A stretch of 29,288 bases of DNA from a virus. The stretch is from IMG/VR virus record IMGVR_UViG_3300037961_006532, positions 1 through 29,288 of that record. One strand, given 5' to 3'. The notes under the pieces are model-generated. The model was not told where the DNA came from and ran no database searches. It worked only from the letters and a program-made list of their open reading frames with translations. The position numbers and the translations under genes were made by a program. Shown here piece by piece: positions 1 through 29,288 of this stretch (position 1 is its first letter; every line of letters begins with the position of its first letter).

Positions 1-141
1 TACTATAAGGTTAGCTGCAGGGCGTTGCAGCTCAGGCGATGTGGGTAAAGAGTAAATCCCGCTGTATATCTAGAAAGCTTGGAGAGGTCGCTCCTCTCTT
101 ACCTTTCGACTAAAAGCTAACTAAACGTTAGCTTTTTTTTT
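1..141 (+). ncRNA. Structured RNA, 3' portion, ending in an intrinsic terminator
   Basis: There is no convincing reading frame, but dense self-complementarity. Hairpin A pairs 13-19 with 26-32 (7 bp, loop GGGCGT). Hairpin B pairs 41-45 with 58-62, with one G-U pair and a 12-nt loop. Hairpin C pairs 81-87 with 93-99, 7 bp including one G-U pair. The terminator hairpin follows. GTTAGCT at 10-16 is identical to the 3' terminator arm (127-133), so it could pair with AGCTAAC (115-121) instead and form a closing stem that excludes the terminator. The uvsX promoter begins just after the U-run, so this is not the uvsX leader; it is the end of a separate transcript that may start upstream of the window. 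I do not recognise the family. That it is a functional RNA is inference from the stems and the terminator. Confidence 0.5.
113..141 (+). terminator. Rho-independent terminator
   Basis: A 9-bp perfect stem, AAAGCTAAC (113-121) with GTTAGCTTT (127-135), has a TAAAC loop and a run of nine T from 133 to 141. It separates the structured RNA from the uvsX promoter whose -35 box starts at 143. It is the only clear intrinsic terminator I found in the window. Confidence 0.9.
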
Positions 142-142
142 C

Positions 143-170
143 TTGAATTATAAGGAACATATATTATAAT
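143..170 (+). promoter_or_regulatory. Early-type sigma70-like promoter of uvsX (leaderless geometry)
   Basis: TTGAAT (143-148), a 16-nt spacer and TATAAT (165-170) are followed by exactly 6 nt before the uvsX ATG at 177. With usual sigma70 spacing the A of ATG would be +1. The same arrangement occurs at five other genes in the window. Confidence 0.8.
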
Positions 171-176
171 AGACGT

Positions 177-1277
177 ATGAGTAAAGAAATAGATGACGTA
201 TTGTCCGTAATTGATAAAAAGAATCCCTATGCATCATTTTTAGATGAAAGTGCTTTAAGTAACGTTGATGGTTATATTGATACCGGTTCGATGGTATTAA
301 ATGGTATTATATCAGGATCATTATTCGGTGGTGTACCTAAAAGTAGAATGACTCTATTTGCAGGTCCAAGTATGACTGGTAAGTCATTTATTGTTCAAAA
401 GATTTTAGCTAATGCTCAAAAAGAAGGTATGATACCTGTTATCTTTGATAGCGAGAATGCTATTGATAAAGACGGTGCAGAAAATTTAGGTTTAGATACA
501 AGTAAAGTAAAATACGTACCTACGTTTAGTATTGAAGAATGTCGTAATACGATTTACGATTTTTTAACTAAAGTAAAAGATAAAGGTCAAGAAGGTAAAT
601 TTATTATTGCTATTGACTCTTTAGGTAATATGGAAAGTCAGTTGCAGATTGGTAGAATGGAAAAAAGCAACGTAAGTGCTGATATGGGTAGTAGAGCTAA
701 AGCTATGAAATCTTTACTCCGTACATGTACTCAGCTAGCAGGGTTAACTAAAACTACTATATTAGCTACTAATCATATCTTTGAAGATCCATCAGCCATG
801 TTTCCTTCTTTAGTAAAGGATATGCCTGGTGGTAAAGCAGCTGTCTATTTACCTTCAGTAACTGTTCAGTTAGCTCGTAAACCTGTTAAGGTAGATAAAA
901 ATATTGATAGTGAGTTAGCCGTGGGTCAAAAGAATTATGCAGGTGTAATTTTAAGAGCTTTAACTGCAAAGAATAGATTCGTTAAGCAATACTTAGAAGG
1001 TGAAATGTATCTATCATTCGAAAGAGGTTTAGATACGTACTTTGGATTATTAGATCTTGCAGTTGGTTTAGGGGTTATAGTTCAAACAGGAGCTACTTAT
1101 CAATTACCAGACGGTACTAAACTTGGTTATTATAGTAAGTGGAAAAACGATCAAGAGTTATGGGATAATACTATTGTTCCTGGAATTGAAACTAAAATAG
1201 AACAAGAATGGAAATATGGTAATAAGAAAGATGATTATACTCCTGATGAAGTAACTGATGATCAAGAAAGCTCCTAA
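177..1277 (+). CDS. uvsX: UvsX/RecA-like recombinase
   Basis: This is a strand-exchange ATPase of the RecA/UvsX family that should coat ssDNA for recombination-dependent replication and repair. Of its 366 residues, 63-70 (GPSMTGKS) form the Walker A P-loop and 142-148 (FIIAIDS) the Walker B strand. A conserved ATNH segment and a lysine/arginine-rich stretch follow in the core, and the tail is acidic. The length is close to T4 UvsX. The start is fixed by the promoter 6 nt upstream; there is no Shine-Dalgarno sequence. The next gene overlaps the 3' end by 20 nt, so the two are co-transcribed. Family assignment is firm; choosing UvsX over cellular RecA rests on the T4-type gene context. Confidence 0.93.
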   Translation: MSKEIDDVLSVIDKKNPYASFLDESALSNVDGYIDTGSMVLNGIISGSLFGGVPKSRMTLFAGPSMTGKSFIVQKILANAQKEGMIPVIFDSENAIDKDGAENLGLDTSKVKYVPTFSIEECRNTIYDFLTKVKDKGQEGKFIIAIDSLGNMESQLQIGRMEKSNVSADMGSRAKAMKSLLRTCTQLAGLTKTTILATNHIFEDPSAMFPSLVKDMPGGKAAVYLPSVTVQLARKPVKVDKNIDSELAVGQKNYAGVILRALTAKNRFVKQYLEGEMYLSFERGLDTYFGLLDLAVGLGVIVQTGATYQLPDGTKLGYYSKWKNDQELWDNTIVPGIETKIEQEWKYGNKKDDYTPDEVTDDQESS

Positions 1278-1989
1278 TTATAATAACTTCTATTTAAATG
1301 ATAAATCTTATAATGATTATTTAAAAGACGGTTTTACTTTTAAAAATATAACTCAATCAGAAATAGAAGAATGTCTTTTAAGTTCTGATAGTTTTTTAGA
1401 TAAAGCAGAAACTTTATATTTAAAAATTAAAGAAGGGGATGTAAAACTAAGATTTGGTCCAGAATTACATTACGGTACTTTACCTTTTAGAAATACTTCA
1501 ATAAGAGAAAAAGCATCGTTAGTTAATGATGTTGATAAAAAATTCTATAAACATTTTTTTGGTGAAGGGTTAATAAGAGTTATTTTTGATTTTAAAATGA
1601 ACAATGAAAATTTATCATTAGGATATATATCATTTTGTATTCATAAAGAAGATGCTTTTTTAGGTACTATACAAACATGGTTACCTGGTAATATTTTAAA
1701 TAAAATTTCTAAAAAATATTTTAGTTGGTTGCCTATATTAGATGTTATGTTTATTGCATTTATGCAGTATATGGATAAACAGGGTATAACAAAAGTTTTT
1801 TGTTCTACAAAAAATAACAGAAAAGGAATTAATTATAGAAATTTGGTAGATGTAGAAAGTATTGGTACTATAGAAAAAGAAGATGGTAATTATTGGAAAT
1901 CAGGTACTGATTATGATGAATTTTTTGGTAAAAGATTTCCTGGGGTAAAACAAAATGAAAGATGGATGTTTAAGCTTAAGGAGCTATAA
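1258..1989 (+). CDS. Conserved hypothetical protein downstream of uvsX
   Basis: A 243-residue protein that I do not recognise. It is rich in Lys, Asn, Phe and Tyr, with no signal peptide. A hydrophobic segment around residues 155-170 (sequence near WLPILDVMFIAFMQYMDKQG) looks like a buried helix of a soluble alpha/beta protein rather than a membrane span. The C-terminal part (TKVFCSTKNNRKGINY followed by WMFKLKEL) faintly recalls the end of a GNAT-like fold, but no acetyl-CoA motif is visible. The gene overlaps the end of uvsX by 20 nt and is followed after 17 nt by queC. Its position suggests early expression with uvsX; function is unknown. Confidence 0.75.
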   Translation: MIKKAPNYNNFYLNDKSYNDYLKDGFTFKNITQSEIEECLLSSDSFLDKAETLYLKIKEGDVKLRFGPELHYGTLPFRNTSIREKASLVNDVDKKFYKHFFGEGLIRVIFDFKMNNENLSLGYISFCIHKEDAFLGTIQTWLPGNILNKISKKYFSWLPILDVMFIAFMQYMDKQGITKVFCSTKNNRKGINYRNLVDVESIGTIEKEDGNYWKSGTDYDEFFGKRFPGVKQNERWMFKLKEL

Positions 1990-2006
1990 TATAAAAAAGA
2001 GGTGAA

Positions 2007-2756
2007 ATGAAAAAGATAGTTATAACATTAAGTGGTGGTATGGATTCAGCTGTTTTATTATATAAAGCAGCTCAAGAAGCAGATGAAGTTTATACGGTAA
2101 CATTTGATTACGGTCAACGTCATAAAACTGAATTAGACTGCGTTAACCAACAATTGATAGATTGCATGGAGATTAGTAGTAGTGTTAAATTTTATAATAA
2201 AGTGTTAGATACTAAATTTATACGTGAAATGGCTCCAACGTCATCTTTAACTAATGATGATATTGATACACCTAATGTAAAAGATGTTATGGGTGAAGCT
2301 CAACCTGCATCGTATGTACCTTTTCGTAACTTAATGTTTTTAAGTATGATATGCTCTCATGCTGAAGCAGTCGGAGCTGATGAAGTATGGTATGGAGCTG
2401 CACAAGCTGATAGCTTAGCTGGTTATTGGGATGGTTCTGAAGAGTTTGTTGAACAAGTTAATAAGGTAACAGCATTGAATCGTGAAAATAGAATAACAGT
2501 TAAAGCACCTTTAATTGAAATGTCTAAAGAAGAAATAATTAAAGAAGGAGTTAATCTTGGTGTTGATTTTAGTCACACTTATACTTGTTATTCTGGAGAG
2601 TATCCTTGCGATGCTGAATCAGCTAGTAGTGCTTTACGACTAAAGGGGTTTATTGATGCTGGTTATAGAGACCCATTAGAATATAAACAACAAAAAAAGT
2701 TAGATAAACTTTATTTAGATAATAATTGTAAAGTTATTAAAAACCGTAACGATTAA
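2007..2756 (+). CDS. queC: QueC-like 7-cyano-7-deazaguanine (preQ0) synthase
   Basis: QueC converts 7-carboxy-7-deazaguanine to preQ0, with ATP and ammonia, on the way to queuosine or 7-deazaguanine DNA bases. The PP-loop SGGMDS is at residues 9-14, FDYGQRHK follows near 33-40, and YVPFRNL near 103-109 is typical of the family. The C-terminal KGF...DP segment is also present. The usual four-Cys zinc site is degraded: C194 and C201 remain, but the third and fourth Cys positions hold other residues (C201 is followed by DAESASS). A good ribosome-binding site (AGAGGTG) precedes ATG, unlike the promoter-proximal genes. The 3' end overlaps the opposing gene by 20 nt. In phages such genes usually serve DNA modification or host tRNA changes; which applies here is unknown. 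Confidence 0.88.
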   Translation: MKKIVITLSGGMDSAVLLYKAAQEADEVYTVTFDYGQRHKTELDCVNQQLIDCMEISSSVKFYNKVLDTKFIREMAPTSSLTNDDIDTPNVKDVMGEAQPASYVPFRNLMFLSMICSHAEAVGADEVWYGAAQADSLAGYWDGSEEFVEQVNKVTALNRENRITVKAPLIEMSKEEIIKEGVNLGVDFSHTYTCYSGEYPCDAESASSALRLKGFIDAGYRDPLEYKQQKKLDKLYLDNNCKVIKNRND

Positions 2757-3825
2757 GTCTTTCAACTTTCTGGAAGCGATGCATCTCTTCTCTACCTCTT
2801 TGAATCATCATTTGATTTATTTGTTGAGGTGATAATGCAATTTCTTCATGATCTTCTTCTTTTTCTTCGTCACTTTTCTTTCTTAACTTACCAGTTACAG
2901 GACATCTCTCTGCATCTTCTTCATTATCTTCATCCTCATCATCTTTTTCTTCTGATTTAGACATTGCTTTAGCTATAGCTTCTCCTCTTGCTCTTTCATA
3001 TTCAGATATTTTACCATCTTTATCAAGATCAGATTTTTTAGCATCAAATTCTTCATCATCATCGTATAGTAAAGCTGCTTCTATTTCAGCTTCTTCAGTT
3101 TCATCATCTTGACCAGCTTCATACTCTCCAACATCACCAAACTGATCATCTTCAGGTGCTTCTGCTGGTGTATACTCTTCATCATCATCTTCTTCCCCTT
3201 CAGGGAAGTCTGCTACTAACTTTTCTCTTTTACCTAAATCAATTTCATCAGCTAATTTATCAACTGATTCATATTCTCTTGGCTTAACGATAACCACTGA
3301 AACGACATCATCTTGAGCGATATCATTTAATGTAACTGATGTACCTTTAAAATCATTTAAAGTAACTCTATATTTTAAACCATTATGTTCAACTGTATAC
3401 AATTCATTACCACCTACATCACCATCATGTGATAATTTAGCTTCATCATCTAGGTTTAATTGTAAAGTTTCGAACCCTGTATCACCTTTTTTAAGTTCTT
3501 TTTCAGCACTACCAACTGGACGCATAGTTACTTTCTTTTCTTTACCCATTAATGGTTTTGATGTCATTGACACAATATTAATTGCTTTTTGTAAATCTTC
3601 ATCAGATAGTTGATCAAGATCTACGTTTGGATGGTTTCTTTGTAAATATCTCATTACTTTAGTAGCAAAATATCTAGGTGTCATAGTACCTTTCAACCCT
3701 CTAATATCTTCCATTCCCATTAGTTTAGCTCTCATTGGGTCAGAAATTTTCTTACCTCTAGCTTCTTCTAAGTACTGTTCAGTACTTTCATTTAAAATTT
3801 CTCGGTTAGTCCAGTTAATACTCAT
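2737..3825 (-). CDS. Acidic late protein with an EF-hand loop, probable virion or prohead component
   Basis: A 362-residue protein with a basic, helical N-terminal half and a very acidic second half (Asp/Glu runs around 210-260 and 294-305). Residues 266-277 (DLDKDGKISEYE) match a canonical 12-residue EF-hand calcium loop, with acidic residues at 1, 3, 5 and 12, Gly at 6 and Ile at 8. The N-terminus contains LNE (11-13), which fits the (L/I)xE cleavage rule of T4 prohead protease. A late-type octamer AATAAATA lies 5 nt before ATG. The gene runs opposite to the flanking early genes and its 3' end overlaps queC. The structural or internal-head role is inferred from the late promoter and composition; no named family is recognised. 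Confidence 0.75.
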   Translation of the reverse strand: MSINWTNREILNESTEQYLEEARGKKISDPMRAKLMGMEDIRGLKGTMTPRYFATKVMRYLQRNHPNVDLDQLSDEDLQKAINIVSMTSKPLMGKEKKVTMRPVGSAEKELKKGDTGFETLQLNLDDEAKLSHDGDVGGNELYTVEHNGLKYRVTLNDFKGTSVTLNDIAQDDVVSVVIVKPREYESVDKLADEIDLGKREKLVADFPEGEEDDDEEYTPAEAPEDDQFGDVGEYEAGQDDETEEAEIEAALLYDDDEEFDAKKSDLDKDGKISEYERARGEAIAKAMSKSEEKDDEDEDNEEDAERCPVTGKLRKKSDEEKEEDHEEIALSPQQINQMMIQRGREEMHRFQKVERLNRYGF

Positions 3826-3830
3826 AATAT

Positions 3831-3838
3831 TATTTATT
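3831..3838 (-). promoter_or_regulatory. Late-type promoter octamer for the EF-hand acidic protein
   Basis: AATAAATA on the minus strand has one mismatch to the T4 late consensus TATAAATA and lies 5 nt before the ATG at 3825. It overlaps by 2 nt the -35 box of the divergent early promoter at 3837. Confidence 0.6.
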
Positions 3839-3864
3839 GATTATTGATAATTTTCTACTATAAT
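3837..3864 (+). promoter_or_regulatory. Early-type promoter of the amidotransferase operon (leaderless geometry)
   Basis: TTGATT (3837-3842), 16 nt, TATAAT (3859-3864) and 6 nt lead to the ATG at 3871. This rules out the longer in-frame start at 3844, which would lie inside the promoter. Confidence 0.8.
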
Positions 3865-3870
3865 ATATGT

Positions 3871-4566
3871 ATGTGTGGTATATATGGTAGTAATGATTTT
3901 ACGACTTTTGAAGTTCTAAGTCAAGCTAATAGAAAAAGAGGTAACTTTTCTACCGGTGTTTTATATAAATTTAGAAATTCAAGTTATAATATTCAAAAGA
4001 TTGAAGGTGATAATCTAGATGAAATTGATTTACCTACTAATATAAAAGAAGATGGTAGTAAAAATTATGGAGATTATTTATATTTAGGTCATAATCAAGC
4101 ACCGACAAGTAGTGAAAGAGAATATGAAGAGTGGAATGCTCATCCTTTTGTATATGGTGATTGGATAGTTGCTCATAATGGTGTATTGACAAATATGAAA
4201 GAATTAGTCAATGAATACGTACCGCATCATGATTGTGCTATAGATAGTAGTATAATACCTGCTATGTTATATGAAATGGAATATAAATGTGACCCGTGTG
4301 AAGATCCTGAGACTGAGCAGCAAAATATATTATATGTTATTGAAAGATTAAAAGGTACTTTTGCATTATGGATAATGAACGTTAAAACTATGAATGTTTA
4401 TATTGCAAGACAAGGAAGCACGTTGTTTTATAAAGATAGTAATATATCATCTATTAAAGGGTGTGATTATGAAGAAGTCAAGGAAGGTATATTATATAGT
4501 TATTCATCTGAAGGAGTAGTACCGGTAGATGGATTTTTAAGTAAGTCACCGTTTTTAACATTATGA
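3871..4566 (+). CDS. Stand-alone class II glutamine amidotransferase (Ntn-hydrolase)
   Basis: A glutaminase domain that releases ammonia from glutamine for a partner enzyme. Starting at 3871 the protein begins MCGI, placing the catalytic nucleophile Cys2 at the processed N-terminus; the upstream ATG at 3844 would bury it. Residues that fit the GlmS/PurF-type pocket are HNQAPT (74-79), NAHPF (89-93), HNG (102-104) and D125. The 231 residues hold only the glutaminase domain; the synthase domain of AsnB, GlmS or PurF is absent. It should therefore act with a separate acceptor enzyme. QueC encoded nearby is a candidate because fused amidotransferase-QueC proteins are known, but sugar-amination partners are equally possible. 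The next gene overlaps by ATGA. Confidence 0.87.
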   Translation: MCGIYGSNDFTTFEVLSQANRKRGNFSTGVLYKFRNSSYNIQKIEGDNLDEIDLPTNIKEDGSKNYGDYLYLGHNQAPTSSEREYEEWNAHPFVYGDWIVAHNGVLTNMKELVNEYVPHHDCAIDSSIIPAMLYEMEYKCDPCEDPETEQQNILYVIERLKGTFALWIMNVKTMNVYIARQGSTLFYKDSNISSIKGCDYEEVKEGILYSYSSEGVVPVDGFLSKSPFLTL

Positions 4567-5051
4567 TTAAACAAGTATATTTAAAAGAATTACAAGAAAT
4601 AGATAAGTTACGAATAATAAAATGGGTATATAAAAATACTGATACTTTTATTATGAATACTTTCGGGCATGTATGGTCTGGACGTGATTGGTGGGAAAAA
4701 TTTCCTATACAAGTGTGTGTTGATGATGAAGGTAAGGTTATGGCATTGCATGCTTATACAGTCAATAATAAAAAACCTAATACTTTAAAAACTTATTATA
4801 TAGTAACTGATAAAAAACATAGAGGTAAAGGTTTAGCTAAACTATTAATTAAAAACGCAGTATATAAACATAAAGAAGATATTGAAACTTATTATGTTAA
4901 TACTGATGATAGAAGTGATGGTTCTATTTTTTATATAAGGTGGTTTGGTAATAGTTATAAAAAAGAGGAAAATGATTTTAATTCTACAGATTTAGTATTT
5001 GAGGAACCAATTTATAATATAATAGATGAAGAAACTAAAGACAACGGGTAG
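4563..5051 (+). CDS. GNAT-family N-acetyltransferase-like protein
   Basis: 162 residues. Residues 87-92 (RGKGLA), preceded by a beta strand (YYIVTDKKH), form the acetyl-CoA pyrophosphate-binding loop (R/Q-x-x-G-x-G/A) of GNAT enzymes. The following helix and a strand near 112-116 (ETYYV) fit the fold. The N-terminal acceptor-binding part is not recognisable, so the substrate (an amine on protein, sugar or nucleotide) is unknown. The start codon overlaps the amidotransferase stop in ATGA, and the 3' end overlaps the next gene by 26 nt, indicating tight coupling in the operon. Confidence 0.7.
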   Translation: MIKQVYLKELQEIDKLRIIKWVYKNTDTFIMNTFGHVWSGRDWWEKFPIQVCVDDEGKVMALHAYTVNNKKPNTLKTYYIVTDKKHRGKGLAKLLIKNAVYKHKEDIETYYVNTDDRSDGSIFYIRWFGNSYKKEENDFNSTDLVFEEPIYNIIDEETKDNG

Positions 5052-5370
5052 TCCCCGTCAATTTGATACAGGAGCTCAACGTGATAATGCTGATGGTAAA
5101 CTTCGTATGAGTTTAGTGCCTCATAAAGCATTAGAAGCAGTTATGGAACGTTATTTGCAAGGAGCAGTAACTTACGGCGAAAATAATTGGCGTAAAGGTA
5201 TGAAACATTCCGTTTTATATGATAGTACTATGAGACATTTAATGCAAGATTTTCAAGGTGATGATAGTGAAGATCATTTAGGTGCTGCTTTGTGGAATAT
5301 AATGTGTATGATTGATAATAGATATAAACTTCCAGAAATGGATGATAGAAAAAAATATGAAACATATTAG
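5026..5370 (+). CDS. Small dATP/dGTP diphosphohydrolase-like protein (DUF5664 type)
   Basis: This 114-residue protein matches from memory the phage family annotated as dATP/dGTP diphosphohydrolase N-terminal domain or DUF5664. Its hallmarks are GKLRMSLVP (24-32), YGENNW (50-55), a conserved His in the RHL segment (70-72) and EDHLGAALWN (82-91). All these fit an all-alpha metal-dependent nucleotide pyrophosphohydrolase. Such enzymes adjust dNTP pools and in some phages remove a canonical dNTP so that a modified one is used. It lies between the GNAT and glycosyltransferase genes and overlaps both. Substrate specificity is not visible. Confidence 0.65.
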   Translation: MKKLKTTGSPRQFDTGAQRDNADGKLRMSLVPHKALEAVMERYLQGAVTYGENNWRKGMKHSVLYDSTMRHLMQDFQGDDSEDHLGAALWNIMCMIDNRYKLPEMDDRKKYETY

Positions 5371-6013
5371 ATTTGTAAGTGCAACTAAAGGTAAGAAAGA
5401 AGATACACCTTTATATCAGTCTACTAAGGATTATGAGTTAGGTTTTAATGTATTGTTTTATGAAGATAATACTAAAAGTTTGCAAGAAGTATATAACGAT
5501 GCTATAAAAACTGCTAGAATTCAAAATTTAGATGTAGTTGTTTTATTGCACGATGATATTTTTATAAACGATAAAGATTTTTTAGAAAAGGTAAAAACAG
5601 AATCTGAAAAATATCCTGTCTTTGGAGTTGCAGGGGCAGCATCTTGTACTTTAAAAAAACCTGCATTATGGCATTTAATGTCTGAAAGAAAAGACCATAG
5701 AGGTGTCGTAGCGCATGGTAATGAAAAAGAGTATCATGATACAGTTTTTGGTCCTATGGGCAGAGCATTATTAATTGATGGTGTATTAATTGGTATTAAT
5801 ATTAAAAAATTACCACCAGCAGTTAAGTTTGATGAAAATTACCCATCACGATTTCATTACTATGATTTAGATTTTAGCCTTGAATGCAATAAAAAACATA
5901 TTAAAATAGGCGTAGTTGAATTGCCGATTATACATAGTAGTCCTGGATTAACTGATCCAGATGAAGAGTTTTATAAAGGTCAAGAATATTTTATTAATAA
6001 ATGGAAACGATAG
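5357..6013 (+). CDS. GT-A/GT2-like glycosyltransferase
   Basis: Starting at the ATG at 5357, the 218-residue protein begins MKHIRFVSATKGK. It carries a DxD-like HDD (65-67) after a hydrophobic strand, DGVLIG (141-146), the FHYYDLDFSLEC segment (166-177) common in GT2-type enzymes, and a late His (194) in IIHSSPG. A start at 5312 is possible but would overlap the preceding gene deeply. There is no membrane anchor, so it should act in the cytoplasm on DNA, protein or a glycan precursor. The downstream gene encodes a nucleotidyltransferase that could supply an activated donor, with 13 nt of overlap. Acceptor and donor are unknown. Confidence 0.72.
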   Translation: MKHIRFVSATKGKKEDTPLYQSTKDYELGFNVLFYEDNTKSLQEVYNDAIKTARIQNLDVVVLLHDDIFINDKDFLEKVKTESEKYPVFGVAGAASCTLKKPALWHLMSERKDHRGVVAHGNEKEYHDTVFGPMGRALLIDGVLIGINIKKLPPAVKFDENYPSRFHYYDLDFSLECNKKHIKIGVVELPIIHSSPGLTDPDEEFYKGQEYFINKWKR

Positions 6014-6438
6014 TATTAGTTACAGGAGGGTTTGACCCGTTGCATTCAGGGCATTTAGCTTACTTTAAAGCTGCGCGTAAACTGGGTGATAAACTAATAG
6101 TAGGGGTTAATTCAGATGATTGGTTAGAACGTAAAAAAGGTAAAAACTTCTTACCTTTATCTGAACGGTTTGAAATAGTATCATCTATAAAGTATATTGA
6201 TAATTGTATTTTGTTTAACGATGAAGATGATACAGCTATTGAAGCTATCAAAAACGTTATGATGTTATTTCCGTTTGATAGAATTATATTTGCAAATGGT
6301 GGTGATAGAAAACAAGGAAATGTACCAGAAGAAGCTCCTGATTTATTTCCTGATAGAGAAATAATTTTTCAATATGGTGTAGGTGGTATAGATAAAAAAA
6401 ATAGCAGTAGTTGGATATTACAAAAATGGAAAAAGTAG
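6001..6438 (+). CDS. HIGH-family nucleotidyltransferase (cytidylyl/adenylyltransferase-like)
   Basis: 145 residues. The N-terminus carries the signature GGFDPLHSGH (9-18), with HSGH at 15-18 as the nucleotide-binding HxGH motif, followed by the usual ARKLGDKLIVGVNSDDW segment. It resembles the adenylyltransferase half of HldE/RfaE and TagD-type enzymes, which join a nucleotide to a sugar- or alcohol-phosphate. The C-terminal part ends KKNSSSWILQKW in place of the usual ISTT motif, so it may be divergent. It overlaps the glycosyltransferase and helicase genes. A role in making an activated sugar for its neighbour is inference. Confidence 0.78.
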   Translation: METIVLVTGGFDPLHSGHLAYFKAARKLGDKLIVGVNSDDWLERKKGKNFLPLSERFEIVSSIKYIDNCILFNDEDDTAIEAIKNVMMLFPFDRIIFANGGDRKQGNVPEEAPDLFPDREIIFQYGVGGIDKKNSSSWILQKWKK

Positions 6439-7763
6439 ATAGATTAAATTTAGATTTTTATGAGCAAGTAGTCATTTATAAAAGTTTGGTTGATGAGCAA
6501 TTTTTAGGATTAGTAATTGATCATATGAAGCCTGAATACTTTAATGATAAAAATATTCGTAAAGTATTTAGCATTATAAAAAACTTTTATGTAAAGAATC
6601 ATGCTTTACCGAGTGTAACTGAGATTAAAAGTTATCTTATAAATGATGATTTAAAGGAAAGTTTTAAAGATGTTGTTAAAAACTTTGCTAATATAGATAG
6701 AGATTTTAATAATAAAGAATTATTATCAAGTACTGAAAGATTTATTAAAGAAAGATCTATTTATAATACAATGTTATCGGTAGCAGAAGATGTTTCTTCT
6801 GGAAAAGTTGATACAAGTTATATCTTAGATGCTTTTGAAAAAAGTTGTAATGTAGATCTTAAGAGTGAGATAGGTTTAGATCTATTAAAAGATATTGATA
6901 CTGTTATTGAAGATCTTAGAAGAGATGAACCTGTTATCAGTACTAAATGGGATTGGTTAGATGATAAACTTGATGGTGGGTTCTTAGAAAATGGTAGATC
7001 ATTATACGTTTTTGCAGGTGAAACTAATGTTGGTAAAAGTATTTTCTTAGGTAATATTGCAACTAATATTGCTAATCAAGGTAAGACAGTTTTATTAGTT
7101 AGTTTAGAGATGTCTGAAATGATGTATGCAAGAAGATTATCTTCAAGTATATCTAAAATACCAATGCGTGATCTTAGAATGGATTGTGCATCATTAAAAG
7201 TTCAAATTGAAGAACATAGTAAAGATAATCCTAAAAGTAAAATTATTATTAAAGAGTTTCCTCCTAGTACTATAACTCCTCAAAATTTACAAGGTTATAT
7301 AAGAGAGTTAACTAATAAAGGTATTAATATTGATGCTATAGTTTTAGATTATCTTAACTTGTTAAAAAGTCATGAAGGTAATAACTCTTATGAAAAGATA
7401 AAAAATGTAACTGAAGATATTAGAGCTTTAAGTTATGTATTTGAATGTCCTATAATATCAGCTACTCAGTTAAATAGGTCTGGTTATGATGAAGAAAATC
7501 CTGGGTTAGATACTATATCTGAATCTATTGGTATGGCTGCTACTGCTGATTGTATATTTAGTATATATCAAGACGATGAAGATAAAGAACTTGGAGTAGT
7601 TAAAATGGGTATGATGAAAAATAGATTCGGTGCTAACTTTGGTACTACTGCAATGAGAGTAGATTATAATACTTTAACTGTATTTGAAGATGATACTCTT
7701 AATCAAGATGACGATGGTGATCTTGGAAATTTATCCGATACTTTAGGCTTGTTGAGTAATTAA
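6426..7763 (+). CDS. 41: gp41-like replicative DNA helicase (DnaB family)
   Basis: A 5'-3' hexameric helicase of the phage replisome. I prefer the ATG at 6426 (MEKVDRLNLDF, 445 residues) to one 15 nt upstream. Residues 198-205 (GETNVGKS) form Walker A, and IDAIVLDYLN (about 302-311) Walker B. LVSLEMSE follows the P-loop strand as in DnaB proteins, and SATQLNRSGYDEENPG includes the sensor and DNA-loop region. The N-terminal 150 residues resemble the DnaB/gp41 N-domain that binds primase, and the C-terminus is acidic. The gene overlaps the nucleotidyltransferase by 13 nt and so belongs to the same early operon. The gp61 primase partner is encoded at 17797. Confidence 0.9.
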   Translation: MEKVDRLNLDFYEQVVIYKSLVDEQFLGLVIDHMKPEYFNDKNIRKVFSIIKNFYVKNHALPSVTEIKSYLINDDLKESFKDVVKNFANIDRDFNNKELLSSTERFIKERSIYNTMLSVAEDVSSGKVDTSYILDAFEKSCNVDLKSEIGLDLLKDIDTVIEDLRRDEPVISTKWDWLDDKLDGGFLENGRSLYVFAGETNVGKSIFLGNIATNIANQGKTVLLVSLEMSEMMYARRLSSSISKIPMRDLRMDCASLKVQIEEHSKDNPKSKIIIKEFPPSTITPQNLQGYIRELTNKGINIDAIVLDYLNLLKSHEGNNSYEKIKNVTEDIRALSYVFECPIISATQLNRSGYDEENPGLDTISESIGMAATADCIFSIYQDDEDKELGVVKMGMMKNRFGANFGTTAMRVDYNTLTVFEDDTLNQDDDGDLGNLSDTLGLLSN

Positions 7764-7786
7764 AAAGAGGAACTAAATATTAATCA

Positions 7787-8662
7787 ATGGGTAAGATTCA
7801 CATATTTACTGATGCTGATCTTGATGGAGCAGGTTGTATTTTTTTACTAAAAAAGATATATAAAAACTTTACATATCAAGTTACAACAGAAAAAAAGTTT
7901 AGAGAAGACTTTCTAAACTGGCAATTAAAAAATAAAATATCAGACTTTGACAAAGTTATAATATGTGATTTAAACTTAAAAGACAATATTGATATGGTTG
8001 ATCGTACCGGAATAGAGATATACGATCATCATTCTGAACATGTTGAAAAGAGAGATCAATATAATAAAGCAATAACTTACTTAGAAGAAGATGGCTCTTG
8101 TACTATGACAATTTATAAAGAGCATGAACCTGAACTTACTAACTATCAAAAATTATTAGTAAAATTAATTAACGATTACGATAGTTACACTTTAGAATAC
8201 CCATATAGTAAACCTTTAGATAAAGTATTTTGGAGTTATACAGGTAATAGAGTAGAAAAATTTTTAAATGATTTTGGTGAAGGTTTTAAAGGTTTTAATC
8301 AATATCATAAAAATATGCTTTCTTCTTTAGAACGAAAAACAAAAGAGTTTATAGAAAATGAAACCTTTTATACAGGTAAATTAAAAGTTTCAGGAGAAGA
8401 TAGATTTATAATAAGCTGTTTTATTCAATTTAATCCTAATGAAATATCTGAAATATTGCTTAAAAAATATAAGTGTGATATTGCATTACTAATTAACTTG
8501 AAAGGTAAATCAGTATACTTTAGAAAAAGAAAAGATTGTGATATAAGTATGGCTAAGTTAGCAGAAAAATTATGCGATGGTGGTGGTCATGACGATGCTG
8601 CTGGAGGTTCACTTAATGATACTATAATTAATATTACAAAGCTTTTAAAGCCAGTAGAATAA
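7787..8662 (+). CDS. DHH/DHHA1-family phosphoesterase
   Basis: 291 residues with the complete DHH superfamily set: DADLDG (9-14), an Asp after a hydrophobic strand (IICD, 58-61), DHH (80-82) and the C-terminal DHHA1 motif GGGHDDAAGG (264-273). These Mn-dependent enzymes include RecJ exonuclease, NrnA nanoRNases and cyclic-dinucleotide phosphodiesterases; the size is nearer NrnA than full RecJ. In a replication operon, degradation of short oligonucleotides or primers is likely, but cleavage of cyclic dinucleotide defence signals cannot be excluded. A GAGG sequence lies about 16 nt upstream of ATG, far for a normal ribosome site. An A/T-rich ACTAAATA 7 nt before ATG resembles a weak late octamer, not scored separately. 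Confidence 0.85.
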   Translation: MGKIHIFTDADLDGAGCIFLLKKIYKNFTYQVTTEKKFREDFLNWQLKNKISDFDKVIICDLNLKDNIDMVDRTGIEIYDHHSEHVEKRDQYNKAITYLEEDGSCTMTIYKEHEPELTNYQKLLVKLINDYDSYTLEYPYSKPLDKVFWSYTGNRVEKFLNDFGEGFKGFNQYHKNMLSSLERKTKEFIENETFYTGKLKVSGEDRFIISCFIQFNPNEISEILLKKYKCDIALLINLKGKSVYFRKRKDCDISMAKLAEKLCDGGGHDDAAGGSLNDTIINITKLLKPVE

Positions 8663-8940
8663 TGAAACAATTTATACCATTTGATGAAATGCAAGATGAT
8701 GAGTTTTCAAAATCATTTTATTCTTTTTGTACATACGTTACTTTGGTATATGATAAAAAAATGAACTTTGCAACTGTATTTCTTAAAATTTTAGAAAATA
8801 AAACTCTAAGAGATATGTTTGTAAGTTTAATAGATGAGGAAAGTGATTTCGGTGCAATACAGAAGTTTATTCATACTGAACCATCTATATGTAAAAGCAA
8901 ATACGTTACTAAATTTTTAAATAAATTTAAAGGTTTATGA
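8662..8940 (+). CDS. Small hypothetical protein
   Basis: 92 residues, predicted soluble and mostly helical, with an acidic N-terminal third and a basic C-terminus. The start overlaps the stop of the DHH gene (TAATG) and its own stop overlaps the next start (ATGA), so it is a genuine member of the operon. I recognise no family. Confidence 0.65.
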   Translation: MKQFIPFDEMQDDEFSKSFYSFCTYVTLVYDKKMNFATVFLKILENKTLRDMFVSLIDEESDFGAIQKFIHTEPSICKSKYVTKFLNKFKGL

Positions 8941-9152
8941 AAAAGATAAGACCAATACTTGAAAAGTTAATAGTTGTATCTCTATTAATTGTTACTATAA
9001 TATATGGAACGAAAGATATATCATTAGGTATATATTTTGGAGTTTTAACTAATGTTGTAGTTAACGTTTTATATACAGCAAATATACTTCAAATAAGCTT
9101 ACCTAAAAAAAGAAAGTATAAAAGTAAGTTTGGTTTTACTCCATATGAATAA
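8937..9152 (+). CDS. Small membrane protein, two predicted spans
   Basis: 71 residues. Two hydrophobic segments (about 11-25 and 28-50) are followed by a basic tail containing KKRKYKSK, which by the positive-inside rule should lie in the cytoplasm. It starts at an ATGA overlap with the preceding gene. A small early inner-membrane protein in a replication operon might act in membrane attachment or host takeover, but nothing specific can be read. Confidence 0.65.
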   Translation: MKKIRPILEKLIVVSLLIVTIIYGTKDISLGIYFGVLTNVVVNVLYTANILQISLPKKRKYKSKFGFTPYE

Positions 9153-9762
9153 TAACGAAAAGAATATATATAACCTTTTTTTAGCAACTAATAAACGTAT
9201 TAATAATAAACCTTTTAAATATCGTAAAAACTTTGATAATTTTGAAGACGAAAAATACGTTTATATTAATCGTTTATCAAGCTTCTTTAAAAAATTTGAA
9301 CATATAAAAATTGAAGATTTTTTTGAAGCTCCGTATTTTGTATATGGTGAAAAATATTTCGATTTAAAATTTTATTGCACTCAAAAAGCTATAAAAACCT
9401 ATTCTTTATATCATGATAGGTTTCTTCTCAATAATCCTGATAGTGAACAAACTATAGAAAAAGTTAAATCAAGTTTAATTTTTATACAAGAATATTGTAA
9501 AGATAAAAATTTAAAATTAGAAGATTATATTACGTTTAAGGAACAAACATATAATATATTCTTAAAGCATTTGAAAGAAAGACGAATTAATTTTTTTATA
9601 TTATTTTGTTTTTCTTTTGAAAATGAGTTAAAAGGTATGGATAAAGAAACAAGATCAATGTTTAATGAAAATTTAAATAACATTAATTATCTTAGAACTA
9701 AACTCTATACTAGTAGTAAATGTAAAATAATAATAAATCATATAAAAAATAAGTTGAAATAA
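9145..9762 (+). CDS. Candidate gp59-like helicase loader
   Basis: Starting at the ATG at 9145 (overlapping the previous stop) the protein has 205 residues, is basic, and rich in Phe, Tyr and Lys. Its N-terminal pattern (IYNLFL, then NNKPFKYRKNF, then a Tyr, YINRLSSFFKKF) resembles my recollection of T4 gp59, where a YxLYL helix, a KYN strand and an FF.KL helix occur in the same order. Length (T4 gp59 has 217 residues) and position directly before gp32 also match the T4 order 59-32. The sequence match is weak, so this is a candidate. gp59 would load gp41 helicase onto gp32-coated DNA, and both partners are present here. Confidence 0.45.
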   Translation: MNNNEKNIYNLFLATNKRINNKPFKYRKNFDNFEDEKYVYINRLSSFFKKFEHIKIEDFFEAPYFVYGEKYFDLKFYCTQKAIKTYSLYHDRFLLNNPDSEQTIEKVKSSLIFIQEYCKDKNLKLEDYITFKEQTYNIFLKHLKERRINFFILFCFSFENELKGMDKETRSMFNENLNNINYLRTKLYTSSKCKIIINHIKNKLK

Positions 9763-9781
9763 TAAAAGTGGAGTATATAAT
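9754..9781 (+). promoter_or_regulatory. Early-type promoter of gene 32 (leaderless geometry)
   Basis: TTGAAA (9754-9759), 16 nt, TATAAT (9776-9781) and 6 nt (AGGCGT) precede the ATG at 9788. The -35 box lies inside the end of the gp59 candidate. A transcript starting here would lack the 5' leader that T4 gp32 uses to repress its own translation. Confidence 0.8.
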
Positions 9782-9787
9782 AGGCGT

Positions 9788-10648
9788 ATGAGTATAACGA
9801 GTTCAATGTTTGATAGTATTAAGTCCGCATTAGCGGCAGATGACAAAGGTAGTAAAAGTGGTTTTAGTGATATACTAAAAACCGAGCCGGGTAATACATA
9901 TACGGTTCGTTTATTACCTTTTGGTAAAGACCCGAAGAAAACGTTCTTTCATTATTATCAGCATGGTTGGAATAGTTTTGCAACTGGTCAATATACTAGT
10001 GCAATCTCTTTGCAAACTTTCGGTGAAAGAGATCCAATTGCTGAAGAAAGATATAAGATTTTACGTACTGGCTCTGATGAAGAGAAAGAAAAAGCTAAGG
10101 CTATTGTAAGATCTGAAAAATGGTTAGTTAACGTTTATGTTGTTAACGATCCGGTTAATCCTGAGAATAATGGTAAGATTAAAATCTTACGTTATGGTAA
10201 GCAGATTCATAATATTATTGTTGATGCAATTGAAGGTGAAGATTCTGCTGAGTTAGGTCCTCGTATTTTTGATCTAGGTCCGAATGGTGTTAACTTTAGA
10301 GTTAAAGTAGAAAAGCAAGGCGACTTTCCTACTTATGTATCGTCTAAGTTTGCTATGCCGAGTGCAATTGAAGGTTTAGATGAAGATGGTCATAAAGATG
10401 TTTATGATGGAGTTCATGATCTTTCTGAGATATTTGCTGTTAAAAGCTATGATGAGTTGAAAGATATGATGAATGAGCATTATCATTGTGGTGAAAATGT
10501 ATCAGCGGCTGCTGTTAGTACTCCTGCGCCGGCTGTAACTAATACTTTTGATACTGCAGAGACGACTGTTGTTGAAGAAAAGAAGGAAGAAAAGAAACAA
10601 GAAGAAGATGAAGTACTAAAAGATCTTCTTGATGGTATAGATATTTAA
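9788..10648 (+). CDS. 32: gp32-like single-stranded DNA-binding protein
   Basis: 286 residues with the T4 gp32 layout: a short N-terminal segment for cooperativity (MSITSSMFDSIKSAL), a core OB-fold (about 25-235) with RLLPFG, FFHYYQHGW (53-61), FGERDPIAEE (78-87) and WLVNVYVV (112-119), and a highly acidic C-terminal tail (262-286) for binding replication partners. It binds ssDNA cooperatively and coordinates helicase, polymerase and recombinase. The zinc ligands of T4 gp32 (three Cys and one His) are not conserved: the only Cys is at 234, near the end of the core. It lies between the gp59 candidate and the proline-rich protein, which starts one base after its stop. Confidence 0.92.
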   Translation: MSITSSMFDSIKSALAADDKGSKSGFSDILKTEPGNTYTVRLLPFGKDPKKTFFHYYQHGWNSFATGQYTSAISLQTFGERDPIAEERYKILRTGSDEEKEKAKAIVRSEKWLVNVYVVNDPVNPENNGKIKILRYGKQIHNIIVDAIEGEDSAELGPRIFDLGPNGVNFRVKVEKQGDFPTYVSSKFAMPSAIEGLDEDGHKDVYDGVHDLSEIFAVKSYDELKDMMNEHYHCGENVSAAAVSTPAPAVTNTFDTAETTVVEEKKEEKKQEEDEVLKDLLDGIDI

Positions 10649-10649
10649 T

Positions 10650-11180
10650 ATGGCTGATGATCAACCAGAAATGATACCTATGCCGGATCCGGTAGGCCCG
10701 GATCCAAGAGGGGCACCACCTGAAAGCTTTACAAGAGAAGTTACTCCTGAAGAAGAAGCTAACTTACTTTTAGGCATGATGGGGTCAACTTACGGAGAAC
10801 TCAAAAAACTGGACGGCTCTCAAGTCGGGGGGTCGTCCAGTCATCTTCGTAGTGATCAGATGAAGAAGACTATAACTGAAAGTATTAATCAGATTAGAAG
10901 ATCTGTTCCTCAACCTCCTCCCGCTCCGGTACCTCCTCCCGCTCCGGTACCTCCTCAACCGGTACCTCAGCCCCCTAAACCTGAAGTACCTATAGAGCAG
11001 CCTAATGATAATCAACTAACTTTTAATTTTGATATAAGTGAAAAAGATATTTTATTTGATAAAATAGAAAAACTTACAGTTAAGGTTAATAACTTAGGTC
11101 ATAAGTTAGACCAAATATTCGAAATAGTAAATAAACCTAAAACTGCAAAAAAAAAGACTGTTAAAAAAGAGGAAGTCTAA
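10650..11180 (+). CDS. Proline-rich linker protein between gp32 and gp45
   Basis: 176 residues, no family recognised. An acidic, Pro-rich N-terminus (1-30) leads into a helical part (30-84), a PPPAPVPPPAPV-type linker (about 87-112), the short motif QLTFNF (122-127), a probable amphipathic coiled coil (132-161) and a Lys-rich tail. QLTFNF resembles clamp-binding peptides of the QLxLF type, and the next gene encodes the sliding clamp; that link is inference. The first 340 bases are clearly more GC-rich than the neighbourhood, with exact 18-bp repeats and an 8-bp inverted repeat. The protein could be a flexible tether joining replisome parts. Confidence 0.7.
   Translation: MADDQPEMIPMPDPVGPDPRGAPPESFTREVTPEEEANLLLGMMGSTYGELKKLDGSQVGGSSSHLRSDQMKKTITESINQIRRSVPQPPPAPVPPPAPVPPQPVPQPPKPEVPIEQPNDNQLTFNFDISEKDILFDKIEKLTVKVNNLGHKLDQIFEIVNKPKTAKKKTVKKEEV
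10808..10841 (+). repeat. Inverted repeat inside the proline-rich gene
   Basis: ACTGGACG (10808-10815) and CGTCCAGT (10834-10841) form a perfect 8-bp stem around an 18-nt loop containing six consecutive G. It lies in coding sequence for KLDGSQVGGSSS. A transcript hairpin affecting the gp32-to-gp45 ratio is possible; no U-run follows, so it is not an intrinsic terminator. Confidence 0.6.
10914..10964 (+). repeat. 18-bp tandem repeat encoding the Pro-rich linker
   Basis: CCTCCTCCCGCTCCGGTA occurs twice head to tail (10914-10931 and 10932-10949), followed by a shortened third copy (10950-10964) that keeps CCTCCT and CCGGTA. Each unit encodes six residues of the PPPAPV repeat. The exact nucleotide identity suggests recent duplication or slippage. 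Confidence 0.85.
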
Positions 11181-11197
11181 TATAATAGATAGTATAT

Positions 11198-11935
11198 ATG
11201 GCTTATTTAAAATTAAAAAATAGAAAAGACTTCGTAAGTAATTTTTTATCCCCTGTATCTAATCTTAATGATCAATGTGTTATTAAATTAACGAGTGATA
11301 AACTTACTTGTATATTAGCTTCAAGTGATGCAACTATTGTTTGTAAAGCTGATATTGATATTGAATCAGATGTAACAGGTGAAGTAAATTTAAATATACC
11401 TGATATTAAAAAGTTTGTTAGAGTTCTAGAAATATTATCTGATGAAAATATTGAATTAAAACTTAATAATAATAACTTATCTTTTAATAATGGCGATTAT
11501 AAATTTAAGTATCATTTATTAGATGATGGTATTGTAAAGCAACCTGCTATTAATATAGAAAAGGTAAATAGTTTAGATTTCGATACTGAATTCGATGTTA
11601 AAGAATCTAACTTTACTACATTATTTAAAGGTAGTTCATTTGCATCTGAAACTTCTAAATTATATTTTTATGAAGAAGATGGTAAAATTTTTGGTGAGTT
11701 AGGTGATAAGACTCGTCATAATACTGATAATTTTGTTTGTAGTATAGCGAATGAGTATGAAGGGAATGCATTACCTAAAGCTTTACCTGTTAATTTTGAA
11801 TCGTTTAGATTATTAAGCTTTGCGTATAGTAATAAAATACATTTTAAAATTAATACTAAAATGGGTGTAATTACTTGTTCGTTTAAAAAAGGTAATGTTG
11901 ATTTGATTTATGTTATTTCAGCCTTAATTAATTAA
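11198..11935 (+). CDS. 45: gp45-like sliding clamp
   Basis: A DNA polymerase processivity clamp that in T4 also activates late transcription with gp33 and gp55. Its 245 residues (T4 gp45 has 228) show the alternating strand pattern of clamp folds: CVIKLTSDKLTCILASSDATIVCKADI, then NLNIPDIKKFVRVLEIL and ENIELKLNNNNLSFNN in the first domain, and VITCSFKKGNVDLIYVISAL at the end. No catalytic residues are expected. A TATAAT at 11181-11186 lies upstream, but its spacing to ATG (11 nt) and lack of a -35 differ from the other early promoters, so read-through from gene 32 is likely. The presence of late-type promoters in the window fits a clamp-dependent late system. Confidence 0.85.
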   Translation: MAYLKLKNRKDFVSNFLSPVSNLNDQCVIKLTSDKLTCILASSDATIVCKADIDIESDVTGEVNLNIPDIKKFVRVLEILSDENIELKLNNNNLSFNNGDYKFKYHLLDDGIVKQPAINIEKVNSLDFDTEFDVKESNFTTLFKGSSFASETSKLYFYEEDGKIFGELGDKTRHNTDNFVCSIANEYEGNALPKALPVNFESFRLLSFAYSNKIHFKINTKMGVITCSFKKGNVDLIYVISALIN

Positions 11936-11936
11936 T

Positions 11937-12302
11937 ATGGTAGATAAAAAAGGTAAATTAAGAGCGAAACCTGTTAGTAATAAATTAAAAACTGCAGGTT
12001 ATTTTATTAAACGTTTGAAGGATAACGGTTTTGTAGTACTAAAAATGTTTAATGCCTATTCTGAAGCAGATCCAAGAAGATGGACGGTATTAGTAGATCC
12101 TGGATTAACATCAGTATATATTACTTGTTTACATAATAAAGAAGATTTTGATGAATTCATGTTCGAGTTTAGTGACGGTGGTAATAATTTTCATCATGGA
12201 TTTTATCTAAAAACTGATAGTATAGAGGTAGTTATTAATGAACTTTTAGCTAAAGGAATTAATAATGATCCAAGCTTAAGTCCCTTTAATCTTAATAAAT
12301 AA
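11937..12302 (+). CDS. Conserved hypothetical protein after the clamp
   Basis: 121 residues with a basic N-terminus (KKGKLRAKPVSNKLKTAGY), an alpha/beta middle containing WTVLVDPGLTSVYITC and a C-terminal helix. It starts 1 nt after the clamp stop, without a ribosome-binding site, so translational coupling is likely. The basic start could contact nucleic acid. I do not recognise a family; a replisome or transcription accessory role is only a guess from position. Confidence 0.65.
   Translation: MVDKKGKLRAKPVSNKLKTAGYFIKRLKDNGFVVLKMFNAYSEADPRRWTVLVDPGLTSVYITCLHNKEDFDEFMFEFSDGGNNFHHGFYLKTDSIEVVINELLAKGINNDPSLSPFNLNK
12294..12301 (+). promoter_or_regulatory. Late-type promoter octamer
   Basis: AATAAATA, one mismatch to TATAAATA, lies 5 nt before the ATG at 12307, inside the last codons of the previous gene. 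The spacing equals that of the clearer late octamers in the window. Confidence 0.5.
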
Positions 12303-12306
12303 TTAT

Positions 12307-12678
12307 ATGGCAGAAGAAGACCATAACGAATCTGATGGTCTAGAACCATTAGATAATCAATCACCATCCTTATCAGCATCAGATACAGAAGAAAAATATA
12401 TGTCTGATGATGATTTAGAAGCACTAATTAAAGAATCATTAAAGCATTCATTAAAAATTAAAAATATTATTCCTAAAAAAAGAGATCAAATAGAAAGAAT
12501 AATTAAGTCTAACTTGTCTGAATTTATGAATAGTTATTTAATTTTAGGTTATGATGTAAATAATAGACAAATTGAACCTATTATGTTTGCAAAAGATGAT
12601 ATGTCAGAAGATGCTTTAGGTATGTATATACAAAGTTATTTTGTTGCTATGATGCGTGGTGATGATAAAAGAAGATAA
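12307..12678 (+). CDS. Small acidic hypothetical protein, probably late
   Basis: 123 residues. The first 40 are acidic and look disordered (EEDHNESDGLEPLD), followed by a helical part with a basic patch (KIKNIIPKKRDQIERIIK) and an alpha/beta end (YLILGYDVNNRQIEPIMFAKDD). The late octamer 5 nt before the start suggests a late product, unlike the clamp upstream. I recognise no family. A late-transcription co-activator was considered because of the clamp next door, but no clamp-binding C-terminus is visible. Confidence 0.6.
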   Translation: MAEEDHNESDGLEPLDNQSPSLSASDTEEKYMSDDDLEALIKESLKHSLKIKNIIPKKRDQIERIIKSNLSEFMNSYLILGYDVNNRQIEPIMFAKDDMSEDALGMYIQSYFVAMMRGDDKRR

Positions 12679-12679
12679 C

Positions 12680-12707
12680 TTGATTTTTTTCGTTTATAAG
12701 TTAAAAT
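12680..12707 (+). promoter_or_regulatory. Early-type promoter of the nucleotide-sugar cassette
   Basis: TTGATT (12680-12685), 16 nt, TAAAAT (12702-12707; one mismatch to TATAAT) and 6 nt lead to the ATG at 12714. It shares the ACTTGAT start of the promoters at 17763 and 29172. Confidence 0.75.
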
Positions 12708-12713
12708 ATATAT

Positions 12714-13616
12714 ATGAACGTTTTAATTCTTGGTAAAGGTTATATTGGGTTTGGATTGCATGATCTATTCAATAATAAACGAGATGATGTAAATACCTTT
12801 TTTGTACGAAAAAGCCCTGATAACGATCCATCAGCATTATTACAATACGATGATGAAGAAACTCTCTATAATTATTGTCTATCAATGGAAATTGATACTT
12901 TAATTAATTGTAGTGGTTATACTGGTAGTCCTAATGTAGATGGTTGTGAAGATAATAAAGAAGCATGCTTTGAAGCAAACGTTAAATTACCTGTAATGAT
13001 TGAAAGAGTGTGTAAAAGTTTAGATATTGACTTTATACATATGAGTTCAGGTTGTATATACGATGGTTATGATAAAGTATATACAGAAGATGATACCCCT
13101 GATTTCGGTATTTTTGATAGCCATTCAAGTTTTTATAGTAAAACAAAACATATGGCTGAAATGATGCTTGATAAAGACTTTACTTGTATAGTTAGATTAA
13201 GAATGCCAATGGATAGATATTATTGCAAATCTACGAATAAAAATATTCTTAAAAAGCTTATGAATTATGATAACTTAGTAGATTTTGCTAATAGTAAAAC
13301 TGATAGATTTAGACTTTGTGAGTTTATTGATACTATTAGATTAAACTTTAAAGCTGGTATTTATAATGCAGTTCATAGTAATGCTTTAACTACAAGAGAA
13401 GTGGTAAAAATTTTAAAAGAGTACGATTTAATAAATGAAAATTGGAAATTTGTACCTTATGATTCATTACCTTTAAAGTGCAATCGAAGTAATTGTGTAT
13501 TATCGAACGAAAAAGCTAAAGAAGATTTTGACTTCGATTGGGGTGATGAAGAACATTATTTAAGAATTAACGCATCATTAATGCAAAAAGAAAAACAATG
13601 GCAGACAGAGAAATAG
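12714..13616 (+). CDS. RmlD-like sugar-nucleotide reductase/epimerase (extended SDR)
   Basis: 300 residues. GKGYIG (7-12) forms the Rossmann dinucleotide loop, INCSGYTG (64-71) is the strand contacting NAD(P), SSGCIYDG (111-118) contains the catalytic Ser region, and Y141-x-x-x-K145 (YSKTK) is the catalytic pair. This fits the dTDP-4-dehydrorhamnose reductase/NAD-epimerase group that acts on nucleotide sugars in the cytoplasm. It is the first gene of a cassette with a nucleotidyltransferase, an epimerase and a 4,6-dehydratase. The next gene overlaps it by 19 nt. Exact substrate unknown. Confidence 0.82.
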   Translation: MNVLILGKGYIGFGLHDLFNNKRDDVNTFFVRKSPDNDPSALLQYDDEETLYNYCLSMEIDTLINCSGYTGSPNVDGCEDNKEACFEANVKLPVMIERVCKSLDIDFIHMSSGCIYDGYDKVYTEDDTPDFGIFDSHSSFYSKTKHMAEMMLDKDFTCIVRLRMPMDRYYCKSTNKNILKKLMNYDNLVDFANSKTDRFRLCEFIDTIRLNFKAGIYNAVHSNALTTREVVKILKEYDLINENWKFVPYDSLPLKCNRSNCVLSNEKAKEDFDFDWGDEEHYLRINASLMQKEKQWQTEK

Positions 13617-14035
13617 TAGGATTTACAGCTGGTAATTTTGATTTACTCCATCCAGGGTATATATACACGTTTGAAGAAGCTAAAAGACATTGCGATAAGT
13701 TTATAGTCTTCTTACAAAAAGATCCATCAGCTACAAGGTATACAAAATATAAACCTGTTATACCTTATTATGAACGGTATAAAACTTTAATGGCTATACA
13801 ATATATTGATGAAGTATATATGTATCAAACTGAAGAAGAATTATTAAAACTTATAAAGTTTTTTAAACCTGATATAAGAATATTAGGTGAAGATTATATT
13901 GGCAAACCTTTTACTGGTGATAATTTAGATATAAAAGTAATTTATACTACTCGTTCACATGAGTGGTCAACTACAAGAATTAAAGATCTTATTACTAAAC
14001 AAACAATTAAGCAAAATCCTAGTATTGCTTTATGA
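13598..14035 (+). CDS. TagD-like cytidylyltransferase with altered HxGH motif
   Basis: 145 residues of the HIGH nucleotidyltransferase superfamily, closest by eye to glycerol-3-phosphate cytidylyltransferase and sugar-phosphate relatives. The N-terminal signature reads GNFDLLHPGY, with HPGY (18-21) where HxGH is expected, so the second His is Tyr. The C-terminal WSTTRIKDLI matches the ISTTRI motif that contacts the nucleotide. RILGEDYIGKPF resembles the ILGGDW segment. It probably makes a CDP- or similar activated polyol or sugar for the adjacent enzymes. The Tyr may change catalysis or inactivate it. It ends in an ATGA overlap with the next gene. Confidence 0.8.
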   Translation: MADREIVGFTAGNFDLLHPGYIYTFEEAKRHCDKFIVFLQKDPSATRYTKYKPVIPYYERYKTLMAIQYIDEVYMYQTEEELLKLIKFFKPDIRILGEDYIGKPFTGDNLDIKVIYTTRSHEWSTTRIKDLITKQTIKQNPSIAL

Positions 14036-14925
14036 GTAAAAAAGTTATAGTAACAGGTGGTGCAGGTTTTGTAGGTACCAATCTTATAAAAGCACTTAAT
14101 AAAAAAGGCTATAAATGTATTTCTTTAGATAATTATTCTACCGGTAGTAAAAAAAATCATATAGAAGGTAATTTGTATATCAATACTGATATATCTAAAG
14201 AATATGATCAATATTTACATGGCAGTCAAAATGAAATTTTAAAAGATAATAAAGTTTATGATGATGTCATAGCTATTTTTCATTTAGCTGCTTATGCTAG
14301 GATACAACCATCTTTTAAACGAACCGGTGAATATTTTAATAACAATATCGGTGGTATGGTAAAAATATTAGAAGTAGCAAAAGAAAAAAATATTCCAGTT
14401 ATTTACTCAGGCTCATCATCTCATCATAGCGGTAAATATAAAAATCCATATACCTTTTCTAAAGAAGTAGGGGAAGAATTAATTAAATTATATCAAGATT
14501 TATATGATATTAAAGCAAGTGTAGCACGTTTTTATAATGTTTACGGACCTTATCAATTAGAAGATGGACCATATTGTACAGTTATAGGTAAATGGTTAAG
14601 ACAGAAACGAAACAAAGAAAAAATAACTATATACGGTGATGGTAGTAAAAGAAGAGATTTTACTCATGTCGGTGATATTGTAGATGGATTAATAAAAATT
14701 TTAGAATATAATATATGGGGTAAGACGTTTGAGTTTGGAACTGGAATAAATTATAGTTTAAATGAACTTGCAGCATTAATTGATAATAAAGTTGGAGTAA
14801 AATATGAAGATGATAAACCTGGGGAGGCGCAAAGTACTAAATGCGATTACTTTCTAGCAACAGACCTATTGAATTGGAAACCGAAGATAAAATTGGAATC
14901 ATGGATAAAAGAAGAAAAATCTTAG
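14032..14925 (+). CDS. NAD-dependent nucleotide-sugar epimerase (GalE-like SDR)
   Basis: 297 residues. GGAGFVG (9-15) binds NAD, DNYSTGSKKN (33-42) resembles the GalE segment after the second strand, HLAA (84-87) and SGSSSHH (126-132) line the active site, and Y140-x-x-x-K144 is the catalytic pair. RFYNVYGPYQ and RDFTHVGDIVDG are typical of UDP-sugar 4-epimerases and dehydratases. The protein should interconvert a nucleotide sugar in the cytoplasm. It begins at an ATGA overlap and its end overlaps the next gene by 25 nt. Confidence 0.85.
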   Translation: MSKKVIVTGGAGFVGTNLIKALNKKGYKCISLDNYSTGSKKNHIEGNLYINTDISKEYDQYLHGSQNEILKDNKVYDDVIAIFHLAAYARIQPSFKRTGEYFNNNIGGMVKILEVAKEKNIPVIYSGSSSHHSGKYKNPYTFSKEVGEELIKLYQDLYDIKASVARFYNVYGPYQLEDGPYCTVIGKWLRQKRNKEKITIYGDGSKRRDFTHVGDIVDGLIKILEYNIWGKTFEFGTGINYSLNELAALIDNKVGVKYEDDKPGEAQSTKCDYFLATDLLNWKPKIKLESWIKEEKS

Positions 14926-15875
14926 TTACTGGAGGTTATGGCTTTATTGGTGGTAACTTTATTAGATTTCTAAGAGATAATTTTCCGGAATGTTATATTG
15001 TTAATATTGATAAAGATGGTTATGCATCTAATAAAGATTATATAAAAGATCTATGTAATGAAGATATAAAGTTAAATTTAAAAGATTCATTATACTTAGA
15101 AAATGTATTTTTAAAACATACCGTTGATTCATCTGATTCATTTGATTATATTTTTCATTTTGCTGCTGAATCTCATGTCGATAATAGCATATCAGGACCC
15201 ACTGAATTTGTTGAATCTAATGTTTTAGGAACACAAAATCTTTTAGAATGTTATAGAAGAATATCTCCTAGTGCAAGATTTATACATATTTCTACAGATG
15301 AAGTATATGGTCATTTAGGTTGGAATGATGCTCCGTTTACAGAAGAAACACCTTTAGCTCCTAGATCCCCATATTCTGCAAGTAAAGCATCATCAGATTT
15401 ATTATGTTTATCTTATATTGAAACTTATGGCTTAGATATTACAGTTACAAGATGTTGTAATAATTTTGGACCTAATCAATATAAAGAAAAATTTATACCA
15501 ACTATTATAAATGCACTTAAAGATGGTAAAAAAATACCAGTGTACGGTGAAGGAGCTAATATTAGAGAATGGATACATGTTCATGACCATACATTAGCAG
15601 TTTGGTCCATTGCAACTAACGGTAAACCTGGTGTGTATAATATAGGTTCAGGTATTGAAATGACTAATTTAGAATTAGTCGATATTCTTTGTAAAATCTT
15701 TGAAAAAGATATGGATCATTGCGTTAAATTTGTAAGAGATAGACCTGGGCATGATTTTAGATATGCTATTGATAATAGTAAACTTAGAAAAGAATTATGT
15801 TGGGATCCACTTTATAATGATATAGAAAAAGAATTAAGAGAATATGTGGAGTACTTTTTAAACAATGGTAGATAA
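14901..15875 (+). CDS. dTDP-glucose 4,6-dehydratase-like enzyme (RmlB type)
   Basis: Starting at the ATG at 14901 (MDKRRKILVTGG) the protein has 324 residues; a start 60 nt upstream would add an unrelated tail ahead of the usual N-terminus. GGYGFIG (11-17) is the NAD loop, HFAAESHVDNSI (86-97) the family signature, STDEVYG (131-137) supplies the Thr-Asp-Glu catalytic residues, and Y158-x-x-x-K162 the Tyr-Lys pair. NNFGPNQ and REWIHVHDH are also diagnostic of RmlB. It makes a 4-keto-6-deoxy sugar nucleotide, which the RmlD-like enzyme could reduce; RmlA and RmlC are not in the window. Confidence 0.9.
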   Translation: MDKRRKILVTGGYGFIGGNFIRFLRDNFPECYIVNIDKDGYASNKDYIKDLCNEDIKLNLKDSLYLENVFLKHTVDSSDSFDYIFHFAAESHVDNSISGPTEFVESNVLGTQNLLECYRRISPSARFIHISTDEVYGHLGWNDAPFTEETPLAPRSPYSASKASSDLLCLSYIETYGLDITVTRCCNNFGPNQYKEKFIPTIINALKDGKKIPVYGEGANIREWIHVHDHTLAVWSIATNGKPGVYNIGSGIEMTNLELVDILCKIFEKDMDHCVKFVRDRPGHDFRYAIDNSKLRKELCWDPLYNDIEKELREYVEYFLNNGR

Positions 15876-16119
15876 AGTTGGTAATTTATATGCAGTACAT
15901 CACGGTGATTATGCTGGTCAGATGTTTGCTTTAGTAGAGAAAGAGGAACAGTCATATAATTTTCTTAGAATGCCCGATATGAAAAATATCGAAGTATCTA
16001 ATAAAGATTTTGATGATGGTACAGAAAAAGAAATTATTAGATTTGTTGAAGAGCTACCTGATGATGTCTTTGAAGTAATAAAAGCACAATATATAAAAAA
16101 TGAAAATATTAACGATTGA
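15865..16119 (+). CDS. Small acidic hypothetical protein upstream of rnh
   Basis: 84 residues. The N-terminus VGNLYAVHHGDYAGQMFALVEK suggests a small beta domain of the SH3-like kind; the rest is acidic and helical. It overlaps the dehydratase gene by 11 nt and rnh by 20 nt. No family is recognised. Confidence 0.65.
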   Translation: MVDKVGNLYAVHHGDYAGQMFALVEKEEQSYNFLRMPDMKNIEVSNKDFDDGTEKEIIRFVEELPDDVFEVIKAQYIKNENIND

Positions 16120-16996
16120 TGGAAATAATTTAGTACACCGAGTATATTGGGTAGCTAATAATATGGGATATAAGACTGAATATTTCCATGTTTATATGTT
16201 TTTAAATTCAGTTAAAAGCTACGTTGAATTATATAAGCCTGATAAGACTATTATGGTTTGGGACGAAAAACCTGATTATAAACCTAATAAAAGAAAAGAA
16301 CTTCTGGAAGAGTATAAAGGTAATCGTGATAAAGACTATAATCAAGAAGTTCACGCTGCGAATGAGGTTATAAAAGAGATGTTATCAGACATTGGTATCC
16401 CTTCGATATTTCCTAGAGAATATGAAGCAGACGACGTTATACATATTATTAACAACCATATGGAGAACGTAAGCAAAGTTAATTTCTATAAGGATAAACA
16501 ACCTTTCTCGCACGTTATAGTTACTGTTGATAGAGATCTATGTCAATTAATTAAAACTACTAAACTTAGAAAAGTAGTGGTATATGATCCTATCAGGAAA
16601 TATGAAATAAATGAAGAAAATTTTGAAGAAAAATTAAAATACAAAAAAGAAGATTTCATAAAAGTAAAAGCTCTTCAAGGAGATAAAAGTGATAATATAC
16701 CAGGTATCAAAGGTATGGGTAAAGTTAAAACGCAAAAATATCTTGACGGTGAAATTGAACTTACTGAGGATGAAAAACTTATATTTGAAAAAAATCTTAA
16801 ATTAGTTACATTAACTGATGATAAAGATGAAGTTAAGTATGTTAAGGAACAACTAGCAGAATGTTCTTTTGATACTAATTTTGATAATTTTAAAGCAAAT
16901 TGTGAAAAGTATAAATTTGCTCAAATTTTAAAAAGCGAAAAGAAGTGGTATAATACATTTTTTCAAGACAATAAACTATTAGATCTACTATCATGA
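16100..16996 (+). CDS. rnh: Rnh-like 5'-3' exonuclease/flap endonuclease
   Basis: 298 residues of the FEN/5'-nuclease family, close in size to T4 RNase H (305). Metal-binding acids are D7 (TIDGNN), D55 (WDEKPDY), E109-A-D111-D112 and D144/D146 (VDRD). A Lys/Arg-rich helical arch lies between 59 and 80 (YKPNKRK through GNRDKD), and GDKSDNIPGIKGMG (194-207) is the helix-three-turn-helix that binds DNA with potassium. It removes RNA primers and flaps from lagging-strand fragments, working with gp32 and gp45. It is the replication gene at the end of the sugar cassette operon. Confidence 0.9.
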   Translation: MKILTIDGNNLVHRVYWVANNMGYKTEYFHVYMFLNSVKSYVELYKPDKTIMVWDEKPDYKPNKRKELLEEYKGNRDKDYNQEVHAANEVIKEMLSDIGIPSIFPREYEADDVIHIINNHMENVSKVNFYKDKQPFSHVIVTVDRDLCQLIKTTKLRKVVVYDPIRKYEINEENFEEKLKYKKEDFIKVKALQGDKSDNIPGIKGMGKVKTQKYLDGEIELTEDEKLIFEKNLKLVTLTDDKDEVKYVKEQLAECSFDTNFDNFKANCEKYKFAQILKSEKKWYNTFFQDNKLLDLLS

Positions 16997-17502
16997 ATGA
17001 ATATTTAAAGTTATTCAAACCTATTGAAGATAAAATACCAGTTATCAAAAGAGAACTTAATAAAGTTATAAATGATATGGTATCGTGTAAAGATGTTTAT
17101 GATTGGGGAGATTTTGCTCCTGATGGTTGGACAGCTTTTCCAATCTTTAGCTACCCCGATGGAAATGAAATAGAAGGAATAACTGAAAAGGTACCTTTAA
17201 CAGCACGTATAATTAAACACGCAATACCTAATCATGGTACAGTAGCATTATCTAGATTATTAGGTGATAGTTATATTAAACCACATTGCGGATTTCAAGG
17301 AGATTTTTTAAGATATCATTTGGGTATAAAAGTTCCTAAAGGTGATTTAGGATTGAGAGTAATAGAAGAAGATAAAATTTATAGGTGGGAAGAAGGTAAA
17401 TCTTTTATATTTGATGATAGAAAAGAACATGAAGCTTGGAATTATTCAGATGAAGAACGAATTGTGTTAATTATAGATTTTATACCACCTGGTATTAAAT
17501 AA
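16993..17502 (+). CDS. Aspartyl/asparaginyl beta-hydroxylase-like 2-oxoglutarate oxygenase
   Basis: 169 residues matching the Asp/Asn beta-hydroxylase (AspH/LpxO) superfamily. H98-C-G100 and H146 (HEAWN) fit the two-His iron site in which Gly replaces the acid ligand, as in AspH. RYHLGIKVP (107-115), W132-E-E-G-K (132-136) and ERIVLIIDF (155-163) complete the signature, with R156 as the likely 2-oxoglutarate contact. These Fe(II) enzymes hydroxylate protein side chains or lipid A acyl chains; the substrate here is unknown. The gene begins at an ATGA overlap with rnh and ends before a late-type gene, so it should be co-expressed with the sugar cassette. Confidence 0.82.
   Translation: MNEYLKLFKPIEDKIPVIKRELNKVINDMVSCKDVYDWGDFAPDGWTAFPIFSYPDGNEIEGITEKVPLTARIIKHAIPNHGTVALSRLLGDSYIKPHCGFQGDFLRYHLGIKVPKGDLGLRVIEEDKIYRWEEGKSFIFDDRKEHEAWNYSDEERIVLIIDFIPPGIK
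17494..17501 (+). promoter_or_regulatory. Late-type promoter octamer
   Basis: ATTAAATA, two mismatches to TATAAATA, lies 5 nt before the ATG at 17507 and spans the end of the oxygenase gene. The same octamer and spacing precede three minus-strand late genes (29150, 28049, 26487). Confidence 0.5.
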
Positions 17503-17506
17503 TTAT

Positions 17507-17761
17507 ATGAGTGAATATAATCCAAACGATTTTGTTAATCCACAACAAATAAGATCACCTTATACTGGTGAAACTGTAAGACCTACTTATAATAGTTACG
17601 ACCACCAAGGTAAAACTTACGAACAAGCAGTTTTTTCTGACCCAGTAACAGGGCATCAAATTAAAAAAGGTTTAGTGAGTATAAAAGATAAAGACGGTAA
17701 TGTTATTGTTGATTACACTTCAATATTAGGTCAGAGCGTTACTACTCAAAGCAGACGATAA
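17507..17761 (+). CDS. Small late hypothetical protein
   Basis: 84 residues, polar, without Cys, with YTGETVRPTYNSYDHQGKTYEQAVFSDP-like small beta-rich segments and a SILGQSVTTQSRR tail. The late octamer precedes the start and the primase promoter starts 1 nt after its stop. It may be a small virion protein; no family recognised. Confidence 0.6.
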   Translation: MSEYNPNDFVNPQQIRSPYTGETVRPTYNSYDHQGKTYEQAVFSDPVTGHQIKKGLVSIKDKDGNVIVDYTSILGQSVTTQSRR

Positions 17762-17762
17762 C

Positions 17763-17790
17763 TTGATATTTTTCTTTTTTATACTATAAT
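17763..17790 (+). promoter_or_regulatory. Early-type promoter of the primase gene
   Basis: TTGATA (17763-17768), 16 nt, TATAAT (17785-17790) and 6 nt lead to the ATG at 17797. Geometry is identical to the uvsX and gene 32 promoters. Confidence 0.8.
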
Positions 17791-17796
17791 CAATAT

Positions 17797-18837
17797 ATGG
17801 TTGTAGTTCCTGAGCAATATGTAATAAACGTTCTATATGAGAACATTTATAAAATATCTTATAATAAGTACAATCATACCTTTAACGGTTGTTGTCCTAT
17901 TTGTAAAGAAGGAGATTCTTGGGGTAAGAAGAAACGATTCTATTATATCCCTAAAAAAGAATTAGCATATTGTCATAACTGCGGTTATAGTAAAAAACCT
18001 TTAACTTTTATATCTGATGTAACTAATAAACCTTTACAGGATATTATTAGTGAGATTAAAAACTTTGATGTTGAAATTGATACTTTTATAAAAGATAATG
18101 AACAAAAGGAAGTAAAGGTTAAAAATGATGTATCGTTACCCGATGATTGTATAAATCTATTTGACCCTGTACAAGTTGATTATTATAAAGATAATGCAAT
18201 TGTTAAGTTAGCTTTAGATGTAATAAAAAGTAGGAGGTTAAATAAAGGTATTAATAAACCTGATGCATTATATGTAACTTTACAAGATAAGGTGCATAAA
18301 AACCGTTTAATATTACCTTTCTATGATAAGGACCGAAAGATAATATTTTATCAATCTAGAGGTTTAACTAAGAAAGATTTATTTGAAAGACCAAAATATT
18401 TATCTAAAGTAAACTCTGAAAGAAGTTTATACGGTATTCATAATATTGATGTAAACTTAGATAATGTTTTTATCTTTGAAGGACCTATAGATAGTTATTT
18501 TGTAAGTAATGGTATTGCAACTTGTGGTATAACTGAAAATACTGATAAGATGTTTACTGCATTGCAGAAAGAACAAATTAATTTTCTAAGCTTATATAAG
18601 TTAGTGTATGTATTAGATAATCAATACATAGATAAAGCTGCATTAAATAAAAGTCTTATATTAGCAGATAAAGGTGAGTCAGTATTTGTGTGGCCTGAAG
18701 AACTTAAAAAATTTAAAGACTTTAATGATATATGTGTATTGGGTAAAAAAGATAAAATAAAACCCGAGTTTATATTAAAAAATACATACTCAGGTTTAAA
18801 TGCTAAATTAAGATTAACTAAAATTAAAAATAGTTAA
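17797..18837 (+). CDS. 61: gp61-like DNA primase
   Basis: 346 residues, similar in length to T4 gp61 (342). The N-terminal zinc-binding domain has C33-x-x-C36 and C59-x-x-C62 (CHNCGY). The catalytic TOPRIM part has FEGPID (227-232) with the metal-binding Glu and a YVLDNQ strand (271-276) with the Asp. It makes RNA primers for lagging-strand synthesis and should work with the gp41 helicase encoded at 6426. It has its own early-type promoter and no ribosome-binding site. The stop shares TTAA with the stop of the convergent gene. Confidence 0.9.
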   Translation: MVVVPEQYVINVLYENIYKISYNKYNHTFNGCCPICKEGDSWGKKKRFYYIPKKELAYCHNCGYSKKPLTFISDVTNKPLQDIISEIKNFDVEIDTFIKDNEQKEVKVKNDVSLPDDCINLFDPVQVDYYKDNAIVKLALDVIKSRRLNKGINKPDALYVTLQDKVHKNRLILPFYDKDRKIIFYQSRGLTKKDLFERPKYLSKVNSERSLYGIHNIDVNLDNVFIFEGPIDSYFVSNGIATCGITENTDKMFTALQKEQINFLSLYKLVYVLDNQYIDKAALNKSLILADKGESVFVWPEELKKFKDFNDICVLGKKDKIKPEFILKNTYSGLNAKLRLTKIKNS

Positions 18838-19826
18838 ATACCATTTTCTTCAGGTACACCTGCTATTTGACCTTCTTTAACTTGGTCCATATAAGAATCG
18901 ATATATCTAAAAGCTTCTGTTTCACTTTGAACTATACCTTCTTCAAACATACGTTTAATAAAATTTTCGATAGCTTCGTGAACTATACCTTCTGATTCTC
19001 TACTATATCTAATTCTAGCTTCAGTAGGTTCAAATCTAGTTTTAGGATTAGCTAAAGTATGCACGAATGATGATTCTGAATCTTCTTCTTCATCGCTCAT
19101 CATACTACCAGCAACGGCTCCGGCAACCTGCGGTGCAATTGCTCTTGCTGCCATACCAGCTAATGCTGCATAATCTTCAGCAGGAACTTTACTTTTACCA
19201 GCAACATGAACTCTTTTAACTTCTTGACATTCTTCATCGTCCTCAGCACCAAAAATTTCATCTTGAGCTTCTTGACCTATACCTGAAATCATATATTCTC
19301 TTTTTGAAAGCTCATCTCTAAAAGGTCCAGCATCTTTACCAGTCATAACACATTTACCAGCTGCAATGTAAGCTCTTCTATTCTTACCACCTAACATCTT
19401 AGTTAGCATAGATTCTACTTCACCGCTCTTTTCTGTAAACTCTTCATCACTATAGGGGCAGCTTGATGCATCTTCAGATGGAGCTACTACTTTATCAGCT
19501 GCGGAATGTGCTTTTTTAGCAACTGCATCAGTTACTGAATGAGCCATACCTGCTAATGCTTGTTTACCTATTTCTTTTAAATGAGGAGCAGCTTTCATAG
19601 CTACTTTTTTTACTGCTGTACCAATATTATCTTCTTCTCTTTCTCCTTTTTCGTAATATCTGTCATGCATAGTTTGGACAGCAGATCTTGCAGAATTAGG
19701 TAATTTAAGATCTTTGAGAATTTGGTCTACTGAATCACCTGCATCTAATGCAGTAATGATACTTTTTATCTTACCTTCATTTAATGGTTGGTAAGCCTCG
19801 TAAATTAACTGAGCATCTTTATTCAT
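18834..19826 (-). CDS. Late hypothetical protein, probable head or internal virion protein
   Basis: 330 residues. The N-terminus MNKDAQLIYEAYQPLNEGK contains two (L/I)xE sites (8-10 and 15-17). A basic Ala/Lys-rich helical region follows (VKKVAMKAAPHLKEIGKQAL), then a Cys-containing middle and two Ala/Gly-rich stretches (ALAGMAARAIAPQVAGAVAG) that could be weak membrane or packed helices. The C-terminus is acidic and helical. It is translationally coupled to the upstream gene (TAATG) and shares that gene's late promoter. Composition resembles T4 internal head proteins, but no specific family is recognised. Confidence 0.65.
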   Translation of the reverse strand: MNKDAQLIYEAYQPLNEGKIKSIITALDAGDSVDQILKDLKLPNSARSAVQTMHDRYYEKGEREEDNIGTAVKKVAMKAAPHLKEIGKQALAGMAHSVTDAVAKKAHSAADKVVAPSEDASSCPYSDEEFTEKSGEVESMLTKMLGGKNRRAYIAAGKCVMTGKDAGPFRDELSKREYMISGIGQEAQDEIFGAEDDEECQEVKRVHVAGKSKVPAEDYAALAGMAARAIAPQVAGAVAGSMMSDEEEDSESSFVHTLANPKTRFEPTEARIRYSRESEGIVHEAIENFIKRMFEEGIVQSETEAFRYIDSYMDQVKEGQIAGVPEENGI

Positions 19827-20236
19827 TATACGTACCTATATTTAGGATCATTAGCTCCAGCTAAGTAACCCTTCATTATTTCACTAAGTGATGATATTTC
19901 CATTGCTACTCTAGCAATTTTTTTTGTTTCAGCATTACTAATACTATCAAATAAAGTATCTTCTTCAGCTTGATTTAATTTAGTCTGAATACTATCTGTA
20001 GTGCCATTTAGATATTCTGAAAATCTATCCATTTCACCTATCCATGAATTTAGTTCGTCGAACATTTCTTTTTGACCGTTAGCAACTGGTGTATCAGGAG
20101 TATCAACATCGAAATCACCTGGGTCAGTTTCAGGATCTAACTCAGCAGCCATTGCATCTTGATCAGTAACTTCTGGTTCTAAGTCTTCGTCTTGCTCTTT
20201 TAATACGCGATTAAATTTTTTAACATATAAACTCAT
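19826..20236 (-). CDS. Acidic late hypothetical protein, possible prohead core component
   Basis: 136 residues. A basic amphipathic N-terminus (MSLYVKKFNRVLKEQ) with LKE at 12-14 is followed by a strongly acidic, Pro-containing stretch (15-55) and a helical C-terminal half. A basic targeting segment followed by an acidic body and a candidate protease site is reminiscent of T4 core and internal proteins. It is driven by a perfect TATAAATA 5 nt before ATG and leads a two-gene late unit. Function is inferred from these features only. Confidence 0.65.
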   Translation of the reverse strand: MSLYVKKFNRVLKEQDEDLEPEVTDQDAMAAELDPETDPGDFDVDTPDTPVANGQKEMFDELNSWIGEMDRFSEYLNGTTDSIQTKLNQAEEDTLFDSISNAETKKIARVAMEISSLSEIMKGYLAGANDPKYRYV

Positions 20237-20241
20237 ACAAT

Positions 20242-20249
20242 TATTTATA
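20242..20249 (-). promoter_or_regulatory. Late promoter TATAAATA (minus strand)
   Basis: A perfect TATAAATA on the minus strand, 5 nt before the ATG at 20236. A second minus-strand copy lies at 20252-20259. It overlaps the plus-strand late octamer at 20246-20253. Confidence 0.8.
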
Positions 20250-20253
20250 AATA
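20246..20253 (+). promoter_or_regulatory. Late promoter TATAAATA (plus strand)
   Basis: A perfect TATAAATA, 5 nt before the ATG at 20259. Divergent late genes share this 22-nt intergenic region. Confidence 0.8.
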
Positions 20254-20258
20254 TTTAT

Positions 20259-20627
20259 ATGCTAAATACCAAATTTAAAGACTTTGTTCAGCAATTAAAT
20301 GAGGATGATATGATTCCTGATACTAAAAGAGACATGTTAGGGTTAAAAGATGAAAGTTTACCCAATCCTACTAACGTAAATGATTACTTTAGATCTAAAG
20401 AAAGAACTGATGTTGCTCCTGAAAACGTGCCTTACCCTTTAGGTGAAGTAAGTAACATGACTAGCAACGCATTTATTGCTTTACAAAACTTGGAAGGTCT
20501 TTTAAAAATAGCAAAAACTAATGCTGTTATAAAAGATAAGACATTAATTGATGTAGTTGAAAAGAAAGTATTAAAACTTAAGAAAGATATAGTTGATATT
20601 GATTTTTTATCTACTAAAATAAAATAA
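20259..20627 (+). CDS. Late hypothetical protein with (L/I)xE N-terminus
   Basis: 122 residues. It starts with an amphipathic segment MLNTKFKDFVQQLNE (LNE at 13-15), followed by a polar Pro-rich stretch and a helical C-terminal third (IALQNLEGLLKIAKT, VVEKKVLKLKKDIV). It is the first gene of a late plus-strand run of five. The N-terminus resembles those of several other late proteins in this window and may be a capsid-targeting segment. No family recognised. Confidence 0.65.
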   Translation: MLNTKFKDFVQQLNEDDMIPDTKRDMLGLKDESLPNPTNVNDYFRSKERTDVAPENVPYPLGEVSNMTSNAFIALQNLEGLLKIAKTNAVIKDKTLIDVVEKKVLKLKKDIVDIDFLSTKIK

Positions 20628-21022
20628 TGTTAAATGTACTTAAATCTATTCTTATAACTTTAGTAGTTAGTACAATATTTGGTTTTATTATAGAGCCTTT
20701 TTGGAAAACGTTTATAATAGTAACATTATTACAGTTTATTGTATTTTACTTTTTTAATACATTATATCAAGGTTATGTTTTAAAAAAAGCAATGCAATTG
20801 AATATTACTTTAGAAAAAGAAAAGCAAAAAAATAGCATTATGTTAGCATGTCCTAGTTGTAATTATAGACAATTTGTTGAAATGAATTTATTAGAAAGTG
20901 TTATATATAAATGCGATCAATGCAATACTGAAATTAAAGCTGAACCTAACGTTAAGAATTATATAACTACAAATCCAATATATTTTAAAGATGGAACAGA
21001 ACCAGTTAGAGAAAATAGCTAA
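20627..21022 (+). CDS. Membrane protein with C-terminal zinc ribbon
   Basis: 131 residues. Two hydrophobic spans (about 7-22 and 28-47) make a hairpin in the inner membrane, followed by a cytoplasmic helix and a zinc ribbon with C75-x-x-C78 (CPSC) and C97-x-x-C100 (CDQC). It starts at the last base of the preceding stop codon (TAATG) and the next gene overlaps its end by 32 nt. Expressed late, it might organise assembly or alter the host membrane; no family recognised. Confidence 0.7.
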   Translation: MLNVLKSILITLVVSTIFGFIIEPFWKTFIIVTLLQFIVFYFFNTLYQGYVLKKAMQLNITLEKEKQKNSIMLACPSCNYRQFVEMNLLESVIYKCDQCNTEIKAEPNVKNYITTNPIYFKDGTEPVRENS

Positions 21023-21401
21023 AGAAGTACCTCCTACGAAATTAGGTGACCCTAAACTAGAAGAATCAAAATTAAATCTAGAAGAATTTGAATCTTTTAT
21101 AAAAGTTTTTGGTTATGATAACTTTAATTCTTTTAATGAAGGAAAAGTTTATCAAAAAAATAAAGAATTAAACTTAATTACAAGTATTTTTAAGCTATTT
21201 AATGAAGAAATAAAATCAATTGATGCTAAAACTGATGTAAAGAACTTAAGTTTGTTAAAAATAAATAAAAAGTTAATTGTGGAAAATATACATAACTTAA
21301 ACAACCTTTTAAACTCATTAGATATAAAAGAAGAAAAAATTCTTTATAAACTATTAGGAACTATGATACAATATTTATATGAGCTTAGAGAAAGAAAATA
21401 A
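20991..21401 (+). CDS. Helical hypothetical protein
   Basis: 136 residues, Lys/Glu/Asn/Leu-rich and almost entirely helical by composition, with probable coiled-coil stretches from about residue 60 onward (FKLFNEEIKSI, KKLIVENIHNLNNLLNSL). It overlaps both neighbours (32 nt and 23 nt). A structural or chaperone-like role in assembly is possible; nothing specific is visible. Confidence 0.6.
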   Translation: MEQNQLEKIAKEVPPTKLGDPKLEESKLNLEEFESFIKVFGYDNFNSFNEGKVYQKNKELNLITSIFKLFNEEIKSIDAKTDVKNLSLLKINKKLIVENIHNLNNLLNSLDIKEEKILYKLLGTMIQYLYELRERK

Positions 21402-21663
21402 TAAAGATAATATAGATATCGAAGATAAGTATAGTTTAGATTTTTTAGCAAGATTTGCTTGTCTATATGAAGCGGTAAACATAGCATGTGATAGAGCTGA
21501 AAAGTTAGGTTACGATGCTGGAAAAAGTAATATATGGATTAAACCTACTGCATTTCAAAAGTATGTTCAAGAACGATATGGTGATATGAAATACAATATG
21601 GAGCAAAATAGAAAAGGAATAGATACCGATGCAATTTATCCCTGGGACCAAGTTTATCAATAA
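21379..21663 (+). CDS. Small hypothetical protein
   Basis: 94 residues. An acidic start is followed by helices (LDFLARFACLYEAVNIACDRAEKLG) and an aromatic C-terminal part with YGDMKYNMEQN and YPWDQVYQ. It is coupled to the gene before it and overlaps the next by 35 nt. No family recognised. Confidence 0.6.
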   Translation: MSLEKENNKDNIDIEDKYSLDFLARFACLYEAVNIACDRAEKLGYDAGKSNIWIKPTAFQKYVQERYGDMKYNMEQNRKGIDTDAIYPWDQVYQ

Positions 21664-21844
21664 TACCCGTAAGCATACTAAACTTTTTAAAAGTGGAGTA
21701 CTTTACGTTTTAAACCATATTGAAAAAAATAAAGATGGTTCTATTAAGTATGTCTTTAGATTACCGCAAACTAGAGAAACTAAAGAAGTGAATTTCGAAA
21801 GTATTGAACAAGCAGATAATTTTCTTTCAATTATTAAAATTTAA
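21629..21844 (+). CDS. Small basic beta-rich hypothetical protein
   Basis: 71 residues with an SH3-like pattern of short strands (FIPGTKFIN, GVLYVLNHIEKN, GSIKYVFRL, KEVNFESI). It overlaps the preceding gene by 35 nt in another frame, and its stop TAA shares TTAA with the stop of the convergent virion gene. It ends the late plus-strand run. Confidence 0.55.
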   Translation: MQFIPGTKFINNTRKHTKLFKSGVLYVLNHIEKNKDGSIKYVFRLPQTRETKEVNFESIEQADNFLSIIKI

Positions 21845-22722
21845 ACTGATGGTTTACCGCCAGGGTAATTACCTGCTGTAGCTGATAAAGTTACATTATA
21901 AATACCAGGCTCAGAAAATAAGATTTGCCATTTTTTCTCAGTAGCATTAGCAGTGTCAGTTAATTGCCAATTAGAATATGAAGGGTCTAAATATGGTGTA
22001 GGCATCCAATTAGTAGTATGAAAATCAATACCAGCTGATTCACCCGTTTTAAAAGGAATAATTACTTGTTGTGTAAGTTTATTTCTATCACCCCAAGGAG
22101 CTGCCACAGCTGCTACTGATTGAGGTGTAGGATTTTGATATATGTAACCAGCACTTAAATAAACTGCACCTTCAGATATACCATCAGATCTAAAAGTATT
22201 AATTCTTGGTCTATCATTAATGAATGATGTTTGACTTGTTGAAAAACTACTAATAGGTACATTAGTTAAATCCCAACTTATATTTAAAGTGTAAAATAAT
22301 TCACTATCAGGTCTTTCAGCTCCTTCAAATACTTGCTCATATGAAAAAACGACCTGGTCATGAGCTGCGTCTTCAATTAAAGTATTAAGGTAATCAAATC
22401 TATTCAATTCACTATCTTTATTTTTTAATAACTTTTTACATAATTCATCATGTATTGTATCAGGTATTGCTGCTTCTCTATACCCTGCAAATAAAGGTTT
22501 GCCATTTGAATCTAAAGCAGAAGAAAAGAAATTTTGTATTTCTACACGACTTAAAACCCCATCTTCGTTTGTGTCAATTAGCTGAAATAGTTGTAATTCA
22601 GTTAAGTTATTATCTTTAAGATATTTTCTAAAAGTTGCAGCTATATACTCTTCTTTACCTTCACGAGACATTTGCAATAAGGTAGATATATTAGTTTGTA
22701 AGCCTGGTGTTAAATTTTCCAT
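21841..22722 (-). CDS. Late virion-type protein with an EF-hand
   Basis: 293 residues. Residues 50-61 (DTNEDGVLSRVE) form a canonical EF-hand calcium loop with Asp1, Asn3, Asp5, Gly6, Leu8 and Glu12, flanked by helices (TELQLFQLI and IQNFFSSAL). A second, degenerate copy may lie near KNKDSELNRFDYL. The C-terminal 150 residues are beta-rich (VVFSYEQVF, SELFYTLNISWDL, IYNVTLSATAG), like phage structural domains. It is the last gene of the minus-strand structural block and has its own late octamer. Calcium-dependent stability or assembly of the particle is inferred; no named family. Confidence 0.72.
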   Translation of the reverse strand: MENLTPGLQTNISTLLQMSREGKEEYIAATFRKYLKDNNLTELQLFQLIDTNEDGVLSRVEIQNFFSSALDSNGKPLFAGYREAAIPDTIHDELCKKLLKNKDSELNRFDYLNTLIEDAAHDQVVFSYEQVFEGAERPDSELFYTLNISWDLTNVPISSFSTSQTSFINDRPRINTFRSDGISEGAVYLSAGYIYQNPTPQSVAAVAAPWGDRNKLTQQVIIPFKTGESAGIDFHTTNWMPTPYLDPSYSNWQLTDTANATEKKWQILFSEPGIYNVTLSATAGNYPGGKPSV

Positions 22723-22723
22723 T

Positions 22724-24061
22724 TTAATTATTTATAAACGATCTGAAATCATTAAAGTTTATAACCTCTCCTATTCTTTTATTGAGACCATTAAATACTG
22801 TACCTGCTACAAATGCAGCTGCCGACGATAAACCAGTTGAATCACAAACTAATTCAGTAAATTGTCTATTAAATGGTATTGTAGATATCAATTGATTAAC
22901 TGTATTCTCTGAAGTATATGGTATAAAATTAGCAGCTGTTGCTATATCTACAAACGTACTAAAATATTCATTTTTTCTTTCTGAATCAGCCTTTAAAGTT
23001 AAGTAAAGATATAGAACATCTGATCCGTTACTATCACTTGTATCGATATTATTAGTCTGAATAGCATTTATTAAAGTACCTTGCCTATCGGTAATATTCA
23101 TCAGTGTACCATCTTCTTTAGAATGAAATGATTGTGAATCTAATACTACTATTCCATCATCAATTAAACTTTTATTAGATTTATATAAAATAAAATTAAA
23201 ATCTAAATCATAACCATTCTCATATTTAAATTTAAAATTAAGGGTAGAAGATACCTTACTACTAAAAGTAGTATACCTATGTTTCCAATTATTCGGGAAA
23301 TAAAAGAAAGGATTGCCGAGAGTATCGTATCTTTCATCGCTATCGGGTAATAAATTATAATTACCTGAACTTAAATCTACTGTTTCAATAGTAGAATCCC
23401 CGTAATCAGCTATAATTTTATATAAAGTATTTGCAGGTCTAGTTTTTTCTATTAAACTCCCAGCAACAGCGCCACCAGCTCCTGATAATGTTTCCCAATC
23501 ATTAGGGCTTGTTAGTCTATTGAGAGGTACACCGGATAATAAATTTGATATGGAAGTGTTTGTACCAAATAAAAGTGTAGGTGGTTCAGTTCTCGGTAAG
23601 TTAGGTTCTCTATAAACTATATACCATCGAGCAGTTGGTAATTCGCTAGGATTGACTAATTCACTTGGTTCAATTCCATATCCATTAGCTGCATTAAAGT
23701 TAGTACCAGTTATATCTTGATTATAACTAGTGGAATAACTGCCATTAACTAAATGATTTGTCTGAGTATATATCGGAGCTGATAAAGTAATAGTAGTTGA
23801 TGAAATAGGATTACCAGTTTTACCGGCAGATAAAAAATAGCTACCCTGAACTGGGCTTTTTGATGTACCTACGTTCCATCCATATAGTTCAACATATACA
23901 TCCTCCGGTGAAAAAATAGGCACGTTAAATGTACTGTCAGGATTACGAACATTAAATGAAACTTCAGTCTCATCGTTTAAGAAAAGTCTATAACCATTTT
24001 GAACTATATCTGATGTAAATGGCATTGAACCTGCTGATAAATTGTATGTTGTTATATTCAT
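22724..24061 (-). CDS. Probable virion structural protein
   Basis: 445 residues, Ser/Thr/Asn/Tyr-rich and beta-strand-like throughout, with few charged helices, as in phage neck, baseplate or fibre proteins. Segments such as TTITLSAPIYTQ, NFKFKYENGYDLDFNFILYK and VLYLYLTLKADS fit beta-sandwich domains. The start overlaps the stop of the upstream gene (TAATG) and is preceded by AAGGAA, a usable ribosome site, so it is co-transcribed. The next gene's late octamer lies in its last codons (FINN). The exact part of the virion is not identifiable. Confidence 0.72.
   Translation of the reverse strand: MNITTYNLSAGSMPFTSDIVQNGYRLFLNDETEVSFNVRNPDSTFNVPIFSPEDVYVELYGWNVGTSKSPVQGSYFLSAGKTGNPISSTTITLSAPIYTQTNHLVNGSYSTSYNQDITGTNFNAANGYGIEPSELVNPSELPTARWYIVYREPNLPRTEPPTLLFGTNTSISNLLSGVPLNRLTSPNDWETLSGAGGAVAGSLIEKTRPANTLYKIIADYGDSTIETVDLSSGNYNLLPDSDERYDTLGNPFFYFPNNWKHRYTTFSSKVSSTLNFKFKYENGYDLDFNFILYKSNKSLIDDGIVVLDSQSFHSKEDGTLMNITDRQGTLINAIQTNNIDTSDSNGSDVLYLYLTLKADSERKNEYFSTFVDIATAANFIPYTSENTVNQLISTIPFNRQFTELVCDSTGLSSAAAFVAGTVFNGLNKRIGEVINFNDFRSFINN
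22729..22736 (-). promoter_or_regulatory. Late promoter TATAAATA
   Basis: A perfect minus-strand TATAAATA, 6 nt before the ATG at 22722 and embedded in the last codons of the upstream structural gene. It gives the EF-hand gene an additional start inside the late operon. Confidence 0.75.
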
Positions 24062-26487
24062 TAGTTCCTTATAAGTCTGTTAAAAAATAAAGTTCTTGTT
24101 CTTGGCCCCTGCAATTCCTGTGATAATTCAGGTCCAACTCCCGGTCCATATCCACTTGAAGCTGGTACGTTAGTAATATTCAATGCTGATAATTTAAATT
24201 GACCTGATAATGATGTCACACCATTTCCTGTAATAGTATTTTTAGGGGATATATTAAATTTATCTCTATAAATAACATTTTTTCTTATATTCATTTTATT
24301 ATCTAAGAAATAGTATTTCAATAGATGAATAATAGGTGAATCATTTAAATCTTTATATGTCGTTGTTAAAATGAATTCGTTTAACTCTGAATTATGAGAT
24401 AAATTAACGTTTTCTAATCTATTAAAAATAATATTTTCATTAAAGAAGAAATTTTCTTCAAAAAATGTTTCTTTAGTATTATTTCTAGTTAACATTTCAT
24501 TAGATACTTTACTGTTAGTATCATAACTATAAAATTCGTAATAAAATTTATCACTAAAACCAGTAGTAGGATTGTATGAAGTTATCTTTGCTTTATAAAT
24601 TATATCGTCTACTAAGCAATCATTGCTAATATCACTTAAATTATTACTATCTTTTTCAATAATAAACGGTGTAGATGGAATATTAACTAATTTTTTATCC
24701 TTTATCTTATAACCGTCAATAATATTATGAGAAGATAAAAGCATACTATATGTATCACCATATATATTAAAATCCTTTATATTATTATTAGCTTGATATA
24801 TTACAGCACCGGAACCTAAACCTTTTAATTTATCTAAAACAATGTTAAACGGTGATGCACTTAAAATTACAAATTCATTTGTTATAATATTATTGAAATA
24901 TATAAACTTAGTATCTGTTTTTCTTTGCAATAAAGTTTTTTCTTTTAAAACAAATCCATATTTATTAACACTAAAATCTACCGTTTTACCTGATTTTAAT
25001 GGTGTATCTTCTTGAGATTCTGCCCCTGTTCTAATATTACGATTTATAACAGGTTCTTTAATAAATGAAACATACTCATTACCATATATATCTGATTCAT
25101 TTTTTACTATTGTACCGAAATTAGTTATATCTTTATAATTTTTATCTAAAGATGAACTGTTATTAATGTTATATAATTTATTTTCTTTTGAATCGTATGA
25201 ATGAAAATAATGATTTCTTTCATTACTCTTTACTATTTTTCTACCAAATGATGATGAAATATTTTTATATGAATTAGGCTTAAAATAAAAATCGTATGGA
25301 TTTAATCTTTTAGTGGTACTAGCATTTAATATATCACCATACTTATTAGGATCCGGAAAAACGTATACATAATTTGATTTTAAATCTATCTTTAAAGTTT
25401 TATTAAATTCACCATCTATTCTTAAAACAGAAAATTTAGTTGGTTCAAAATAAAACCCAACTTCTCTTTCAAAAACAGGATTATTAGTAGAATTTTGTCT
25501 TATACTAGGAAAGTTTACATTTAATGCATTGGAGGTTTGATCTTCAGCTTTAAATAAAGTACCTGATACGAATGATGTCTCGTTAGTAGATAAATAATAG
25601 TAATCTGCACCTGTAAATCTTTTAGCTAATTCAGCTTCTAAAGTTATACTAAAATTTTCTCTTTTATCGTTATTAACGTTATAATCTATAAAATCATCAC
25701 TTTTAAAATAATCTTTAAAAACTCTATTAACATTGATAGTAATATTAAACGGAGCTAATTCTTTAATTTTAATATTATTTTTATTAATTATGTCAATTAA
25801 ACTTGCATTAAAATCAATAGTAGCGTTATAATTTATATCGTTAGTTTTAAAAGTTTCGTCAGATTTGGTAGCAGATGGATCTATATCAAAATAATCATTA
25901 TCAGTATCATATGCTTCTTCAAGTTCTATTTCTAAATCGTGAAAAGTAGTAGATAATGAAAACGATTCACTTTTTTGTACATCTGCACTTTGAAAAAAAT
26001 CAATTACACTATTTTTTACTAAATTCTTAATACTCTCATTGCTGCCTTTATTTTTTACTTCTCGTAAATCCTTTTTAAACGTATTACGTCTATTTCTATA
26101 ATAGGAAACTATATCTTTAACTTTTTTACTATAGAATGGAATAGCTTGAGTTAATGCTTTAGGATCATTTAAATCAATATTATCAAAGAATCTTCTTTCT
26201 TCAGAGGTTGAATAGTTAAGTGTTAAATCATTAAAAAAGTTTATATAAATATCCCTAATATTTACTTTAATATTTTTTTTACTTTTGTAATTAGTTTTAT
26301 TCCAGTTTGTAATATATTTTTTATATTCTTCTAAATTTTGCTCATCAGCATTATCTAATACTGTAATATAATTAAGAAACTCTATAAAACTAAAAGGTCT
26401 TTGCGTATCTAGTTTATTATCATCTAATGTATTAGTTATACTATTGTATACTACTAATGATGTATATTTCTTTGTATTACGCGCCAT
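24061..26487 (-). CDS. Large probable virion structural protein
   Basis: 808 residues, the longest gene here. The first 170 residues are helical and Lys/Asn/Tyr-rich (FNDLTLNYSTSEERRFFDNI, IPFYSKKVKDIVSYY); the rest is beta-rich with many Asn, Ser, Tyr and Phe and motifs such as YYLSTNETSFVSGTLF. There is no signal peptide, transmembrane span or enzyme motif. A helical foot plus a long beta body suits a baseplate, neck or fibre protein of a myovirus. A late octamer ATTAAATA lies 5 nt before the start. Function is inferred from composition and context. Confidence 0.75.
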   Translation of the reverse strand: MARNTKKYTSLVVYNSITNTLDDNKLDTQRPFSFIEFLNYITVLDNADEQNLEEYKKYITNWNKTNYKSKKNIKVNIRDIYINFFNDLTLNYSTSEERRFFDNIDLNDPKALTQAIPFYSKKVKDIVSYYRNRRNTFKKDLREVKNKGSNESIKNLVKNSVIDFFQSADVQKSESFSLSTTFHDLEIELEEAYDTDNDYFDIDPSATKSDETFKTNDINYNATIDFNASLIDIINKNNIKIKELAPFNITINVNRVFKDYFKSDDFIDYNVNNDKRENFSITLEAELAKRFTGADYYYLSTNETSFVSGTLFKAEDQTSNALNVNFPSIRQNSTNNPVFEREVGFYFEPTKFSVLRIDGEFNKTLKIDLKSNYVYVFPDPNKYGDILNASTTKRLNPYDFYFKPNSYKNISSSFGRKIVKSNERNHYFHSYDSKENKLYNINNSSSLDKNYKDITNFGTIVKNESDIYGNEYVSFIKEPVINRNIRTGAESQEDTPLKSGKTVDFSVNKYGFVLKEKTLLQRKTDTKFIYFNNIITNEFVILSASPFNIVLDKLKGLGSGAVIYQANNNIKDFNIYGDTYSMLLSSHNIIDGYKIKDKKLVNIPSTPFIIEKDSNNLSDISNDCLVDDIIYKAKITSYNPTTGFSDKFYYEFYSYDTNSKVSNEMLTRNNTKETFFEENFFFNENIIFNRLENVNLSHNSELNEFILTTTYKDLNDSPIIHLLKYYFLDNKMNIRKNVIYRDKFNISPKNTITGNGVTSLSGQFKLSALNITNVPASSGYGPGVGPELSQELQGPRTRTLFFNRLIRN

Positions 26488-26492
26488 AGAAA

Positions 26493-26500
26493 TATTTAAT
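26493..26500 (-). promoter_or_regulatory. Late-type promoter octamer
   Basis: ATTAAATA on the minus strand, 5 nt before the ATG at 26487, in the 53-nt gap between two structural genes. The identical octamer precedes the genes starting at 28049 and 29150. Confidence 0.55.
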
Positions 26501-26540
26501 CTTAAATTTAAGGAAGTAAATCATAATATAATTTTATAAA

Positions 26541-28049
26541 TTATGCTGATAGCAATGAGGTCTTAGTATACAAATTTCTCAATATAAGATCATCTAGAAT
26601 GCCACCTTTCATTTCAAATGAACTTAAACTAGATAAAGAAATATTAGTTAAATCATTTTTATAATCTATAATATTATTAAAACTAGTACCATCGATGGTT
26701 GAAACATAGTTATAAAAAGTATAAAACTCTTCTATTTTAGTATAATCATAATCATACAATTCATTTGTTATTCGATTATTATCTTCAGTAATTAAGAAAT
26801 CATCTATACTAGTTAAAGGCGAACTTTCAGATATAAAATACGTATTATTACCAAAATTTGTAGGCAAAACCAATGGCCATGGCCATTTTTTAGTGTATGA
26901 ACTTAATGAAAACGTTTTATTAGACTCATTATTAAAAATAAAATCAAATGAATCGGTTGGGTCGATGTTAAGTACTGAGTAAGTATCTGAAAATACTTCA
27001 TGAATTACTATAGGTTTCCATAAATCGCCGCCAGATAATTCATCAGTTAGTGAAATTTTATCTCCTAAATTTTTACCAAATTTTATATTATTTTCATAAC
27101 CGTATTTTTTAAAGTTAGCGTTAAAATTATTTTTATTGTCTATTAGCTTACTAATTTGAATACTAAAAAGATCTATTATTCTTTTCATGGTAGATGGATA
27201 GTTTTCAGCATAATTTAACACATCTGCATCTACCAGCTTTAACTGACTTATTAGTTGAGCTATATTGCACGTTTCTATATCAGTATTATTAGCTACATAG
27301 TTAGCAATTTTTTCATAAATTTGAATACCTAACCCGGTAGGGTCACTATTCTTATCACCCACTATCTCACCTAAAAAATTATCAAAAAATTGTGAGTTAG
27401 TAGCTAAATTAGGTTGAAATAATCTATTTCTTAGATTAGCTTTTTCATCATTATCTTCATTAATTTTTCTAAAGTCATATTCACCTGTAGATAGTTTTAT
27501 AGAAAAGGTATTAGAATTAGCATTAATAATTTTAGTTTGACCATCATTACAAATTACTTTTAATTTTAAATCATTACCTGTTGCATGTGGTATAAAGTAC
27601 CCGTTAAAAAATCCACCCTTATTAATAGATGTTAATTCCCCAAAATTAGTAAAGAAACTTGCACTTACTGATTGATTCAAACTATTAATTAATTCGATAT
27701 TTAGACTACCTTCACTTTCTAATGAAGAATCTAAAAACAACCTAGGTTTATTTTTAGCAGGATAGTCATTTAAAGTTTTTAACCTTACATTGAAGTAAAT
27801 TTGCTGACCCTGATAATATATATCATCAAGATTAAATGTATCATCAATATAACCTATACCATCGATTCCATTTGTACTTATAGCTAATTTATAACCACCA
27901 GGATTGTTTTCATTTATAGTTATAGTTTCACTTTCAGACAATTGATTCAATACACTTATAGTCTGATCTGGCGAATTATAATATAAACTTTCAGGGTCTT
28001 TTACATCCTTTAAGTTAAAATTAGCAAATACTGTAATTTCATGTGCCAT
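26541..28049 (-). CDS. Probable virion structural protein
   Basis: 502 residues. A beta-rich N-terminal half (HEITVFANFNLK, GGYKLAISTNG, QIYFNVRLKTL) resembles immunoglobulin-like repeats; a helical middle follows (CNIAQLISQLKLVDADVL through MKRIIDLFSIQISKLID), then a C-terminal part with aromatic residues including WPWPLVLP. No enzyme motif or signal peptide. It is the first gene of the large minus-strand late block, whose products together look like a tail or neck module. The WPWP codons create a 16-bp palindrome at 26872-26887. Confidence 0.75.
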   Translation of the reverse strand: MAHEITVFANFNLKDVKDPESLYYNSPDQTISVLNQLSESETITINENNPGGYKLAISTNGIDGIGYIDDTFNLDDIYYQGQQIYFNVRLKTLNDYPAKNKPRLFLDSSLESEGSLNIELINSLNQSVSASFFTNFGELTSINKGGFFNGYFIPHATGNDLKLKVICNDGQTKIINANSNTFSIKLSTGEYDFRKINEDNDEKANLRNRLFQPNLATNSQFFDNFLGEIVGDKNSDPTGLGIQIYEKIANYVANNTDIETCNIAQLISQLKLVDADVLNYAENYPSTMKRIIDLFSIQISKLIDNKNNFNANFKKYGYENNIKFGKNLGDKISLTDELSGGDLWKPIVIHEVFSDTYSVLNIDPTDSFDFIFNNESNKTFSLSSYTKKWPWPLVLPTNFGNNTYFISESSPLTSIDDFLITEDNNRITNELYDYDYTKIEEFYTFYNYVSTIDGTSFNNIIDYKNDLTNISLSSLSSFEMKGGILDDLILRNLYTKTSLLSA

Positions 28050-28055
28050 TTAAAT

Positions 28056-28063
28056 TATTTAAT
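28056..28063 (-). promoter_or_regulatory. Late-type promoter octamer for the structural block
   Basis: ATTAAATA on the minus strand, 6 nt before the ATG at 28049. It shares a 49-nt divergent region with the plus-strand late promoter at 28086. Confidence 0.55.
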
Positions 28064-28085
28064 TATAGAAGTTTGTAACTAAATG

Positions 28086-28093
28086 TATAAATA
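28086..28093 (+). promoter_or_regulatory. Late promoter TATAAATA
   Basis: A perfect TATAAATA, 5 nt before the ATG at 28099. Confidence 0.8.
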
Positions 28094-28098
28094 ATAAT

Positions 28099-28698
28099 AT
28101 GGAGCGAAAGTTTTTAAAAATCATTGAAAATACCATCTCTCGTTACAGTAATGGCGGCTTTATGACCGGTGATATTGTACAATTAGTTGGTAATTATAAA
28201 TCAAAAGATAGTTATAAAAGTTTACCTGATGATGTAAAAGCATATATTGATGACTATTTCAAAACTGATATGAACTATAGAGTTGTTAATATTAAAACTG
28301 CTCAAGCAACTGGCGGAGGCGCAGGACCAGCTGATAATGCTAACAGAGGTGCAGAATTTAACGTAGAAGTAGCTTTAGATTATGGTGGAGGTAGATACGA
28401 TAATCAAGGTAAAGTTACTGTAAATGCAAATTTATTAAAAAGAGCTAGTGATGATAATGGTGCAGTTGGTAACCCTCCAGTGCCAAATGGAATTAGGTAT
28501 GACAATAAAGAGCAAATTAAACCTAGAGAGCTTAATGATGAAGATGAAATAGAATATACTCGTCAAACATCTCAAGGTAATTTAGGTGATGCAGCTAAAG
28601 ATACTGAATTAAGTCTACCAACATCAAATACTAAGATTCCATCTAAAAGCGTTACTTCATCACCAGCAGTTGGTGATACTAGAGCATATATGGGTTAA
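28099..28698 (+). CDS. Late hypothetical protein with (L/I)xE N-terminus
   Basis: 199 residues. The N-terminus MERKFLKIIENTISRY is a basic amphipathic helix with IIE at 8-10. A folded part with GDIVQLVGNYKSKDSYKSL and FNVEVALDYGGG follows, then a long polar, probably disordered C-terminus rich in Ser, Thr, Asn and Pro. It has a perfect late promoter and a stop that shares TTAA with the convergent terminase gene. A virion or internal head protein is likely; no family recognised. Confidence 0.65.
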   Translation: MERKFLKIIENTISRYSNGGFMTGDIVQLVGNYKSKDSYKSLPDDVKAYIDDYFKTDMNYRVVNIKTAQATGGGAGPADNANRGAEFNVEVALDYGGGRYDNQGKVTVNANLLKRASDDNGAVGNPPVPNGIRYDNKEQIKPRELNDEDEIEYTRQTSQGNLGDAAKDTELSLPTSNTKIPSKSVTSSPAVGDTRAYMG

Positions 28699-29150
28699 TT
28701 AGAAGAATCTTCTTCTATTTCTATTGTTTTAGCTTTTGAAACTAATCTATCGATTAATTCTTCCCTATTCATAGTTAAAACGTGTTCTTCTGCTTTTTGT
28801 AAAGTTAACTCTTTCTTAGCTTGTATATCCATAGCTTTGATATTTGTTTGAGTTTTGTTCTTTTCATCAGAAATTTGTATTTTATTTAACGTTTCAATAG
28901 CAGCAGCCGAAGCTCCAATAAGTTTAGATAATGCTTCTAAGTCTCTACTATCAGGGGCAGCAGTTACAAAGTCTTTTATATCATCTACAACTTCTACACT
29001 ATCTTTAATTAACTTACCTGAATATTGGTACAAGAATTGTTTAAGGGTTTCATCAGTTAATTCCAGTTCATCTTTCTTCTTTTGAACTTCTTTAGTTGTT
29101 TTAAACTGCCCTACTAAGTCATCGACTATTTTATCGATATCATCACTCAT
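28695..29150 (-). CDS. 16: gp16-like small terminase subunit
   Basis: 151 residues (T4 gp16 has 164), acidic and helical. The central part, DSVEVVDDIKDFVTAAPDSRD followed by LEALSKLIGASAAAIETLNKI, resembles my recollection of the T4 gp16 coiled-coil core, where AKNADSPRHMEVFATLMGQ is followed by a second helix. The C-terminal TMNREELIDRLV corresponds in position to the T4 segment FMGSPTELMDEI. The small terminase recognises concatemeric DNA and stimulates the gp17 motor; gp17 is not adjacent here. A late octamer precedes the start. The match is by eye, so the assignment is probable rather than certain. Confidence 0.68.
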   Translation of the reverse strand: MSDDIDKIVDDLVGQFKTTKEVQKKKDELELTDETLKQFLYQYSGKLIKDSVEVVDDIKDFVTAAPDSRDLEALSKLIGASAAAIETLNKIQISDEKNKTQTNIKAMDIQAKKELTLQKAEEHVLTMNREELIDRLVSKAKTIEIEEDSSN

Positions 29151-29155
29151 AAAAA

Positions 29156-29163
29156 TATTTAAT
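29156..29163 (-). promoter_or_regulatory. Late-type promoter octamer for the terminase gene
   Basis: ATTAAATA on the minus strand, 5 nt before the ATG at 29150. It lies 8 nt from the -35 box of the divergent early promoter at 29172. Confidence 0.55.
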
Positions 29164-29171
29164 AAAGTAAC

Positions 29172-29199
29172 TTGATAATTAAAAGATATAATCTATAAT
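29172..29199 (+). promoter_or_regulatory. Early-type promoter of the dUTPase-like gene
   Basis: TTGATA (29172-29177), 16 nt, TATAAT (29194-29199) and 6 nt (AGAGGT) lead to the ATG at 29206. A second TATAAT at 29187-29192 has the wrong spacing and is probably incidental. Confidence 0.8.
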
Positions 29200-29205
29200 A
29201 GAGGT

Positions 29206-29288
29206 ATGAGTAAAGTAAGTATAAAATTTGTTAAAACGCATGAAGATGCTAAGTTACCGACTAAAGCACATGATGGTGATAATTGTTT
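29206..29288 (+). CDS. dUTPase-like protein, N-terminal fragment (cut by the window end)
   Basis: Only 27 complete codons are present. The peptide MSKVSIKFVK followed by THEDAKLPTKAHDGDNC resembles the start of trimeric dUTPases, in which a lysine-rich strand is followed by a Pro-containing turn and a short acidic loop. dUTPase keeps uracil out of phage DNA and supplies dUMP. The start is fixed by the early promoter 6 nt upstream. The catalytic motifs lie beyond the window, so this is a probable call. Confidence 0.55.
   Translation, partial: MSKVSIKFVKTHEDAKLPTKAHDGDNC

Follow-up and report, generated by a model that had tools for sequence, protein, structure and literature searches.

Separate QueC and class II glutamine amidotransferase genes of an uncultured T4-like phage in a predicted 7-deazaguanine DNA-modification route

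The window, by which we mean the whole stretch of DNA that was analysed, covers bases 1 to 29,288 of a 75,766-base (75.8 kb) record of an uncultured virus, and profile searches indicate a T4-like phage with UvsX, a replicative helicase, gp32 and a clamp. Near its start lie queC and a stand-alone class II glutamine amidotransferase gene (GAT), together with the neighbors given in Table 1. A preliminary description of this DNA had proposed QueC and the amidotransferase as separate, nearby genes, and both are indeed real, with 1,114 nt (~1.1 kb) between them and an opposite-strand gene inside the gap. That gene is found in most but not all relatives and is variable among loci, and it is not thought to be a pathway member. 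The dNTP hydrolase that had been placed beside the amidotransferase is also present, but the GNAT gene stands between the two. RmlD-, RmlB- and epimerase-like genes are encoded in the window as well. The preliminary description had placed both genes in early transcription units; a promoter scan gave 51 matches versus 48.9 in shuffled sequence, which is not above chance.

Table 1. Genes of the queC-GAT locus, with positions in the window
Feature	Position	Strand	Evidence
queC, zinc-cysteine-less QueC-family PP-loop enzyme, 249 aa	2007..2756	+	ATG at 2007, stop at 2756; PF06508 E=4.4e-53; TIGR00364 above cut-off
Opposite-strand gene between queC and GAT	2737..3825	-	no Pfam or PHROG match
GAT, stand-alone class II glutamine amidotransferase, 231 aa	3871..4566	+	invariant catalytic residues; Foldseek; tree
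Accessory GNAT acyltransferase, overlapping the end of GAT	4563..5051	+	PF00583 E=4e-7
dATP/dGTP diphosphohydrolase N-terminal-like protein, accessory	5026..5370	+	PF18909 E=1.8e-20
Glycosyltransferase-like protein, downstream of GAT	5342..6013	+	PF13712 E=2e-11

Canonical QueC proteins (PF06508 cluster 1) carry the motifs SGGxDS, YxQxHxxE, VPxRN and YPDC and the zinc motif C(x)8CxxCxxC (PMC13329287). In the window QueC, the ATP loop SGGxDS is present as S9-G10-G11-M-D13-S14 and is invariant in 27 aligned sequences, YxQxHxxE is present as Y35GQ37RH39KTE42, and VPxRN is present as V104PFR107N108. The YPDC motif is altered to Y140-W-D142-G, so that Tyr and Asp are retained while Pro and Cys are gone, and the zinc motif is absent, with CxxCxxC gone in 27/27 aligned family members; only C194-Y195 is left of it family-wide, and residues such as ..ADATTPSS.. 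stand in place of the triad. The window's own QueC clade retains a second Cys. With the YPDC Cys gone and only one of four zinc cysteines left, the expected reaction could be altered or abolished. Against NCBIfam TIGR00364 the protein scores 159.3 bits, above the equivalog cut-off of 150.3, and the solved structures nearest to it are the QueC entries 2pg3 and 3bl5. The zinc cysteines are absent also from the QueC of Flavobacterium phage immuto 2-6A, whereas they are present in those of CP220, 9g and nt-1. Zinc loss as the mark of an ADG-only QueC was considered and dropped, because CP220, with all its dG as dADG, keeps the cysteines and immuto is without them.

Class II amidotransferases require an N-terminal cysteine nucleophile. 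The listed TTG start of the GAT at 3844 was therefore rejected in favor of 3871, where Met-Cys-Gly-Ile (MCGIYG...) gives the N-terminal nucleophile present in all 38 relatives. Across 38 sequences, C2, H91-P92, H102-N103-G104 and D125 are invariant, and alignment and Foldseek together identify the class II features of a C2 nucleophile, an N103-G104 oxyanion site, D125 and an Ntn fold. The AF2 model (pLDDT 92) has the glutaminase domains of GlmS, GFAT and PurF as its top Foldseek matches (E ~3e-11 to 1e-9), and the score against Pfam GATase_6 is 26.6 bits, just below the 27-bit cut-off. The glutamine-anchoring Arg (Arg73 of GlmS) is absent from the GAT, which has Gln76 in an invariant H-x-Q-A-P-T, and this replacement could alter or abolish the expected GAT reaction. 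A conserved Arg83 lies near Gln76. By Pfam and fold search, the protein is a lone GAT domain in which the sugar-isomerase domain is absent. In a maximum-likelihood tree, the window GAT family and the GATs of the Vibrio phages KVP40 and nt-1 form one clade with support of 99/93, a kinship with which profile comparison agrees (HHalign E=9e-13), and the clade stands apart from GlmS, PurF and AsnB. The grouping with sugar-aminating enzymes, which the preliminary description had named as the outcome that would speak against its proposal, is thus not what the tree gives. A second phage GAT group, adjoining ATP-grasp and amidoligase genes, is also separate in the tree. Support for joining the window GAT to fused Gat-QueC proteins is low, at 65/51.

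A search of IMG/VR with QueC gave 80 loci with the order uvsX, queC, GAT, glycosyltransferase-like gene, dnaB, where the GAT is present wherever the contig reaches far enough, and a GAT-selected search with an alignment as query gave the converse outcome. To avoid selecting on queC or GAT, we employed dnaB to select loci and counted those spanning uvsX to dnaB (n=29). Both queC and GAT are present in 29/29, as is the glycosyltransferase-like gene behind GAT, and GNAT is present in 21/29 and the dNTP hydrolase in 16/29. The sole GAT-less loci with more than 2.5 kb upstream of dnaB are two whose contig starts inside or at the gene after GAT, and queC and GAT are unfused in every locus in which the two could be read. 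The two genes are a fixed pair, but inside one lineage, so that most of their conservation reflects vertical descent and does not count as independent evidence. The dNTP hydrolase, which had been linked to the pathway, is rejected as part of it and is accessory, given its variable presence as compared to QueC and GAT.

Profile and sequence searches found none of dpdA, queD, queE, folE and queF in the window or in the remaining 75.8-kb record, and dpdA2 was likewise not found across all 75,766 bases. The preliminary description had noted the absence of DpdA, QueD, QueE and FolE from the window, which stands, and had pointed to the rest of the genome for them; the record yields none, but its relatives, whose contigs are metagenomic and unannotated, do encode QueD, QueE and FolE and have a DpdA candidate. 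In a set of 17 contigs from relatives, the greater part of them fragmentary, QueD is present in 13, QueE in 12 and FolE in 7. A canonical nitrile reductase QueF is present in 6/6 relatives checked; it carries the catalytic motif SNC..T.QPDWG, the NADPH-binding motif ESKS.KLY.NSFN and, where tested, both QueF Pfam domains. A 185-kb contig, G018 (QueC 69% and GAT 63% identical to those of the window), has QueD, QueE, QueC, GAT, QueF and a DpdA candidate on one contig, and G001 (QueC 78% identical) has QueD, QueE, QueF and the DpdA candidate. A further contig, G014, has diverged duplicate ends and is a possible chimera, and the same gene set is seen in G016, G018 and G019. ORFs of the record match G018 only within ~100-178 kb, and in G018 the QueF, a kinase-like gene and the DpdA candidate lie at 21-24 kb and QueE and QueD at 66-68 kb. 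Thus, the positions of the missing genes fall outside the stretch matched by the record, and their absence is as expected of an incomplete genome, the fragment apparently covering only another part. The capsid gene, DNA polymerase and QueF of G018, used as queries, had no match in the 75.8-kb record. Reading from the relatives, the window phage presumably carries the genes missing from its own fragment.

In the 17 relatives, neither a 9g-type DpdA (PHROG_887) nor an nt-1 DpdA2 (PHROG_10773, searched also by tblastn) was found, direct phmmer searches of two big contigs' ORFs with both proteins produced no significant match, and no ArcS was found in the relatives. The DpdA candidate is a protein of 268-270 aa that was found by TGT-like motifs among the ORFs of two large contigs, and it corresponds to PHROG_19058, annotated as 'unknown function'. 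It is present in 6/17 relatives' contigs and in 6/10 further contigs. Its model (pLDDT 88) has tRNA-guanine transglycosylases as all of its best 50 PDB matches, with E from 6e-9, a kinship that is seen by fold and was missed in a sequence search of the PDB. The protein is 50% identical to an immuto protein annotated as a DNA guanine transglycosylase (DpdA) and 47% identical to CP220 gp056, and its gene is adjoined by a P-loop kinase-like gene and QueF in one operon. Based on the fold of the model, PHROG_19058 is a candidate compact TGT-fold DpdA.

Asparagine synthetase B (AsnB) is built from a class II glutaminase and a PP-loop ATPase. We consider it probable that QueC and the GAT cooperate in a phage-encoded route that places a 7-deazaguanine in phage DNA, with dPreQ1 as the expected base. 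In such a route, the substrate 7-carboxy-7-deazaguanine (CDG) would come from QueD and QueE together with a FolE of the virus or its host, the GAT would hydrolyze glutamine and pass the ammonia to QueC, and QueC would use ATP to convert CDG to preQ0. The work would thus be shared out as between the glutaminase and synthetase domains of AsnB or within the fused Gat-QueC of 9g. QueF would then reduce preQ0 to preQ1, and the compact TGT-fold DpdA-like enzyme would swap guanine in DNA for preQ1, giving dPreQ1. We infer all of these catalytic steps, as well as the contact between QueC and the GAT and the final base. The GAT most likely acts as the ammonia feeder of QueC, and its retention with either queF (KVP40) or arcS (nt-1) points to the QueC step as its likely position. 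The split 7-deazaguanine system that the preliminary description had called plausible is well supported, because the GAT-QueC pair recurs in KVP40, nt-1 and 6E35.1a, because 6E35.1a combines queF with dPreQ1, and because the relatives encode QueD, QueE, often FolE, QueF and the TGT-fold DpdA candidate. It is doubtful that the DNA of this lineage carries an N-acylated preQ1, with the GNAT acetylating the aminomethyl group of preQ1 to give an acetylated 7-deazaguanine. An acyltransferase-like gene is found inside or beside the DpdA-kinase-QueF operon, as a GNAT in G016 and as a formyltransferase in G014 and immuto. In the window, the GNAT overlaps GAT, and the acylated base would be the product of a zinc-free QueC that a detached glutaminase drives.

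The base most to be expected is dPreQ1, and the lean of the preliminary description to the amidino base (archaeosine or dG+) is not supported. If QueC and the GAT were a split archaeosine synthase, they would convert preQ0, either free or already in DNA, to dG+ by amidation, as the Gat-QueC of 9g does, and we regard this as unlikely. The fused Gat-QueC family PHROG_10428 does match both window proteins, Gat-QueC together with DpdA yields dG+ in E. coli, and nt-1 DNA has a little dG+, at 0.02% of G (PMC6884629). However, the canonical QueF of the relatives would draw preQ0 to preQ1, which lowers a dG+ role for the GAT, nt-1 has ArcS too and yet has mostly dPreQ0, 6E35.1a, with queF, queC and gat in a row, has dPreQ1 (PMC12028318), and the kinship of the GAT with Gat-QueC has low support in the tree. 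It is quite improbable that the GAT instead serves the glycosyltransferase-like gene and the nucleotide-sugar genes, for example by providing an amino sugar with which the surface or the DNA would be glycosylated, with the proximity to queC being coincidental. Such a role would fit the constant presence of the glycosyltransferase-like gene behind GAT, often overlapping it, the RmlD-, RmlB- and epimerase-like genes of the window and a GAT fold closest to the GlmS glutaminase, but in KVP40, nt-1 and 6E35.1a the GAT lies directly behind queC with no such glycosyltransferase beside it, and the GAT falls outside GlmS in the tree and is without the isomerase domain.

The pathway could also feed queuosine in host tRNA, or only raise preQ0 or preQ1, and leave the phage DNA unchanged. 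QueC, QueD, QueE and QueF are common to queuosine synthesis, and this was raised by Hutinet et al. for phages without DpdA (PMC6884629); we think it very unlikely here, given that the relatives' TGT-fold protein resembles the DpdA-annotated protein of immuto and CP220 gp056 and shares an operon with QueF, and that the dG of CP220 is wholly replaced by dADG (PMC8306585). Least probable is that the window QueC is a repurposed ligase that deazaguanylates a protein, in the manner of Cap9 of type IV CBASS or QatC, for instance as a decoy or counter-defence. The QueC scaffold is known to be repurposed in this way (PMC13329287, PMC13279940) and the zinc motif is lost in the window QueC family, but no partner genes are nearby, the TIGR00364 score is above the cut-off, YxQxHxxE and VPxRN, missing in QatC, are kept here, and the relatives have a complete preQ1 pathway.

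With the route in which QueC and GAT cooperate, a large group of uncultured T4-like phages would join the phages for which replacement of guanine in DNA is predicted, and a QueC without a zinc site would gain a concrete predicted partner, a detached class II glutaminase. Two families without annotation are also given a likely function: PHROG_19058 would be a DpdA, and the GAT next to queC in Vibrio phages of the KVP40 type would be the ammonia source of QueC. The assignment of PHROG_19058 may explain how dADG enters the DNA of Campylobacter phages like CP220, which were counted as DpdA-less in 2019. This assignment may or may not be new, and parts of the 7-deazaguanine findings may already be published.

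Among known systems, phage 9g and archaea also combine a class II GAT with QueC, in 9g within a FolE-QueD-QueE-DpdA pathway, and this resembles the window pair. In 9g, however, the GAT is fused to QueC, the DpdA is of PHROG_887, the cluster has no QueF and the zinc motif is kept, while the window has separate genes and its relatives have PHROG_19058 and QueF. Immuto shares with the window's relatives the DpdA family, a thymidylate-kinase-like gene, QueF and a QueC without zinc cysteines, and differs in that a formyltransferase gene separates the kinase-like gene from DpdA. Campylobacter phage CP220 shares the DpdA family, QueD, FolE and QueC, and differs in the zinc cysteines of its QueC. A GAT of the window's family was not found in immuto or CP220, and since these phages have 7-deazaguanines or the pathway without such a GAT, the GAT is not essential in general.

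The Vibrio phages KVP40, nt-1 and 6E35.1a come nearest, with QueC proteins that are 34-36% identical to that of the window, the closest among named phages, and with a GAT of the window's family, which in nt-1 is PHROG_12378, annotated as 'hypothetical'. Their GAT overlaps the queC stop, whereas in the window the two genes are set apart, and their pathway forms one cluster, queD-folE-dpdA2-(queF or arcS)-queC-gat, with queF in KVP40 and 6E35.1a and arcS in nt-1, whereas in the window lineage the pathway genes lie scattered along the genome. The Vibrio transglycosylase is DpdA2 and that of the window's relatives would be PHROG_19058, nt-1 QueC (the one checked) retains the zinc cysteines that the window QueC is without, and the Vibrio GATs are without the neighboring glycosyltransferase gene that the window lineage has behind GAT. 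The DNA of nt-1 contains mainly dPreQ0, with traces of dADG and dG+ (PMC6884629), and in the DNA of 6E35.1a, a species matching dPreQ1 in mass accounts for 15% of dG, dPreQ1 being the base to which its cluster has been linked (PMC12028318).

In relatives of the window phage, a small P-loop gene (AAA_28, thymidylate-kinase-like) lies between DpdA, the compact TGT-fold transglycosylase candidate of the 7-deazaguanine route, and QueF. Both ends of one relative contig of 196,877 bases (1-7.7 kb and 188-196.9 kb; L133, L142) include DpdA as part of the same gene run, and because these ends are diverged copies of one another, the contig is possibly a chimera or two phages assembled together.

In all complete loci of the lineage, a PF13712 glycosyltransferase-like gene follows the stand-alone amidotransferase gene, frequently with an overlap. 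The window's nucleotide-sugar cassette is flanked by clamp and exonuclease genes, and a PF05118 beta-hydroxylase gene is located within a phage replication region. DUF1501, PSCyt2 and PSD1 are families characteristic of Planctomycetes and Verrucomicrobia, and their presence in phage contigs, in one case between the glycosyltransferase-like gene and dnaB (L071), hints that the hosts of these phages may belong to those groups.

Locations of the features discussed
Feature	Location	Detail
gp056, TGT-fold PHROG_19058 homologue	Campylobacter phage CP220 54675-55451 (L172)	47% identity
DpdA / P-loop gene / QueF regions	L273:2317-4577; L290:2206-4457; L285:8505-10753; L299:7722-10074; L144:4088-6921; L141:10969-13039	
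DUF1501, PSCyt2, PSD1 genes	L071:13193-14452; L133:10734-13806	
Glycosyltransferase-like gene	window 5342-6013	PF13712
Nucleotide-sugar cassette (RmlD-like, cytidylyltransferase-like, epimerase, GDP-mannose-dehydratase-like)	window 12714-15875	
Aspartyl/asparaginyl beta-hydroxylase	window 16993-17502	PF05118
Phage QueE	L125:4344-5099	

Compared with the CxxxCxxC motif, the phage QueE cluster is unusual, as the L125 protein and its relatives carry CxxxC followed by 11 residues and then a third Cys. A gene resembling the relatives' P-loop kinase-like gene is close to DpdA in Flavobacterium phage immuto and in CP220, where a thymidylate-kinase gene adjoins gp056. CP220 was placed among the DpdA-less phages in 2019 (PMC6884629), and in its DNA dADG takes the place of all dG (PMC8306585). 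The gp056 protein is a candidate for the missing transglycosylase of CP220.
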